Below are positions 1 to 64,000 of a DNA stretch of 64,000 bases, in pieces (positions within the stretch are counted from its first letter, which is position 1; each line of letters opens with the position of its first letter). A program made the position numbers and the translations under genes. Location of the stretch: contig NZ_CP058335.1 of NCBI RefSeq assembly GCF_013391105.1, positions 124,001 through 188,000 on the forward strand, in the 5' to 3' direction. The notes beneath the pieces are model-generated. The model ran no database searches, was not told where the DNA came from, and saw only the letters and a list, made by a program, of their open reading frames with translations. The stretch comes from Natronomonas salina. GTDB taxonomy: Archaea > Halobacteriota > Halobacteria > Halobacteriales > Haloarculaceae.

Positions 1-15
1 GCCGACGACTGAGGC

Positions 16-516
16 TCAGTCCAGGATCTCGGAGTGCTCCATGTGCTCTCGGGAGAGCTGGACGTACCGGTCGCCGGCGTAGGCCCACGGCGAGTCTTCC
101 ACCTCCTTGATCTTCTCCGCGGGCGTGCCGGCGTAGAGGGTGTTCGGCTCGATCTCGGTGTCCTCGGTGACGAGGCTGTTGGCGCCGACCATCGCCTCCT
201 CGCCGACGGTCGAGCGGTCAAGGACGGTCGCCTGCATCCCGACGAGCGCGCGCTCCTCGACGGTGGCGTTGTGGACGATGGCGGTGTGGCCGACCGTCGC
301 GTACGGGCCGACGGTCGCGCCCTCGTGGAGGACGGCGTTGTCCTGGACGTTCGCGCCTTCCTCGAGTGTGATCGGCCCGTGGTCGCCGCGGAGCGTGACG
401 TTCGGCCAGACGCTGGCCTCCGGCCCGATGGTCACGTCGCCGATGACGACCGCCGCCGGGTCGACGTAGGCGCTCTCGTGGACGTCCGGCTCGACGCCGT
501 CGAAACTGCGTAACAT
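16..516 (-). CDS. Gamma-carbonic-anhydrase-like hexapeptide-repeat protein
   Basis: Left-handed beta-helix protein of about 166 residues built from hexapeptide repeats ([IV]-G-x4) from residue 20 to 130, ending in the LYAGTPAEKIKE tail usual for YrdA/gamma-carbonic anhydrase proteins. Candidate zinc ligands H64, H77 and H82 lie in LHEG and GHTAIVH, the expected spacing, so a metal site is probably intact; family members hydrate CO2 or have unknown substrates. I chose the ATG at 516 over an in-frame GTG at 528 because a TATA-like element (GTTTAACT on the minus strand, about 540-547) lies about 27 bases upstream, fitting a leaderless transcript. Plus-strand DNA at 10-12 is a TGA, perhaps the end of a gene entering from the left. 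Confidence 0.88.
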   Translation of the reverse strand: MLRSFDGVEPDVHESAYVDPAAVVIGDVTIGPEASVWPNVTLRGDHGPITLEEGANVQDNAVLHEGATVGPYATVGHTAIVHNATVEERALVGMQATVLDRSTVGEEAMVGANSLVTEDTEIEPNTLYAGTPAEKIKEVEDSPWAYAGDRYVQLSREHMEHSEILD

Positions 517-528
517 ACCCGAAGTCAC

Positions 529-873
529 CGCAGGCGGCGAGTTAAACCTACGGAGTACCGAGGTGGGTGGCTCCTCCGGACCGGCCGCTCCGAACCGTCG
601 GCCGGGTGGATGTTCGTCAAGTTCGGGACCGCGCGCGAGCCGGAAGACTGGCCGATTCTACATATCTCGGCCGCAATAATCTACGTCAGGATTATTTAAA
701 CGCCGTTTGGAGGGGCTCGCATACCCAACAGTCTAAGGACGAGAATAGAGATATTAGGCGTTTACGTCCCCCGATTCTCCGATATACTGTCGGTCGGCGG
801 GGCGCGTCGAACCGGAGCGAGAACTGTCGCAAGGACAGGTTTAAATAGACGTAGGGCACTTGACTCACTTGCT
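529..873 (+). promoter_or_regulatory. Upstream region and leaderless promoter of leuA
   Basis: A 345-base non-coding stretch, clearly richer in A/T than its surroundings between about 650 and 850. TTTAAATA at 840-847 is a good archaeal TATA box about 27 bases before the ATG at 874, so the mRNA should begin at or next to that ATG. A second TATA-like element (TTATTTAAA, about 692-700) suggests another promoter or regulator site. The 93-codon plus-strand reading frame here has non-haloarchaeal composition and is not called a gene. Confidence 0.65.
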
Positions 874-2092
<1,219 letters not shown>

Positions 2093-2178
2093 GGATGGCC
2101 CCCGCGGACGCGACGCTTTCGCCGGAGCGGCAGGTGAGCGACAACGCCAGCAGCGCCCCGCTCGTCCGGCGAACGCGG

Positions 2179-2408
2179 AACGTTTATGGCGGTCCGACGG
2201 TCTACAGACGTAGTGATGAGGCCCGCGACCGCTGGCAGGCGCACGCTCGCGCTCACCGTCAGCGTCGCGACCATTATCGTAGGGGCCGTCTAGCCCCTAC
2301 ACCACATTTCTCTCCACTGCAGTTCGCACCGTATCCAGAGAGACACACAGCCAGGACAATGTACACACGAGACACCAATCGACGGTATCGCACAGGGGGT
2401 GCGTCACG
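2179..2408 (+). promoter_or_regulatory. ilv-leu operon leader: promoter, mini-ORF, hairpin, ilvB SD
   Basis: The 316 bases between leuA and ilvB hold no normal gene but are structured. TTTATGG at 2183-2189 is a TATA-like box placing transcription start near 2212, just before a mini-ORF ATG at 2216. A perfect 8-bp stem (2279-2286 with 2293-2300, 6-base loop) overlaps the mini-ORF stop and is followed by a pyrimidine-rich run at 2306-2315. An alternative upstream pairing exists: 2224-2233 with 2261-2269, nine pairs with one bulge. GGGGGTG about 8 bases before ATG 2409 is a Shine-Dalgarno for ilvB. A second 17-codon frame (2359-2412) ends across the ilvB ATG. The set resembles a translation-sensing attenuator. 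Confidence 0.6.
2216..2293 (+). CDS. Candidate branched-chain leader peptide (25 aa)
   Basis: ATG-initiated 25-codon frame ending TAG. Its last 15 residues are LALTVSVATIIVGAV, so 8 of 15 are Leu, Val or Ile, with three Thr (the Ile precursor) in the same stretch. The ATG lies only a few bases past the predicted transcription start, fitting leaderless translation. The stop codon sits in the loop of the hairpin at 2279-2300. In bacteria this layout is the hallmark of an ilv attenuator leader peptide; function here is inference from composition and position. Confidence 0.55.
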   Translation: MRPATAGRRTLALTVSVATIIVGAV

Positions 2409-4154
2409 ATGAGTGACGTTCCACAGCAGACCCCACAGGAGACCGACGCGGCCGACGCGGGCCCGGAGGACATCGAGACCGGCGCGGACGCGGTCGTCCG
2501 CGCCCTCGAGAACGCCCGCGTCGAGCACCTCTTCGGGGTGCAGGGCGGGGCCATCATGCCCGTCTACGACGCCCTGTACCACTCGGAGATGAACCACATC
2601 ACGATGGCCCACGAGCAGGGCGCTGCCCACGCCGCCGACGCCTACGGCATCGTCAGCGGCGAACCGGGTATCTGCATGGCGACGTCCGGGCCGGGCGCGA
2701 CGAACCTCGTGACCGGCATCGCGGACGCCAACATGGACTCCGACCCCGTGGTCGCGCTGACCGGCCAGGTGCCGACGGAGTTCGTCGGCAACGACGCCTT
2801 CCAGGAGACCGACACCATCGGCGTCACGGGCCCGATCACGAAGGCGAACGTCTTCGCCAACGACTCCGAGACCGTCGGCGAGACGGTCGGGTCGGCCTTC
2901 GCGCTCGCGAAGCGCGGCCGCCAGGGCCCGACGCTCGTCGACCTCCCGAAGGACGTCACCAAGGGGGTCGCCGAGGACGACCCCGGCACGCCCGAACTCC
3001 CGGAGACCTACAACCCGCCGGAGACCGCCGAACCCGAGGCCGTCTCCGAGGCCGCCGAGACGATCGCGAGCGCCGACAAGCCCGTCATCCTGGCGGGCGG
3101 CGGCGTCATCAAGGCCGAGGCCAGCGAGGAGCTCCGCGAGTTCGCCACCGAGCACGAGATCCCGGTCATCACGACGATGCCCGGCATCGGCGCGTTCCCG
3201 GAGGACCACGAGCTATCCCTCGAGATGGCCGGCATGCACGGCACCGGCTACGCCAACATGGCCATCACGATGACCGACTGCATGCTGGCGATCGGGACGC
3301 GCTTCGACGACCGCCTGACCGGCGGCCTCGAGACGTTCGCGCCCGACGCGGAGGTCGTCCACGTCGACATCGACCCCGCGGAGATCTCGAAGAACGTCGA
3401 GGCCGACCACCCGCTGATCGGCGACGCGAAGGCCGTCCTCAAGCAGCTGGCGACCGCGATGCCGCGCTCGCCGGCTGCCGACGAGTGGCGCGAGCAGTGC
3501 CAGCAGTGGAAGGACGAGTACCCGATGGACTACGCGGCGCCGGAAGACGAGCCGGTCAAGCCGCAGTACGTCGTCGAGGCCTTCGACGACGCGACGGCCG
3601 ACGACGCCATCGTCACGACCGGCGTCGGCCAGCACCAGATGTGGGCCTGCCAGTACTGGACCTACAAGGAGCCCCGGACGTGGGTCTCCTCGCACGGCCT
3701 CGGCGCGATGGGCTACGGCGTGCCGGCCACCATCGGCGCGAAGATCGCCGCCCCCGAGAAGGACGTCGTCTGCTTCGACGGCGACGGCTCGTTCCTGATG
3801 ACGTGTCAGGAGCTGTCCGTGGCCGTCCGTGAGGACCTCGACGTCACCATCGTCGTGCTGAACAACGCGGCCATCGGGATGGTCCGGCAGTGGCAGGACG
3901 CCTTCTTCGGCGAGCGCCACATGGCCTCCCAGTACCCGTGGATCCCCGAGTTCGACACGCTCGCCGAGGCGTTCGGCGCACGTGGGTTCCGCATCGACAC
4001 CTACGAGGAGGTCGAGGAGGTCGTCGAGGAGGCGCTGGCCTACGACGGGCCGAGCGTCGTCGACGCCCACATCGACCCCGGCGAGAACGTCTACCCGATG
4101 GTGCCGAGCGGCGGCGACAACGGCCAGTTCGCGCTCTCGGAGGAGCAGCTATGA
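2409..4154 (+). CDS. ilvB: Acetolactate synthase, large (catalytic) subunit
   Basis: ThDP-dependent enzyme of 581 residues making acetolactate or acetohydroxybutyrate, the first committed step to Val, Leu and Ile. The three domains are in order: N-terminal ThDP domain with catalytic Glu69 in [13 protein letters not shown], a central domain, and a C-terminal domain with the Mg-ThDP motif [12 protein letters not shown] to LNN (about 457-487). Length is normal. The ATG at 2409 has GGGGGTG upstream, unlike the leaderless starts common in this window, consistent with a long 5' leader. The stop overlaps the ilvN start (ATGA), so the two subunits are translationally coupled. Confidence 0.97.
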
Positions 4155-4779
4155 GCCGGAACCAGGACACCCACCGGAACGGCCTGGAGGGTCCCGCCCC
4201 GGAGGAACGGCAGCGTCCCGTCGGCCGCCGGAACTCCCAGGGCATCCGCATCGACCCCGAGGTCGAGGCCGAACACGAGCCGCGGCGGACCATCATCTCG
4301 GCGTACGTCGCCGACGAACCCGGGACGCTCGCCCGCGTCTCCGGGCTGTTCCACCGCCGGCAGTTCAACATCGAGTCGCTGACCGTCGGGCCGACGCAGA
4401 ACGACGGCTACTCCCGGATCACCCTCGTGGTCGAGGAGCCGGACCCCGGCATCGACCAGGTGAAGAAGCAGCTGAACAAGGTGCTGCCCGTGGTCCACGT
4501 CCGGGAACTGGACAACGAGCCCGTCGCCCGCGAGCTCGTCATCCTGAAGGTCGACGGCGACGAGCCGGACAAGGTCCAGGCCATCACCGAGATGTACGAC
4601 GGCGAGACGCTGGACGCCGGCCCGCGGACCATCACGGTCCAGATCACCGGCGACGAGGGGAAGATCGACGACGCCATCGACGCCTACGCGCAGTTCGGCA
4701 TCCGGGAGATCGCCCGGACCGGGCAGGCGGCGCTGGCACGAGGCGAGGAGGAGACCGCACGAGTCGACGAGACGCACAC

Positions 4780-4783
<4 letters not shown>
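4151..4783 (+). CDS. ilvN: Acetolactate synthase, small (regulatory) subunit
   Basis: Regulatory subunit of about 210 residues. A haloarchaeal N-terminal extension (about 45 residues) precedes the ACT domain ([22 protein letters not shown], about 47-118), followed by the C-terminal ALS-ss domain. ACT domains of this family bind valine and feedback-inhibit the catalytic subunit. The start is fixed by the ATGA overlap with ilvB; the stop overlaps the ilvC ATG in the same way. Confidence 0.95.
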
Positions 4784-5771
<988 letters not shown>

Positions 5772-5775
<4 letters not shown>

Positions 5776-6035
5776 CCGACGACACCGACATGACAGACGA
5801 CGACACGCTGGGAACGATGAGCCACACCAACCCCTACACGGGACGGGTGTTCGGCGACACGCAGACGTACAGCCGAGGGAACACCATCGCCGCGGACGGG
5901 GGCGAGGCAGACGCCGTCGACGACGCGGAGGCGTCCGACGACGACTCCGACCGGCTGGCGGACGTCAGCCACACCCCGCCCGGCGAGAACGACGGCGCAC
6001 AGCGCGCCTACGACCGCGGAGTAGACGATGAGTGA
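5772..6035 (+). CDS. Small acidic protein between ilvC and leuC, function unknown
   Basis: 87-residue, very acidic, Thr/Asp-rich protein. It has no recognised domain, membrane segment or cysteine. The ATG overlaps the ilvC stop (ATGA) and its stop overlaps the leuC start by 8 bases, so it is locked into the operon and almost certainly translated. The N terminus repeats acidic [11 protein letters not shown]; the middle part ([20 protein letters not shown]) is the most ordered-looking piece. Candidate roles are a subunit or assembly factor for IlvC or the LeuCD iron-sulfur enzyme, but nothing in the sequence proves this. An internal ATG at 5802 is an alternative start. Confidence 0.75.
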
Positions 6036-7452
6036 GCGAACGCTGTACGACAAGGTCTGGGACGAGCACAAGGTGACGACGCTGCCGAACGGCCAGGACC
6101 AGCTGTTCGTCGGCCTCCACCTCATCCACGAGGTCACGAGCCCGCAGGCCTTCGGCATGCTCCGGGAGCGCGACATCGAGGTCGCCCGCCCCGACCTGAC
6201 CCACGCGACGGTCGACCACATCGTCCCGACGGCCGACCAGTCGCGGCCTCTGGACAACGAGGCCGCCGAGGAGATGATGGCGGAGCTCGAGACCAACGTC
6301 CGCGACGCCGGCATCCAACTGGACGACCCCACCACCGGCGACCAGGGGATCGTCCACGTCATCGGGCCGGAGCAGGGGCTCACCCAGCCCGGCACGACCA
6401 TCGTCTGCGGCGACAGCCACACCTCGACGCACGGCGCCTTCGGTGCGCTGGCGTTCGGCATCGGTACCTCCCAGATCCGCGACGTGCTGGCGACCCAGAC
6501 TGTCGCGATGGAGAAGAAGAAGGTCCGGAAGATCGAGGTCACCGGCGAGCTGGGCGAGGGCGTCACCGCCAAGGACGTCATCCTCACCATCATCCGGCGG
6601 CTCGGCACCGACGGCGGCGTCGGCTACGTCTACGAGTACGCCGGCGAGGCCATCGAGAGCCTCGGCATGGAGGGCCGGATGTCCATCTGCAACATGTCCA
6701 TCGAGGGCGGCGCCCGCGCGGGCTACGTCAACCCCGACGAGACCACCTACGAGTGGCTCGCCGAGACGGACGCCTTCGCGGACGACCCCGAGCGCTTCGA
6801 GCGGCTGAAGCCCTACTGGGAGTCCATCCGCTCGGACGACGACGCCGAGTACGACGACGTCGTCACCATCGACGGCTCCGAGATCGAACCCGTCGTCACC
6901 TGGGGCACTACCCCCGGACAGGGCATCGGCATCACAGAGCCCATCCCCGCGCCGGAGGACCTGCCCGCCGACAAGCAGGAGACGGCACGACGGGCCCAGG
7001 AGCACATGCGCGTCGAGCCCGGCGACACGATGCAGGGCTACGACATCGACGTCGCGTTCCTGGGGTCCTGTACGAACGCGCGGCTGCCCGACCTCCGGTC
7101 GGCCGCCGAGATCGTGAAGGGCCGGCAGGTCGACGACTCGGTCCGCGCGATGGTCGTCCCCGGCAGCCAGCGCGTGAAGGCCGCCGCCGAGGCCGAGGGC
7201 CTCGACGAGGTGTTCCGCGAGGCGGGCTTCGACTGGCGGGAGGCCGGCTGCTCGATGTGCCTCGGCATGAACGACGACCAGCTGGTGGGCGACGAGGCCT
7301 GCGCGTCCTCCTCGAACCGCAACTTCGTCGGCCGGCAGGGCTCGAAGGACGGCCGGACCGTCCTGATGAGCCCCGAGATGGTCGCCGCGGCGGCGGTCAC
7401 CGGCGAAGTGACAGACGTGCGCGAGCTGCCGAAAGCGGAGGTGGAAGCATGA
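6028..7452 (+). CDS. leuC: 3-isopropylmalate dehydratase, large subunit
   Basis: Aconitase-family subunit of 474 residues that, with LeuD, isomerises 2- to 3-isopropylmalate. The three [4Fe-4S] ligands are visible: C348 in [10 protein letters not shown] and C408/C411 in [22 protein letters not shown] (about 129-141) and [15 protein letters not shown] are further family marks. Start overlaps the upstream small ORF; stop overlaps leuD. Confidence 0.97.
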
Positions 7453-8096
7453 GCGACGCGACCGAGGAGATCCCGAGCGTCGACTACGTCGAGGGGACCG
7501 GCATCCCCGTCCGCGGCAACGACATCGACACCGACCAGATCATCCCCGCGCGGTTCATGAAGGTCGTCACCTTCGACGGCCTCGGCGAGTTCGCGTTCTT
7601 CGACCAGCGCTTCGACGACGAGGACAACGAGAAGGACCACCCGTTCAACGAGGAGCGGTACCAGGACGCCAACGTCATGGTGGTCAACGCGAACTTCGGC
7701 TGCGGGTCCTCGCGGGAGCACGCCCCGCAGGCGCTCGTCCGCTGGGGCATCGACGCCATCATCGGCGAGTCCTTCGCGGAGATCTTCGCGGGCAACTGCC
7801 TGGCGCTCGGCGTCCCGACGGTCACCGCCGACACCGAGACGATCGAGGAACTGCAGGACTGGGTCGCGGCCAACCCCGACGGCGAGATCGAGGTCCACGT
7901 CGCTGCCGAGACCGTCACCTACGGCGGCGAGACCGTCGACGTCGAGGTGGACGACGCCCAGCGGAAGGCCCTCGTCGAGGGCATCTGGGACACGACCGCG
8001 CTGATGAAGTCGAACACCCAGGCCATCGCCGAGACGGCGGCCTCGCTGCCGTACGTCGACGACCCCGAACCGCGGAAGGGCCACGGCGATGACTGA
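7449..8096 (+). CDS. leuD: 3-isopropylmalate dehydratase, small subunit
   Basis: Swivel-domain subunit of 215 residues that completes the LeuCD active site. Family motifs [14 protein letters not shown] (about 26-39) and [15 protein letters not shown] (about 82-96) are intact. Length fits the bacterial-type LeuD rather than the short archaeal type. ATGA overlap with leuC and an 8-base overlap with leuB show tight coupling. Confidence 0.97.
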
Positions 8097-9066
8097 GACG
8101 GTCCTGGTCGTCCCGGGCGACGGTATCGGCCAGGAGGTCGTCCCCGCGGCCGTCGAGGTCCTGGAGGCCGTCGCCGACTTCGAGTTCGTCGAGGCCGACG
8201 CCGGCGACCACGTGAAGGTCGAGACCGGCGAGGCGCTGCCGGAGGAGACCTACCGGCGGGCGACCGAGGCGGACGCGACGCTGTTCGGCGCCGCCGGCGA
8301 GTCGGCCGCCGACGTCATCCTCCCGCTGCGGGAGGCCGTCGGCTCCTTCGCGAACGTCCGGCCGGCCCGCGCGTACCCGGGCGTCGACGCGCTCCGCCCC
8401 GAGACCGACCTCGTCTTCGTCCGCGAGAACACCGAGGGCGTCTACTCGGGCATCGAGTCGGAGATCGCCGACGGCGTCACGACGCTGACGCGCGTGATCA
8501 CCGACGACGCCTCGCGGCGCATCGCCGACTACGGCTTCGAGTACGCCGCGGAGAACGGCTACGACGACGTCACGGTCGCCCACAAGGCGAACGTGATGCG
8601 GACGACCGACGGCCAGTTCCTCGAGTCGGTCCGCTCGGTCGGGGACGAGCGCGGCGCCGAGTACGACGAGGCGCTGATGGACGCGCTGGCGATGCTCCTC
8701 CTCCTCCGGCCGGAGGAGTACGGCGTCGTCATCTGTCCGAACCTCGCCGGCGACATGCTGTCGGACCTGGCGGCCGGGCTCGTCGGCGGGCTCGGCCTGC
8801 TGCCGAGCGCGAACGTCGGCCCGGAGAACGCGCTGTTCGAGCCGGTCCACGGCTCCGCGCCGGACATCGCCGGCGAGGGCGTCGCCAACCCCGCGGCGAC
8901 GATCCTCTCGGCGGCGATGCTGCTGGAGCACCTCGAGTACGCCGACGAGGCGGCGACGGTCCGCGAGGCCGTCGAGTCGGTGCTCGCCGACGGCCCCCGG
9001 ACGCCGGACCTCGGGGGGTCGGCGTCCACGGAGGACGTCACCGCGGCCGTCGTCGACCGGCTGTAG
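8089..9066 (+). CDS. leuB: 3-isopropylmalate dehydrogenase
   Basis: Beta-decarboxylating dehydrogenase of 325 residues, oxidising 3-isopropylmalate to 2-oxoisocaproate. Seen: [17 protein letters not shown] at the N terminus, [11 protein letters not shown] (about 112-122), HKANVMR (about 165-171), metal ligands in [19 protein letters not shown], and [15 protein letters not shown]. The closely related homoisocitrate and isocitrate dehydrogenases are disfavoured by its place as last gene of the leu operon. Followed at once by convergent genes. Confidence 0.95.
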
Positions 9067-9531
9067 CTACCGCGGTTCGTCCCCGCCGGCTGCCGCGGCT
9101 CTGACTTCTCCCCACCGTCCCTGGTCCTCCAGGTGCGCCTGCAGCTCGTCGGCGTAGGCCTGGACCAGCCGTTCGGCCTCTTCGAGCCGCTCCTGGTCGG
9201 TCTCGCCCCCGCTGTCGCCGCCGTCGCCGAGGCCGAGCGCGCCGAGGACGGAGTCGACGATGCCGCCGCTCGACTGATCGCGTTGCTGGGGCTGTCCCAT
9301 CGGCCCCATCTGGACCACGTTCTCCAGTTCGGGCATGATCGCGGGGAGCTCGGAGGTGTCGGCGACGAGCGTCGCGGCGTCCTCGTCGGCCGGGTCGCGG
9401 ATGTCGAAGTCCGTCGCCGTCATGATGAGGCCCCACTCCTGCCGGGAGAACCCGGATCGCTCGACGCGCGCCGAGAACTCGTCGTCGACTGCCATCCGGT
9501 CGCCGACGATCATGTCCTGCCAGTCGCTCAT
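9067..9531 (-). CDS. Haloarchaeal protein of unknown function (possibly DUF5799)
   Basis: 154 residues, starting MSDWQDMIVGDRMAVD. The first half contains the conserved-looking SRQEWGLIMTATDFDIRDP; the second half is a Gln/Met/Gly-rich linker followed by an acidic helix predicted to form a coiled coil (QERLEEAERLVQAYADEL, about 120-137). No signal peptide or membrane segment. I recall this as a haloarchaea-only family (DUF5799) but cannot confirm. Start chosen as the ATG giving this N terminus; longer upstream reading runs over non-coding DNA. Convergent with leuB, the genes nearly touching. Confidence 0.8.
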   Translation of the reverse strand: MSDWQDMIVGDRMAVDDEFSARVERSGFSRQEWGLIMTATDFDIRDPADEDAATLVADTSELPAIMPELENVVQMGPMGQPQQRDQSSGGIVDSVLGALGLGDGGDSGGETDQERLEEAERLVQAYADELQAHLEDQGRWGEVRAAAAGGDEPR

Positions 9532-9737
9532 ATCGGCGGCTACGGACGCCGGGCTCTTAAGGTGGCGTGGCGTGCAGGCGGCTCGGTACTGCCCGGCGGC
9601 CGCGCGCGTTCCGATGCCGGACAGCGACTCGGCTGGGCACGCGCCGTATGGTCGCCTCCCGGTACAAGAACCGTGGGGTGAGCGGGGATGGTCGCGGAGG
9701 CGCTGCGGAGGTCGGGAGAGAACGGGCGAGTCGGGGT

Positions 9738-10136
9738 TCAGTACGCGTCGGTCGAGACGTCGACGTCGGCGTACAGCTCCTCCTTCAGGGAGTCGTGGAC
9801 GTGGCAGATGTCCTCGCCGAGTTCGAGGAGCTGGTCGACCTGCTCGTCGTCGAGGTCGGCCTCGATCTGCATGTGGAACCGGATGCCGGTGAGGTCGTCG
9901 TCGTCGTTGAGGTCCGCCTCGGCCTCGGTCTCGACCTTCCCGAGGTCGACGTCCATCTGGCGGTTCGCGCCGGCGCGGCACGCGAAGGTGAAACAGGAGG
10001 CGTAGTCGGCCACCAGGACCTCGTTGGGGGTGGGGCCGTCCTCGCCGGTCGCGTCGATGCTGAGCTCGAAGTCGCCGGCGCGACTCAGTGCGTGGAACTT
10101 CTCCTCGTTGACGGTCGTCGTCTGGATGTCGGTCAT
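9738..10136 (-). CDS. OsmC family protein
   Basis: 132-residue OsmC/Ohr-fold protein. These are thiol peroxidases reducing organic hydroperoxides or related stress proteins. Cysteines C48 (ADYASCFT) and C111 (DICHVHDSL) occupy the two conserved catalytic positions, with an additional C53. The PTPNEVLVADYASC segment is the classic OsmC helix. Monocistronic between two same-strand genes with separate promoters. Confidence 0.9.
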   Translation of the reverse strand: MTDIQTTTVNEEKFHALSRAGDFELSIDATGEDGPTPNEVLVADYASCFTFACRAGANRQMDVDLGKVETEAEADLNDDDDLTGIRFHMQIEADLDDEQVDQLLELGEDICHVHDSLKEELYADVDVSTDAY

Positions 10137-10185
10137 TGCGGGCGTACTATCGCACGGCTGGCATAAAAAGGTGGGTCGCTCGCCC

Positions 10186-10905
10186 CTACAGGTCGAAGGA
10201 CTCCTCGCCCTCGAGGACGACGGCCTCGGCGCCTGCGCCGGCGGCCTTCAGCTCGCGCTCGAACTCCTCGGGGTCCATCTCGATGGGCGGGAAGGTGTCG
10301 TAGTGCATCGGGCAGGCGTAGTCGACGCCGAGCCAGTCGGCGGCGATGGCGGCCTGGGCCGGACCCATCGTGAAGTGGTCGCCCGCGGGGAGGGCGGCGA
10401 AGTCGGGCTCGAGGAACGGCGCGATGACCTCGCGCATCTCGACCATGAGGCTGGTGTCGCCGGCGTGGTAGAAGGCGGTCGTGTCCGCGTCGGACTCCTG
10501 GGTCGGCTTCTTGTCGCCGATCACGAAGCCGGCGGGCATGCCCGCGGAGGCGCCGTAGTCGGTCTCGATGCCGTTGGTGTGGTCGGCCCGGACCATCGTC
10601 ACCCAGGCGTCGCCGCACTCGACGGTGCCGCCGAGGTTCATCCCCATCCCGCCGACGGCGTCCTCGTAGCCGAAGTTGTCCTTCGCGTAGCTGACGAGCT
10701 CCGGGACGGCGACGAGCGTGGCCCCGGAGTACCGGTCGGCGTCGCCGATGTGGTCGGCGTGGCCGTGGGTCAGCAGGACGTAGTCGGGGTCGAGCTCCTC
10801 GGGGTCGGTGTCCGTCTTCGGGTTGTCGAAGAACGGGTCGATGAGCAGGTCGGTCCCGTCGACGCTGACGTGCCACGTTGAGTGGCCGTACCAGGTGAGC
10901 TCCAT
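10186..10905 (-). CDS. UPF0173-type metal-dependent hydrolase (metallo-beta-lactamase fold)
   Basis: 239 residues. [11 protein letters not shown] at the start and [15 protein letters not shown] (about 53-67) give the HxHxDH zinc motif; later ligands are in YHAGDTSLM and HYDTFPPIE. This matches the UPF0173/YtkL family, a UlaG-like hydrolase group whose substrate is generally unknown. The start is the ATG before ELTWYGHS; longer readings upstream are non-coding. Confidence 0.92.
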
Positions 10906-11006
10906 GACGGGTCGACGTACTCGCGTGCGCGTCTTAATGGTGAGTGTCGGCTGACCGAGGGGCCCGAAACCGGTGGCGTTACCTCCGCGGCGTCGTACCC
11001 CCGGAC

Positions 11007-11432
11007 ATGGACGTACGGCGCGTCTCGAGCGAGGAGGAATTCGAGGCTGCCCTGGCGGTGCGGCGGGCGGTGTTCGTCGAGGAGCAGGGCGTCCCCGAGC
11101 ACCGCGAGATCGACGGGAAGGACGAAGAAGCGACCCACTTCCTGGCGACCGAGGCCGACGACCCCGTCGGCGCCGCGCGGCTCCGCGAGTACGAGGACGG
11201 CGTCGGGAAGGTCGAACGGGTCGCGGTCGTCGAGTCGCGGCGCGGCGAGGGGCTCGGCCGCGACCTGATGGACGCAGTCGAAGGGACGGCCGTCGATCGC
11301 GGCTACGAGGAACTGGTCCTGCACGCCCAGGTGCCGGTGGTGGCGTTCTACGAGCGGCTGGGCTACGAAATAACGAGCGAAGAGTTCGAGGACGCCGGAA
11401 TCCCACACCGGGAGATGCGGAAGCGGCTCTGA
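11007..11432 (+). CDS. GNAT family N-acetyltransferase (ElaA-like)
   Basis: 141 residues. The N-terminal pattern [22 protein letters not shown] is typical of ElaA/YjcF-type GNAT enzymes; the acetyl-CoA pyrophosphate loop is [14 protein letters not shown] (about 73-86), and YERLGYE closes the fold. The acceptor is unknown. I chose the ATG giving [12 protein letters not shown] because family members begin there. It converges on the DUF2267 gene, leaving almost no spacer. Confidence 0.9.
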
Positions 11433-11433
11433 C

Positions 11434-11838
11434 CTACGGTTCGGGCCACGGCGTCGAGTCCGCCTCGGCGAGTTCGAAGAGGTCGCCGTAGTCGTCGGGC
11501 AGCGCCGCCCGGAGGTCGTCGACCTCGCCCTCGGGGACGACCTCGGTGAGGAGGGCGACGACCGTCTGCGCGTAGTAGGTGGCGTCGCCTTCCTCGACCT
11601 CGGCGCGGTCGGCCACGCGGGAGACGAACTCGTCCCAGCCGAACCCCTGGCCGTGGTCGACGCTCTCGAGGTAGTAGTCGATCTCCATCGGGAGGGGCGC
11701 GGCGAGGTCGGTCGCCTCGCCCGCCTGGATCCGTTCGCCGAGGGTGGTGAGGACGGCCCGCGTCGCGCGGACGGCCTCGCCCTCGGTGCCCAGTTCGAGC
11801 CGGTGCTGTACCTCGCCGGTGAAGTCACTGAAGTTCAT
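11434..11838 (-). CDS. DUF2267 family protein
   Basis: 134 residues, all-helical and acidic. MNFSDFTGEVQHRLEL, RAVLTTLGERI and DLAAPLPMEIDYYL match the DUF2267 domain, a two-repeat helical family of unknown function common in haloarchaea and cyanobacteria. No membrane or signal segment. Confidence 0.88.
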   Translation of the reverse strand: MNFSDFTGEVQHRLELGTEGEAVRATRAVLTTLGERIQAGEATDLAAPLPMEIDYYLESVDHGQGFGWDEFVSRVADRAEVEEGDATYYAQTVVALLTEVVPEGEVDDLRAALPDDYGDLFELAEADSTPWPEP

Positions 11839-11877
11839 GGTTCGTACTGGTGGAACGGGTCGGTTTCGCGACGGTTC

Positions 11878-12054
11878 TCAGAGCGACTCCCGGAGGACCT
11901 CGAGGTCGCGGTCGGACCGAGTGAACTCCGAGAGCGGTCGGCGTTCGCCGCAGTCCGGACAGTCGAACGACTCCTTCGGCTCCGGAAGCTCCGACGGTGC
12001 CTTCTCCCAGTGCTTCTCGCAGGCCGGACACACGAGCTCGACAAACGCCTCCAT
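11878..12054 (-). CDS. Small zinc-ribbon protein
   Basis: 58 residues starting MEAFVELVCPACEKHW. Two CxxC pairs (C9/C12 and C31/C34 in FDCPDCGERR) form a rubredoxin-like zinc ribbon with a short basic/acidic tail. Small stand-alone zinc fingers are abundant in haloarchaea and often bind nucleic acid or partner proteins; the role here is unknown. I use the internal ATG because the zinc motif follows at once. Confidence 0.82.
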   Translation of the reverse strand: MEAFVELVCPACEKHWEKAPSELPEPKESFDCPDCGERRPLSEFTRSDRDLEVLRESL

Positions 12055-12190
12055 GCATTGAAATGTCGTCGTCAGAAACACAAAAAATGACGCCGGCAGT
12101 CGCCGGAGGGCGGTGGGGCCCGAGGGTGAGCGTGGCGGCCCGTCGGTCCGTCGTTAAACGCTTATACCGCCGCCCGCCGTCCGGGCGGGT

Positions 12191-12961
12191 ATGCGACACG
12201 TACGCTTCCGTGACCCCGGCGGCGAGGTCCGACGCGGCGAGTGGACCGGCGACGACGGCGCGGAGATCCGCGCCCACCCGACCCACGGCAGCCGGATCAC
12301 CCTCGAGGACGAGGTCTTCGGCGCCGACGAGGTCGAGGTGCTGCCGCCCTGCGAGCCCTCGAAGATCGTCTGCGTCGGGCTCAACTACGCCGACCACGCG
12401 GCCGAGCAGGGCAAGGACGTCCCCGACCGGCCGCTGCTGTTCCTCAAGCCGCCGAACGCCGTCGCCAGCCACGACCAGACCGTCGAGCTCCTGCCGGACA
12501 AGGAGCGCCTCGACTACGAGGCCGAACTCGGCGTCGTCATCTCCGAGGAGTGCCGGAACGTCGACGCGGAGCGCGCCGAGGACGTCGTCGCGGGCTTCAC
12601 CTGCGTCAACGACCTCTCGAACCGCGACGACCAGGCGGTCGAGACCAACTGGGTCCGGGGGAAGGCCTTCGACGACGCGGCGCCCATCGGCCCCGTCATC
12701 GCGACCCCCGAGGAGGTGCCCCGGGACGCGGCCGTCAAGTGCCGGGTCAACGGCGACCTCCGGCAGAACTCCTCGCGCGACGAGTTCATCTTCTCCGTCC
12801 GCGAGCTCATCGAGGAGATCACCGCCTACATGACGCTGGAGCCTGGCGACGTCATCTCGACCGGCACGCCGGAGGGCGTCGGGCCGCTCTCCGACGGCGA
12901 CACGGTCGAGGTCGAGGTCGAGGGCGTCGGCACCCTCAGGAACGAGATCCGAATCCCCTAG
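12191..12961 (+). CDS. Fumarylacetoacetate hydrolase family protein
   Basis: 256 residues. The FAH C-terminal fold starts near residue 57 with KIVCVGLNYADHAAEQG. Metal ligands come from LDYEAELGVVI (two Glu) and CVNDLSNRDDQ (Asp), followed by KAFDDAAPIGP and STGTPEGVGPL. Such proteins are C-C hydrolases, isomerases or acylpyruvases of aromatic degradation or oxaloacetate tautomerases; this short form resembles the acylpyruvase/oxaloacetate decarboxylase group. A TATA-like CTTATA about 28 bases before the ATG supports the start. Confidence 0.92.
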   Translation: MRHVRFRDPGGEVRRGEWTGDDGAEIRAHPTHGSRITLEDEVFGADEVEVLPPCEPSKIVCVGLNYADHAAEQGKDVPDRPLLFLKPPNAVASHDQTVELLPDKERLDYEAELGVVISEECRNVDAERAEDVVAGFTCVNDLSNRDDQAVETNWVRGKAFDDAAPIGPVIATPEEVPRDAAVKCRVNGDLRQNSSRDEFIFSVRELIEEITAYMTLEPGDVISTGTPEGVGPLSDGDTVEVEVEGVGTLRNEIRIP

Positions 12962-12971
12962 TTCGGGCGGG

Positions 12972-13424
12972 TCAGAACGGCGGCGTCCCGAGCATCCCTG
13001 CGACGACGAGCAGCCCGACGGCGAAGACGGCGCCGGCCAGGTAGAACGGTCGGGCCTCGCGAGCCGGCTCCCGGATCTTCTCCTCGTCGATACCCCGCTG
13101 GGCTCTCGCGCTGCCGATCTCCACGACCGCTGCCAGCAGCAGCCACAGCGTCAGCATCGCCAGCACGAGGTGGCCGCGGGGGGTCCCGGTGAGCGTCCCC
13201 GCCGTGTAGCGCGTGCCCGCAAGGTGGCCCCCGGTGGCGAACAGCAGGACGGCGCTGATCCGGGTGACCCACTGCAGTCTCGTGACGACGCTCCCGAACG
13301 CCGCCGGGGTGACGTCGGCGTCTATCGCCAGCGGCAGCACGGCGGCGGTCACGAACAGGACCGACCCCGCCCAGATGGCGGCGAACCCGGTGTGGATGGT
13401 GTAGGCGACGGTGTCGACGACCAT
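12972..13424 (-). CDS. CopD-like integral membrane protein
   Basis: 150 residues with four hydrophobic helices (about 5-30, 50-70, 85-105, 125-147). An early His (H11 in YTIHTGFAAIWAGSVLF) and His/Arg around helix 2 recall the CopD/heme-transport-associated membrane family, but no copper motif is certain. Located in the cytoplasmic membrane. Stand-alone gene between a convergent FAH gene and a divergent J-domain gene. Confidence 0.75.
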   Translation of the reverse strand: MVVDTVAYTIHTGFAAIWAGSVLFVTAAVLPLAIDADVTPAAFGSVVTRLQWVTRISAVLLFATGGHLAGTRYTAGTLTGTPRGHLVLAMLTLWLLLAAVVEIGSARAQRGIDEEKIREPAREARPFYLAGAVFAVGLLVVAGMLGTPPF

Positions 13425-13665
13425 GTGGTGGTCGGCGCCCGCCGGTCACTAATAGGCACCTCAATCGGCAACGAGTCCGCCGACGCGGGCGAACTCGTGC
13501 GGTCTCGACCATACGAGCGACCGGAACGTGGTAGACGGTTACGACCGATGTGGCCCCGGAACTAGCCAAATACAACTATATGATAGTGATAAGGCAATGT
13601 CTGACCACACCGAACGAGGCCACTATCGACGAATATATTGTTTTCGTTCCACAACGGGTAGGTGA

Positions 13666-14586
13666 ATGGCCTCGCCCTACGACGTCCTGGGAGTCGACCG
13701 CGACGCGGACCGGGAGACCGTCGAACGACGGTACCGGGAGCTCGTCAAAGAGGTCCACCCCGACGCCGGCGGCTCGGCCGCCGAGTTCAAGCGCGTCAAG
13801 GAGGCCTACCGGAAGATCGTCGACGACCGGACGGGCGGCGGTGCCGGGGGTTACGGCGCCGCGGGCGCCGCGGACAGCACCGATTCTGGCGACTACAGTG
13901 ACCGGTACCGTTCCGGTCGGAACCAGGGGTCGGGCTCCGCCGGCGGTGGCGGCCGAACGGGCGACGGCGACCGGACGACGTACGTCGGTCGCGGACGGGG
14001 GAACGCCGACGAGAGGCAGACCGGGGGCCGGTCGGCCGCGGGTTCGACCGGCTCGACGCGAGGCGGCACCACGACGGGGTCGACGGCGACGGGGTCGACG
14101 GGGTCGGGCAAGTCCCGGCGGTGGGTCCTCTTCGGGCTCTCGACGCTGGTCGGCGCCGGCGCGCTCGCCCACCGCGACGGGCTGTTCTCGGCGGCGCTGG
14201 CCGAGGTCTCGGACGACAGCGACGGTGGCAGCGAGTCGCCGCAGTCCGACACCGTCAGCCGTGAGGTCGGCCCCGACGAGCTGTTCGACGTCCCGTTCGA
14301 GGCGTCGGCCGGCTCGGAGGTCCAGTTCACCGTCGACGGGGCGGACTCCAGCGACTGGGTGAAGGTCTACACCGAGAGCGAGTACGAGCGGGTCGCCGAG
14401 CAGTGGGCGGACGCCGAGGAGTTCGACCAGGGCGACCCCCTCGACACGGTGCTGACCGGGGACGGCTACGTCAGCGAACTCCCGGAGGACGGGACGTACG
14501 TGATCCTCGTCAAGCTGTGGTCCGGCCCGCCGGACGACCCGCGGGAACCCCGGGAGGTCGAGGTCTCCTACGAGATACGTTCCTGA
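13666..14586 (+). CDS. J-domain protein with a membrane anchor and external beta domain
   Basis: 306 residues. Residues 1-65 are a J domain (YDVLGVDRDADRETVERRYR) with the HPD motif in EVHPDAGG, so it should stimulate an Hsp70 (DnaK) ATPase. A Gly/Ser/Thr linker (65-145) leads to a hydrophobic segment, WVLFGLSTLVGAGALA (about 149-164), and a C-terminal beta-rich domain resembling a pre-peptidase C-terminal domain (FEASAGSEVQFTVDGADSSDW to DGTYVILVKLWSG). The J domain would be cytosolic and the C domain outside. It has no zinc-finger or client-binding domains of classical DnaJ. The AT-rich promoter (ATATATT, about 13632) fits the ATG. Confidence 0.85.
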   Translation: MASPYDVLGVDRDADRETVERRYRELVKEVHPDAGGSAAEFKRVKEAYRKIVDDRTGGGAGGYGAAGAADSTDSGDYSDRYRSGRNQGSGSAGGGGRTGDGDRTTYVGRGRGNADERQTGGRSAAGSTGSTRGGTTTGSTATGSTGSGKSRRWVLFGLSTLVGAGALAHRDGLFSAALAEVSDDSDGGSESPQSDTVSREVGPDELFDVPFEASAGSEVQFTVDGADSSDWVKVYTESEYERVAEQWADAEEFDQGDPLDTVLTGDGYVSELPEDGTYVILVKLWSGPPDDPREPREVEVSYEIRS

Positions 14587-14592
14587 GTGGCC

Positions 14593-15294
14593 TCAGAACT
14601 CCTCGACGTGCGGCCTCAGATCAAGCTCCAGCGTCCACGCCGACCGGTCCTGTTCGACGAGGTGCCAGTAGCTGTCGGCGATGGCGTCGGGGTCCAGGTA
14701 CTCCTCGGGGTCGTCGACGTCCCCGTCGGGCGGCAGGATGCCGCCGTCGATCACGACGTGAGCGACGTGGATCCCCTCGGGACCGAGCTCCCGCGCCATC
14801 GACTCGGCCATCCCGCGGCAGGCGAACTTCGCGGCGCTGAACCCGACGGCGCCCTCCTTCCCCCGGACGGCCGTCGTCGCGCCGGTGAAGATGATCGTCC
14901 CGCCGTCGCCGTCGAGCATGTCCGCGGCCGCCGCCTGCGAGCAGTGCAGCGCGGCCTCCGGGCCGACCGCCAGCGCCCGGCGGAAGTCCTCGGCGTCCTG
15001 CTCCAGCAGGCCGTCCCACGACGCGGCGCTGGCGTGGTTGACGAGGACGTCGACCTGCCCGAAGGCGTCGTAGACCCGCTCGAAGGCCGTCTCGATCTCG
15101 TCCGGATCCGCCAGGTCCGTCGGCACCGCGACGGCGTCCCCCGCAGTTTCCTCGCGCAGCCGACCGGCGAGGTCCTCGAGGTACGACGCCGACCGCGCGA
15201 GCAGGCCGACAGCGTACCCCTCCGACGCGAACCGTTCGGACAGCGCTGCGCCGAGACCGGGACCGACGCCAGCGATGACTGCTGTCTTCGTCAT
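14593..15294 (-). CDS. Short-chain dehydrogenase/reductase
   Basis: 233 residues, Rossmann fold. The cofactor motif is AGVGPGLGAAL (about 8-18) and the structural motif is VNHASAA. In the classical YxxxK motif, the Tyr position is replaced: the segment reads VGFSAAKFACRGM, with Phe and Ser before AAK, so catalysis by the usual Tyr is doubtful. TGATTAVRGK precedes it. Substrate unknown. Confidence 0.87.
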   Translation of the reverse strand: MTKTAVIAGVGPGLGAALSERFASEGYAVGLLARSASYLEDLAGRLREETAGDAVAVPTDLADPDEIETAFERVYDAFGQVDVLVNHASAASWDGLLEQDAEDFRRALAVGPEAALHCSQAAAADMLDGDGGTIIFTGATTAVRGKEGAVGFSAAKFACRGMAESMARELGPEGIHVAHVVIDGGILPPDGDVDDPEEYLDPDAIADSYWHLVEQDRSAWTLELDLRPHVEEF

Positions 15295-15387
15295 AGGCCC
15301 TCTAGGGGCGACGGACCAAAGAAAGCTCGCCGTCGCCGGGGCGAGAGATGGACGGCTACTTAAGCGACGCCGCCGAGAGGGTCGCAT

Positions 15388-16455
15388 ATGGAACCACGGG
15401 ACCTGTCGGCGCACGTCGCCTACGAGGCGGGCCGGGGGGTAGAGGAGGTGGCCCGCGAGCTCGGGCTCGACCCCGACTCGCTGGTCAAGCTCTCCTCGAA
15501 CGAGAACGCCTTCGGGCCGTCGCCGGCGGCCGCCGAGGCCATCCGGGCGTACGCCCCGCGGGTGCACACCTACCCGAAGTCCTCCGCGACCGACCTCCGT
15601 GAGCGGCTCGCCGAGCGGTGGGACGTGGACTCCGCCCAGGTGTGGCTCGCCAACGGCGGCGACGGCGCGCTCGACTACCTCGCCCGCGCGATGCTCGACC
15701 CGGGCGACGGCGTCCTCGTACCCGAGCCGGGCTTCGCCTACTACGGGATGAGCGCCCGCTACCACCACGGCACCGTCGCCGAGTACCCCGTCCGGAAGGC
15801 GACCGACTTCGCCATCGACGCCGACGAGGTCCTGCCGCACTACGACGGCGAGCGGGTCGTCTACCTCACCAGCCCCCACAACCCGACGGGCAGCGAGGTG
15901 TCGCTGGACGAGGTCGAGGCCATCGCCGACGGGACCGACGAGGAGACGCTCGTCGTCGTCGACGAGGCCTACGGGGAGTTCGCCGACTCGCCGTCGGCCG
16001 TCGCACTCGTCGAGGAACGCGACGACGTCGCCGTCCTCCGGACGTTCTCGAAGGCCTACGGGCTGGCGGGCGTCCGCCTCGGCTACGCCCTCGTCCCAGG
16101 GGAGTGGGCCGACGCCTACGCCCGGGTCAACACCCCCTTCGCCGCCTCCGAGATTGCCTGCCGGGCCAGCCTCGCCGCACTCGAGGACGACGAACACGTC
16201 GAGAAGAGCGTCGAGACCGCCGCGTGGGCCCGCGAGTACATGTACGACAACCTCGCCTGCGACACCTGGGAGAGCGCCGGCAACTTCGTCCTCTGCGAGG
16301 TCGGCGACGCCGGCGCGGTCGCCGAGGCGGCCCAGCGCGAGGGCGTCATCGTCCGGGACACCTCCTCGTTCGGCCTGCCGGAGTGCGTCCGCGTCACCTG
16401 CGGCACCCGCGAGGAGACCCGCCGGGCCGTGGAGGTGCTGAACGACTGCCTATGA
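15388..16455 (+). CDS. hisC: Histidinol-phosphate aminotransferase
   Basis: PLP-dependent fold-type I aminotransferase of 355 residues in histidine synthesis. Motifs: SSNENAFGPSP (about 33-43), LTSPHNPTGSEV with the Asn-Pro pair, DEAYGEF, the PLP lysine K222 in TFSKAYGLAGVRLGYA, and the C-terminal VRVTCGTREET arginine. Promoter: TACTTAAG about 30 bases before ATG. The stop overlaps the next gene (ATGA), giving an operon of three genes. Confidence 0.95.
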   Translation: MEPRDLSAHVAYEAGRGVEEVARELGLDPDSLVKLSSNENAFGPSPAAAEAIRAYAPRVHTYPKSSATDLRERLAERWDVDSAQVWLANGGDGALDYLARAMLDPGDGVLVPEPGFAYYGMSARYHHGTVAEYPVRKATDFAIDADEVLPHYDGERVVYLTSPHNPTGSEVSLDEVEAIADGTDEETLVVVDEAYGEFADSPSAVALVEERDDVAVLRTFSKAYGLAGVRLGYALVPGEWADAYARVNTPFAASEIACRASLAALEDDEHVEKSVETAAWAREYMYDNLACDTWESAGNFVLCEVGDAGAVAEAAQREGVIVRDTSSFGLPECVRVTCGTREETRRAVEVLNDCL

Positions 16456-16958
16456 GAGTCGCCGTCACCGGAACCCCCGGAACCGGGAAGACCACCGCCT
16501 CGAAGTGCGTCGACGCCGACCTCGAGGTCGTCCACCTCAACGACCTGATCCGCGAGGAGGGCCTCGCCGAGGGCGAGGACCCCGAACGCGGCAGCCTCGT
16601 CGCCGACCTCGAGGCCGTCCGCGAGCGCATGGCGGACCGCGACGACGTCCTCGTGGAGTCCCACCTCGCCCACCACCTCGACGCCGACCGCGTGGTCGTC
16701 CTGCGCTGTCACCCCCGACAGCTCCGCGAGCGCCTGCTCGACCGCGGCGAGGACAGCGCCAAGGCGGCCGAGAACGCCGAGGCGGAGGCGCTGGACGTCG
16801 TCCTCTCGGAGGCCGTCGACGCCCACGGCCTCGACGCCGTCTACGAGATCGACACGACCGACCGAGACCCGGAGGCCGTCGCCGACGCCATCGAGGCCGT
16901 CGTCGCCGGCGACCGCGAGCCGTCCGCCGGAGACGTGGACTTCCTCGACTACCTATGA
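16452..16958 (+). CDS. Adenylate kinase 6 (Fap7/hCINAP)-type NTPase
   Basis: 168 residues. P-loop GTPGTGKTT (7-15) begins the protein right after MRVAVT; ESHLAHHL and RCHPRQLRERLLDRG form the NMP-binding and LID regions. Archaeal and eukaryotic homologues are weak adenylate kinases acting as ATPases in small-subunit ribosome maturation with Rps14/uS11. Overlaps hisC by 4 bases and the next gene likewise. Confidence 0.9.
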   Translation: MRVAVTGTPGTGKTTASKCVDADLEVVHLNDLIREEGLAEGEDPERGSLVADLEAVRERMADRDDVLVESHLAHHLDADRVVVLRCHPRQLRERLLDRGEDSAKAAENAEAEALDVVLSEAVDAHGLDAVYEIDTTDRDPEAVADAIEAVVAGDREPSAGDVDFLDYL

Positions 16959-17584
16959 CGCTCGACAGATTCAGACCCCTGGCCGACCGGATGCTCGAAC
17001 CGTTCGTCGACGCCGCCGACCGTGCCGGACTGACCCCCGACGGCGTCAGCGTGGTCGCCTTCGGCTTCGCCGTCTTCGCCGCCACGGCGTACGCGATGGC
17101 CGGCGCGCCGGCCGGCGTCTGGGAGCCCGACCCGCGGCTGTACCTGCTCGGCGCGCTGTTCGTCCTCGTGAACGGCTGGCTGGACCTGCTCGACGGCGCC
17201 CTCGCCCGGCGGCAGGGCGTCGCCTCGAAGGCCGGCGACCTCCTCGACCACGTCCTCGACCGCTACGCCGACATCGTCATCATCGCCGGCCTCGCCGCGG
17301 GCGTCCAGGCGTACCTCCTCGGGTTCCTCGCGGTCACCGGCGTCGTGATGACCTCCTACCTGGGGACGCAGGCCCAGGCCGTCGGCCTCGACCGCGTCTA
17401 CGGCGGCGTCGTCGGCCGCGCCGACCGCCTCGTGATCATCGGGGGCGTGACCCTGGTCGCGGCCTTCTACACCGCCGAACTCTACGGGCTGTCGCTCGTG
17501 GGGTGGCTGCTGGTCTTCCTCGCCGTGGTCGGACACGTCACCGCGCTGCAGCGCTTCTACTACTCCATGACCGCGCTCGACTGA
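16955..17584 (+). CDS. CDP-alcohol phosphatidyltransferase (membrane lipid synthesis)
   Basis: 209 residues, about five to six membrane helices. The full family signature is present: D77-x2-D80-G-x2-A-R-x8-G94-x3-D98-x3-D102. These enzymes attach an alcohol phosphate (for example inositol phosphate or glycerol phosphate) to CDP-archaeol. The sequence alone does not tell archaetidylinositolphosphate from archaetidylglycerolphosphate synthase. Last gene of the hisC operon. Confidence 0.92.
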   Translation: MTLDRFRPLADRMLEPFVDAADRAGLTPDGVSVVAFGFAVFAATAYAMAGAPAGVWEPDPRLYLLGALFVLVNGWLDLLDGALARRQGVASKAGDLLDHVLDRYADIVIIAGLAAGVQAYLLGFLAVTGVVMTSYLGTQAQAVGLDRVYGGVVGRADRLVIIGGVTLVAAFYTAELYGLSLVGWLLVFLAVVGHVTALQRFYYSMTALD

Positions 17585-17650
17585 ACCGGAAGCCAACGCC
17601 GCGAAACCGCGCGGGAAAACCCTTTTGCGTCCCAGGGGCAAGGACCCGGT

Positions 17651-18181
17651 ATGGTCCAGTGTGAGATGTGCGGCGCCGAGACGGGGTCGCCGAAGACGGT
17701 CAAGATCGAGGGGGCCGAACTCGACGTCTGCGACGACTGCGCGGACTTCGGGACGGAGGTCCAGACCCAGGACACCTCCTCGTCGTCGACGAAGTACTCG
17801 ACGTCCTCGTCGTCGAGTTCGTCGTCGTCTTCGTCGGGGGGCCCGTCCGGGGGCTCGTCGGGCGGTGGCGGCGGCAGCCGCCGCGACATGTTCGACGAGA
17901 TGGACGAGGTCGTCCAGGACTACGACGACCGCATCCGCGACGCCCGGGAGGGCCAGGGGCTGACCCAGGAGGAACTCGCCGACCAGCTCAACGAGAAGGC
18001 GAGCCTCATCAGGAAGCTGGAGCGAGGCGACGTCCTGCCGAGCGACAAGGTCCAGCGGAAGCTCGAGAAGGCCCTCGACGTCTCCCTCTCGGCGGGCGGC
18101 GGCGGCGACGACAGCGAGTGGTCCGGCGGGTCCTCGACCGGCGAGACGACGCTCGGCGACGTCGTCAAGCGGAAGGACTGA
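17651..18181 (+). CDS. Archaeal multiprotein bridging factor aMBF1
   Basis: 176 residues. The N-terminal zinc ribbon has CEMCG and CDDC (C5, C8, C27, C30). It is joined by an unusual Ser-rich/Gly-rich linker (about 42-78, encoded by TCG-type repeats at 17777-17840) to a Cro-type HTH (IRDAREGQGLTQEELADQL, about 95-113, then KASLIRKLERGDVLPSD). Homologues bind the ribosome or bridge TBP to activators. It converges with the hydrolase gene, the 3' ends overlapping by 17 bases. Confidence 0.93.
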   Translation: MVQCEMCGAETGSPKTVKIEGAELDVCDDCADFGTEVQTQDTSSSSTKYSTSSSSSSSSSSSGGPSGGSSGGGGGSRRDMFDEMDEVVQDYDDRIRDAREGQGLTQEELADQLNEKASLIRKLERGDVLPSDKVQRKLEKALDVSLSAGGGGDDSEWSGGSSTGETTLGDVVKRKD

Positions 18182-18989
18182 GGAACGACGCGACGCTGCT
18201 TCTTGACCCACAGAGGGTCTCCAGGTGATCCGTAGGGAGGGCCACCGACTCGTCGGCGACACGGTCGGCCACAGCCTCGGCCGTCGACGGCGGGACGTTC
18301 CCGTCATGCTCGCCGTACCAGATCCGGACCGGCACCGACGGGTCGGGTAGTTCCCACGGCTCGACGAAGAGCGCGGTCTCCCGGGCCGGCCACCGGCCGC
18401 CCTGGGCCGTGGCGGCGAGGTAGTCCGCGGCCAGCCGCTCGACGGGATCGACGTCCGGGGGGAGCGACAGCGATTCGGGATCGGCGTCGGTGTACAGCGA
18501 CAGCGCCCGCTGTGGGTCGCGCCGGACGACGCGACGCTGGATCGCGAAGAGCCCGCGCAGAACGACTGGCGCGTAGCTGGCGAGCAGCGCCAGCCCGCTG
18601 GATTCCTGCGTGTCGGGCGGACCGTGCGGCGCGACGAGGGCGACGCGGTTCGCCGACGGCGCGGTGCCGGCGGCGAGGGCGAACGGTCCGCCACCGGAGA
18701 AGCCGACGACTCCGAACGAGTCGACCCCCAGTTCGGCCGCGAGCGATTCGACGTCCCGCCGCCACGATTCGAGCGCGGCGCCGGGCTCTGCGTACGACTC
18801 TGGCGCCGGGTCGGACCCGCCGACTCCCGGTCGGTCGGGAGCGAGGACGCGAATCTGCTGGTCGTCGAAGACCGCGGCGGAGCGCCGGGACCCGGGCGTC
18901 CCGTGACAGAAGACCACCGGCGGCTCCTCCGGGTCCCCGAACTCCTCGTAGGCGAGCGTCCGGCCGTCCGGCAGCGTGATCGTCTCCAC
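18165..18989 (-). CDS. Alpha/beta hydrolase
   Basis: About 274 residues from a GTG start (VETITLPDGRTLAYEEFG). The oxyanion HGTPGSRR (about 29-36), nucleophile GFSGGGPFAL and late catalytic His in PTDHLETL are all visible, so it should be an active esterase/epoxide-hydrolase-type enzyme. An upstream in-frame ATG exists at 19067, but the added residues are Arg/Ser/Thr-rich, unlike coding sequence here, so GTG 18989 is preferred. Confidence 0.87.
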   Translation of the reverse strand: METITLPDGRTLAYEEFGDPEEPPVVFCHGTPGSRRSAAVFDDQQIRVLAPDRPGVGGSDPAPESYAEPGAALESWRRDVESLAAELGVDSFGVVGFSGGGPFALAAGTAPSANRVALVAPHGPPDTQESSGLALLASYAPVVLRGLFAIQRRVVRRDPQRALSLYTDADPESLSLPPDVDPVERLAADYLAATAQGGRWPARETALFVEPWELPDPSVPVRIWYGEHDGNVPPSTAEAVADRVADESVALPTDHLETLCGSRSSVASFLSPSA

Positions 18990-19002
18990 GGTCGGACCCC
19001 TC

Positions 19003-19191
19003 CTACAGTTCGTTCTCGAACAGCACGTCGTCGACCTGGGGGTTGACGACGACGTTCTCCGTGTCATCGACCGGGTCGTCGAGTTCCACGGCGAGCAACT
19101 CCGCGCCCGTCTTCGGCGCGTAGGTCCGTTCGACGACGGTTCCGAGGCGCGGCTCCCCGCCGACCGGCACCCACACGCGGCGTCCTTCCAT
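19003..19191 (-). CDS. Small haloarchaeal protein, unknown
   Basis: 62 residues, starting MEGRRVWVPVGGEPRLGTVV. The pattern is short beta strands with Gly turns, similar to a small SH3/KOW-like barrel, but no family is certain. It ends 13 bases before the hydrolase start, so the two may be co-transcribed. Confidence 0.65.
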   Translation of the reverse strand: MEGRRVWVPVGGEPRLGTVVERTYAPKTGAELLAVELDDPVDDTENVVVNPQVDDVLFENEL

Positions 19192-19273
19192 ACCCGGCGG
19201 TTCCGGTTCGGCCTCCCTGTAAGCGTCGATATCGGCGCGGGAGTTAACTGTCGAGGGAGCGTCGACCGTCCAG

Positions 19274-21016
19274 ATGGCCGTCCAGTTCACGCCGTACACC
19301 CCGATCGTCGCGTTCTCGGCGGCGGTCCTGGCGGCGGTGGCCTGGGTCGGCTGGCGACGTCGCGACCACCCGGCGTGGCTGCCGCTGGCCCTCCTCGCGG
19401 CCGGGGGCGCGCTGTACGCTGCCGGGTACGCCGTCGAGTTGACGGTCACCTCCCTGGCGCTCAAGCGCCTGACGTGGCGGGTCCAGGTGCTGGGCTGGTA
19501 CGTGCTCCTGCCGTCGCTGTTCGTCTTCGCGGTCCGGTACGCCGACGACGCGGCATGGCTCACCCGCCCGGTCCTGGCGGCGGTACTCTCCGTCCCGGTC
19601 ACCGGCGTCGTGCTGACGATGAGCCCGTTCTTCGATCTCTACCTCGCGGACGCGACGCTGGTGACCGTCGGCGACGCGGTGTACATGGACCCGACGTACG
19701 GGCCGTGGCTCACGGTGGACGTCTTCTACTCCTACGCCGTGGTCGTCGCGAGTCTGCTGGTGGTGCTGCGGCTGTCCGTCTCCTCGACGACCGCCTACCG
19801 CCGCCAGATCGGCGTCGTCGCCGTGGGTATCGGAGTCCCGCTCGCCGCCGAACTGCTCAGGACCCTCTTTCCGGAGTCCGCGGCGGCGGTGGTCCACCCG
19901 CGGGTCGACACGATCCCCATCGGCTTCGCCGTCACGGGGGTCGCCCTGGCCTGGGGGACCTACCGCTACGACCTCCTCGATCAGGCGCCGATCCCGACGA
20001 CGGCGCTCATCGAGGGGACGCAGAACGGCGTCGTCGTCCTCGGTTCCGACGGTCGCGTGAACCAGCTGAACGGCGTCGCGAGGCGGTACCTGGACGTCGA
20101 TACGAAGCTGGCACGACGGCCGCTGGCGGAACTCTCGGACCGTGCGGCGCGGGTCGCACGAGAGCTCGACACCGGCGAACCCCCTCACGTGATCCACCTG
20201 GGCGACGACGGCTCCGACTGTCCCGTGATCGAGGTCCGGCGGGCGCCCCTGGAGACCGCCGACGGTCGGGTGCTCGGCGAGCTACTGACGCTCGTCGACG
20301 TCAGCGACCGCGTCCAGTACGAGGCGGAACTCGAGCGGTACAACCGCCAGGTCGTCCTCCTCAACCAGATGCTCAGACACGACATCCGCAACGACGCCGC
20401 TGTCGCGGCCGGCTGGAGCGAGTTGCTGGCCGAGGACCTCGCCGAACGGGGGGATTCCGGGGAACTGCTCGAGCAGCTCGATCGCATCCGGACCGCGAGC
20501 GAACACATCGTCGAGCTGACGAACGTCGCCGCCGACGTCTCGAAGGCCATGGAGCGCGGGAGCGTCGAGGCGACGGACGTCGTCGACCTGGGGGCGTTGC
20601 TCGAACACGAGGTCGAGAAGGCCCGGTCGACGTACTCCGACGCGGAGGTTCGACTGGCGGGCCCGGTCCCCGAGGCGCCGGTCCGGGCGAGCGAACTCCT
20701 CGGGTCGGTCTTCGGGAACCTCGTCCGAAACGCGATCGTCCACAGCGACGTCGAACACCCCCGTGTCGACGTCGCAGTCGTACGCGAGAACGGAGAGGTC
20801 TCGGTGACCGTCGCCGACGACGGCCCCGGGATCGAGCCGCAGGTCCGCGAGCGCCTGTTCGAGCAGGGCGCGATGGGCGAGCGCAGTTCGGGGATGGGGC
20901 TCGGGCTGTACCTGGTCCGGTCGCTGGTGACCGACTTCGGCGGCGAGGTCGCGGTCCGGGACAACGAACCCCGCGGTTCGGTCTTCGAGGTCCGACTTCC
21001 GCTGGCCGAGACCTGA
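19274..21016 (+). CDS. Membrane sensor histidine kinase (7TM N-terminal region)
   Basis: 580 residues. Residues 1-235 hold seven hydrophobic helices of the HisKA_7TM type (including PLALLAAGGALYAAGY), then a PAS-like domain (ALIEGTQNGVVVLGSDGRV, about 245-345), a dimerisation helix with phospho-acceptor H369 in MLRHDIRNDA, and a HATPase domain with N box GNLVRNAIVHS, G1 DDGPGIE and G2 GMGLGLYLV. No receiver domain and no response regulator adjacent. The RHDIRND H-box is the common haloarchaeal form. Confidence 0.93.
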   Translation: MAVQFTPYTPIVAFSAAVLAAVAWVGWRRRDHPAWLPLALLAAGGALYAAGYAVELTVTSLALKRLTWRVQVLGWYVLLPSLFVFAVRYADDAAWLTRPVLAAVLSVPVTGVVLTMSPFFDLYLADATLVTVGDAVYMDPTYGPWLTVDVFYSYAVVVASLLVVLRLSVSSTTAYRRQIGVVAVGIGVPLAAELLRTLFPESAAAVVHPRVDTIPIGFAVTGVALAWGTYRYDLLDQAPIPTTALIEGTQNGVVVLGSDGRVNQLNGVARRYLDVDTKLARRPLAELSDRAARVARELDTGEPPHVIHLGDDGSDCPVIEVRRAPLETADGRVLGELLTLVDVSDRVQYEAELERYNRQVVLLNQMLRHDIRNDAAVAAGWSELLAEDLAERGDSGELLEQLDRIRTASEHIVELTNVAADVSKAMERGSVEATDVVDLGALLEHEVEKARSTYSDAEVRLAGPVPEAPVRASELLGSVFGNLVRNAIVHSDVEHPRVDVAVVRENGEVSVTVADDGPGIEPQVRERLFEQGAMGERSSGMGLGLYLVRSLVTDFGGEVAVRDNEPRGSVFEVRLPLAET

Positions 21017-21019
21017 CCC

Positions 21020-22159
21020 CTACAGCAGCGAGTCGGCGACGATGTTCTTCTGGACCTCCGAGGTGCCGTCGTAGATCTTCGTGACGCGGGCGTCGCGGTA
21101 GAACCGCTCGACGTGGTGGTCGGTGACGTAGCCGGCGCCGCCGTGGACCTGGATGGCCTCGTCGGTGACGTCGACGGCGTGTTCGGAGGCGAACAGCTTC
21201 GCCATCGCGCAGAGCCGCGTCGCGAGCGCGTCGTCGCCGGCCTCCAGGGCCCCGCCGGCGCGGTAGGCCAGCGAGCGGGCGGCTTCGACGTCCGTCGCCA
21301 TCTCGGCGATCTTGTGGCGGATCGCCTGGAACTCCGCGATCTTCTGGTCGAACTGCTCGCGCTCGTCGGCGTAGGCGACGGCCTCCTCGAGGGCGGCCTG
21401 CGCGACGCCGGTGGCCTGGCCGGCCACGTCGGCCCGCGCCGCAGCGAAGAACTGCATGAGCTGGTAGAAGCCCTCGTCGACCTCGCCGACCACGTTCTCC
21501 TCGGGGACGCGGAGCCCGTCGACGACGATCTCGGCGGTGTCCTGGGCCTTGATACCGAGCTTGTTCCGGATGGGCGTCGCCTCGTAGCCGTCGACGTCGG
21601 TCTCGGTGAGGAACGCGGTGATGCCGGCGTGGCCATCCTCGGGTGAGGTCTTCGCCATGATGATCGCCACGTCGGCGACCGAGCCGTTGGTGATCCACAT
21701 CTTGGTGCCGTCGACGACCCACTCGTCGCCGTCCTTCTCCGCGGTGGTCTCCATCCCCGCGACGTTCGAGCCGTGCGCGGGTTCGGAGATGCCGGTGGCG
21801 ATGGGCGTCTCGCCGCCCGTGACCCGCGGCAGCCACTCCTCCTTCATCCACTCGTCGCCGAACTCGAGGAGCATCCCGGTCCCGAAGTCCGCGGCGGCGA
21901 TGGAGCCGCCGACCCCGGGGTCGGCCCGCCACAGTTCCTCGGTGACGACGATGGTCGAGATGGCGTCCATGCCGGCGCCGCCGTATGCCTCTGGGACGTG
22001 CGGCGCGACGAGGTCGAGGGCCGCGGCCTCCGACAGCAGGTCCGCGGGGTATCGTTGCTCCGCCTCGTACTCCTTCGCGACGGGTCTGATCTCCTCGTCG
22101 CCGAACTCCCTGACCGCCTGCCGGACGGCCTCCTGTTCGGGGGTCAATTCGAACGTCAT
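21020..22159 (-). CDS. Acyl-CoA dehydrogenase
   Basis: 379 residues, FAD flavoenzyme. Domain order is helical N domain, beta middle domain (ATGISEPAHGSNVAGMET, VDGTKMWITNG), helical C domain with YADEREQFDQKIAEFQ and IQVHGGAGYVTDHHVERFYRD. The catalytic base is the Glu in YDGTSEVQKNI (about 367). Acts in beta-oxidation or branched acyl-CoA degradation with ETF as acceptor; chain specificity is not readable. Convergent with the kinase gene. Confidence 0.95.
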   Translation of the reverse strand: MTFELTPEQEAVRQAVREFGDEEIRPVAKEYEAEQRYPADLLSEAAALDLVAPHVPEAYGGAGMDAISTIVVTEELWRADPGVGGSIAAADFGTGMLLEFGDEWMKEEWLPRVTGGETPIATGISEPAHGSNVAGMETTAEKDGDEWVVDGTKMWITNGSVADVAIIMAKTSPEDGHAGITAFLTETDVDGYEATPIRNKLGIKAQDTAEIVVDGLRVPEENVVGEVDEGFYQLMQFFAAARADVAGQATGVAQAALEEAVAYADEREQFDQKIAEFQAIRHKIAEMATDVEAARSLAYRAGGALEAGDDALATRLCAMAKLFASEHAVDVTDEAIQVHGGAGYVTDHHVERFYRDARVTKIYDGTSEVQKNIVADSLL

Positions 22160-22279
22160 ACCGTAACAGGGGCCCGACAGGGGGTCAATCCATCGACCGA
22201 CCGCTCCGGATTGCTATTGAGGGCTGGATACGTCAATTAGCAGCTGTTTTGGTCGCCCTGCACCGGTCTCCACCTGTCG

Positions 22280-22489
22280 ATGACGAGCATCCCCAAGCGG
22301 ACTGACGCGAGGTTCCAGTTCGAGGACGCCGGCGAGATCCCGAAGCGACTGGAGTCGACGCTCGTCCAGTACGACCGGCGACCGGACCGGCGGACGGTCT
22401 ATCCCCGGGGGCTCTCGGGCGTCCCCCGCATGTCGACGTGGCTGACGGCGAACGACGACGCGTTCGTCGACCTCGCAGCCGTGCGCTGA
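22280..22489 (+). CDS. Small haloarchaeal protein (possibly DUF7511 family)
   Basis: 69 residues. The core YDRRPDRRTVYPRGLSG plus MSTWLTANDDAFVDLA looks like a compact haloarchaea-specific domain that I recall as DUF7511. No cysteines, no membrane segment. Function unknown. Confidence 0.72.
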   Translation: MTSIPKRTDARFQFEDAGEIPKRLESTLVQYDRRPDRRTVYPRGLSGVPRMSTWLTANDDAFVDLAAVR

Positions 22490-23221
<732 letters not shown>

Positions 23222-23270
23222 GCGACGCGACTCCGACCAAAAAGCGGCATCCTCCCCGCTATTCCGACCG

Positions 23271-23894
23271 TCAGTCGTCCGTCGCCGGTGCAGTCGTCGG
23301 CTCCAGTTCGACGTCGTCCAGTTCCGTCCACCCCTCGTCGGCGAGCGTGCCGGACCACTCGCAGTCCGGACAGACGAACAGCCCCTGACCGTTCACCAGC
23401 GCGGCCTCGCACTCCGGGCACGTCCTCGCGTCCGGGACGTCGGCGGTCCCGATGAGCGGCCGCGGCAGCTGGTCGGCCTCGAGGCGGTCGAGCGCCCGTT
23501 CGACCGAGTAGGTCGTCTCGCCGTCCGAGTGCGGGAACACCGAGACGAGCCGCTCCTCGCGGTAGACCGCGAGGCAGAGGACCGGCGTGACGAGGACGTC
23601 GACGCCGCCCTCCTCGACCATCGAGGTGCGCGTCCGCGTCTCGAACGGCGGGCGGACGGACACTCCCCGGCGGTCGGCCCACTCGTCGAAGCGCTCGAAC
23701 TCCTCGACGACCTCGCGGTGGGGGCTGTCGTCGTCGAACCGGACGGTCTCGGGCCAGCTCCGGAGGACGACCGTGTCGACGAGGTCGCCGTCCTCGAGGT
23801 CCCGTGCGCGTTCGATGCGTTCCTCGACCGGATCGAAGACCAGCGGCGTCCTGGCGTGACAGACGACCGTGGTCTCTGTCTCTGGATCGTACAT
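23271..23894 (-). CDS. Haloarchaeal protein with C-terminal zinc ribbon, unknown
   Basis: 207 residues starting MYDPETETTVVCHARTP. The mixed alpha/beta body ends in a zinc ribbon, CPECEAALVNGQGLFVCPDC (about 164-183). No catalytic signature recognised. It follows the HerA-like gene on the same strand after about 100 bases and may be co-transcribed with it. A longer reading from 24005 would overlap the HerA-like stop and lacks coding character. Confidence 0.72.
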   Translation of the reverse strand: MYDPETETTVVCHARTPLVFDPVEERIERARDLEDGDLVDTVVLRSWPETVRFDDDSPHREVVEEFERFDEWADRRGVSVRPPFETRTRTSMVEEGGVDVLVTPVLCLAVYREERLVSVFPHSDGETTYSVERALDRLEADQLPRPLIGTADVPDARTCPECEAALVNGQGLFVCPDCEWSGTLADEGWTELDDVELEPTTAPATDD

Positions 23895-23995
23895 TGTGGC
23901 TCCCTCCTGTGGAAACTGCTGGAAACGTCCCTCTGGTTCGGGAGGGATTATCGCCGCGTGGCTGAAAAAAATTACGTCGGGCCTCGAGACGGTAG

Positions 23996-25996
23996 CTATC
24001 GGCAACTATCCGGCCAGGGCGCGAGGGCGTCCTCGCCGGTCCCGCCGTCGGTCGCCGCGGGGGTATCCGCGTCACCGGTCGACGGCGCCTCCACGTCCTC
24101 GACGAAGACCGATTCGACGGCGTCGACGAGTCGGTCCCGCTCCTCGTCCGGCAGCGCCGCGTCGGGGTCGAAGGGATCGCGGGCCTCCTCGTCGACCAGC
24201 GACGGCAGCGCGTAGTCGTGCTTGCCGCGGCCGACGTGTTCGACCAGGCCGCGCTGCCTGAGCGCCCGGTTGGTGGCGTACGCCGCCGTGCGGTCGCCGG
24301 AGCCGCCGGCCGCCGCGTGGGCGTCGATCGGCGTCGTCGGCCCGTACGAACGGTAGTGCCGGAGCATCTCGACGGCGAGGTCGTCGAGGCTGTGGATCTC
24401 GTCGCGGAGGCGCGCGACCAGCGGGTCGCTCGAACCGGCCGTCGCGCCCGCCGAGGCAACCGTGGCCACCGACGGCGTGGCGTCGAATTCGGCCTCCGGG
24501 TCGGAATCGGCGTCGGCGGTCTCGTCGGTAGTTGTCGAGTCCTCGTCGGCGTCCGGACCGTCGACGGACCGTTCGGCGTCCGCGACGATACCCACGCCCG
24601 CTCCGGGCGCGGCACCGGGATCGTCCGGGCTCTCGGTGCTCGGGTCCACGATGGTCGACTCGCCGGGCTTCCCGCCCATCGCCTCGACGACGTCCAGCGT
24701 GTCGGCGTCGTCCCCGTCCGGGGACGCTGCCTCGTCGCTCGTCTTCGCTGTGGCCTCGTCGGTCGCGGTCGAATCGTCCGAATCAGCCGCGGTCGACTTC
24801 GACCACTCCTCGTTCGCGTCGGGGACCCGTCCGCTCGTGGGTTCGCGCTCGCCGTTGCGGACGGCCTCGAGTTCGGCCTCCAGTTCGGGGTCACGCCGGA
24901 CCTTCCCGCGTGCGGCCTCGTCGAGTTCGCTCTGGCGTCCCGGGGCGACCGACAGCGGCCGGCCGGTCACCTGCTCCATCATCGCCCGGGAGAACCGGTC
25001 GGCCATCTGCTTGAGGTCGCGGGCCTCCGAGAGCTGCCGTTCGAGGTCGCGGATGCGCTCGTCCTTCTGCGTCAGCTCGCGCTCCAGTTCCTCGATGCGG
25101 TTCTGGCGGTACTGCTGCTCCTCGGTGATCTCCTCGAGCTCCTCGACGAGGTCGCCGCTGACGCTCTTGAGTTCCGGGCGCTCGAAGTCGTCGAGCCCCG
25201 GGGTCGCGCCGGCGTCGAAGGTCTGCTTGCGCTCCCACTGGACGACCCGGATGTCGTCTAGCCAGTCGGTCATGAGGAAGCACTCGCCGTCGTCCATCTC
25301 CTCGACGTAGTCCGCGTAGTCGGAGCCGAGGATGCGGCCAACGACCTTCGTGTCGTTGTTCCAGGTCAGCCGGTGCCAGACGAGCCAGTCGCACTGCGTG
25401 ATGAAGTCCTTCTTGACGTCGGCGGGCCGCTGGCTGATGCCGACGATGCCGAGGCCGTGCTTGCGGCCGCGCTTGCTCACCTTGATGAGCATCTGGCCGC
25501 ACTCGTCGACGCCGCCGCCCTCGGGGATGTACTCGTGGATCTCCTCGACGAGCATCAGGAACGGCTGCTTCATCTTCTTCTCCTTCGCGAAGAGGTGCTT
25601 GGTGACCTCGGTCAGCAGCTCCCGGGCCTCGGACTCGTCGAGGAAGCTGGAGACGTCCAGGATGATCGGGACGTTCTGCTCGAGTGCGAGCTCGGCGATC
25701 TTCTCGGCGTGCTCGACGTTCACCCGGAGGTCGCACTCCTCGTCGGCGCCGACGTGGAGGATCTCGTACTCCTCCTTCAGGCCGTAGTACTCGCCGTCGA
25801 TGTCGACCGCGAGCAGGCTGTACCCGCGGTCGAGCAGCTTCTCGGCGACGACGCTCGCGCTGTTGGACTTCCCCGACCCGGACTTCCCGGTGATGAACCC
25901 GCGTCCGGTCAGCAGGTCGACGATCGGCAGTTCGACGGTGTCCCCGGCCCCGTCGCCGCGGCTCACCTCTCCGACGGTAATCGTTTCCTCGCCCAT
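23996..25996 (-). CDS. HerA-like DNA-translocating ATPase with C-terminal winged-helix region
   Basis: 666 residues. An N-terminal beta barrel-like start (MGEETITVGEVSRG) leads to a FtsK/HerA ATPase: Walker A GKSGSGKS (37-44), Walker B FLMLVEE (146-152), sensor-like GIVGISQRPADVKK. A coiled coil follows (ELERELTQKDERIRDLERQL, about 310-340), then about 170 acidic Asp/Ser/Thr-rich residues, and finally a likely winged helix (SLDDLAVEMLRHYRSYG to RALRQRGLVEHVGRGKHDYAL). Canonical HerA works in end resection with nuclease NurA and Mre11-Rad50; no such gene is adjacent, so the role is inferred. The ATG at 25996 is chosen over 26065. Confidence 0.88.
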   Translation of the reverse strand: MGEETITVGEVSRGDGAGDTVELPIVDLLTGRGFITGKSGSGKSNSASVVAEKLLDRGYSLLAVDIDGEYYGLKEEYEILHVGADEECDLRVNVEHAEKIAELALEQNVPIILDVSSFLDESEARELLTEVTKHLFAKEKKMKQPFLMLVEEIHEYIPEGGGVDECGQMLIKVSKRGRKHGLGIVGISQRPADVKKDFITQCDWLVWHRLTWNNDTKVVGRILGSDYADYVEEMDDGECFLMTDWLDDIRVVQWERKQTFDAGATPGLDDFERPELKSVSGDLVEELEEITEEQQYRQNRIEELERELTQKDERIRDLERQLSEARDLKQMADRFSRAMMEQVTGRPLSVAPGRQSELDEAARGKVRRDPELEAELEAVRNGEREPTSGRVPDANEEWSKSTAADSDDSTATDEATAKTSDEAASPDGDDADTLDVVEAMGGKPGESTIVDPSTESPDDPGAAPGAGVGIVADAERSVDGPDADEDSTTTDETADADSDPEAEFDATPSVATVASAGATAGSSDPLVARLRDEIHSLDDLAVEMLRHYRSYGPTTPIDAHAAAGGSGDRTAAYATNRALRQRGLVEHVGRGKHDYALPSLVDEEARDPFDPDAALPDEERDRLVDAVESVFVEDVEAPSTGDADTPAATDGGTGEDALAPWPDSCR

Positions 25997-26064
25997 CGTC
26001 GGCACACAGGCGGTCGCCGTACATAATCCTCCGTCAGACGTCTGTCGTGCGCCCGTTCCGGCCA

Positions 26065-26499
26065 CTACGGGTTTCCGCGGTAGACGGTGCCCGCCGGAAC
26101 GTCGTCGGTCACCGTGACCCCGGCGCCGACGACCGCGTCCTCGCCGACGGTGACGCCCGGCAGCACGGTGGCGCCGGCGCCGACGAACGCCCCGTCCTCG
26201 ACGACGACCGCCTCGAAGACGTCCTCGCGGAACGTCATCCCGTCGTCGTCGAGGTCGTGCGTCACGCCGACGATGGCCGTGTTCGGCCCGACCTGCACCT
26301 CCGCGCCGAGGCGCGCGTTCTCGACGTAGCAGTTCGCGTTCACGTCGGTCGGGCCGTCGACCTCGGACTTCTTCACGGAGGTCCGTTCGTAGATGCGTGC
26401 CCCCGGGGCGATCGTGGAATCGTGGACCGTCACGTACTCCCTGAGCTCCGCGCCGTCGACCGTCGAGTTCTCGACCCGGGCCGTCTCGTCCACGTGCAT
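26065..26499 (-). CDS. Hexapeptide-repeat acyltransferase-like protein
   Basis: 144 residues of left-handed beta helix with repeats from GAELREYVTVHDSTIAPGARI to ATVLPGVTVGEDAVVGAGVTV, ending PAGTVYRGNP as in DapH/NeuD/maltose acetyltransferases. The loop HDLDDDGMTF with His may be the catalytic loop. It lacks the N-terminal helical domain of dedicated acetyltransferases, so substrate is open. The upstream HerA-like gene starts nearby. Confidence 0.82.
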   Translation of the reverse strand: MHVDETARVENSTVDGAELREYVTVHDSTIAPGARIYERTSVKKSEVDGPTDVNANCYVENARLGAEVQVGPNTAIVGVTHDLDDDGMTFREDVFEAVVVEDGAFVGAGATVLPGVTVGEDAVVGAGVTVTDDVPAGTVYRGNP

Positions 26500-26631
26500 G
26501 GCCCGGGTTCGAATGGTTCCCCTATCAACGTCCGGGTCGTGATGTGGGGTAAACGGGTTCCTACTCGGCGATATGGGGATAGTTCAGCATCCGCTCCGGG
26601 GCGTCGTCCCGTCAGGACCGGCCCCTGACCG

Positions 26632-26961
26632 TCACCGCGCCCGGATGACCCAGTGGTCGTCGGCCTGCCGCTCGAGGGTCGACTCCTCGCGCAGTTTGGC
26701 GATGTAGCCCGTCGGCTGGTCGAGGAGTTCGTGAGCCGCGTCGACCCGGACGAGGTTGCCGATGAGCTGGGCGGACGGCGGTTTCTGGGCCGCGCCGCAG
26801 TCGTAGATGGTGATGAACTCGTTGCCGTCGCTGGTCTCGTGGACGATGACGTGGGCGTGCTGCGGGAGGTGCCACGTCTCGTCACCCGCGACGGCCAGGT
26901 GGTTCACGTCGACACGTTCGCGCCCGAGCGGAAAAGTCGTTCCGCACGGGATACCGATCAC
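26632..26961 (-). CDS. Haloarchaeal hypothetical protein
   Basis: 109 residues: MIGIPCGTTFPLGRERVDVNHLAVAGDETWHLPQ-type beta-rich start, then an acidic amphipathic helix (LIGNLVRVDAAHELLDQP) and TGYIAKLREES. No motif known to me; composition and codon use are normal for the window. Possibly a conserved haloarchaeal family (DUF7526 is one guess). Confidence 0.6.
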   Translation of the reverse strand: MIGIPCGTTFPLGRERVDVNHLAVAGDETWHLPQHAHVIVHETSDGNEFITIYDCGAAQKPPSAQLIGNLVRVDAAHELLDQPTGYIAKLREESTLERQADDHWVIRAR

Positions 26962-27051
26962 CCTGGTGGGCCGTCGGGGGTGCTACTCACAGCCCCCGTC
27001 CCGCTCGTGGAGGACCGGCGGGCCGAGTTTCTACCTCCGTCGCCGGATACC

Positions 27052-28026
27052 TCAGCAGCCGTCCTCGCTGTCCTCCTTCTCCTTGTCCTTCTCGCCGTCC
27101 TTGTCGTCCGGTTCGTCCTCGTCGGTCCCGTCTTCACCGTCCGGTTCGTCGCTCGGCTCGTCTTCGGTCCCGTCGTCTGGGTCGTCCTCGGGTTCGTCTT
27201 CCGGCTCGTCACCGGTCCCGTCCTCTGGTTCGTCGTCGTCGGGCTCCTCTTCCGGCTCGTCGTCCGTCGACTCCTCGCAGGTGCCCGTGCGGATGGTCAC
27301 CGGCGCGCCCATCTCGAGCGAGACTCGCTCGGGCGAGTCGCCGTCCGCGGAGAGGGCCTCCCAGGCCTCGATCGGGCCGCCGTCGGATAGATCCACATCA
27401 AGGATTGCCTCCTCGTTGAATGCCGGCGTTATCGAGAACTCGAACTCCTCGCCGAGATCTCTGGCGGCGCCGCCGTCGGTCCGCCCAGCGGCGTACGCCC
27501 AGTCGACCTGGTGGTCGGTGCCGTCGCCGTCCCACTGATCGTAGTTAGTTACCGCCGGGTCGCCGTCCTCGGCGTAGTAGTCGTCCTTGACGAACCACGA
27601 GGCGTCCTCCGGCATCCCCTCGAAGGTGAACGAGACGATGCCGCCGTTATCGTCGCCCTGGAACTTGCCGTGGACGACGACCAGGCTCAGCCCCTCCGGC
27701 CCGTCGTAGAGGAAGAGGATGCTCGTCGCGTCCCTCTGGAGGTGGGTCGTCCCGTGGGAGCTGTATGAGTCACCGTCCGACCCCGAGACGCTGTCGTAGT
27801 CGTCCGTGGGGTACCGGTAGTCGTAGAGCTCCTCGACAGGCTGCTCACCGGTCATCGGCGTGAGTTCGACGCACTCGTCGCCCTGCTCGAGGACGAACGA
27901 GGGCTCGGGGTCGGAGTCCGACTCCTGGGCGTGGACCACCGAACCGAACGTGGCGGCCCCCGCGGCCGCACCCAGTAGTTTGAGCACCAATCGACGTCGT
28001 TCCGTTGTATCGAGTGGGGAAGTCAC
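27052..28026 (-). CDS. Tat-exported protein with an Asp/Glu/Pro-rich tail
   Basis: 324 residues from a GTG start. The twin-arginine region ERRRLVLKLLGAAAGAATFG (9-28) with a cleavage site near VHAQ marks a Tat substrate. The body (40-250) is an unrecognised beta-rich domain with acidic surface. The last about 70 residues are degenerate Asp-Glu-Pro-Asp-Gly repeats ending EDGC, so the protein stops on a Cys. No lipobox. Likely a cell-surface or secreted protein; the tail may be a spacer or cation-binding region. Confidence 0.75.
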   Translation of the reverse strand: MTSPLDTTERRRLVLKLLGAAAGAATFGSVVHAQESDSDPEPSFVLEQGDECVELTPMTGEQPVEELYDYRYPTDDYDSVSGSDGDSYSSHGTTHLQRDATSILFLYDGPEGLSLVVVHGKFQGDDNGGIVSFTFEGMPEDASWFVKDDYYAEDGDPAVTNYDQWDGDGTDHQVDWAYAAGRTDGGAARDLGEEFEFSITPAFNEEAILDVDLSDGGPIEAWEALSADGDSPERVSLEMGAPVTIRTGTCEESTDDEPEEEPDDDEPEDGTGDEPEDEPEDDPDDGTEDEPSDEPDGEDGTDEDEPDDKDGEKDKEKEDSEDGC

Positions 28027-28327
28027 GCATGAGTCCAGACGGTAGTTTGTATTCAGTATAGACCTGCTACGAATTAGGAGCCAGACGATATGACCTATCT
28101 ACCGAATGGGTATAGAATATCAGATATCGAAGCCACTTCCTAGATGTATAGTTGTAGGTGCTATCCAGGTAATTAACAAATCCATCCACACTCGCGATTC
28201 AGTCTACACTCTTTCCCTGGTGACGGTCTCGACGCGTGAAGTTTCCAGGCCACTGTGCTGCAAATCCCGACCCCCGGCTACATCGAGAACCACCGGGGTA
28301 GTAGTTGGTTACCAGCGACGCTCCCGC
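28027..28327. other. AT-rich intergenic region between divergent-tail genes
   Basis: About 300 bases, markedly A/T-rich at 28040-28200. The minus strand has a TATA-like stretch (TGAATACAAAC, about 28048-28058) at the right distance from the GTG at 28026 and is the probable promoter of the Tat-exported protein. TATAGAATATCAGATATCG at 28110-28130 contains a GATATC-centred palindrome. No gene or RNA recognised. Confidence 0.4.
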
Positions 28328-29542
28328 TCACTCGAACTCCGAGAGGTCGACCTGACCGGTGGGGGACCGCTGGCGGTGCCGTTCGCGGACGTCTCTCGAG
28401 CCCGCGTCCACGCCGTCGGCCCCCTCCCAGGCGTCGAGGCTGGCCTGCTGGCGGTCGTCGAACGAGAGGTTCGAGACGCGGACGCCGAGCTTCCGGACGC
28501 GGTCGCCCTCGAACTCCGAGAGCAATTCGAGGGCGACCCGTTCGACGAGGTCCGGGTCGTCGACCGGGCCGGACAGCGACTTCGCTCGCGTGTTGACGTC
28601 GTACGGCGGCTGAACTGCCTTGATGCCGATGGTCTTGTAGAGGGCGTCCTTCGCGGTCGCGCGCTCGGCGACCTCCGCGGCGAGGACGCGCACCTTCTCG
28701 CGCTTCGCCTCCGGGTCGTCGGTCGCCTCGACGAAGGCCGACTCGCTGGAGAGGCTCTTCGGCCGACCGCGGGGTTCGACGACGCGGTCGTCCTCGCCGC
28801 GGGCCTGGGCGTGGAGGTCGCGGCCCCGCTCGCCGAAGGCGTCGACGAGTTCCGCGACGTCGGCGTCGGCGACGTCGCCGGCCGTCTCCAGGCCCATCTC
28901 CCGGAGGTCCCCGGCCGTGACCGGCCCGACGCCGTGGAGGTCCGCGACGTCCATGGGCGCGAGGAACCCCCGGACCTCGTCGGGTTCGACGACGACCAGG
29001 CCGTCCGGCTTGTCGGCGTCGGAGGCCAGCTTCGCGGTGGTCATGTTGGGCGCGATGCCGACCGACGCGACCACGCCCGCCGCGTCCTCGATGTCGTCCT
29101 TGAGCCGACGGCCGAACGCCTCGGCGTCGTCCCAGGCGATGTCGCCCAGGTCGAGGTACGCCTCGTCGATGGAGACGTTCCGGACGGTCTCGGCGGCCGC
29201 GTCGAGCACCGCCTTCGCGTCCCGGCTCACCGACTCGTAGTACTCCATGTCGACGGGGCGGTAGATACCGGTGTCCTCGGGGTCGTCCGCCGTCGCCCGC
29301 CTCGGGAGGCGTTCGAGGGCCTCGGAGATCGCCATCGCGCTCTCGACGCCGTACTCGCGGGCCTCGTAGCTCGCGGTGGCGACCGCGCCGTGGTTCTCGC
29401 CGTCCTCGTAACCCATTCCGACGACGACCGGTTCACCCTCGAGTTCCGGCTCCCGGAGGCGCTCGCAGGCGGCGTAGAAGCAGTCCATGTCGACGTGACA
29501 GACCACCTGCTCGGGTGAGTCGACGCCCGGGAGCCGAGCCAT
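28328..29542 (-). CDS. dinB: DNA polymerase IV (Y-family translesion polymerase)
   Basis: 404 residues. VCHVDMDCFYAACERLREPEL (about 14-34) carries the first catalytic Asp and the steric-gate region; SIDEAYLDLGD (about 124-134) carries the catalytic Asp-Glu; helix-hairpin-helix VADLHGVGPVTAGDLREMG and the little-finger domain follow. The extreme C terminus is not a clear PCNA-binding (PIP) box. Bypasses DNA lesions. Confidence 0.95.
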   Translation of the reverse strand: MARLPGVDSPEQVVCHVDMDCFYAACERLREPELEGEPVVVGMGYEDGENHGAVATASYEAREYGVESAMAISEALERLPRRATADDPEDTGIYRPVDMEYYESVSRDAKAVLDAAAETVRNVSIDEAYLDLGDIAWDDAEAFGRRLKDDIEDAAGVVASVGIAPNMTTAKLASDADKPDGLVVVEPDEVRGFLAPMDVADLHGVGPVTAGDLREMGLETAGDVADADVAELVDAFGERGRDLHAQARGEDDRVVEPRGRPKSLSSESAFVEATDDPEAKREKVRVLAAEVAERATAKDALYKTIGIKAVQPPYDVNTRAKSLSGPVDDPDLVERVALELLSEFEGDRVRKLGVRVSNLSFDDRQQASLDAWEGADGVDAGSRDVRERHRQRSPTGQVDLSEFE

Positions 29543-29599
29543 GCGGGAGGGTTCGAACGAACCGGTAATAAGGTTGTGAGAGCGGAGCGGAACTGGAAC

Positions 29600-30685
29600 T
29601 CACTCCAGGTCGTACCGGCTCACGCCGTAGCCGAACAGCGACCCGAGGTACAGTGAGCCCTCGTGGGGCGTCGCCGAGGTGATCCCGAAGACGCCGCCCT
29701 CCGGGTCGTGGAGGCTGTCGACGATCTCGCCGTCGGCGTCGACGTGGAGCACCAGTCCGTAGGGGTCGCCGCTGACGGATTCGAGCACGGACTTCGGCAG
29801 CTTGCCGAGCTGGCGCTTGACCCAGGGACGCCGCTGGAGCGCCTCGAGGGTCTCGTCGCGGACCGACGGGATGGCGACCCAGTGAGTGCCGCCGTCGGCC
29901 GCCTCCACGTTGTCCGGGTAGCCGGGCAGGTTCTCGACGAAGCGCTCGGAGTCGCCCTCTCGGTCGCCGTCGATCCAGTAGCGGGTGATCCGGTAGCGAG
30001 AGGTCTCGGTCACCAGCACCGACTCGCCGTCCTCGTGGGGGCAGATCCCGTTGGCGAAGCCGAGGTCCTCGAGCTCGACGGACGTCTCCCCTGTCTCGGG
30101 GTCGTAGGCGAGCAGCCGGCCCGTGTCCCGCAGTTCGAACAGCTCGTCCTGGAAGATGTCGTGCTCCGTCGCGTCGGTGAAGTAGATCGTCCCGTCGTCG
30201 GCGACGTACAGGTCGTCGGCGAAGGCGATTTCGCGGCCGCCGACGCGGGTCGACAGCGCCGTCACCTCGCCGTCGGACGAGATCGACAGCAGGCCGGCGT
30301 CCTCCGCGCAGACGAGCAGGTCGTCGCCGTCGAACTCCATGCCGAGCGGCCGACCGCCGGTGTCGGCGAACTGCTCGAGGCGGGCGTCGGTCGTCTCGTC
30401 GTCGACCGGGTCGGCCGTCCTGAGGACCGAACCGTCCTCGACGCCGGTGTACAGCCGCCCGTCGTCGTCGAAGGCCACGTCCTCGGGGCCGTCACATTTG
30501 ACGACGGTGTCGATCCCCTCGAGTTCGCGGTTCCGTTCGAGGGGACCCTCCCACGCCGGCGGGTCGTCCGGCCGCCACCCCTCGGGTTCGATTCGCGGCT
30601 CGGTCCTCGCGGCGACGGCCGCCGCGGCGCCGACCAGCAGGCCGGTCGACGCCAGCGGGTGCCGCCGGATGCGTCCGAGTACCAT
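29600..30685 (-). CDS. Strictosidine-synthase/SMP-30-like beta-propeller protein
   Basis: 361 residues with one N-terminal hydrophobic segment (HPLASTGLLVGAAAAVAA, 8-25), probably an anchor. The remainder is a six-bladed propeller: GPEDVAFDDDGRLYTG, GRPLGMEFDGDDLLVC, DDLYVADDGTIYFTD, GFANGICPHEDGESVLVTE, GYPDNVE and DPYGLVLHVDADG are the blade motifs of the strictosidine-synthase-like/SSL5 branch. A hydrolase or lactonase role is known for some relatives; not assignable here. Internal ATG 30685 is preferred over 30772 since the added residues are not coding-like. Confidence 0.87.
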   Translation of the reverse strand: MVLGRIRRHPLASTGLLVGAAAAVAARTEPRIEPEGWRPDDPPAWEGPLERNRELEGIDTVVKCDGPEDVAFDDDGRLYTGVEDGSVLRTADPVDDETTDARLEQFADTGGRPLGMEFDGDDLLVCAEDAGLLSISSDGEVTALSTRVGGREIAFADDLYVADDGTIYFTDATEHDIFQDELFELRDTGRLLAYDPETGETSVELEDLGFANGICPHEDGESVLVTETSRYRITRYWIDGDREGDSERFVENLPGYPDNVEAADGGTHWVAIPSVRDETLEALQRRPWVKRQLGKLPKSVLESVSGDPYGLVLHVDADGEIVDSLHDPEGGVFGITSATPHEGSLYLGSLFGYGVSRYDLE

Positions 30686-30794
30686 GGCCCACACCTCACG
30701 CGTCCCTGAGTCAAAACTTTGGATTCCGGCACCGCCGGGTCGGGGAACCGTAGCCGCCGACAGTCCTATCACGCCCGTCGCCGATTTGTCGACG

Positions 30795-31403
30795 ATGGCC
30801 GACGAGGAGGCGACCGCCGCCGAGGTGGTCGAGAAGCTGGAGTCCCTGGAGGATTCGGTGGACTCGCCGGACGAACAGCAGAAGGCCCGGCGGATTCGAC
30901 GACTCGGAGAGGGGCTCTACCACCTCGAACAGCAGGCGCTGGGGAACGTCGAGCGCCGCATCCAGCGGTACACCTCCCGCGACGTCGTCGAGTCGTTCGT
31001 CGGGTCGACGGTGTTCTCGATCCCGCTGTTAGTCGAGGGCGGCGTCGGCGAGATCGGCGAGCACTTCGCGACGGGGCTCGTCTACGGCGTCCCGGTGTAC
31101 CTCCTCGGCAACGTCGCGTTCGTCGTCGCGGTCACGGCGGGGTTGCTGTACTACGCTGAGTTCCGCGAGGTGGAGCTGACGTACGTCTTCGGGTTCGTCC
31201 CGCGTCGCCTGGCGGCGGTGCTCGTCATCTCCTTCTGTTCGGCCGCGCTGACGATGGCGATGTGGGGGCGGCTCAACCCGACGCAGCCGTTCCTCTCGCT
31301 GTGTCAGGTGAGCGTCGTCTGGACGGCCGGGTCCTTCGGCGCCGGCCTGGGCGACATCCTCCCCGGGCAGAGCGAGGGGCGCGACCTGAGCGAGGTCGTC
31401 TAG
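30795..31403 (+). CDS. DUF2391 integral membrane protein
   Basis: 202 residues. A coiled-coil N terminus (EVVEKLESLEDSVDSPDEQQ) precedes four or five membrane helices from about 75 to 185. SRDVVESFVGSTVFSIPLLVEGGV and YYAEFREVELTYVFGFVPRRL are typical of the DUF2391/TIGR02587-like family. Function unknown. Confidence 0.82.
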   Translation: MADEEATAAEVVEKLESLEDSVDSPDEQQKARRIRRLGEGLYHLEQQALGNVERRIQRYTSRDVVESFVGSTVFSIPLLVEGGVGEIGEHFATGLVYGVPVYLLGNVAFVVAVTAGLLYYAEFREVELTYVFGFVPRRLAAVLVISFCSAALTMAMWGRLNPTQPFLSLCQVSVVWTAGSFGAGLGDILPGQSEGRDLSEVV

Positions 31404-31407
31404 GAGG

Positions 31408-31674
31408 TCACTCGAAGCCGGCGCTGGGCTCGCTGTCCTCGTACTGCTGTCGCTGGGCGCGGCCGATCGGGATGCCGCCGAACAGCGCCGCGACGACGAG
31501 TAACGCTGCCGAGAGCACAACGTAGTCGCCGCTGGGGTCGTACCCCGCCAGGTGGGCGCCCGTCGAGACGACGAACACCGTCACGTAGAAGGCGAGGATG
31601 GCGAGGACGATCAGCACCACGAAGGTCACGACCGTCTGTACGAGGCCGCCGAGGATGCGGACGAGTCGACTCAT
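31408..31674 (-). CDS. Small two-helix membrane protein
   Basis: 88 residues, two strong membrane helices (about 12-38 and 50-68) separated by an acidic external loop, with a cytosolic polar tail. No motif recognised. Convergent with the DUF2391 gene. Confidence 0.68.
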   Translation of the reverse strand: MSRLVRILGGLVQTVVTFVVLIVLAILAFYVTVFVVSTGAHLAGYDPSGDYVVLSAALLVVAALFGGIPIGRAQRQQYEDSEPSAGFE

Positions 31675-31734
31675 CGGCGCGGTGTTCGCCCGGCCCCGGT
31701 ATGAATCTGTCCTGTGGCCCGCCGAGGCGGCCCG

Positions 31735-33348
31735 CTACAGCAGGGCGCCGGGGTTCATGATGCCGTCGGGGTCCAGCGTCCGCTTCATCGACCGGAGCGC
31801 CTGCAGGTAGTTCTCCGGGACCTCCTCGTGGTAGTGGTCGCGGTGGACGCGCCCGACGGCGTGGTGGTGGGTGATGGTCGCGCCGTGCTCCATCAGCGTG
31901 TCCGAGGCGGTCTCCTTGATCCGTCGCCACTGCTCCAGTTCCGAACCCACCTCGGCCGGCGCCAGCAGCGTGTAATAGGGCGCCGGGCCGTCCTCGTAGA
32001 CGTGGGTGAACCGGCAGGACATGAACCCGGCGCCGCACTCCTCCCGCATCGCGCCGACGACGTTCTCCTGCAGGGCCGCGTGGAGGTCGGAGAACTGGTC
32101 CCAGGTGACGGCTGTCTCGAAGGTGTCGACGAGGACGCCCATCGAGACGAGCGCGTTGAACATGTAGGGGGCCTCGAAGAAGGAGTCTCGCCACGACCCC
32201 TCTTCGCTGTCCTCGCGCTCCTCTTCGACGTCGCCGGTCGAGCGGTCCTCGACCGACGGTCCGTCCGGGCAGGTGCCGCCGTGATCCTCCGCGATCGTCA
32301 TCGCTCGCTCGAGATCGTCCTCGACGGGGTGGTCGGTGGACTCGAAGCCGAGCAACAGCAGGTGGCTGCCGTCGAAGGCCAGCTCGTTCAGCATCGCCTC
32401 GTCGCTGTCCAGCAGCCGGCAGTTGGCGGGGTAGAGCCGCGCCTGGACGATCTCGCGGGTCGCCTCGACGGCGTCCCAGTAGTCGTCGAAGCGCATCGTC
32501 GCGCGGGCGCGGTGCGGCGGCCGTGGCTGGACGCGGGTCCAGCCCTCCGTTATGACGCCGAAGGCGCCCTCGCTGCCGAGCAGGAAGCGGTTCGGGTCCG
32601 GACCGGCCCCCGAGGCGGGCAGCCGACGGGTCTCCAGCGACCCGGCGGGCGTGACCGCCCGGACCGACTCGACGAAGTCGTCGATGTGGGTGTAGCGGGT
32701 GGCGAAGTGCCCGCCGGCGCGGGTGGCGACCCAGCCGCCGAACGTCGAGAACTCGTAGGACTGGGGGTAGTGGCGCAGCTGGAGGCCGTACTCGGCGAGC
32801 TGTTCCTGAATCTCCGGGCCGGTCGCGCCGGCCTGGATGCGCGCGCTCCGGGAGTGCTCGTCGACCTCCAGCACCCGGTCCATCTCGCGCATGTCCAGCG
32901 AGCAGACGCCGGCGTAGCCGTCGCCGTCGCACTCGACGCCGGCGACGACGCTCGTGCCGCCGCCGAAGGGGACGACCGCGACGTTCTCCCCGGTGGCCCA
33001 CTCGATTACCGCTTCGACGTCGTCCTCGTCGCGGGGCGTCGCCACGACGTCGGGCGCGGACGAGAAGTCGCCGTGGAAGCCGCGGACGAGGTCGCGGTAC
33101 CCCTTTCCGTAGGTGTGACTCGCTCGCGGACGGCGGTCGGCGGTGACGAACTCGGACAGGTCGTCGGGCACCTCGATCCGCGGGGCCGGCATCTCGACGT
33201 CGTCCAGGGTCGGGTAGTCCACGACGGGGCGCTCCGGGAAGCCGAGCATCCCCTCGATGCGGGCGGCGAGTTCCCGGCGCTCCTCGTCGTCGGGCAGCCG
33301 GTCCTCGTAGCCCCACGCCCAGAAGCTCAGCCGGCGGTCGTCGGTCAT
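31735..33348 (-). CDS. FAD-linked oxidase (alkyldihydroxyacetonephosphate synthase-like)
   Basis: 537 residues. The PCMH-type FAD domain has PFGGGTSVVAGVE (about 141-153), GPEIQEQLAEYGL and SYEFSTFGGWVATRAGGH (about 197-214). The C-terminal FAD-oxidase domain contains CGAGFMSCRFTHVYEDG and a His-rich ITHHHAVGRVHRDHY active-site strip (about 500-514), as in the AGPS branch rather than GlcD. Archaeal lipids do not need AGPS, so the substrate is likely a 2-hydroxy acid; this is inference. Confidence 0.9.
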   Translation of the reverse strand: MTDDRRLSFWAWGYEDRLPDDEERRELAARIEGMLGFPERPVVDYPTLDDVEMPAPRIEVPDDLSEFVTADRRPRASHTYGKGYRDLVRGFHGDFSSAPDVVATPRDEDDVEAVIEWATGENVAVVPFGGGTSVVAGVECDGDGYAGVCSLDMREMDRVLEVDEHSRSARIQAGATGPEIQEQLAEYGLQLRHYPQSYEFSTFGGWVATRAGGHFATRYTHIDDFVESVRAVTPAGSLETRRLPASGAGPDPNRFLLGSEGAFGVITEGWTRVQPRPPHRARATMRFDDYWDAVEATREIVQARLYPANCRLLDSDEAMLNELAFDGSHLLLLGFESTDHPVEDDLERAMTIAEDHGGTCPDGPSVEDRSTGDVEEEREDSEEGSWRDSFFEAPYMFNALVSMGVLVDTFETAVTWDQFSDLHAALQENVVGAMREECGAGFMSCRFTHVYEDGPAPYYTLLAPAEVGSELEQWRRIKETASDTLMEHGATITHHHAVGRVHRDHYHEEVPENYLQALRSMKRTLDPDGIMNPGALL

Positions 33349-33449
33349 GGTCCGACGGAAACGGGAGACCGGCTTAAAATTGCTGCCGGTCGTTAACGGG
33401 TCGCAGGCCGAAGGGAAAACGTTGTTATCGCGGCCCCGGACCTCCCGGT

Positions 33450-33749
33450 ATGTTCCCGCTCCACTCCGGACACGGAGAGGCCGAGTCGCTCGTGATCCTC
33501 GCGCTCGCGCTGGTGGTCGTCGGCGCGGCCTTCGCGCTCACCCGCGAGGGCTGGTCCCGCGTCGGGGCGCTCGCCGGCGTCGCGGTCGGCGCCGGCGCGA
33601 GCCGGCTCGCCCTCTCCGTCGTCGGCGTCCACGGCGACGCGACCCACCTCCTCGGCCACGGGCTCGAACTGAGCGCGCTGGTCGTCGTCGCGCTGGCGGG
33701 GTACTACGCGCTGTTCGACGCCCGGTCCGCGACCACGACCGACCTCTGA
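33450..33749 (+). CDS. Small membrane protein, unknown
   Basis: 99 residues with three predicted membrane helices (about 12-30, 35-52, 63-85). His residues in the loops (LHSGHGEAE, VHGDATHLLGHGLE) could bind metal or heme but no family is recognised. Starts about 100 bases from the divergent oxidase gene. Confidence 0.65.
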   Translation: MFPLHSGHGEAESLVILALALVVVGAAFALTREGWSRVGALAGVAVGAGASRLALSVVGVHGDATHLLGHGLELSALVVVALAGYYALFDARSATTTDL

Positions 33750-33750
33750 G

Positions 33751-33933
33751 ATGGTCATGGAGACGCCCCGCGAGCGGATGATCGGCCTGCTCGTCGCTGC
33801 CATCGTACTCCTCCTCGGCCGGGCTGTAGCGTACCAGTTCGGCGCACCGGGCGTCGTCGAGCGAGGTCTCTACCTCACGGCGCTGGGGTGTCTGCTCGCC
33901 TGCATCATCATCATCGTCGACGAACGCCGGTAG
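33751..33933 (+). CDS. Small two-helix membrane protein, unknown
   Basis: 60 residues, two membrane helices (about 10-28, 38-56) and a basic C terminus. It begins one base after the stop of the previous membrane gene, suggesting co-transcription. No motif recognised. Confidence 0.55.
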   Translation: MVMETPRERMIGLLVAAIVLLLGRAVAYQFGAPGVVERGLYLTALGCLLACIIIIVDERR

Positions 33934-33945
33934 AGCTACGGGCCC

Positions 33946-35229
33946 TCAATCGACCGACTCGGTCGCGCTCCTGGCTCCGGTCTTCTCCTCGCCGACCCGC
34001 GGGACGAACTGTCCGGTGACGCGGTGGACACCGACGAGGAGGATTCCCCCCGCGACGAGCGGCAGGACGGCGCAGGCGACGTAGACCGGCCAGAACCCGA
34101 CGGCGTCGACGAGCGGCAGCGAGACCATCGGGCCGAGCCCGCCGCCGACGTCGCCGAAGACGTTGTTCGTCCCGACGGCGCGGCCCATGCTGTCGTCGGG
34201 CGTCAGGTCGGCCAGCAGCGCCATCAGGGGACCGCTCGTCCCACCCTGACCGGCGCCGATCAGCAGGCAGGCGGCGGTCAGCGTCGGGACGGTGTCGGCG
34301 AAGGCGAACAGCACCAGCCCGACGAAGGTGACGACGAGGAATCCGAGGAGGGCGGGCACCCGGGAGCCGCGGCGGTCGCTGACGTAGCCGCTGAGGAACA
34401 TGAAGACGGCGGCCGAGAGGACGGTCACCGCCATGAACGCCCCGGAGGTGCCCTGGGCGTCGAGGCCGAACACCCCGATATCGTTGGCCTCGAGGAACAG
34501 CACGAGCGTCGCGAACAGGACGCCGATGTAGGCGAAGAGGACGGTGAAGTTGACGAGGCCGACGGTCACGGCTGGGACGGACGTGTCGACGTCCCAGGGC
34601 TTGACCGACCGGCGGGGCTCGCCCTCGACGTGGGTCTCGGGGACGGCGAGGTACGCCAGCAGGCTGGCGAACAGCGCGAACGCGGTCGCGACGACGAAGG
34701 CGGCGACGGTGCCGTAGAACTCGCTGACGACGCCGCCGACGACGAGGCCGGTCGGGAAGCCGAAGATGACGCCGCCGCGGATGAGCCCCATGTTCGTCCC
34801 GCGGCTGGTATCGTCGCTGAGGTCGGCGGCGATGGTGTAGGCCGTCGCGAAGACGAGCGCGCTGCCGACGCCCCAGGCGACCCGGGCGAGGAGGAACCAC
34901 GCAGAGGGCCACGACGACGCGACCGCGACGACGTAGCCGGCGGTGGCGACCCCCTGGACGGCGAGGCCGACGACGAACGGCGTCCGGGTGCCGACGCGGT
35001 CGACGACGATGCCCGACGGCGCGTTCGCGAACAGCCGGGTGAACCGGTTGGCGCTGAGGATGAGCCCGACCATGAACGGCGAGATGCCGAGGACGGCCCC
35101 GAGGTTCGGGAGGATGGGGAAGACGACGCCGCCGCCGAACCCGACGAAGAAGGTGCTGGCGATGACCGTCGCGATGGTCGCGTGGTCGGCGTCCAGCCTG
35201 TCGAAGGGGTTCGAGAGGAGCGTCCGCAC
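33946..35229 (-). CDS. MFS transporter
   Basis: 427 residues, twelve membrane helices. The loop 2-3 signature is ANAPSGIVVDRVGTRTP (about 69-85), with a second half-signature LSGYVSDRRGSRVPAL. It looks like an H+-coupled exporter of the DHA1/YfcJ-like type; substrate unknown. The start is a GTG at 35229, with TATA-like TTTACT about 27 bases upstream and an 18-bp palindrome between them, so expression is probably repressor-controlled. Confidence 0.92.
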   Translation of the reverse strand: MRTLLSNPFDRLDADHATIATVIASTFFVGFGGGVVFPILPNLGAVLGISPFMVGLILSANRFTRLFANAPSGIVVDRVGTRTPFVVGLAVQGVATAGYVVAVASSWPSAWFLLARVAWGVGSALVFATAYTIAADLSDDTSRGTNMGLIRGGVIFGFPTGLVVGGVVSEFYGTVAAFVVATAFALFASLLAYLAVPETHVEGEPRRSVKPWDVDTSVPAVTVGLVNFTVLFAYIGVLFATLVLFLEANDIGVFGLDAQGTSGAFMAVTVLSAAVFMFLSGYVSDRRGSRVPALLGFLVVTFVGLVLFAFADTVPTLTAACLLIGAGQGGTSGPLMALLADLTPDDSMGRAVGTNNVFGDVGGGLGPMVSLPLVDAVGFWPVYVACAVLPLVAGGILLVGVHRVTGQFVPRVGEEKTGARSATESVD

Positions 35230-35233
35230 GTGT

Positions 35234-35251
35234 TGACTGACCGGTCAGTCA
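35234..35251. promoter_or_regulatory. Perfect palindrome, probable TetR-type operator
   Basis: TGACTGACC-GGTCAGTCA is an exact 18-bp palindrome, ending 4 bases before the MFS start codon and lying between its TATA-like element and the predicted transcription start. This size and symmetry fit a TetR/AcrR-family operator. No TetR-like gene is present in the window. Confidence 0.7.
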
Positions 35252-35315
35252 GTAAAGACGGTTTCGGAGTCGGTCGGAACGTAGCACTCCGACGAGAGGC
35301 CGTCACCGATCGCGG

Positions 35316-35549
35316 TCAATCGTCCGAGGGGGCCACCGACGACGTCGTCTCCCCGCAGTTCGAACAGGTGTGCGGGGCGTCGTTGAGGTAGACCTCGCCG
35401 CAGCCAGGGCACTCGTAGACGTGCTTACCGGTCTCCGGCGGGCCGCCGTCGGTCGCAGCTTCCGGCCGTTCCTCGGTCGCGTCCGCTCCGGCTTCGTCGT
35501 CGCCACCGCCCGTGAAGAGCTCTCGTAGCAGGCGAAGTGGGTCGACCAT
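35316..35549 (-). CDS. Small zinc-ribbon protein
   Basis: 77 residues. Short N-terminal helix (MVDPLRLLRELF), an acidic linker, and a C-terminal zinc ribbon YECPGCGEVYLNDAPHTCSN (about 44-63) with CxxC pairs. AT-rich DNA upstream includes a TATA-like element. Role unknown. Confidence 0.8.
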   Translation of the reverse strand: MVDPLRLLRELFTGGGDDEAGADATEERPEAATDGGPPETGKHVYECPGCGEVYLNDAPHTCSNCGETTSSVAPSDD

Positions 35550-35629
35550 CTACAACGGCCTAGTCGTTTCAAATAGTTAAGATTTTCTGGCGTGTGCGTC
35601 CCGAGACGTCCCCGGCGGGAATATCCGTG

Positions 35630-36229
35630 TCACCGTCCGAGACGGTCGCGCGCGGTGTCGACGGCGTCGGCGACCCGTACGCGGTCCTCGATACCGCTCC
35701 GGTCGGCCCACTCTCTGACCGGGTACCCCCTGATCTCGACGCCGTAGTAGGCCCACGCCTCGTCGGCGGGGACGCCCTCGCGCTGGAGATGCTGCAGTAT
35801 CGCTTCCGCCAGCCGCTGGCCGGCGTCCCCGTCGGGTGGCTTCCGCGCGAGGACGGGGTCGACGCCGTCGAACTCCCGGTCGAGCAGCCGTCTCGCGGCC
35901 TGGTGGTGGGAGACGCGGAGGACGGTACGGTCGACCTGGTCGTACCGTTCGACGGCGTCGAGGAGCCGGTCCCACTCGCCGCGGGAGCGGTCCTGCAGGA
36001 CGACCACCGCGCCGGTGTCGCGGACCACCTCGAGGTCACCGCGGCGGACGTCCGCCAGGAGGTCGTCCCACCGTGACTCGATCGCGTCCTGGACCCTGGC
36101 CAGGAGCCCGCGGGCCTCGGGGACGTCCAGGGCGTCGGGATGCTCCGGGTCGTCGTAGTGGTCGATGACGGCCGCTATCTCCTCGTCTTCGACGTGTCGC
36201 GTCCGTTCTGCATCGGTCGTGTCGGTCAT
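35630..36229 (-). CDS. Haloarchaeal protein of unknown function
   Basis: 199 residues, acidic and mainly helical, with a central strand region (LEVVRDTGAVVVLQDRS) and RTVLRVSHHQAARRLLDREF. The pattern LAEAILQHLQREGVPADEAWAYYG suggests a folded helical bundle. No known motif, signal or membrane segment. Confidence 0.7.
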   Translation of the reverse strand: MTDTTDAERTRHVEDEEIAAVIDHYDDPEHPDALDVPEARGLLARVQDAIESRWDDLLADVRRGDLEVVRDTGAVVVLQDRSRGEWDRLLDAVERYDQVDRTVLRVSHHQAARRLLDREFDGVDPVLARKPPDGDAGQRLAEAILQHLQREGVPADEAWAYYGVEIRGYPVREWADRSGIEDRVRVADAVDTARDRLGR

Positions 36230-36348
36230 GTCAGGCGAGGTCTGGGCCGACCCGTCGTTTCGACGTGAGTGTCACAACCCCCTTAGTTGTCTGCATCGCC
36301 GGACCGGACGTGGCCGACGACTGCTCGACGGGACCCGGCGACAGGACC

Positions 36349-36759
36349 ATGGACCGACTGCATCAGGAGCGACTCGACGGAGAGGAGGGAAGCCAGCCGA
36401 GCGATAGACCGGAGCCCAGCCCAGAGGACGACGGCCTCGACGGCGTCTCGGAGGCGGAGACCATAGGCGACGTCGTCGACGTGGCCGCGTTCGGCCGACG
36501 GCTCCCCGGCGGCTGGGGGGTCGGCGTGGAGGTACTCCCGTTCGACGACGAACCGCTGGCTGAGGTGCTGGTCGTCCGGCGGAGTTCCGAGGACTCGCGG
36601 CTCGTCCTGAAGCCGGTCGAGATGGCCGACCCCTGGGGGAAGGTCGAGTGCTTCGAGCGACGCCGGTTCGAAGGGACCCGCGAGCGCATCCTGGCGACGG
36701 ACTCCCTCGAGGCGGCGCTCAGGGCGGCCACGAACTGGGCCCACCAGCGGAGCGGGTGA
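36349..36759 (+). CDS. Haloarchaeal protein of unknown function
   Basis: About 136 residues. An acidic, low-complexity N terminus is followed by a compact beta-rich domain (GDVVDVAAFGRRLPGGWGVG, VLVVRRSSEDSRLVLKPVEM) and a helix (LEAALRAATNWAHQRSG). Start is uncertain: the in-frame GTG at 36310 lies about 25 bases after a TATA-like CTTAGT and may be the real leaderless start; ATG 36349 is used here. Confidence 0.6.
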   Translation: MDRLHQERLDGEEGSQPSDRPEPSPEDDGLDGVSEAETIGDVVDVAAFGRRLPGGWGVGVEVLPFDDEPLAEVLVVRRSSEDSRLVLKPVEMADPWGKVECFERRRFEGTRERILATDSLEAALRAATNWAHQRSG

Positions 36760-36838
36760 CCTCCCGGTACCATGACCGCCGAATCAGTCGCTGAGTCCGA
36801 CGGAACAGGGGTATAGATGGGTGTGCTACGGACGCGCA

Positions 36839-37018
36839 ATGCAGGGGAAGCGTCCGGACCTCCCGGAACCCGAGAGCATCGAAGACGGCGAAGAGATCAT
36901 CTGCGCGTACGACGACGTCGACGAGACCCCGTCGTTCCTCGTGGCGGACATCACCCGCGACGACGCGTGGCTCTCCATCGCGGTGGAGGAGGCGAGGGAG
37001 CTCGACGCCTGGCGGTGA
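36839..37018 (+). CDS. Small acidic haloarchaeal protein (DUF7556-like)
   Basis: 59 residues, MQGKRPDLPEPESIEDGEEI-type start with ICAYDDVDETPSFLVADITR and DDAWLSIAVEEARELDAWR. One Cys, no membrane segment. GTATAG about 25 bases before the ATG at 36839 supports this start over the ATG at 36821. Confidence 0.7.
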   Translation: MQGKRPDLPEPESIEDGEEIICAYDDVDETPSFLVADITRDDAWLSIAVEEARELDAWR

Positions 37019-37101
37019 CGGACCCGGGTACCGATCCCGGGGGGTACGGGCGCGCACAGTTCGAAAACCATAGTTATACCGTCCGAGACTCCGACTGAGG
37101 G

Positions 37102-38187
37102 ATGATGCGCGACGCGCCGGGGCGGAAGTACTGGGGGCTCATCCTGATCACCATCGGCGTGGCCTTCGCCGCCGCGGGGCTGACCTTCTGGTTCGCCTGG
37201 GGGTTCCCGGAGACGTCCGCGGCCAACCAGGTCGTCCTCGGCATCGTCGTCCACGTCCTGTTCGGCTACATCGTCGTGATGTCCGGGATCACCATCTACC
37301 GCAGCGACCTGGCCTACGAGGAGGCGCTGATCGCCGCGAAGTGGTGTCTCGGCGGCCTGCTGTTGATGACCGGGCTCGTCGTCTGGTCCGAGGTGCCGAC
37401 CCTCGAGGACGGCCCGACCCTGACGTTCCTCTACCAGCTGGTGGTCGTCGGCTCCGTCGGCGCCGCCGCGGGGGTCCTCATCGGTCTGAACCGCGGTCAG
37501 GCGGTCCAGAACGCACGGCTCGTGACGGAACACGGCGACCAGCAGGAGACGCTCGTCTTCCTGCTGCAGCTGCTCCGCCACGACACCCAGAACGACCTCA
37601 CCACCATCTCGGGGTACGTCGACCTCCTGGAGGACCACGTCGAGAGCGAGACGGGGAAGGAACACCTCGCCCGGATCGAGCGCCGGACGGAGTCGATGCG
37701 CGACCTCTTCCGGACCGCGGGGACGATCCTCGAGTCAGAGACCGGCCGCCGATCGACCGAAGTGGTCGACCTCACGCGGGTGCTGCGCGACCAGATCGAC
37801 CACGTCGGAGCCATCGAGGGGGTCACCGTCGAGACCGACCTCGAGGCGGACCTGGAGGTAGCGGTCGACCCGCTGGTCGACGAACTGTTCCGGAACGTCT
37901 TCGACAACGCGATCGCCCACAACCCGATCGAGGGCCTGACCATCTCGGTGTCGTCCCGCGCCGAAGGCGACGAGGCGGTCGTCGAGGTGGCCGACGACGG
38001 CGAGGGGATCCCGGCGGACATCCGCGAGGACGTCTTCGACCCGGACGTGCGACGCCCGGACAGCGAGGGTGACGGACTGGGGCTCTACCTGGTCCGAAAG
38101 CTCGTCGATTCCTACGGCGGCACGATATCGGTCTCGGAGACCGACCCGTCGGGGACGCGGTTCACGGTACGGCTGCCTCGGGTCTGA
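37102..38187 (+). CDS. Membrane histidine kinase
   Basis: 361 residues. Four membrane helices occupy 10-130 (LILITIGVAFAAAGLTFWFA, VVLGIVVHVLFGYIVVM, LLLMTGLVVW, LVVVGSVGAAAGVLIGL). A kinase core follows: H160 in LLRHDTQND, N box LFRNVFDNAIAHN, G1 DDGEGIP, G2 GDGLGLYLVRKL. There is no PAS or receiver domain, so the sensor is presumably the membrane part. GTTATACC lies about 26 bases upstream of the ATG. Followed by a G-rich stretch. Confidence 0.92.
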   Translation: MMRDAPGRKYWGLILITIGVAFAAAGLTFWFAWGFPETSAANQVVLGIVVHVLFGYIVVMSGITIYRSDLAYEEALIAAKWCLGGLLLMTGLVVWSEVPTLEDGPTLTFLYQLVVVGSVGAAAGVLIGLNRGQAVQNARLVTEHGDQQETLVFLLQLLRHDTQNDLTTISGYVDLLEDHVESETGKEHLARIERRTESMRDLFRTAGTILESETGRRSTEVVDLTRVLRDQIDHVGAIEGVTVETDLEADLEVAVDPLVDELFRNVFDNAIAHNPIEGLTISVSSRAEGDEAVVEVADDGEGIPADIREDVFDPDVRRPDSEGDGLGLYLVRKLVDSYGGTISVSETDPSGTRFTVRLPRV

Positions 38188-38787
38188 ACGGGGTCGGGAA
38201 AACGGGGGTGGGGATGGGGGAAAGGGGGGTGGGGATGGGGTGGGGAGTCGTCGCCGCCGCGCTGCCGACGGCCCGGGGGACCATGTCTGAGGGTCCGTCC
38301 GTCGACCAGCGCAATCGATGGTTCGTCGCCGAGGAGGGAGTACTTAGTGGTTAATATATTTGGTACTCAAGACGTAACCAGCCGATTATGGCGTCGAGAG
38401 GTCGTCTATAGAGGGATCTCTTCGTCCATCTATTGCCCCCGTCAGTTCCTTCGTAGTTCGTATGGGCTCTCACAGAGAACTCGAACATCGGAGGAGGAAC
38501 AGACGACCGACGTTCTTGAGAGGACCGTTCATCACCGGCGACAGGCCCACGGTGCGCCGGTCGCGACTACGAACCGGGCGTCCACCTCTCTGGCGCACCG
38601 TCGGTCGACGCCCTATCCCCCATCCCCACAGGGGCTTCCCCCTCCCTCTCTCCCTCTCCTGAAGTGCAACTCTCAGCGCTGGGCCGACGTGCCGCCGCTC
38701 CCTCCGGGCCCTCGCCGTCCCGCGAACCTCACTAGTGGAAACCGTCTGAACCACTAATGTACCGTCCCTGAAAGGCTCGGACAAGAG
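38188..38787. other. 600-bp non-coding region with G-tracts and inverted elements
   Basis: No convincing gene. 38204-38246 on the plus strand is a run of seven or more G4-G6 tracts split by T, AT or AAA, able to form G-quadruplexes. 38612-38629 is nearly the reverse complement of 38208-38225 (one mismatch). GTACTTAGTGGTT at 38340-38352 is matched in inverse orientation by AACCACTAATGTAC at 38749-38762, and CACTAGTGG occurs at 38730-38738. TTAATATATT at 38351-38360 is a promoter-like element whose transcript is unknown. The right end carries the transducer promoter. Confidence 0.5.
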
Positions 38788-40377
38788 ATGCACCTCAGAG
38801 ATGCAGTGGCAGCACGGTACAGTCGCCGACTCGGCGTCGCGATCGGACTCACGCTCCTCGGGACCCTCGCCTTCACGGGGCTCTTCGCGGTCTACGTCGC
38901 CCAGAACCCCGCCGAGGCCGCCGTCCCCGGGTTCGTGGCCGCGTCGATCGTCTTCGTCCTCAACCTCGGGTTGCTCGGACTCGTCCTCGCCGGGAACGTG
39001 ACCGCGGAACTCAGCAGGCTCGCCGACACCGCCGAAGCGATCGGCGACGGCGACCTCGAGGCCTCGCCCTCCTCCGACCGCTCGGACGAGATCGGACTGC
39101 TCTTCGAGTCCTTCGACGAGATGCGCGTCTCGCTGAAGGACGCCATCGAGGAGTCCGAGGCCGCCGAGGCCGAGGCCGAGGCCGCGAGGGTGGAGGCGGA
39201 GGAGCTCAACGACGCGCTGCTGGAGCACGCCGAGTCCGTCGGCACCGCGATGGAGCGGGCCGCCGCCGGGGACTTCACCCACGACCTCGACGACGACACC
39301 GGCGTCGACGCCATCGACCGCATCGCGACCGCCTACAACCGGATGGTGGCGGACCTCTCGGGGACCGTCGACGAACTCGCCGGGTTCGCCGCCGAGGTCG
39401 AGGCCACGAGCGACACCGTCGCCGAGCAGGCCGCCGAGGTGGCCGAGATGAACGGCGCCGTGGCGACGGATATCCGGGAGCTGGCGACCGACGTCGGCGA
39501 CCAGGCCGACCAGCTCCGCGCGGCCGTCGACGAGACCAACGACCTCTCGGCGATGATCGAGGAGGTCGCCTCGACGACCGACGAGGTCGCGACGCAGGCC
39601 ACCGAGGCCGCCGATATCGGCGAGGCGGGCGAGCAGCGCGCCCAGGACGCCATCGACGCGATCACCGACATCGGCCGGTCCGTCGAGGAGCTCGGCGACC
39701 TCGTCGAGCAGCTCGAGGCCCAGATGGGCGACGTCTCCGAGACGACCGGGCTCATCGACGACATCGCCGAGCAGACGAACATCCTGGCGCTGAACGCCAA
39801 CATCGAGGCCGCCCGCGCCAGCACCGGCGGCGGTGGCGGCGACGCCGGCGACGGATTTGCCGTGGTCGCCGACGAGGTCAAGAACCTCGCCGAGGAGACC
39901 CAGGACGCCGTCGGCGAGATCGACGATATCGTCGCCGACGCCCAGGGTGACGTCGCCGCCGTCTCCGAGGAGATGGACTCGACGATGGACCAGCTCGACA
40001 CGAGCGTCGACACCGTCACCGAGTCCGGCGAGACCCTCAAGGAGCTGACGGGCACCGTCGAGGACATCGACGTCGCGATGGAGGACATCGCCCAGGCCAC
40101 CGACGAGGGGGCCGCCGGCACCGAGGAGGTCGCGGCGACGGTCGACACCGCGCGTGACACCGCCGTCGACATCGCCGACGAATCCCGAGACGTCGCCGAG
40201 ACGGCCGACCGGACCGCCACCACGATGGACGAGGTCCGCACCGCGGCCGGCGGGCTGGCGGACCGCACCGCCGACCTCCGCGAGAAGCTCGACGACTTCG
40301 AGACGCAGGGTGGCACCGGCGCCACGGCGACGGCACCGGACCCCGCGCCGACCGTCGAGGGGGCGAGCGATGATTGA
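38788..40377 (+). CDS. HtrII-like membrane transducer (methyl-accepting taxis protein)
   Basis: 529 residues, same size and layout as halobacterial transducer HtrII. TM1 is about 16-38 and TM2 about 47-71, with almost no external sensor domain between, as in transducers that read a membrane partner. HAMP follows (LADTAEAIGDGDLEASP to SFDEMRVSLKDAIEESE), a second HAMP-like unit near 150-185, then the cytoplasmic signalling domain with hairpin tip EQTNILALNANIEAARA (about 328-344). N59 in VFVLNLGLLGLVLAGN aligns with HtrII Asn74, which contacts rhodopsin Tyr199. It overlaps the downstream opsin-like gene by 8 bases. No che genes nearby. Confidence 0.95.
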   Translation: MHLRDAVAARYSRRLGVAIGLTLLGTLAFTGLFAVYVAQNPAEAAVPGFVAASIVFVLNLGLLGLVLAGNVTAELSRLADTAEAIGDGDLEASPSSDRSDEIGLLFESFDEMRVSLKDAIEESEAAEAEAEAARVEAEELNDALLEHAESVGTAMERAAAGDFTHDLDDDTGVDAIDRIATAYNRMVADLSGTVDELAGFAAEVEATSDTVAEQAAEVAEMNGAVATDIRELATDVGDQADQLRAAVDETNDLSAMIEEVASTTDEVATQATEAADIGEAGEQRAQDAIDAITDIGRSVEELGDLVEQLEAQMGDVSETTGLIDDIAEQTNILALNANIEAARASTGGGGGDAGDGFAVVADEVKNLAEETQDAVGEIDDIVADAQGDVAAVSEEMDSTMDQLDTSVDTVTESGETLKELTGTVEDIDVAMEDIAQATDEGAAGTEEVAATVDTARDTAVDIADESRDVAETADRTATTMDEVRTAAGGLADRTADLREKLDDFETQGGTGATATAPDPAPTVEGASDD

Positions 40378-41092
40378 CGAACACGGCATCTACGCCATCT
40401 CGGCCCTGATCTACGCCATCGCTGCGGTGACGTACTTCGGACTGACCCGTCGGCAGCCCCGGCACCTGCGGCCGTACTGCTACCTGCTCGTCGGCGTGGT
40501 CGGGGCCGCCGCGCTGCTGTCGGCCGTCTTCGCGGTAGGGATCGGTACCATCGCCGTCGGCGGCGGCGAGGTCATCGTCCCGCAGATGATCGACGGCCTG
40601 ATCGCCTATCCGCTGCTGTTCGGCTTCGCGGCGTTCACCGCGGGGAGTTCCCGCCGCGTCGTTGCCCTGGTCGCCGGTGTCTCGATCGCCCAGCGCCTCG
40701 CCTACGAGGTCGGCGCGCTCACCGACGGACCGCTCGGCCTCGCGATGCTGCTCGTCGTGGTCGGCGGGTTCTTCGGCCACGTCTACCTGCTGTTCGGCCC
40801 CGTCTGGCGGACGGCCAGCCGGCAGTCGCCCCGCCGGCGGCTCCTCTTCTGGAAGTTCCGGAACCTGCTGCTGTTCCTCATCGGGATGCTCATCCTCGCG
40901 GCCCTGCTGTCCCTCACGCCGCTTTTGGACCCGTTCACCGGCAGCGTCGTGGTCCAGTACGTCGACGTGCTGCTCCGCGTCGGCTTCGCCGGCTTCCTCA
41001 TCGGGAACATCTCGGCGCTCGATTCGGCGGCCGGAGACGAGCCTGAGCGCTCCGAGTGGGTGACTCCCGCGGACGTCGCTACCGCGGATTGA
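40370..41092 (+). CDS. Opsin-fold protein lacking the retinal-binding lysine (sensory-rhodopsin-II-like)
   Basis: 240 residues, seven membrane helices, aligning almost without gaps to sensory rhodopsin II of Natronomonas. Helix C reads PQMIDGLIAYPLL: the counterion D75 and Pro81 are kept but Arg72 is Gln and Trp76 is Gly. Helix F reads RNLLLFLIGMLILAALL: retinal-pocket W171, Y174, P175 and W178 become I, L, I and A. Helix G reads YVDVLLRVGFAGFLI: Tyr199 and Asp201 equivalents (Y197, D199) are kept, but the Schiff-base Lys205 is R203. It cannot bind retinal covalently. Coupled to the transducer upstream by an 8-base overlap, as in htrII-sopII operons. Probably a light-blind receptor for another stimulus. 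Confidence 0.9.
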   Translation: MIDEHGIYAISALIYAIAAVTYFGLTRRQPRHLRPYCYLLVGVVGAAALLSAVFAVGIGTIAVGGGEVIVPQMIDGLIAYPLLFGFAAFTAGSSRRVVALVAGVSIAQRLAYEVGALTDGPLGLAMLLVVVGGFFGHVYLLFGPVWRTASRQSPRRRLLFWKFRNLLLFLIGMLILAALLSLTPLLDPFTGSVVVQYVDVLLRVGFAGFLIGNISALDSAAGDEPERSEWVTPADVATAD

Positions 41093-41154
41093 ATCCGGCG
41101 AGAAGCAGTTTCTGAATCACGACGGAGAGTGCCCCGGCAGTTGCCGCCGGAGTC

Positions 41155-41658
41155 CTACTGGAGGGTGTTCCGCTCGTTCTTCCGCGACCGGTCGTCGCTG
41201 TCGTCGGGCGATCGCTCCGCGGCCGGCCCCTTCGACTTCGTGCTCTCACCCGACACCGTCACGTCCCGCGAGGCGGGCTCGTCGGCCGCTGTAGCATCGT
41301 CTGCCGTTGGGGCTGGTTCCGCCGACGGGTCCCGGACGCCGACCTCCCGGACGCTGTCGATGTACAGCCCCGTCTGCCCGCCGTTGTGCTTGTACTTGAC
41401 GTAGACGAGCGCCTCGTCCTCGTCGTCGAGCGGCAGCAGGAACGTCTCCTCGTCGGTGAACCCCAGCCAGAAGACGATCTCTGCGGCCCCCGGCGACCGC
41501 TCGGCGACGTGGACCTCGAGGACCTCGTCGCCCGTTCCGCGCTCCCGCGTCGCGCTCACGGTACCCTTCAGCCGTCGCGACGTCTGTCCGACGGAGACGA
41601 ACAGGTTCACCTGCGCTCCGACGGCGACCTCGCGTAACTCGTTCGGCGCGTGAATCAT
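41155..41658 (-). CDS. Haloarchaeal protein of unknown function
   Basis: 167 residues. Residues 1-105 are beta-rich (VAVGAQVNLFVSVGQTSRRL, EVLEVHVAERSPG, FLLPLDDEDEALVYVKYKHN), reminiscent of a small barrel or PilZ-like fold but without its motif; the rest is a disordered acidic tail with Lys/Arg near the end. It converges on the opsin gene. Confidence 0.68.
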   Translation of the reverse strand: MIHAPNELREVAVGAQVNLFVSVGQTSRRLKGTVSATRERGTGDEVLEVHVAERSPGAAEIVFWLGFTDEETFLLPLDDEDEALVYVKYKHNGGQTGLYIDSVREVGVRDPSAEPAPTADDATAADEPASRDVTVSGESTKSKGPAAERSPDDSDDRSRKNERNTLQ

Positions 41659-42123
41659 TCTCGAGAACTCCCCATGTGGCCTCTACCGTCGTCAGGAGGG
41701 GGCTTCCCTTCATGTATCAGCCCACTTCGAGAACTGAGGCGTTCGATAGGACTTCGGGAGGGGATAGCTTATCGCTGAACCCATCCACGAACTCGCCGTA
41801 CCGCCGGACTACCCCTTCCTGAGGCCGTATCTTGGATTTCACGTCTCCCAGATCGGGAGGCGGGAATCACCCTCGATATCCGATTCCGAACCCGGAGCCT
41901 TGGTCGGAAGCAACGGTGTTGGGACACGAGGTCGATGACTCCCCAGAAGATCATGCTGTTCGCCTACGTCGTGGTCGTCGTCTGTGCCGTCCTGGGGATA
42001 CTGCTGTCCTTGTTGATCTGATTGGCGATGGAATCTCCGTCACCGAACCGAAGCTGTTCCAGCAGGTGACCGCACGTCACCGTTCGGCCGGGCCTTTTGC
42101 TACTGGAGGACGAACGGACGATT
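41659..42123. other. Intergenic region with one candidate microprotein
   Basis: 465 bases between a minus-strand gene and a plus-strand zinc-finger gene. The only coding signal is the 28-codon membrane microprotein frame at 41935-42021. Other open frames are short and low-quality. TTTTGCTA near 42095 is the likely promoter of the zinc-finger gene. Confidence 0.4.
41935..42021 (+). CDS. Candidate single-pass membrane microprotein (28 aa)
   Basis: ATG-TGA frame encoding a short polar start (MTPQKIM) and one uninterrupted membrane helix, LFAYVVVVVCAVLGILLSLL. Codon use is GC-rich at third positions, like real genes here. No clear TATA box. Either a haloarchaeal membrane microprotein or chance; composition favours the former. 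Confidence 0.4.
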   Translation: MTPQKIMLFAYVVVVVCAVLGILLSLLI

Positions 42124-42282
42124 ATGGCCACGAAACCGCCGGTGGAGTGTCCGCTGTGCCGGGTCGAACTGGAAGCGTCGCGGGACTTCGAGGACCACCT
42201 CGTCGAGGACCATCGACAACGGGAACTGGCGGAGGCGATCGTCTCCCAGTGGGAAGATACGGAGCTCGGTATGGAATCGTAG
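42124..42282 (+). CDS. Small C2H2-type zinc-finger protein
   Basis: 52 residues. C9-x2-C12 and H25-x4-H30 (CPLCRVELEASRDFEDHLVE) form a C2H2-like finger, followed by an acidic helix. Haloarchaeal miniature C2H2 proteins are known and some regulate biofilm or lipid genes; no target can be given here. Confidence 0.72.
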   Translation: MATKPPVECPLCRVELEASRDFEDHLVEDHRQRELAEAIVSQWEDTELGMES

Positions 42283-42632
42283 TAACTCACAGGCCCTCCT
42301 GCCGGTCGAGGCTTCGACATCGGAAATATCGGGTCACTGAAATGACGGCCTCTTGCCGCTAGATCCCCGGAACTGTAACCCGGGGATGACTGTCCCGTCG
42401 GGCTGGGCTGGACTCTTCCCTTATAATTGCCCGGCGATACGCGGCGACATTATCTTCATTATAGTCGTTCAGGTCTCGAACGGGGCCGGGGAAGCTGGAC
42501 CGATTCCGATCTCTCCCTGCAGTCCCGGTTCACAGTTGTCCACGCTGACGAATCGGCCTCCACGCGCCCTCCGGTGGCGACTCGGTATTTTTCGAACGAA
42601 CACTTTTGAAAGGTCCCGGGGTATAACGCCTG
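42283..42632. other. Intergenic region, A/T-rich promoter-like patch
   Basis: 350 bases with no convincing gene. CCTTATAATTG at about 42418-42428 and TTCATTATAG near 42456 are TATA-like, but no gene of normal composition starts within 30-60 bases. CTTTTGAAAG near 42603 probably serves the membrane protein at 42633. Confidence 0.35.
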
Positions 42633-42836
42633 ATGCCCTCTACCGACCCCGACAGAGCGGACGAATCGAGGATATTCTCGCTCGTCTTCAGCGCAGTCAT
42701 CACAGTCACTCTCGCTCTTCTCGTGACTGCGAGTGAGGCGATATTCAGAGCGATACTCGTGGTCGGTCTCTTCGTCTTCTTCTACCTGCTCCACCGACTG
42801 GTTCTCGCCGTCGAACGGATGGCGTCCGAGACTTGA
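42633..42836 (+). CDS. Small two-helix membrane protein
   Basis: 67 residues with two strong hydrophobic helices (IFSLVFSAVITVTLALLVTA, about 14-33, and AILVVGLFVFFYLLHRLVLA, about 40-59) and charged ends. TATA-like CTTTTGAAAG is about 28 bases before the ATG. No family recognised. Confidence 0.6.
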   Translation: MPSTDPDRADESRIFSLVFSAVITVTLALLVTASEAIFRAILVVGLFVFFYLLHRLVLAVERMASET

Positions 42837-42950
42837 ACGCCCGTCACGGATGCAGATGCAGCGCCTCTTCATCTCACGTCGAATTATGCCGGCGCATCGA
42901 GCAGCCGCTCTGTGGATACTGACACTGTGACAAGAGCGTCGAATTCAGAG

Positions 42951-43060
42951 TGAGGACGGAGCGATTCGAACCAGAGGAAGACTCGCTCCGCTCGTCTTCC
43001 AACGTTCAAACCTCCCGAGACACCGTTCGCTCCTCGCGTGATCGCTCGGAGCAAAACGAG
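42951..43060 (-). repeat. tRNA-Trp 3'-end cassette, downstream copy
   Basis: An 88-base spacer (42973-43060) adjoining tRNA-Trp, closed by a degenerate 22-base copy of the tRNA 3' end (42951-42972, three mismatches). Inside is a hairpin with stem GGAAGA/TCTTCC and a degraded inverted T-arm. It is about 90 percent identical to the cassette at 43331-43418. Confidence 0.75.
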
Positions 43061-43241
43061 TGGGGACGGAGGGATTTGAACCCCCGATTTACTGATATCT
43101 CCGGTGTAGCGCCTCGGTCCTCCAGAGGGTCGTCAACGCGGAGCGATGATCAGTCGTCCGCTCGGTATATCAGTCTGGAGTCTCGTCACCGGGCGCGTGG
43201 CCTCTGGAGTCAGTCGCCATGCCTGGCTTGGCCACGTCCCC
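43061..43241 (-). tRNA. tRNA-Trp (anticodon CCA) with intron
   Basis: Full cloverleaf on the minus strand once a 107-base intron is removed. Exon 1 is 43241-43204: acceptor GGGGACG, D arm GCCA/TGGC, anticodon stem ACTGA, loop CTCCAG. Exon 2 is 43096-43061: A38, TCAGT, variable AAATC, T arm GGGGG-TTCAAAT-CCCTC, acceptor CGTCCCC, A73. All stems pair (one G-U in the T stem). Anticodon at 43205-43207. Intron follows position 37, the usual haloarchaeal tRNA-Trp site. No CCA encoded. Confidence 0.95.
43097..43203 (-). ncRNA. tRNA-Trp intron, probable box C/D guide RNA
   Basis: 107-base intron. In haloarchaea the tRNA-Trp intron is a box C/D RNA guiding 2'-O-methylation of its own pre-tRNA (positions 34 and 39). 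Here a C-like box GTGACGA (43189-43183) and a CTGA box (43173-43170) are seen, and CCTCTGGAG in the intron is complementary over 9 bases to the anticodon/intron junction of exon 1 (43201-43209). Function by homology. Confidence 0.7.
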
Positions 43242-43308
43242 TCGTCTCCGAGTATCTCCGGTTTCCCTAAAGGGGTTTCGGTTCGACCGACGCTCTATCC
43301 CGATCGAC

Positions 43309-43440
43309 TGGGGACGGAGGGATTCGAACCAGAGGAAGACTCGCTCCGCTCGTCTTCCAGGGTTCGAATCCCCCGAGACACCGTTCGCTCCTCGCGTGAC
43401 TACTCGGAGCAAAACGAGTGGGGACGGAGGGATTTGACCC
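43309..43440 (-). repeat. tRNA-Trp 3'-end cassette, upstream copy with two flanking 3'-end copies
   Basis: Two 22-base copies of the tRNA-Trp 3' end (43309-43330 and 43419-43440, one mismatch each) enclose an 88-base cassette (43331-43418) nearly identical to that downstream of the tRNA. The cassette holds stem GGAAGA/TCTTCC and a T-arm-like GGGTTCGAATCCC (43360-43372) inverted relative to GGGATTCGAACC at 43319-43330, giving a large palindrome. Confidence 0.78.
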
Positions 43441-43459
43441 TCCGGGGAAACGTTCTCTC

Positions 43460-43684
43460 CTAGCGGTCGGTCTCGCTCCAGGCGCACTCCTGGCATTTGT
43501 ACCCGGTCACGAACTCGGTGACGCTGGGCATGTAGCCCACCGAGACGACGTCGCCGCCGCACTCCGGGCACTCGCGGTCGGCGTCCTCGATGTCCTCGGC
43601 GTCCATCACCGACTCACCCTCGACGAGCTCGGCGAGCTTCTTGGGCGTGACCATCCGCCCCTCCACGACGCGATTGTCGGCCAT
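43460..43684 (-). CDS. Small zinc-ribbon protein (possibly DUF5795)
   Basis: 74 residues: MADNRVVEGRMVTPKKLAEL, an acidic EDIEDADRE stretch, then a zinc ribbon with CPECGGD and CQEC (about 39-68) around VSVGYMPSVTEFVTGYK. I recall this pattern as the haloarchaeal DUF5795 family. Role unknown. Confidence 0.82.
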   Translation of the reverse strand: MADNRVVEGRMVTPKKLAELVEGESVMDAEDIEDADRECPECGGDVVSVGYMPSVTEFVTGYKCQECAWSETDR

Positions 43685-43725
43685 ACGGGAGGACGGTCGC
43701 GGAGGTTCCTAAGCCTTTGCAGACG

Positions 43726-44628
43726 TCACAGCCACGGCGCCCGGTCGCCGTCGGAGACGCCCGGTGAGCCCGAGTCGTCCTCGGACTCGACCGGTTCGAC
43801 GGCGTCCTCGGTGTCCTCGAAGGGCTCGTCGGGGGCGCCGCCGTCGGTGGCGGCCGCGGCGTCGGGGGTCGGCTCCTCCTCGCCGAACGGCGTCGCGGCG
43901 CCGTCGGGGTTGAACGCCAGCAGGGCGGTCACCGCGAGGACGGCGAGGGCCAGCGGCGCCTCCGTCGGGATGATCCCGAGGATGGTGAACGGCAGGATGC
44001 CGAGCGCGACGGCGCTCCCGAAGCGGAAGCGGTCGATGTCGACGTTCCCGCGGAGCCACGGCGCCAGCACGGCCACGGAGAGGGCGAAGCCGACGCCGAC
44101 CGCCGCGGCGCCCGTGCCGTAGAGGACGTACGCCGGGTCGGCGACGAACTCGAACGCGAAGTCGCTCGGCCGGAAGCTGGCGACCAGCCCGAGGCTGATG
44201 ATGAGGCTGGGCCGGGGGAGGTACTCGCCGATGGTGGCGCTTGCGGTCTTCGCCGCGATGGCGAGGATCACGAGCGCCGCGAACCGCTCGAAGATGTACA
44301 TCTCCAGGACCGACTCGATGGTCGGCGCGATGGCGGCCTGCAGCGCCGCGACGGGGACGATGATCGCGCCGACGAGCAGGACGTTCTTGACCTGGTCGCT
44401 GCGGCTGCCCTCCATCTCGGCGAGGACGACCGCGAGGGTAGCGCTGCCGCCGAAGATGAGCAGGCCGACCTCAATCATGCCGAGGACGGTCGAGACGGCG
44501 CCCGCGAGGACGAGCGCGGGGAAGATTCCGTCGACGAGCGGCAGCGCCATGACGGTCGCGAGCAGTCGCGTCCCCTCGCCTACCTGCCGCTCGAGGCGTA
44601 GGGCGATCGGGTGTCGTGAGGCGCTCAT
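43726..44628 (-). CDS. Polytopic membrane protein (possibly DUF5794)
   Basis: 300 residues, seven or eight membrane helices between about 22 and 230, then a disordered acidic tail. LLATVMALPLVDGIFPALVL, VSTVLGMIEVGLLIFGGSAT and LVLAIAAKTAS-type helices give a transporter-like appearance, but no transporter motif is recognised. The start ATG at 44628 lies 4 bases from the stop of the doubtful small frame at 44632. Confidence 0.82.
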   Translation of the reverse strand: MSASRHPIALRLERQVGEGTRLLATVMALPLVDGIFPALVLAGAVSTVLGMIEVGLLIFGGSATLAVVLAEMEGSRSDQVKNVLLVGAIIVPVAALQAAIAPTIESVLEMYIFERFAALVILAIAAKTASATIGEYLPRPSLIISLGLVASFRPSDFAFEFVADPAYVLYGTGAAAVGVGFALSVAVLAPWLRGNVDIDRFRFGSAVALGILPFTILGIIPTEAPLALAVLAVTALLAFNPDGAATPFGEEEPTPDAAAATDGGAPDEPFEDTEDAVEPVESEDDSGSPGVSDGDRAPWL

Positions 44629-44631
44629 CCG

Positions 44632-44820
44632 TCAGGCAGGGTGCCCCTCACCGTAGGACCGGCGGTGATCCTCGCGATACCCTCTCGAGCCGTCGAGAGC
44701 GAACCGGTCGAAGGAGAATTTCTCCGCTTTATTTGTCCGCATCGCGAATGTAAAGTCCGTGCCGGCGTCGCCGCTGGTCTGCTCGGCGGTGCACTGCGCG
44801 ATGGGACTGGCGGAGTCCAT
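44632..44820 (-). CDS. Doubtful small protein upstream of the membrane gene
   Basis: 62 codons from ATG 44820, MDSASPIAQCTAEQTSG-type start. For: CTTATGA about 27 bases upstream is a well-placed leaderless TATA box, and the stop is 4 bases from the next start. Against: less GC-biased third positions (ACA, AAT, AAA codons) and no recognised fold. It may instead be leader DNA of the membrane gene. The remaining spacer to guaB (44821-45079) holds divergent promoters, including CTTTTGGG about 28 bases before guaB. Confidence 0.35.
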   Translation of the reverse strand: MDSASPIAQCTAEQTSGDAGTDFTFAMRTNKAEKFSFDRFALDGSRGYREDHRRSYGEGHPA

Positions 44821-45079
44821 ACTCAGTGCAAGCATTGACTCAATCATAAGTGTTGTGTGAGTATCGTCCACACGTATCCGACGACCGGCCAGTAGAGCGC
44901 GGAATCTGTTGACGATATGTTGGAATATCACTACCTACCGGGACATCCGTCTAACGGTGGCGGCTGGTGTACAAGTCTGTTCACTGTGTTTGCCACGCTC
45001 GCTCGGCCCCGCCTTGGTCTCACGTACCGCTAACTACAGGTCTCGCAACGCTTTTGGGCCGTGGATTCTCACGGTTTAC

Positions 45080-46558
45080 ATGGCGACAGACGAACCCTTC
45101 TCCGAGAAACTCCGCGTGCCCGAGGCGCTGACGTTCGACGACGTGCTCCTCCGACCCAAGGAGAGCCGCGTCGAACCGGACGACGCCGACACCACGACCC
45201 GCGTCTCCACGAACGTCCGGCTCAGCGTCCCCGTCCTCTCGGCGGCGATGGACACCGTCACCGAGGCCGACCTGGCTATCGAAATGGCCCGGCAGGGCGG
45301 CCTGGGCGTCCTCCACCGCAACATGACGCCCGAGGAGATGGCAGACCAGATCGAGGCGGTCAAGCGTGCCGACGAACTCATCATCCGCGACGTCGTCACC
45401 GCCGACCCCGACCAGACCGTCCACGAGGTCGACGAGATGATGGAGCGCGCCGGCGTCTCCGGCGCCCCCGTCGTCGACGAAGACGACGTCGTCCTCGGCA
45501 TCATCTCCGGGACCGACATCCGGCCGTACCTCGAGGTCGGCGACCGCGACGAGGTCCGGGAGGCGATGACCGACGAGGTCATCACCGCCAGCGAGGACGT
45601 CACCGCCCGTGACGCACTCGAGTTGATGTACGAGCACAAGATCGAGCGCGTCCCCGTCGTCGACGAGGACGACCGCCTGACCGGCCTCGTGACGATGCAG
45701 GGCATCCTCGCGCGCCGCGAGTACGACGAGGCCGCGCGGTCCGACGACGGCTCGCTCGTCGTCGGCGCCGCCGTCGGCCCCTTCGAGACCGACCGAGCCC
45801 AGATCGCCGACGAGGCCGGCGTGGACGTCCTCTTCATCGACTGCGCGCACGCGCACAACCTCAACGTCATCGACTCCGCGCGGGAGATCAAACAGGAGGT
45901 CGACGCCGACGTCGTCGTCGGCAACGTCGGCACCCGCGAGGCCGCCGAGGCCGTCGTCGACTTCGCCGACGGCATCAAGGTCGGCATCGGCCCGGGGTCC
46001 ATCTGCACGACGCGGGTCGTCTCCGGCTCCGGGATGCCGCAGATCACGGCCGTCGCGGAGGTCGCCGACGTCGCGACCCGCCACGACGTCCCGGTCATCG
46101 CCGACGGCGGCATCCGCTACTCCGGCGACGCCATCAAGGCTATCGCAGCGGGCGCCGACGCCGTCATGCTCGGCTCGTACTTCGCCGGCACCGACGAGGC
46201 GCCGGGCCGCGTCATCACGATGAACGGCAAGAAGTACAAGCAGTACCGCGGCATGGGCTCGGTCGGAGCGATGAACGACGGCGGCGGCGACCGTTACCTC
46301 AAGGAGGAAGACGAGGACGAGGAGTTCGTCCCGGAGGGCGTCGAGGCCGCCACGCCGTACAAGGGGCCGCTCGCCCAGGAGCTCCACCAGCTCGTCGGCG
46401 GCATGCAGTCCGGCATGGGCTACGTCGGCGCCGAGACCATCCCCGAGTTCAAGGAACGCTCCGAGTTCGTCCGCGTCTCCTCGGCCGGCCAGACCGAGAG
46501 CCACGCCCACGACGTCGTCATCACCGACGAGGCTCCGAACTACAGCCCCGACAGCTAG
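45080..46558 (+). CDS. guaB: Inosine-5'-monophosphate dehydrogenase
   Basis: 492 residues. Converts IMP to XMP with NAD+, the committed step to GMP. TIM barrel with two CBS domains inserted at about 95-210 ([39 protein letters not shown]). Catalytic C309 sits in [11 protein letters not shown]; the flap region and [10 protein letters not shown] (about 389-398) are present. ATG 45080 is favoured by the promoter spacing; the longer frame upstream is non-coding. Confidence 0.97.
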
Positions 46559-46648
46559 ACGGGGGACTCCCCTCGTCGTCGATACCGTCGCCGGAGAAGT
46601 ACTCGGCGTCGCGGGTCGCACGTGGATGCGGCCCCCGACCGATACCCC

Positions 46649-46768
46649 TTATTCTCCCACGGTGGTCATACACCGCGGACTGCAGTACCCCAGTTGCGCC
46701 GTCTTGGCGGACGCGTGCGCGTCGAACTCGGCGCCGCACCGCCTGCAGACGTGTTTGCTCAGACTCAT
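46649..46768 (-). CDS. 39-residue zinc-finger microprotein
   Basis: MSLSKHVCRRCGAEFDAHAS begins the protein; C8/C11 and C28/C32 (GYCSPRCM) make a treble-clef or HIT-like zinc knuckle. Too short for ordinary gene callers. Codon use and the paired cysteines support it. Resembles stand-alone haloarchaeal zinc microproteins; function unknown. Confidence 0.65.
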   Translation of the reverse strand: MSLSKHVCRRCGAEFDAHASAKTAQLGYCSPRCMTTVGE

Positions 46769-47077
46769 TGTCTCTCGGGTCGCCTCTGTCCTCGACGCGA
46801 CCGTGCCGATAATTACCACGATATTACTAAAACGTTACCCCGTAATGGTCCGAAAATTAGGCCGATATCCTCCGAGACGGCGTAATTGTCTGACGCACGT
46901 CGCACCCCGAACCACTACGGTGGCCGTGACGCCCGCGCGCCAGAACGTCACTTGAACGTGGAGTCGTGTTGACCCCCGTCTGGAATACTTCACAGGCCCC
47001 ATCGGGCGGGGCTCCCCGAACGAGCTCGGCCGCCGGCGCTGGAAAAACGTAATCGCACTCGGCGACGTGTGTCCCCC
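46769..47077. other. A/T-rich intergenic region
   Basis: 309 bases. 46810-46875 is unusually A/T-rich (GATAATTACC, GATATTACTAAAACG, AAAATTAGG) and may be a regulator-binding or promoter zone for the zinc microprotein on the minus strand. AAAAACGTAAT about 30 bases before 47078 serves the MaoC gene. No gene recognised between. Confidence 0.35.
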
Positions 47078-47509
47078 ATGAGCAAACGCTCGTTCGACGA
47101 CGTGACCGTCGGGGAGACAATCGACTGCGGGACGACTACCGTCACTCGCGAGGAGATCCGCTCCTTCGCCCGGGAGTTCGACCCGCTGGCGATGCACGTC
47201 GACCCCGAGGCCGCGCCGGACTCGCCGTTCGACGGCCTCATCGCCAGCGGCATCCACACCTTCGCGCTGACCCAGCCCCGCGTCGTCGAGCACTTCTACG
47301 GCGACTCCGACCTCGTCGCCGCGAACCACATCCAGGACGTCCGGTTGCCGGCCCCCGTCCGCCCCGGCGACACGCTCCGCGTCGAACTCGAGATCCTCGA
47401 CAAGGAGGTCTCGGCGAACGGCCGCGGGCTGGTGACGACGCGGCGAACGGCCTACGTCGACGACGAGATGGTCTTCGAGATGCGGAACCGGACCGTCTGG
47501 GACCGGTAA
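47078..47509 (+). CDS. MaoC-like hot-dog dehydratase
   Basis: 143 residues. DDVTVGETIDCGTTTVTREEIRSFAREFDP and MHVDPEAAPDSPFDGLIASG hold the hydratase-2 motif with catalytic Asp (about 35) and His (about 40), followed by the typical ASGIHTFALTQPRVV helix. Such stand-alone proteins hydrate enoyl-CoA or beta-methylmalyl-type substrates. Starting ATG fits promoter spacing. Confidence 0.9.
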   Translation: MSKRSFDDVTVGETIDCGTTTVTREEIRSFAREFDPLAMHVDPEAAPDSPFDGLIASGIHTFALTQPRVVEHFYGDSDLVAANHIQDVRLPAPVRPGDTLRVELEILDKEVSANGRGLVTTRRTAYVDDEMVFEMRNRTVWDR

Positions 47510-47581
47510 CTGGGGGTCAACGCGAGACCGCCGACGTGGCCGGTATCGGGGGTTTCAACACCGTGGTCGGCGTCCGTTCCG

Positions 47582-48169
47582 ATGATGCTACCCTGGGGCC
47601 ACTTCGCCGTCGCGTACCTCCTGTACTCCCTGTACTCGCGACGGCGGTTGAACCGACCACCACCCGCGGGGCCCACCCTGGCGGTCGGTGTGGGTGCGAT
47701 CTTCGCCGACCTGGTCGACAAACCCCTCGGGTGGGGACTGGGGATCATCCCGAGCAGGTCCCTGGGCCACTCCCTGATCGTGGCCATCCCGCTGCTCGCC
47801 GTCGTCTACGCCGTCGCGCGCGTCTACGACCGCGAGGCGACGGCGACCGCGTTCTCGATCTCGCATCTGGTCCACCTCTTCACCGACCTCCAGCCGCGGC
47901 TCCTCCTCGGCTTCCCCATCCGCAACCGGTACCTGTTGTGGCCGCTCGTCACCGAGCGGCAGTTCACCTACTGGGAGCGGGTGTTCGAACCGCCCGCCAT
48001 CGTCGAGCTCCTGGTGCTCCCCCTGACGTTCCGGCCGGTATTCATGCTCCTCGAGTTCGTCATCCTGGCATTCGCGATTCGGCGCTGGCGGGCCGACGGA
48101 CGCCCCGGGCTCGACTACCTCCGAGCGAGACTCGGGGGCTCCCGTAGGGCCCGGGAACCGCGCTCGTGA
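47582..48169 (+). CDS. Membrane-bound metal-dependent hydrolase family protein (YdjM/DUF457-like)
   Basis: 195 residues. WGHFAVAYLLYSLYSRRRL and ADLVDKPLGWGLGIIPSRSLGHSLI (about 42-66), then SISHLVHLFTDL, supply the conserved Asp/His set of the PF04307-type family, with about four membrane helices. Activity unproven in the family. ATG 47582 or the next codon, also ATG, is the start. Confidence 0.85.
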   Translation: MMLPWGHFAVAYLLYSLYSRRRLNRPPPAGPTLAVGVGAIFADLVDKPLGWGLGIIPSRSLGHSLIVAIPLLAVVYAVARVYDREATATAFSISHLVHLFTDLQPRLLLGFPIRNRYLLWPLVTERQFTYWERVFEPPAIVELLVLPLTFRPVFMLLEFVILAFAIRRWRADGRPGLDYLRARLGGSRRAREPRS

Positions 48170-48213
48170 CGTCGGGTGAAGTCGTCCGATACTCGTCGAC
48201 GCTGGCCCTCCTG

Positions 48214-48609
48214 GTCGCGATGAGCCGAGCAGACCTCGCTGACGCTCGGCACTGCTCGGCGGGTTGCTCCTCGGAAAAGCGGGCCGAGGGGGATTTGAAC
48301 CGTGTGGAGACGTTCCTGCTCACTCGCTTCGCTCGCTGCGCGGGCTGCGTCTCCCCGGGTTCAGATCCTCATTCAGGCGTCTTCGTTCCTCACGGGTTCA
48401 CGAGCAGGCCTCGCTGTCGCTCGGCACTGCTCGTGGATGTTCGGAACAGAAGCGGGCCGAGGGGGATTTGAACCGTCGGAAGACGGTCGCTCACTTCGTT
48501 CGCGCTGCGACTTCCAGGGTTCGAATCCCCAAACCGCTTTACTCGTCGCGATGAGCCGAGCAGACCTCGCTGACGCTCGGCACTACTCGGCGGGTTGCTC
48601 CTCGGAAAA
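48214..48609 (-). repeat. Tandem cassette array derived from the tRNA-Lys 3' end
   Basis: Downstream of tRNA-Lys are two exact 23-base copies of the tRNA 3' end (48279-48301 and 48452-48474; native copy 48610-48632). They are separated by cassettes of 150 bases (48302-48451) and 135 bases (48475-48609). 48214-48301 repeats 48545-48632 with a single mismatch, so a third, partial cassette follows. Each cassette has an inverted T-arm-like GGGTTCRRATCC (48357-48370, 48517-48530) and a stem-loop just inside the copies. No gene in this stretch. Confidence 0.8.
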
Positions 48610-48610
48610 G

Positions 48611-48684
48611 CGGGCCGAGGGGGATTTGAACCCCCGACCGACGGCTTAAGAGGCCGTCGCTCTCCCTGACTGAGCTATCGGCCC
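48611..48684 (-). tRNA. tRNA-Lys (anticodon CTT)
   Basis: 74-base cloverleaf on the minus strand: acceptor GGGCCGA/TCGGCCC, D arm GCTC/GAGC, anticodon stem ACGGC/GCCGT, loop CTCTTAA (anticodon CTT), variable CGGTC, T arm GGGGG-TTCAAAT-CCCCC, discriminator G. All stems pair. No intron, no encoded CCA. Confidence 0.96.
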
Positions 48685-48808
48685 TGCGAATTCACCTTAC
48701 TGCGGTTGCCTGATATAGGTTCCGTTCCCGCCGCAGGCACGCCAGTCGCTCTCAATCCACGGGACGGTACGGACCAATTAAGTGCGTCCCCGCCCTCGGG
48801 GCGTCCAC

Positions 48809-50278
48809 ATGAGCAGCGCCATCTCGATGGCCTCGATGTCTACCTACGCCATCCTCGGCTGCGGGAGCGTCGGCCACGCCGTCGCCGAGGAGCTCGTCGA
48901 GGAGGGCAAGGACGTCCTCATCCTCGACCGCGACGAGGGCCGCGTCGAGGCGCTCCGCGACCAGGACCTCGACGCCCGCACCGCAGACATCGAGGACGAG
49001 GCGGCGACCGAAGCCATCACCGACCGCGACGTCGTCCTCATCCTCTCCTCGGAGGTCGAGTCCAACATGGCGGCCGTCCGGAACATCCGCGCGCGGACCG
49101 ACGACAAGTTCATCATCGCCCGCGCGTCCGACCCGGTCACGGCGGACGAGCTGAAGGAGGCTGGCGCCGACGTCGTCATCAACCCCTCGGCGGTCATCGC
49201 CGACTCGGCGCTGCGGGCGCTCGAACAGGGCGAACTCGAGTACAAGGCCACGCAACTCGCCGACGTCATCGAGTCCGGCGACTCGCTGGCCATCCTCGCG
49301 CACCGTTCGCCGGGGCCGGACTCCATCGCCTCCGCGGTCGCGCTGCAGGCCATCGCCGAGTCTCGCGACATCGAGGCCGACATCCTCTACCGCGGCGAGA
49401 TCGGCCACCAGGAGAACCGCGCGTTCGTCAACCTCCTGGGGATCGAACTGTTCTCGCTCGACGACGCCGACCTCGACGACTACGACACGGTCGCGCTCGT
49501 CGACTGCGCGAAGGCCTCCGAGCGGGTCGTGAAGGGCGAGATCGACATCTTCATCGACCACTTCGAGCCGGAGGTGGAGTACGACGCACGGTTCACCGAC
49601 ATCCGGCCGAACGTCTCCTCGACGTCGACCATCCTCACGAAGTACATCCAGGAGTTCGACCTCAGCCTCCCCGAGGAGGTGGCGACGGCGCTGCTGTACG
49701 GCATCCGCGCGGAGACGCTGGACTTCAAGCGCGACACCCGACCGGCGGACCTGACGGCCGCGGCGTACCTCTACCCGTTCGCCAACCACGACACCCTGGA
49801 GCAGGTCGAGTCGCCGTCGATGAGCCCCGAGACGCTGGACGTCCTCGCCGAGGCGATCCGAAACCGCGAGGTCAAGGGCTCGCACCTCATCTCCAACGCG
49901 GGGTTCATCCGGGACCGCGACGCCCTCTCGCAGGCGGCCCAGCACCTCCTCAACCTCGAGGGCATCACCACGTCGGCCGTGTTCGCCATCGCGGACGACA
50001 CCATCTATCTCGCGGCGCGCTCGAAGGACATCCGGATGAACATCGGCAACGTCCTGCAGGACGCCTTCGGCGAGATCGGCGAGGTCGTCGGCCACTCGAC
50101 GGACGCCTCTGCGGAGATCCCGCTGGGCATCTTCACTGGCCTGGAGATAACCGGCGACAACCGCGATACGCTCCTCCAGTTGACCGAGGAGGCCGTCAGG
50201 ACGAAGCTGTTCGAGGCGATGGGCGTCGAGAGCGGCAGCAGTTCCAGCAGCGGGAGCGAGTCCTCGAACGGTAGCTAG
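48809..50278 (+). CDS. Rossmann (TrkA-N)-DHH phosphoesterase fusion protein
   Basis: About 489 residues. The N-terminal NAD-binding domain reads YAILGCGSVGHAVAEELVEE (about 11-30) and extends to about 130. A DHH/DHHA1 phosphoesterase follows: AHRSPGPDSIASAVALQ carries the first motif (SPGPD in place of DxDxD-type), ALVDCAKASERV and IFIDHFEPE carry others, where the signature DHH is DHF, and the DHHA1 tail is near 450. The altered motifs leave catalytic competence uncertain. Start by TATA-like CAATTAAG about 30 bases upstream; ATG 48836 is an alternative. Serine-rich C terminus. Confidence 0.88.
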   Translation: MSSAISMASMSTYAILGCGSVGHAVAEELVEEGKDVLILDRDEGRVEALRDQDLDARTADIEDEAATEAITDRDVVLILSSEVESNMAAVRNIRARTDDKFIIARASDPVTADELKEAGADVVINPSAVIADSALRALEQGELEYKATQLADVIESGDSLAILAHRSPGPDSIASAVALQAIAESRDIEADILYRGEIGHQENRAFVNLLGIELFSLDDADLDDYDTVALVDCAKASERVVKGEIDIFIDHFEPEVEYDARFTDIRPNVSSTSTILTKYIQEFDLSLPEEVATALLYGIRAETLDFKRDTRPADLTAAAYLYPFANHDTLEQVESPSMSPETLDVLAEAIRNREVKGSHLISNAGFIRDRDALSQAAQHLLNLEGITTSAVFAIADDTIYLAARSKDIRMNIGNVLQDAFGEIGEVVGHSTDASAEIPLGIFTGLEITGDNRDTLLQLTEEAVRTKLFEAMGVESGSSSSSGSESSNGS

Positions 50279-50568
50279 GCGGGCGCCTCCTCCTCTTCAG
50301 GTTCGCTGAGCCGCTCGACGATGTCGTTGACGAGGACGATGTCGCCGACCGCGCGGACCCACCGGTAGGGGATGAGCACGCCCTTCGAGCGGTCGACGCG
50401 GGAGTCGAACAGTTCGCGGTTGACCTGGCCGAGCGCCAGCCCCGTGACGACCTCCTGGTCCATGTCGATGCGGATGTCCTCGACCTCGCCGACGAAGACG
50501 CCGTTGTTCGAGTAGACCTCGCGGCCGACGAGCGACGTGATCTCCTGGGGCGCAGAATCCGTTTCCAT
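50275..50568 (-). CDS. PRC-barrel domain protein
   Basis: 97 residues. TSLVGREVYSNNGVFVGEVE and LIPYRWVRAVGDIVLVND form a PRC barrel; archaeal relatives include CdpA/CdpB-type division proteins and RNA-associated proteins. The 3' end overlaps the stop of the DHH gene on the other strand. Confidence 0.88.
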   Translation of the reverse strand: METDSAPQEITSLVGREVYSNNGVFVGEVEDIRIDMDQEVVTGLALGQVNRELFDSRVDRSKGVLIPYRWVRAVGDIVLVNDIVERLSEPEEEEAPA

Positions 50569-50687
50569 AGCGGCGGGTAGAGTGGGCGCCTCTTAATTGT
50601 TGTCGGTGAAGCGCCGTGGAGCGACGCGTTGTACGGGCGGTACACCACCCCGAAGGAGTTAACGGGCGGAGACGGCTAGGGTGGTCC

Positions 50688-51077
50688 ATGAGTGACGCCG
50701 ACGACATCGACGACATCCGCGAGCAGAAACGCGAGGAAATGGAGTCGAAGGCGACCTCGACGGGCGAACCGGTCCACGTCGAGAGCGAGTCGCACTTCGA
50801 GGAACTCGTCGCGGACAACCGCATCGTCCTCGTGGATTTCTACGCCGACTGGTGCGGCCCCTGCAAGATGCTCGAACCCACCGTCGAGGAGATCGCCGCC
50901 GAGACCGACGCCACGGTGGCGAAGGTCGACGTCGACGAGCACCAGGGACTCGCCCAGTCCCACCAGGTCCAGGGCGTACCGACGCTGTACCTGTTCGTCG
51001 ACGGCGAACCCGCGGACCGCATGGTCGGCGTCCAGGAGAAGGCCGACCTCGTCGGGAAGATCGAGGCCGCCGCCTGA
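50688..51077 (+). CDS. Thioredoxin
   Basis: 129 residues. A 30-residue acidic extension precedes the thioredoxin fold with active site W55-C56-G-P-C59 in VDFYADWCGPCKMLEP and the cis-proline VQGVPTLYLFVDG. Cytosolic dithiol oxidoreductase. ATG 50688 chosen because upstream residues are not coding-like. Confidence 0.94.
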   Translation: MSDADDIDDIREQKREEMESKATSTGEPVHVESESHFEELVADNRIVLVDFYADWCGPCKMLEPTVEEIAAETDATVAKVDVDEHQGLAQSHQVQGVPTLYLFVDGEPADRMVGVQEKADLVGKIEAAA

Positions 51078-51249
51078 GACGGACGAGACCGTACCGCCGC
51101 TTTTCTATCGTCAACTGGTAACCAACGACAGGTTTACGAACGAGTGGCGTGTCCGTCATTCGCACGGACCCCACTCTCCGGAGCGGACGCAGTTCTCACG
51201 AGCAGCCTCGCTCCTAGAAACTTCCAACGTCCAGTAGATTTATTACTCC

Positions 51250-51277
51250 GTCAACCACCTAGTTTATCGTGGTTTAC
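51250..51277. promoter_or_regulatory. BirA-type operator over the bioB start
   Basis: GTCAACC-N14-GGTTTAC, close to the BirA consensus (TTGTAAACC-N14/15-GGTTTACAA) known in bacteria and predicted in archaea. It lies between the TATA box ATTTATTA (about 51237-51244) and includes the GTG start of bioB at 51269, so binding should block initiation. Also readable as an 8-of-9 inverted repeat around CTAGTTTATC. Confidence 0.72.
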
Positions 51278-52387
51278 GAGACAGGCAACCGAACGGTCGA
51301 CAACGCGGTCCGGGGGGTCCTCGACGGCGAGACGCTCGACCGGACCGACGGGCTGGCGCTGCTCGCCCAGCCGGTCGACGCGCTGGCGGCCGGCGCCGAC
51401 GTCGTCCGGCGGCACTTCTCGGACGGCACGGTCGACGCGTGCAGCATCGTCAACGCGAAGGCCGGCGACTGCGCGGAGGACTGCGGCTTCTGCGCGCAGT
51501 CGGCGCACTTCGACACCGGCATCGACACCTACGGCTTCCTGGGTCCCGAGAAGGTCCTCGAGGCCGCGAAGCGAGCCGAGGCCGACGGCGCCCAGCGGTT
51601 CGGCATCGTCGTCGCCGAGAAGGGCGTTTCGAAGGAGCACCGCCCCGACGAGTGGAACGAGATCGTCAAGGCGATCCGTCTCGTCCGCGACGAGACCGAC
51701 GTCGAGGTCGACGCCTCGCTGGGCCTGCTGACACAGGCGGAGGCCGACGAACTCGCCGACGAGGGGCTCAACCACTACAACCACAACATCGAGACCTCTC
51801 GGCGGTACTTCCCGGAGGTCGTCGGCACCCACTCCTTCGAGGACCGGCTGAAGACGCTCCGCCGCGCGAAGAACGCCGGGATGGACCTCTGTGCCGGCGT
51901 CATCCTCGGGATGGGCGAGTCCCCGACCGACCGGGTCGACGCCGCCATCGAGCTACAGGGTATCGGCGTCTCGTCGCTCCCGGTCAACATCCTCAACCCC
52001 GTCGCCGGGACGCCGATGGGCGACCAGGACCACGCCGACATCTCGAAGTCCGAGGTCGTCAAGACCATCGCGGTCTACCGGCTGCTCCACCCCGACTCCC
52101 GCGTCCGGCTGACCGGCGGCCGCGAGGTCAACCTGGCGCCCGACGAGCAGCACCTCCCGTTCGAGGCCGGCGCCGACGGCATCCTCACCGGCGACTACCT
52201 CACCACGGAGGGCCAGGACCCGGGCGACGACATCGAGATCATGCAGCGGGCCGGCCTGGAGCCGAACCGCGAGGTCAACGACTTCGACCCCGCGGAAGTG
52301 AAGGAGCGGCACCGGGACCCCGACCCCGACCCCGACACGGCGGTCGGGACGGCGACGAGCAACGCGACCACGGAACTGGACGACTGA
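51269..52387 (+). CDS. bioB: Biotin synthase
   Basis: 372 residues from a leaderless GTG. Radical-SAM enzyme inserting sulfur into dethiobiotin. The [4Fe-4S] ligands are C68, C72 and C75 in DCAEDCGFCAQS; the YNHNIETS motif and the [2Fe-2S] site residues (NPVAGTPMGD region, Arg in VRLTGGREVN) follow. C terminus carries a disordered Asp-Pro tail. Downstream genes follow closely. Confidence 0.96.
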   Translation: MVYETGNRTVDNAVRGVLDGETLDRTDGLALLAQPVDALAAGADVVRRHFSDGTVDACSIVNAKAGDCAEDCGFCAQSAHFDTGIDTYGFLGPEKVLEAAKRAEADGAQRFGIVVAEKGVSKEHRPDEWNEIVKAIRLVRDETDVEVDASLGLLTQAEADELADEGLNHYNHNIETSRRYFPEVVGTHSFEDRLKTLRRAKNAGMDLCAGVILGMGESPTDRVDAAIELQGIGVSSLPVNILNPVAGTPMGDQDHADISKSEVVKTIAVYRLLHPDSRVRLTGGREVNLAPDEQHLPFEAGADGILTGDYLTTEGQDPGDDIEIMQRAGLEPNREVNDFDPAEVKERHRDPDPDPDTAVGTATSNATTELDD

Positions 52388-52419
52388 CCGACCGACGCGA
52401 TCCACACGACACACGGACC

Positions 52420-53496
52420 ATGGACGACATCAACTTCGCAGTCCTCGGCACCGGCGGTATCGGCCGACGAGCACTCGACTACTCCCGGACGAAGGAACAC
52501 CTGACGCCCGTCGCGGCGTGCGACCGCAACGGCGTCGCCGTCGACCACGACGGCCTCGACGTCGACGAACTCCTCGCGGCGACCGAAGGCAACATCGCGA
52601 GCGACGGGGGTGAGGTGAGCACCGCGAACCGAACGTCGTCGGACACGTCCGACGGAAGTGCAGTCGCGGTCAAGCAGTCCGGCGAACAGAAGGGCGTCGC
52701 CGCCTCCGTACAGGCCGAGCCGACGGAGAATCCCATCGACGATATCATCGCGGAGTCCGACCGGATAGATGCGGTCCTGATCGCGCTCCCGAACCTCGAA
52801 CACGACTTCATCCCCCGCGTCGCAGACCGCATCGCTGCGGCCGACTACGAGGGGGTCCTCGTGGACGTCCTGAAGCGGTCCCGCGTCATCGGGCTGCTCG
52901 ACGAGCGCGCCGAGGCCCTGGAGGAGTCGGGCATCACGTTCGTCTGCGGCGCGGGCGCGACGCCCGGCTTCCTGACCGGGGCCGCCGCCCTGGCCGCGCA
53001 GTCGTTCGTCGAGATAGACGAGGTCGAGATCTGGTGGGGCGTCGGCCTGAAGTCGGGTTACGAGGACAACCGGGGGACTGTCCGCGAGGACATCGCCCAC
53101 CTCGACGGCTACGACATCGAGACGGCACGGGACCTCACCGACGAGGAGATCGAGGCGATCGTCGACGAACACGGCGGCGTCATCGAGTTCCACGACATGG
53201 AGCACGCCGACGACGTCCTGCTGGAGCGGGCCGGCATCTGCGACGCCGAGGACGTCACGGTGGGCGGGATCCTCGACGTCCGCTCCGACGAGAAGCCGAC
53301 GACGACGACCGTCCGGGTCACCGGCCGCACCTTCGACGGTGAGGTCGGTACCAATACGTTCACCCTCGACGACGCGACGAGCATGGAGGCCAACGTCAAC
53401 GGACCGGCGCTCGGCTACCTGAAGGCCGGCGTCCGGCGGAACCGCGCCGGCGAGTACGGCGTCTTCGGCCCGGCGGACCTGATGCCCGGGTTCTGA
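52420..53496 (+). CDS. bioU: BioU-like (S)-8-amino-7-oxononanoate synthase
   Basis: 358 residues. Saccharopine-dehydrogenase-like Rossmann start INFAVLGTGGIGRRALDYS (4-22), a disordered acidic insertion at about 58-105, then LVDVLKRSRVIGLLDE (148-163), FVCGAGATPGFLTGAAALA and a C-terminal catalytic domain. The operon holds bioB, bioF and bioD but no bioA, and BioU is known to replace BioA in cyanobacteria and haloarchaea by donating its own lysine amino group. K152, or 124 after removing an insertion of about 28 residues, may match the donor Lys124 of Synechocystis BioU; that match is inferred. Alternative: a generic NAD dehydrogenase. Confidence 0.8.
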   Translation: MDDINFAVLGTGGIGRRALDYSRTKEHLTPVAACDRNGVAVDHDGLDVDELLAATEGNIASDGGEVSTANRTSSDTSDGSAVAVKQSGEQKGVAASVQAEPTENPIDDIIAESDRIDAVLIALPNLEHDFIPRVADRIAAADYEGVLVDVLKRSRVIGLLDERAEALEESGITFVCGAGATPGFLTGAAALAAQSFVEIDEVEIWWGVGLKSGYEDNRGTVREDIAHLDGYDIETARDLTDEEIEAIVDEHGGVIEFHDMEHADDVLLERAGICDAEDVTVGGILDVRSDEKPTTTTVRVTGRTFDGEVGTNTFTLDDATSMEANVNGPALGYLKAGVRRNRAGEYGVFGPADLMPGF

Positions 53497-53500
53497 GCCG

Positions 53501-54700
53501 ATGAGCCTCCAGCACGGCCACGGCTTCGACCTCGAGGCGCGACTGCGCGAGCGCGAGCGGAACGGCCTCCGGCGCGACCTCTCGCCGTTGGACGCCGTCG
53601 CAGGACGGGCCGACGTAGCAGCTGACCCCGGCTGTGCGCCGCCCGAGTTCGACGAGGAGTGCGTCGTCTTCGGTGCGAACAATTACCTGGGGCTTGCCGG
53701 CGACGAACGCGTCGCCGCGGCCGCCGCGGCCGCAGCCGAGGACGTCGGCACTGGCGCCGGCGCCTCCCGCCTCGTCGTCGGGGACACGGTCGCCCACCGC
53801 TCGCTCGAGCGGCGCCTCGCTGCCGAGAAGGGCGCCGAACGCGCGCTGGCCTTCTCGTCGGGCTACGCCGCGAACGTGGGCACCATCGCCGCGCTAGACC
53901 CGGACGTGATCTTCTCGGACGAACTGAACCACGCGAGCATCGTCGACGGGGTTCGGTTCTCCGGCGCCGACGTCGTAGTCTACGATCACTGCGACGTCGA
54001 TTCGCTGGCCGACGCGATGGCTCGCCGCGCCGACGCGGCGAGCGACGGGGAGTCGTGGCTCGTCGTCACCGACTCCGTCTTCTCGATGGACGGCGACGTC
54101 GCGCCGCTGTCGGCCATCTGCGACGTCGCCGACGAGCACGGCGCCTGGACGATGGTCGACGAGGCCCACGCCACGGGGGTCTACGACGGCGGCGTCGTCG
54201 GCGAGCGCGACCTCACCGAGCGGGTCGACGTCCAGCTCGGGACCCTCTCGAAGGCCCTCGGCGCGCAGGGCGGTTTCGTCGCCGGGAGCGAGCCCCTCGT
54301 CGAGCACCTCCTGAACGCCGCGCGCTCGTTCGTCTTCTCCACCGGACTGGCGCCGCCGGCGGCGGCCGCCGCGGAACGCGCGCTGGACCTGGCTCCCGAG
54401 CGCCGGGACGACCTCTGGGCGAACGTCGCCCGAGTCCGGGACGGGCTCGAGGCGATGGGCTACGACGTCTGGGGCGACACCCACGTCCTGCCCGTGGTCG
54501 TCGGCGACCGCGACGCAGCCGTGGCGCTCGACGAACGCCTCCGGGAGGCGGGAATCCTCGCGCCGGCCATCCGCCCGCCGACGGTCCCGGAGGGGACGAG
54601 CCGCCTTCGCCTGGCGCCCCAGGCGACCCACACCGACGCGGAGATAGACCGCTGTCTGGCGGCCATCGAGGAAGCAGGCGAGGAGGTGGGCGTCCTGTGA
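53501..54700 (+). CDS. bioF: 8-amino-7-oxononanoate synthase
   Basis: 399 residues. PLP-dependent alpha-oxoamine synthase joining a pimeloyl thioester with alanine. FGANNYLGLAGDERV, GTGAGASRLVVGDTVAHRSLE, the DEAHATGVYD motif and PLP K251 in GTLSKALGAQGG are present. Follows the bioU-like gene within 4 bases; stop overlaps bioD by GTGA. Confidence 0.96.
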   Translation: MSLQHGHGFDLEARLRERERNGLRRDLSPLDAVAGRADVAADPGCAPPEFDEECVVFGANNYLGLAGDERVAAAAAAAAEDVGTGAGASRLVVGDTVAHRSLERRLAAEKGAERALAFSSGYAANVGTIAALDPDVIFSDELNHASIVDGVRFSGADVVVYDHCDVDSLADAMARRADAASDGESWLVVTDSVFSMDGDVAPLSAICDVADEHGAWTMVDEAHATGVYDGGVVGERDLTERVDVQLGTLSKALGAQGGFVAGSEPLVEHLLNAARSFVFSTGLAPPAAAAAERALDLAPERRDDLWANVARVRDGLEAMGYDVWGDTHVLPVVVGDRDAAVALDERLREAGILAPAIRPPTVPEGTSRLRLAPQATHTDAEIDRCLAAIEEAGEEVGVL

Positions 54701-55377
54701 CCATCGCCGTGGTCGGGACGGACACCGGCGTCGGGAAGACCGTCGTCACCGCCGCCATCGTCGCTCGCCTCCGGCGGGACGGCGTCGACGCCCGCGCGAT
54801 AAAGCCGACCCAGACCGGTTTCCCTGAGGACGACGACGCCGACTACGTCCGGTGGGCCTGCGACGACGAAGCGGCGGCCCTTCGGCTGCGGACCTACGGC
54901 GAACCGCTCGCTCCAGCCGTCGCGGCGCGGCGGGCCGACGACCCCATCGGCTACGACGAACTCCTGTCGGAGACCCGCGAGGCCGTCGACGACTCCGAGT
55001 TCGTCGTGGTCGAGGGTGCCGGAGGACTCCGCGTGCCGCTGTCGAACGACCCGCGCCGGGAGATCGTCGACGTCGTCGCGGACCTCGACGCTCCGGCGCT
55101 GGTGGTCGCACGGTCCGGACTCGGCACGCTGAACCACACCGCGCTCACCGTCGAGGCACTGCGACGCAGGGACGTATCGGTTCTGGGCGTCGCCCTGAAC
55201 CGCTACGAGGGGGAATCCGTGGCCGAGCGGACCAACCCCGACGAACTCGAGCGGATGTGCGACTGCCCGGTGTGGACGCTGCCGGAGTCGCCGCTGGAGT
55301 CACGCGACGACGTTCGAGAACTCGGAGCGGATCTGCCGGCGTTCGACGGACGGGTAGGGGAAGACCCTCCGATGTAA
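54697..55377 (+). CDS. bioD: Dethiobiotin synthetase
   Basis: 226 residues from a GTG overlapping the bioF stop. P-loop GTDTGVGKTVVTAAI (7-21), IKPTQTGFPED, EGAGGLRVPLS and ALVVARSGLGTLNHTALTVE are all family motifs. Closes the ureido ring with ATP and CO2, making dethiobiotin. Last gene of the biotin operon. Confidence 0.95.
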   Translation: MTIAVVGTDTGVGKTVVTAAIVARLRRDGVDARAIKPTQTGFPEDDDADYVRWACDDEAAALRLRTYGEPLAPAVAARRADDPIGYDELLSETREAVDDSEFVVVEGAGGLRVPLSNDPRREIVDVVADLDAPALVVARSGLGTLNHTALTVEALRRRDVSVLGVALNRYEGESVAERTNPDELERMCDCPVWTLPESPLESRDDVRELGADLPAFDGRVGEDPPM

Positions 55378-55467
55378 TACTACGAATCCCGAAGTCCCCA
55401 TCCCAATCACGGAAATCGCTGGCACGATTCTCCGGTCGCGGCCGTGTCGTGGTCGTTCGGCCTCCCG

Positions 55468-56178
55468 TCACCGGTCCAGCACGAGGTAGTATCGCGGGCC
55501 GTCCCCCTCGACGACCTCGGTCACCCGCCACTCGGTCTCGGCGACCGCCCGCCGGGCCGCATCGGGGGTGAGACAGAGGAGTTCGAGCCACGGCCCCTCG
55601 AGGTCCCGATACTCCAGACGCGTGCGCCGATGGCCGACCCCGCGATCGGGGTCGTACGACCGGAGTTCGTCGCGGCCGGCTATGCGACTGTCGGCGACGT
55701 CGGAAGGGTCCTTCAGGTCGCCGACGACGCGTCCGTCCTCGGTCGTCGCCGCGGCGAGTCCACGGAGGGTCGACCGGAACGAATCGACCGTGCCGCCGAT
55801 TCCGAACTGCGTTCCCGAGAGGAATATGCAGTCCGCGACGGCGGGGAGCGAACGCAGGTCGGCGCGGGCGATTCGGTCGACGCCGCGGTCCGTCGCGACC
55901 GCCAGGGCGCCAGAGCTGACGTCAGTCGCGAGCACATCGACGTCGTCGCGTTGCAGCGCGAGCGCCTTCGAACCGGTGCCGCAACCGGCATCTATCACGA
56001 GACCGTCGACTCTTCGGACTCGCTCCAGCGCCGCCTCGGTCTCCGGAGGGAACGACTCGCCGAAGTACCACTCTGGATGGGCCTCGCGGGTCGTACCGTC
56101 GTAGCTCCTGTACCGACCGCTGCCGTCGTAGGCGCCGCGGTGGTGGTCCAGAACCATCCGTCCGAAGGCGTCGGCCAT
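55468..56178 (-). CDS. SAM-dependent methyltransferase (class I)
   Basis: 236 residues. VIDAGCGTGSKALALQ (about 61-76) is motif I, DVDVLATDVSSGAL motif II and DCIFLSGTQFGIGG a motif-IV region. The N terminus has MADAFGRMVLDHHRGAYDG. Substrate unknown. Same family as UbiE/BioC-like methyltransferases but not part of the biotin operon, being on the opposite strand and convergent with bioD. Confidence 0.85.
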   Translation of the reverse strand: MADAFGRMVLDHHRGAYDGSGRYRSYDGTTREAHPEWYFGESFPPETEAALERVRRVDGLVIDAGCGTGSKALALQRDDVDVLATDVSSGALAVATDRGVDRIARADLRSLPAVADCIFLSGTQFGIGGTVDSFRSTLRGLAAATTEDGRVVGDLKDPSDVADSRIAGRDELRSYDPDRGVGHRRTRLEYRDLEGPWLELLCLTPDAARRAVAETEWRVTEVVEGDGPRYYLVLDR

Positions 56179-56288
56179 GCCAATCGATACGGGGTATTCC
56201 GGAATGGGCGTTATTGTGACGGGGTACCGAACACCCCGGAGAGCTGCCGGTATCTCCCCGTGGACGGACAGATGGACAGATCGCCGAC

Positions 56289-57344
56289 TCAGTGTAACAT
56301 CGCGTCGACGTCGGCGTAGTCGACGAGCAACTCGCCCATCCGGGCGACCGTCTCGGCGTCGCGGGTGCGTCCGGACCGGACGACGTCCTCGGCGCGGTCG
56401 AGCGTGGTCTTGGTGTCGGTCCGGACCAGTAGTACGGGCACGCCGGCCGACTCGGCCTTGCCGATCACGGTCTCGGGCGGTCGCATGCCGCCGGTCAGGA
56501 CCAGGCAGGTGACGCCCGAGGCTTCGAGGGCGGCGGTCTGTATCTCCGGACGGTCGCCGCCGGTGAGCAGCGCCGCGTCGCGGACCCGGCGGAGTTGTCC
56601 GAGCGCCTCGGAGGCCGACATCGCGCCGACGACGAACCGCTGGACGAGGCCGTCGGTCGGCGCGTCGTCGGTGAGGACGTCGGCGCCGAGTTCGTCCGCG
56701 AGTTCGGCCACGGAGACGCCGGCCAGGTCGGCGTCCCGGGGGACGGTGCCGTACACCCGGATGTCGCGGCCCTCGAGGAACGGGACGACGTCCGTGGCCA
56801 ACGCGTCGAAGGCGGCGTCGGAAACGGCGTTGAACAGGACGCCGCCGAGGCGGTCGCCGAGCAGTTCGGCCGCGGCGAGGACGTCGTCGACGTCGCCGGG
56901 CTCCTCGTAGTGGACGACGAGCACGACGGTCGCGTCGAGTAGCTCCGCGACGTCGGCGTCGGTGAGGTCGACGATGCCGCCGGTGGTCAGCGTGCCGCCG
57001 CCCTCGACGACCATCCGGTCGCGGTCCTCGGCGAGGGCCTCGAACTGCGTGCGGACCTGCTCGCGGAGCTCGTCGGCGTCCTCGCGGCCGCGGATGGCCT
57101 CCTGGACGAACGTCGGCGAGTAGACGACGGGCTCCATCTGGTGGATCTCGTCGTCGAGGTCGAGCAGTTCGCGGGCGAACATCGGGTCCTCGTCGCGGGT
57201 CTTGCCGACGGCGGACTGCAGCCGCGTGCCCTTCGGTTTCATGTAGCCGACGCGCTCGCCGCGCTCCTGGGCGGCCTTCGCCAGCGCCAGCGACACGGCG
57301 GTCTTGCCTGTGCTGTCTTCCAGTGAGGTGACGAGTACGGTCAT
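56289..57344 (-). CDS. Phosphotransacetylase-like protein with BioD-type N domain and DRTGG domain
   Basis: 351 residues. MTVLVTSLEDSTGKTAVSLA has a BioD/CbiA P-loop; VVEGGGTL lies near 108. A DRTGG-like domain spans about 205-300 (LLTGGDRPEIQTAALEAS). It lacks the catalytic Pta domain, so regulatory or cofactor function is likely. It starts inside the last bases of the upstream acyl-CoA synthetase (ATGA), implying joint use in acetyl-CoA/acetate metabolism. Confidence 0.86.
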   Translation of the reverse strand: MTVLVTSLEDSTGKTAVSLALAKAAQERGERVGYMKPKGTRLQSAVGKTRDEDPMFARELLDLDDEIHQMEPVVYSPTFVQEAIRGREDADELREQVRTQFEALAEDRDRMVVEGGGTLTTGGIVDLTDADVAELLDATVVLVVHYEEPGDVDDVLAAAELLGDRLGGVLFNAVSDAAFDALATDVVPFLEGRDIRVYGTVPRDADLAGVSVAELADELGADVLTDDAPTDGLVQRFVVGAMSASEALGQLRRVRDAALLTGGDRPEIQTAALEASGVTCLVLTGGMRPPETVIGKAESAGVPVLLVRTDTKTTLDRAEDVVRSGRTRDAETVARMGELLVDYADVDAMLH

Positions 57345-59434
57345 AGCTTGTCTGGGTCGACGGTGAGTCGCACGTCGATCGCGGTGACGCCGTCGGGCGT
57401 CGCCACGAGGGGGTTGATGTCCAGTTCCACGATGGCGGGGAAGTCGGTGACGAGCTGGGAGAGCCGCTGGATCGTCTCGACGACGCCGTCCTCGTCGACG
57501 GGCTCGCGGCCCCGCGCCCCGCGCAGCAGCGGCGCCGAGTCGACGTCGTCGATCATCCCGGCGGCCTCGCGCCCGGAGACCGGCGCCACCCTGACGGTGG
57601 TGTCCTCCAGCACCTCGACGAAGACGCCGCCGAGGCCGAAGAGAACGAGCGGCCCGAACTGTGGGTCGCGGTTCGAGCCGACGATGGTCTCGACGCCGTC
57701 GTCGAGGTCCACCAGCTCCTGGACCTGCACGCCGAGCAGGCGCGCGTCTGGCTGGTAGTTCCGCGCCCTGGTGACCAGCGACTCGTAGACGTCCGCGACG
57801 TCCTCGTCGTCGACGCCGACCTCGACGCCCCCGACGTCGGTCTTGTGGAGGATGTCCGGCGAGACGATCTTCATCACGACGTCGCCCTCGATGCGCTCGG
57901 CGACCTCCCGTGCCTCCCCCGGCGAGTCGACGATATCGCTGTCCGGGGTCGGGATGCCGTAGGCGTCGAGCAGCCCCATCGCCTCGATGCCGAGGCGGTT
58001 GTCCGACTGCTCCTCGACCCGCTCGAGGACGTCCCGGGCCGCATCCCGGTCGACGTCGAACGTCGTCGGCTCCTGGTACTCGCGGTCGCGGATCGCCCGG
58101 TAGTCGTACAGGGCGTCGAGGCTCCGGACGGCGCGAGCCGGGTCGAAGTACGACGGGACGCCGGCTTCGGAGAGCCGCTCGTTGGCCGACTCCGCCGAGG
58201 AGCCGCCCATGAAGCTCACCGCGAGGGGCTGGCTGCGGTCCGCGGCGAACGACGCCAGCGAGTCCGCCAGGTCGTCGAACGACAGGACGGCTGTCGGACA
58301 GGCGATGACGACGGCCGCGCCGACGCCGGGGTCGTCCAGCACCACGTCGAGGGCGTCAGTGAACCGCTCGGTCGGGGCGTCGCCGATGACGTCGACCGGG
58401 TTGTACGCGTCGGCGGTGTCGGGGAGGACCTCCGCGAGTCGGTCGCGGGTCTCTTCGGAGAGGGAAGCCAGTTCGGCGCCGGAGTCGCCGACGGCGTCGG
58501 TCGCCATCACACCCGGGCCGCCGGCGTTCGTCACGACCGCGACGCCGTCGGCGTCGGGGACCGGCTGGCTGGCCAGCATCGCGCCGTAGTCGAACAGCTC
58601 CTCGGCCGACTCCGCGCGGATGACGCCGGCCTGTCGGAGCCCGGCCTCGTAGGCCGCCTCGCTGCCGGCCATCGCACCGGTATGGGAGGCGGCCGCGTGA
58701 GCGCCCGCCTCCGTCCGGCCGGACTTGACCACGACGACCGGCGTCTCCGCCGTCACCTCGCGGGCGGTCCGGACGAACTCGGCGCCGTCCTGGATGCTCT
58801 CGAGGTAGCCCAGGACGACGCTCGTGTCGGGGTCCTCGCCCCACGCCTCGACGAAGTCGGTCTCGTCGAGGACGGCCTTGTTGCCGAGCGAGACGACGTC
58901 CTTGAACCCGATGTCGCGGTCGCCGGCCCAGTCGAGCACCGCCGTGATGAAGGCCCCCGACTGGCTCATGAAGGAGATGCTGCCGGGCAGGGCGTTCCGC
59001 GGGGCGAACGTGGCGTTGAGTCCCGACGGTGTCGAGATGACGCCGACGCAGTTCGGCCCCAGGAGGTTCAGGTCGTACTCCTCGGCGAGTTCGACCAGCC
59101 GCTGCTCGCGACCGGTCCCGTCGCTGCCGGACTCGCCGAAGCCGGCGGTGATGACGACGACGTTCCGGATGCCCGCCTCGCCGGCCTGCTCGACGACGTC
59201 GAGGGCGACGTCGGCGGGCACCACGACGACCGCGAGGTCGGCGCCGGTCCCGGCGACGCTGTCGTGACACGGCCGGTCGAACAGCCGGTCGGCCGAGGGG
59301 TTCACCGGGACCACCTCGCCCTCGAAGTCGGCGAGCAGGTTCTCCATCACGACTCGCCCGATCGCGCCCTCGCGTTCCGTCGCTCCGACGACAGCGACGC
59401 GCCGTGGGGCGAACAACCCCGAGAGCTCGCTCAT
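57341..59434 (-). CDS. ADP-forming acyl-CoA (acetate-CoA) synthetase, fused alpha-beta
   Basis: 697 residues. Alpha part: CoA-binding Rossmann (PRRVAVVGATEREGAIGRVV), succinyl-CoA-ligase-like domains with the phospho-His in HAAASHTGAMAGS. Beta part from about 460: ATP-grasp (ERIEGDVVMKIVSPDILHKT, QVQELVDLDDGVETIVGSNR). Makes ATP from acetyl-CoA and ADP, the main archaeal acetate route. Normal length for the fused haloarchaeal form. Confidence 0.93.
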   Translation of the reverse strand: MSELSGLFAPRRVAVVGATEREGAIGRVVMENLLADFEGEVVPVNPSADRLFDRPCHDSVAGTGADLAVVVVPADVALDVVEQAGEAGIRNVVVITAGFGESGSDGTGREQRLVELAEEYDLNLLGPNCVGVISTPSGLNATFAPRNALPGSISFMSQSGAFITAVLDWAGDRDIGFKDVVSLGNKAVLDETDFVEAWGEDPDTSVVLGYLESIQDGAEFVRTAREVTAETPVVVVKSGRTEAGAHAAASHTGAMAGSEAAYEAGLRQAGVIRAESAEELFDYGAMLASQPVPDADGVAVVTNAGGPGVMATDAVGDSGAELASLSEETRDRLAEVLPDTADAYNPVDVIGDAPTERFTDALDVVLDDPGVGAAVVIACPTAVLSFDDLADSLASFAADRSQPLAVSFMGGSSAESANERLSEAGVPSYFDPARAVRSLDALYDYRAIRDREYQEPTTFDVDRDAARDVLERVEEQSDNRLGIEAMGLLDAYGIPTPDSDIVDSPGEAREVAERIEGDVVMKIVSPDILHKTDVGGVEVGVDDEDVADVYESLVTRARNYQPDARLLGVQVQELVDLDDGVETIVGSNRDPQFGPLVLFGLGGVFVEVLEDTTVRVAPVSGREAAGMIDDVDSAPLLRGARGREPVDEDGVVETIQRLSQLVTDFPAIVELDINPLVATPDGVTAIDVRLTVDPDKL

Positions 59435-59518
59435 CGGCGGTGGCTTCGAACCCGCGCGGTAAATAGGTGGGCGACGCCCCGCATTTGGCCGCCGTCCGGG
59501 GCTCGCGTCGGCGACGAA

Positions 59519-60559
59519 TCAGTGCGTCGAGATGGCGGCGGAGCCCCCCGAGGTCGCGGCGACGGCGAGGACGTAGATGGCGATGGCGATCATCACGATG
59601 GTGCCGCCGGCCGGCGAGTTCAGCGCGAACGCCGCGATCATCCCCAGGATGACCGAGACCTCGCCGAAGAGGACGCCGAGGAACAGCGACTCCCGGAAGT
59701 TCGCGGCGACCTGGGCGGCGGCGGCGACGGGCACGACCAGCAGCGCGGCGACGAGGACGATGCCGAGGACCTGCATCGCGCCGACGACGACGAGCGCCGT
59801 GAGGACGATCAGCAGGGTGTTGTGACGGCCGACGTCGATCTGGGCGACGCGGGCGGCCTGCTCGTCGAAGGTGATGAACAGCAGTTGCTTGTGGCGAGCG
59901 GCGACGACGGCGACGACGATGGCCGACAGCGCGCCCATCAGCCAGGCGCCGTCCGGCGTGACGAAGCCGACGTTGCCGAACAGGTAGCTCTCGATGTTCA
60001 GTCCCGAGAAGCCGCCGCCGACGCTGATGACGATCGTCCCCAGCGCGAACGAGCCGGTGAGCATGATGGCGATGGGGACGTCGCCGTAGGCGTCGGTGTG
60101 CTCGGTGAGCCACTGGACGGCGAAGGCCCCGAGGACGCCCGCGACGAGCGCCGGCAGGAGGACGGGCGCCGACCAGCCCGTCGAGGCGGCGAAGAACAGC
60201 CCGAAGGCCACGCCGGCGAAGGCGGTGTGGGCGAGCGTCTCGCCGATGAGCGCCATCTCCCGGTGGACGACGTAGGTGCCGACGAGCGGCCCGACGACGC
60301 CGATGAGGACGCCCGTCGCCAGGGAGTTCCAGACGAACCGGAACTGCAGCACGTCGGTCCCGGCGAGGAGCCCGGCGGCGTACCCGAGGGTGACGAGCGT
60401 CGATGCGAGCACCTCGCCGAGGGCACCCAGCGGGCCGGGGCCGTGGGCCTCGAGGAACGTCCCCAGCAGGTAGAGCGTCGAGACCGCGGCCAGCAGCGCC
60501 GTCACGGCGATGCCCGCCCGAACGAGCGCCTGCCGGACCGCGAGTGCGTTCCCCGCCAT
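59519..60559 (-). CDS. znuB: Zinc/manganese ABC transporter permease
   Basis: 346 residues, eight to nine membrane helices of the ABC-3 family. GVVGPLVGTYVVHREMALIGETLAHTAFAGVA (about 95-127) includes the conserved ALIGETLAH coupling region. Long N-terminal extension with one more helix than usual. Overlaps znuC by one base. Confidence 0.93.
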   Translation of the reverse strand: MAGNALAVRQALVRAGIAVTALLAAVSTLYLLGTFLEAHGPGPLGALGEVLASTLVTLGYAAGLLAGTDVLQFRFVWNSLATGVLIGVVGPLVGTYVVHREMALIGETLAHTAFAGVAFGLFFAASTGWSAPVLLPALVAGVLGAFAVQWLTEHTDAYGDVPIAIMLTGSFALGTIVISVGGGFSGLNIESYLFGNVGFVTPDGAWLMGALSAIVVAVVAARHKQLLFITFDEQAARVAQIDVGRHNTLLIVLTALVVVGAMQVLGIVLVAALLVVPVAAAAQVAANFRESLFLGVLFGEVSVILGMIAAFALNSPAGGTIVMIAIAIYVLAVAATSGGSAAISTH

Positions 60560-61299
60560 CAGTGGTGGTGGCCGACGACCTGTCCAGTCGAGCCGTAGGC
60601 GCGCTCCAGGGCGTCGCTCTCGTGGAACGACTCGGGGTCGCCGTGGTGGAACAGCTCGGTGTTGATGCAGGCGATGCGGCCGGCGCGGTCGGTGACGACG
60701 CCGATGTCGTGCTCGATGAGGACGATGGTGATCCCCTCCGCGTTCAGTTCGTCGAGCAGGCCGTAGAAGCGGTCGCGGGACTCGGCGTCGACGCCGACGG
60801 TCGGCTCGTCGAGGGCCAGCAGGTCGGCGTCGCTGGCCAGGGCCCGCGCGATGTAGGCGCGCTGCTGCTGGCCGCCGGACAGGGTGCTGATCTTCCGGTC
60901 GGCGAGGTCCGTGATGTCGACGCGGGCCAGCGCCTTCTGGACGGCCTGCCGGTCGGCCGCCGAGAGCCGCCCCGACCCAGCGTGTGCGTACCGGCCCATC
61001 TCGACGACCTCCGCGACGGTGACCGGCATGGCGCCGCCCTTCTCCGTGGACTTCTGGGAGACGTAGCCGATGCGGTGGCCGTCGTCGAACGCGTCGATCG
61101 GCTCGCCGAACAGCTCGACGGTGCCCTCGTCGGGTTCGATCAGGCCGAGCATCACGTTCAGCAGCGTCGTCTTCCCTGAGCCGTTGGGGCCGATGAGCCC
61201 GAGGAACTCGCCGTCCTCGATCGTGAGGGTGACGTCGCGCAGCGCGGGGGTGTCCCCGTAGGCGAACGAGACGTCCTCGACGCGGACGGCGTCGGTCAT
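60559..61299 (-). CDS. znuC: Zinc/manganese ABC transporter ATP-binding protein
   Basis: 246 residues. Walker A GPNGSGKT (about 37-44), Q loop YVSQKSTEKG, signature LSGGQQQR, Walker B LLALDEPTVG, switch His IEHDIG. C terminus ends in three His (GHHH), possibly metal-binding. Start ATG 61299 overlaps the znuA stop. Confidence 0.94.
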   Translation of the reverse strand: MTDAVRVEDVSFAYGDTPALRDVTLTIEDGEFLGLIGPNGSGKTTLLNVMLGLIEPDEGTVELFGEPIDAFDDGHRIGYVSQKSTEKGGAMPVTVAEVVEMGRYAHAGSGRLSAADRQAVQKALARVDITDLADRKISTLSGGQQQRAYIARALASDADLLALDEPTVGVDAESRDRFYGLLDELNAEGITIVLIEHDIGVVTDRAGRIACINTELFHHGDPESFHESDALERAYGSTGQVVGHHH

Positions 61300-62297
61300 C
61301 GGACCTTCAGCGCCGCCTTCAGGGCGGGCAGGTTCAGTTCCAGCATCTGTTCGACGTACCCCCAGTCGTTCTCGTGCCACTCGTCGGTCGTCCCGGCGAG
61401 GGACGACAGGGGCATCGTCTTCTCGGCGCTCGAGTCGGCGACCACCGTCTTCGCGAGGTTCTCCGACTCGAAGGCGTCGTAGAGGACGACGTCGACCTCG
61501 TTCTCGTCGACGACGTCGATGGTGTCGCGAATCTCCGTGGACCCGGGCTCGGCGTTCGGCGAGACGCCGACCGGCGAGTGGACCTCGAAGTCGTAGCGGT
61601 CGGCGAGGTAGCCGAAGGAGTCGTGGCTCGCGACGACGACCGTGTCGAGTTCTCGCTCCTGGAGCTGGGTCGTGAACCGCTCGTGGAGCGCGGAGAGCTC
61701 GTCGAGGTACCGCTCGGCGTTCGACTCGTAGGCCTCCGCGCGCTTCTGGTCAGCCTCGACGAGTCCGTTCCGGATCGTCTCCACGCAGGCGGCGGCGCGG
61801 ACGGGGTCCAGCCAGAAGTGCGGGTCGAAGTCGCCGTGGTCGTGGCCGCCGTCTCCCCCGTCGTGACTCCCGTTCTCCTCGTGGCCGCCTCCCTCGTCGC
61901 CGCTGCCGTGACTGGCGTCCCGGAGGTCGACGCCCTCGGTGGCGTCGACGAGCACGACCTCCTCGTGGTTCTCCCCGAGGTTGTTCGCGGTGTCGACGGC
62001 CCAGCGCTGGAACCCCGGGAGGTCGACGTAGACGAAGGCCCGCGAGCGGGCGACCTCCAGTTGCGCCTGGGTGCTCACCTCGTAGTGGTGGCCGAGTTCG
62101 CCCACCGGGATCGGGTTCTCGACGTCGAGGGCGTCGCCGGCGACGGCGTCGGCGAACTGCTCGAGGGTGAAGAACGCGGTGTAGGCGACGTCCTCGCGTT
62201 CGCCCTCCGAGGTTCCGCCGATGCCGTCGACGCAGCCCGCGGCGCCGGCGGCCAGACCGGCCGCGCCGCCGATGACCTGCCGCCGGGTCGGTTGCAT
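61296..62297 (-). CDS. znuA: Zinc-binding lipoprotein of the ABC transporter
   Basis: 333 residues. RRQVIGGAAGLAAGAAGC is a Tat/lipobox signal with C22 as lipidated Cys. Cluster 9 (A-1) solute-binding fold: metal ligands near H70/H71 in GHHYEV, H160 in DPHFWLDP, His in ASHDSFG and acidic DAFESEN. The His/Asp/Gly-rich loop at 130-160 (HGSGDEGGGHEENGSH region) is characteristic of zinc importers. A palindromic site lies upstream. Confidence 0.92.
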   Translation of the reverse strand: MQPTRRQVIGGAAGLAAGAAGCVDGIGGTSEGEREDVAYTAFFTLEQFADAVAGDALDVENPIPVGELGHHYEVSTQAQLEVARSRAFVYVDLPGFQRWAVDTANNLGENHEEVVLVDATEGVDLRDASHGSGDEGGGHEENGSHDGGDGGHDHGDFDPHFWLDPVRAAACVETIRNGLVEADQKRAEAYESNAERYLDELSALHERFTTQLQERELDTVVVASHDSFGYLADRYDFEVHSPVGVSPNAEPGSTEIRDTIDVVDENEVDVVLYDAFESENLAKTVVADSSAEKTMPLSSLAGTTDEWHENDWGYVEQMLELNLPALKAALKVR

Positions 62298-62345
62298 GGA
62301 CACCAGTTGCCCCCGACCGAGTAAAAGCGTTATTATCGAAGTTCT

Positions 62346-62361
62346 CAGATTTAATAATCTG
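62346..62361. promoter_or_regulatory. Inverted repeat upstream of znuA, candidate metalloregulator site
   Basis: CAGATT-TAAT-AATCTG is a perfect 6-bp inverted repeat about 50 bases upstream of the znuA ATG, in an A/T-rich stretch (62325-62362). On the minus strand TTTTAC lies about 28 bases from the ATG as TATA. It could bind a metal-responsive DtxR- or ArsR-type repressor; no regulator gene is in the window. Confidence 0.5.
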
Positions 62362-62395
62362 TCCACGTATACCGACGCTCGTTGTTAACGACGCG

Positions 62396-62872
62396 TCACT
62401 CGGCGACGTCCGCGACGGTGGCGCCAGCGATATCCCGGAGCCGGTCGGGGTCGATTGGGAAGACGGCCTCCGGCGTCCCGGCCGCCGCCCAGACCCGGTC
62501 GTGGTCGGCGAGCGTCTCGTCGAGGAACACCGGGACGTCGCCGTCGTGGCAGAACGGCGGCACCCCGCCGATGGACCACCCCAGGGTCGCCTTGACGTCG
62601 CCGGCGTCGGCCATCGACACCGATCCGGACTCGACGCCGAGCAGGTCGGCGACCTTCGAGGTGTCGACGCGGTTGGCGCCGCTGGTGACCACGACTACCA
62701 GGTCGTCGCCGGCCGACAGGACGATGCCGCTGGCGATCTCCGAGACGTCGCAGCCGACGGCGGCGGCGGCGTCCGCTGCGGTCTTGGTCCCCTCCGGGAA
62801 CTCGTGGACGTCGACCTCGAAGCCGTGTTCGTCGGCGGCCCGTTCGGCGAACTCTCTGGCGCGTGGATGCAT
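62396..62872 (-). CDS. YbaK/EbsC-type aminoacyl-tRNA deacylase
   Basis: 158 residues. The family marks are VGCDVSEIASGIVLSAGDDLV, ANRVDTSKVADLLGVE, and IGGVPPFCHDG near the editing site. Homologues hydrolyse mischarged Cys- or Ala-tRNA(Pro). The K in the usual IVKSL motif is replaced (IASGIVL), hinting at altered specificity. Confidence 0.88.
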   Translation of the reverse strand: MHPRAREFAERAADEHGFEVDVHEFPEGTKTAADAAAAVGCDVSEIASGIVLSAGDDLVVVVTSGANRVDTSKVADLLGVESGSVSMADAGDVKATLGWSIGGVPPFCHDGDVPVFLDETLADHDRVWAAAGTPEAVFPIDPDRLRDIAGATVADVAE

Positions 62873-62974
62873 GCCCGACCGCTCGCTGCCGCGTCAGATG
62901 AATCCCCCGATGAGTGTCAAAGAGCCGTTTGAACGTCCGGCACCTCTTTTGTCTCTCCCGGGGAAGGCCCGGTC

Positions 62975-63571
62975 GTGAGACGACGAGCCCTCCTCGCGGC
63001 CGCCGCGGCCGCGACGACGACCGGAATCGCCGGCTGCCTCGACGACGGGACGGGCGACCAGCCGGACCCGAGCCCGACCGACGAACCGACGCCGTCGCCG
63101 ACCGCGACGTCCGACGAGCCCCGTCTCGTCGACGAGTACTTCGAGGTCCGGCGCGTGGAGTGCGGCGACGACTACGGCGGCCACGACGTCACCCAGTCCG
63201 ACGGCGTCGTCACCGTCGAGGGCACCCTGGACGGTTCGAACGGCTGCTACACGGCCGAACTGGTCACGGCCGAGTACGATTCCGAAGCGGACGAACTCTA
63301 CGTCGAAGTCGAGAGCGTCGACGGCAGCGAGGAGGGCGAGGCCTGCTCGACCTGTATCGTCGAGATCGACTACGTCGCCGAGTTCACCTTCGAGAACAGC
63401 GAGCCGTCGTCGGTGCGGGTCGAACAGCGCGGCGTCTCGTCGGGTTCGTCGTCGGCGAGCGAGTCCATCAGCGGCGGCGGCTCCGGAAACGAGAGCGACG
63501 GTGGCTCCACCAGCGAGAGCCGGTCGGGCAGCGGCGAGGACACCCCGGAGCCGACCGCGACCGACGCCTAG
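62975..63571 (+). CDS. Predicted lipoprotein, unknown
   Basis: 198 residues from a GTG. RRRALLAAAAAATTTGIAGC is a Tat-type lipoprotein signal with C at 20. A Pro/Thr/Asp linker follows, then a small cysteine-bearing domain (VECGDDYGGHDV, GSNGCYTAELV, ACSTCIVEIDYV, four Cys that could form two disulfides), and a Ser/Gly-rich disordered tail. Cell-surface protein. Confidence 0.8.
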   Translation: MRRRALLAAAAAATTTGIAGCLDDGTGDQPDPSPTDEPTPSPTATSDEPRLVDEYFEVRRVECGDDYGGHDVTQSDGVVTVEGTLDGSNGCYTAELVTAEYDSEADELYVEVESVDGSEEGEACSTCIVEIDYVAEFTFENSEPSSVRVEQRGVSSGSSSASESISGGGSGNESDGGSTSESRSGSGEDTPEPTATDA

Positions 63572-64000
63572 TCCTGCGGCAGCGCCTTCAGCCCGTACCG
63601 GGGGACGTCCTCCTCGACGTAGACGCGGCGCGGCACCGCTCGGACGGTGTCGCCGACCGCCCCGCCGTCGCCGACCACCTGCATCGGCAGGGACACCTCA
63701 CCGTCCCCGGCCTCGAACCGGACGACGGCGACCCCGAAGGCGCCCTGGCGGGCCTGCTGTTCGGCGAACTCCGGCGGGGCGCCGCCCTGGCCGATGGTCG
63801 TCGCCGCGTCGACGGTGCCCTCCAGTGCGGGTTCGACGGGGTCGAACTCCACCAGCGAGCGGCAGCCCGGGCAGGCGCCGTCCGGCGGAAACGCCACCGC
63901 CCCGCACTCGGGGCAGACGCCGGACTCGTGGCGGTGCCGCTGCGGGAGACTGCGCCGCCACGTCGGCACCGGGACGTGCGCCGCGCCGCCGTCGGGCTTC
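63568..64000 (-). CDS. DUF35 zinc-ribbon/OB-fold protein (acyl-CoA-associated), partial at window edge
   Basis: At least 133 residues. GVCPECGAVAFPPDGACPGC (about 17-36) is the rubredoxin-like zinc ribbon, then an OB-fold of the DUF35 family. Such proteins partner thiolase-like or HMG-CoA-synthase enzymes and may channel acyl-CoA. The frame stays open to the right window edge before VPVPTWRR; GTG 63969 could be the start, or the gene may begin outside. Its stop overlaps the lipoprotein stop on the other strand. Confidence 0.85.
   Translation of the reverse strand, partial: KPDGGAAHVPVPTWRRSLPQRHRHESGVCPECGAVAFPPDGACPGCRSLVEFDPVEPALEGTVDAATTIGQGGAPPEFAEQQARQGAFGVAVVRFEAGDGEVSLPMQVVGDGGAVGDTVRAVPRRVYVEEDVPRYGLKALPQD

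Follow-up and report, generated by a model that had tools for sequence, protein, structure and literature searches.

The gene at positions 40370–41092 (+ strand) of the window, the whole stretch of 64,000 nucleotides of Natronomonas salina DNA that was analysed, encodes an opsin-like protein with arginine in place of the retinal-binding lysine. A transducer gene lies directly in front of it. The locus raises the question of what such a receptor senses and where its signal goes. A first-pass annotation regarded the protein, here called ORP1, as a former light sensor that had turned to a different stimulus, and a transducer-coupled protein of this kind in an archaeon as new or little described. 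We know of no ligand or stimulus for any haloarchaeal opsin-related protein (ORP).

Fold and retinal site of ORP1

The frame of ORP1 is open from the ATG at 40370 to the stop at 41092 and encodes 240 amino acids. The Pfam profile Bac_rhodopsin matches with 43.4 bits (E 3.7e-11), above its curated cut-off of 24.6 bits. No family was returned by NCBIfam for ORP1, and Rfam gave no match across 36–44 kb of the window. The top match among PDB sequences is sensory rhodopsin II of Natronomonas pharaonis (NpSRII; E 6e-16), and this alignment is free of gaps across helices C to F. The AlphaFold model, calculated from an input of 30 aligned homologues, comprises seven main helices with a mean pLDDT of 90.1. 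When this model is used in a Foldseek search, ranks 1–16 are all occupied by NpSRII (probability 1.00). By profile and seven-helix fold ORP1 is a type 1 (microbial) opsin, as the first-pass annotation had proposed.

The position of the helix G Schiff-base lysine, Lys205 in NpSRII, is taken by Arg203 (codon CGC, 40976–40978, + strand). In SRII numbering the changes are R72Q, W76G, W171I, Y174L, P175I, W178A and K205R. The pocket aromatics W76, W171, Y174 and W178 are replaced by G, I, L and A, respectively. On account of Arg203 and of these residues ORP1 does not qualify as a functional retinal-binding rhodopsin or SRII. Asp75, Tyr199 (Tyr197 in ORP1; 40958–40960, + strand) and Asp201 (Asp199 in ORP1) are kept. 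All of these replacements and retained residues had been read correctly in the first-pass annotation.

The transducer HTR

HTR (38788–40377, + strand) is an HtrII-like transducer of 529 amino acids, and its end overlaps the start of ORP1 by 8 bp. It consists of TM1–TM2, a HAMP domain (Pfam, 6.5e-17) and an MCP signalling domain (MCPsignal, 3.9e-37) and has no outer ligand domain. The closest solved relative of its membrane part is NpHtrII. The N-terminus aligns with NpHtrII (2f95_B, E 1.6e-15) and includes the Asn of the INLGL motif, which we take to be Asn74 of NpHtrII; the counterpart in TM2 of HTR is Asn59 (38962–38964, + strand). Of 56 transducers, 40 have Asn and seven have His here; the remaining nine were not matched by the pattern. 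On the receptor side, Tyr197 corresponds to NpSRII Tyr199, a transducer contact residue (as cited in PMC4915679), and is invariant in the family described below. Since both Tyr197 and the HtrII-like N-terminus are kept, the coupling end of the SRII–HtrII machine is retained and the retinal end is lost.

The ORP1–HTR and NpSRII–HtrII pairs share the receptor fold, the pairing with a transducer, the interface Tyr and Asn and a TM1–TM2–HAMP architecture that lacks an outer domain. Retinal bound via Lys205, Asp75 as its counter-ion, the pocket aromatics and an output via CheA/CheW are found in the NpSRII–HtrII pair only.

The hairpin tip of HTR carries a 6-residue insertion (RASTGGGGGDAGDGF; 39814–39858, + strand). 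This insertion had looked unique within the first set of 27 loci described below, until the congener G018 was compared. The transducer of G018 (L144) has an insertion of equal length; the other ORP-linked hairpin tips that the pattern matched are six residues shorter than those of HTR and L144. Decay after the loss of CheW was considered as its origin and rejected, because G018 possesses CheA and CheW.

A 4TM histidine kinase is located 600 bp upstream. It was rejected as a part of the ORP1–HTR unit, as no relative occurs in the other ORP loci searched. Elsewhere in the window, positions 43726–44628 encode a DUF5794 protein and positions 48782–50278 a protein with TrkA_N and DHH domains.

ORP1 belongs to group A of the haloarchaeal ORPs

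A survey of 80 haloarchaeal genomes revealed 48 lysine-less opsin homologues, which were named opsin-related proteins (Becker et al. 2016, PLoS One; PMC4915679). ORPs of group A have Arg at the lysine site and an adjacent HAMP/MCP transducer in 15 of 16 cases, and those of group B have Leu or another hydrophobic residue at this site. The pocket losses include Y174L and W178A, with W76D in group A; Tyr199 and Asp189 are conserved. Transcription of ORPs was shown, two purified ORPs (one of them from Halorubrum distributum) had no absorption peak with retinal, and a sensory role unrelated to light was proposed (PMC4915679). ORP1 is a member of this already described group A, and the novelty expected in the first-pass annotation is therefore lost. 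The other part of its proposal is retained: in view of the opsin fold, the missing retinal lysine and pocket and the transducer partner, a stimulus other than light is the best reading for ORP1.

ORP1 and group A have in common the Arg at the lysine site, Y174L, W178A, the retained Tyr199 and Asp189, the adjacent HAMP/MCP transducer and the placement in a clade beside the sensory rhodopsins. ORP1 differs from typical members by Asp75-Gly76 (40592–40597, + strand) in helix C, where Asp76 is usual; this Asp is typical of the group but not defining. The unusual part is the genomic setting. No Che system, archaellin, Brp/BCD or lysine opsin was detected in the genome of ORP1, and a second ORP without a transducer is present.

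Among 391 Halobacteria genomes (at least 90% complete), 55 have a group A ORP. A first set of 27 loci comes from Halorubrum (including Hrr. distributum), Haloarcula, Halomicrobium, Halosimplex, Halorientalis, Halobacterium, Halorussus, Natrialba and Natrarchaeobius. The HTR gene is directly upstream of the ORP in all 26 of these loci with upstream DNA, mostly with overlapping frames. The same holds for 55 loci of a second set of 58, some of which stem from the same species. Of the remaining three loci, one lies at a contig edge and the others are solo ORPs (G018 and the genome of the window). Orthologues with the same Arg and a transducer neighbour, which the first-pass annotation had suggested looking for, are thus widespread. 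In genome G190 (L141:1492-2231) the reading frame of the ORP is broken into two parts by either a frameshift or a sequencing error, and the transducer in front of it looks intact.

In the phylogenetic tree the 19 lysine opsins are set apart from all lysine-less sequences (99). Group A forms one clade (SH-aLRT 99), which lies beside the sensory rhodopsins and contains both ORP1 and the second ORP of the same genome (ORP2). The nearest relatives have less than 50% identity. The sole exception seen to Arg within the group A clade is L146 with Ser; other residues at the site of lysine-less opsins are His (L018) and Val (L008). A further clade, f7 (L011, L150, L155, L156), has Arg at the lysine site and keeps Arg72 and Asp75. 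Because f7 groups with the Leu-type ORPs of group B and not with group A, Arg at this site appears to have arisen at least twice.

Lysine-less opsins are also known outside the haloarchaea. In bacteria and algae, Rh-noK proteins and FArhodopsins have the type 1 rhodopsin fold, and many members are without the lysine (PMC7714340, PMC10308929). In contrast to ORP1 they belong to other lineages and some are found beside a working pump (PMC7714340, PMC10308929); the FArhodopsin cluster has no transducer genes. The opsin-related proteins of fungi are likewise lysine-less type 1 opsins with proposed roles other than light sensing, but their lysine was lost separately (PMC4915679) and they have no MCP partner.

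A putative Arg-acid switch

Six residues, Y80, K162, R164, N165, Y197 and R203, are invariant across 61 group A sequences; as only sequences with Arg were counted, the invariance of Arg203 follows from the choice of sequences. Tyr80 (40607–40609, + strand) is located in helix C and replaces Thr80 of NpSRII. Position 76 is Asp in 52 of the 61 sequences. In the other nine this position is not acidic. Eight of these, ORP1 among them, have Asp or Glu at position 75; by eye on the tree the eight represent about four lineages. Accordingly, 60 of the 61 sequences have an acid at 75 or 76, the exception being L133 with Asn at both positions. An acid at 75 is more common in sequences with a non-acidic residue at 76 (Fisher p 0.017 for 53 distinct sequences, a test that ignores relatedness). 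The first-pass annotation had put weight on the equivalents of Asp75 and Asp201. Both are present, but they tell little, as both vary within group A; the near-invariant acid is that of position 76, where ORP1 has none.

The invariant Arg203 and Tyr80 together with an acid at 75 or 76 in 60 of 61 sequences suggest, at the level of sequence conservation, that an Arg203-acid pair replaces the Schiff base. Arg203 of helix G would form a salt bridge to the acid of helix C (Asp75 in ORP1, Asp76 in most relatives) beside Tyr80. This bridge would be a fixed stand-in for the pair of protonated Schiff base and Asp75. A stimulus other than light, such as a small ligand in the emptied cavity, an ion or pH, or the state of the membrane, would break or make the bridge. 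Helices F and G would then shift, and the shift would be relayed via Tyr197 and Asp187 to TM2 and the HAMP domain of HTR, as in SRII–HtrII. In most relatives the final step would be the control of CheA. In the genome of the window, where CheA, CheW, CheR and archaellin were not found, this step is missing; the output of the pair may have been lost recently or another output may be used.

The complete explanation, in which ORP1 is a group A ORP and a retinal-free, SRII-related membrane receptor that is produced as a unit with its own HtrII-like transducer and has an Arg-acid switch and a non-light stimulus, is given a probability of about 0.6.

CheA, CheW, CheR, archaellin and Brp/BCD were not found in the genome

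The genome of the window (G000) is a single contig of 3.75 Mb with a completeness of 99.84%. A Bac_rhodopsin search of the genome found two matches only, ORP1 and ORP2, both with Arg, and no lysine opsin. ORP2 (L145:7863-8540, - strand; G000:C1 about 2284862-2285539) belongs to group A and is adjacent to a MatE transporter gene. There is no transducer beside it, and a single solo ORP (L143) occurs in the congener G018 as well. Brp/Blh and BCD were not found in G000, and the same BCD search was positive in eight relatives. L060:1465-1917 is an ORF of 150 amino acids in this genome with one domain of the lycopene-cyclase type (CarR).

CheW, CheA, CheR and archaellin were not found in G000 by searches that were positive in relatives. 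HTR has the architecture of an HtrII-type transducer, but the corresponding CheA/CheW output is missing here. CheW is present in 329 of the 391 genomes (at least 90% complete) and in 54 of the 55 group A genomes, with G000 as the sole exception when the two lists are compared by eye (Fisher p 0.001 for the counts of CheW and group A ORPs, relatedness ignored). In the congeners G001 and G002 no CheA, CheW, CheR or ORP was found. Since these congeners are also without CheA, CheW and CheR, the loss of the Che system in G000 is probably real and no assembly gap. Two clear MCPs are left in G000, HTR and L061. The latter (L061:511-2124) is a soluble-looking orphan MCP with a PAS-like N-terminus and, by eye, no evident membrane helix.

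Is the pair still functional?

Judged from its frames and residues, the ORP1–HTR pair looks intact. An intact pair in a genome in which CheA, CheW, CheR and archaellin were not found means that the output is lost or runs by another route; a recent loss of output and a retained function would both be compatible with these data. The lineage may have lost motility and chemotaxis and left ORP1–HTR as a functionless remnant that has not yet decayed. This is a serious possibility, though short of an even chance. It is favored by the missing genes in G000 and its congeners, by the position of G000 as the only group A genome without detected CheW, by the small number of clear MCPs and by the lack of a transducer beside ORP2. 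On the other hand, both frames are open, the third-position GC of ORP1 (0.92), HTR (0.95) and ORP2 (0.96) resembles the value of 0.92 for guaB, another gene of the window, and the family-invariant residues are intact in ORP1. The hairpin insertion is no sign of decay either, given its equal-length counterpart in the CheA-bearing G018. Moreover, this explanation covers only the present state in G000 and is compatible with the proposed receptor mechanism in the relatives.

It is rather doubtful that ORP1–HTR signals independently of CheA and CheW, for instance by acting directly on another kinase or on a membrane protein. That the pair and ORP2 are both intact in a genome where CheA and CheW were not found is consistent with such a route, as are the likewise retained orphan transducer L061 and the 4TM histidine kinase on the same strand. 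This kinase, however, has no relative beside other ORP–HTR pairs, and an archaeal MCP that functions independently of CheW and CheA is not known to us. A retinal-free opsin and an MCP-type transducer that form a working receptor with an output without CheA/CheW, in which the opsin fold is plugged into a different signalling route, are unlikely.

The sensory-opsin fold and the transducer would also suit a photoreceptor in which retinal or some other chromophore is held with no Schiff base. This is highly improbable: W76, W171, Y174 and W178 are all replaced, Brp/BCD was not found in G000 but in eight relatives, and the purified ORPs were without an absorption peak (PMC4915679). A pseudogene or a sequencing error at the Arg codon, the latter raised as a possible assembly error in the first-pass annotation, has nothing in its favor and a negligible probability, as the frame is open, CGC is at least two base changes away from any Lys codon, and Arg is present in 61 of 61 group A sequences and in ORP2.

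The haloarchaeal ORPs are a large family, with group A alone present in 55 of 391 genomes. The conserved Arg203, Tyr80 and helix C acid provide a concrete and testable model of a switch for its members. The pair of G000, in a genome where no Che system was found, offers a test of whether the output of an ORP and its transducer extends beyond motility, or of how fast such a receptor decays after motility is lost.
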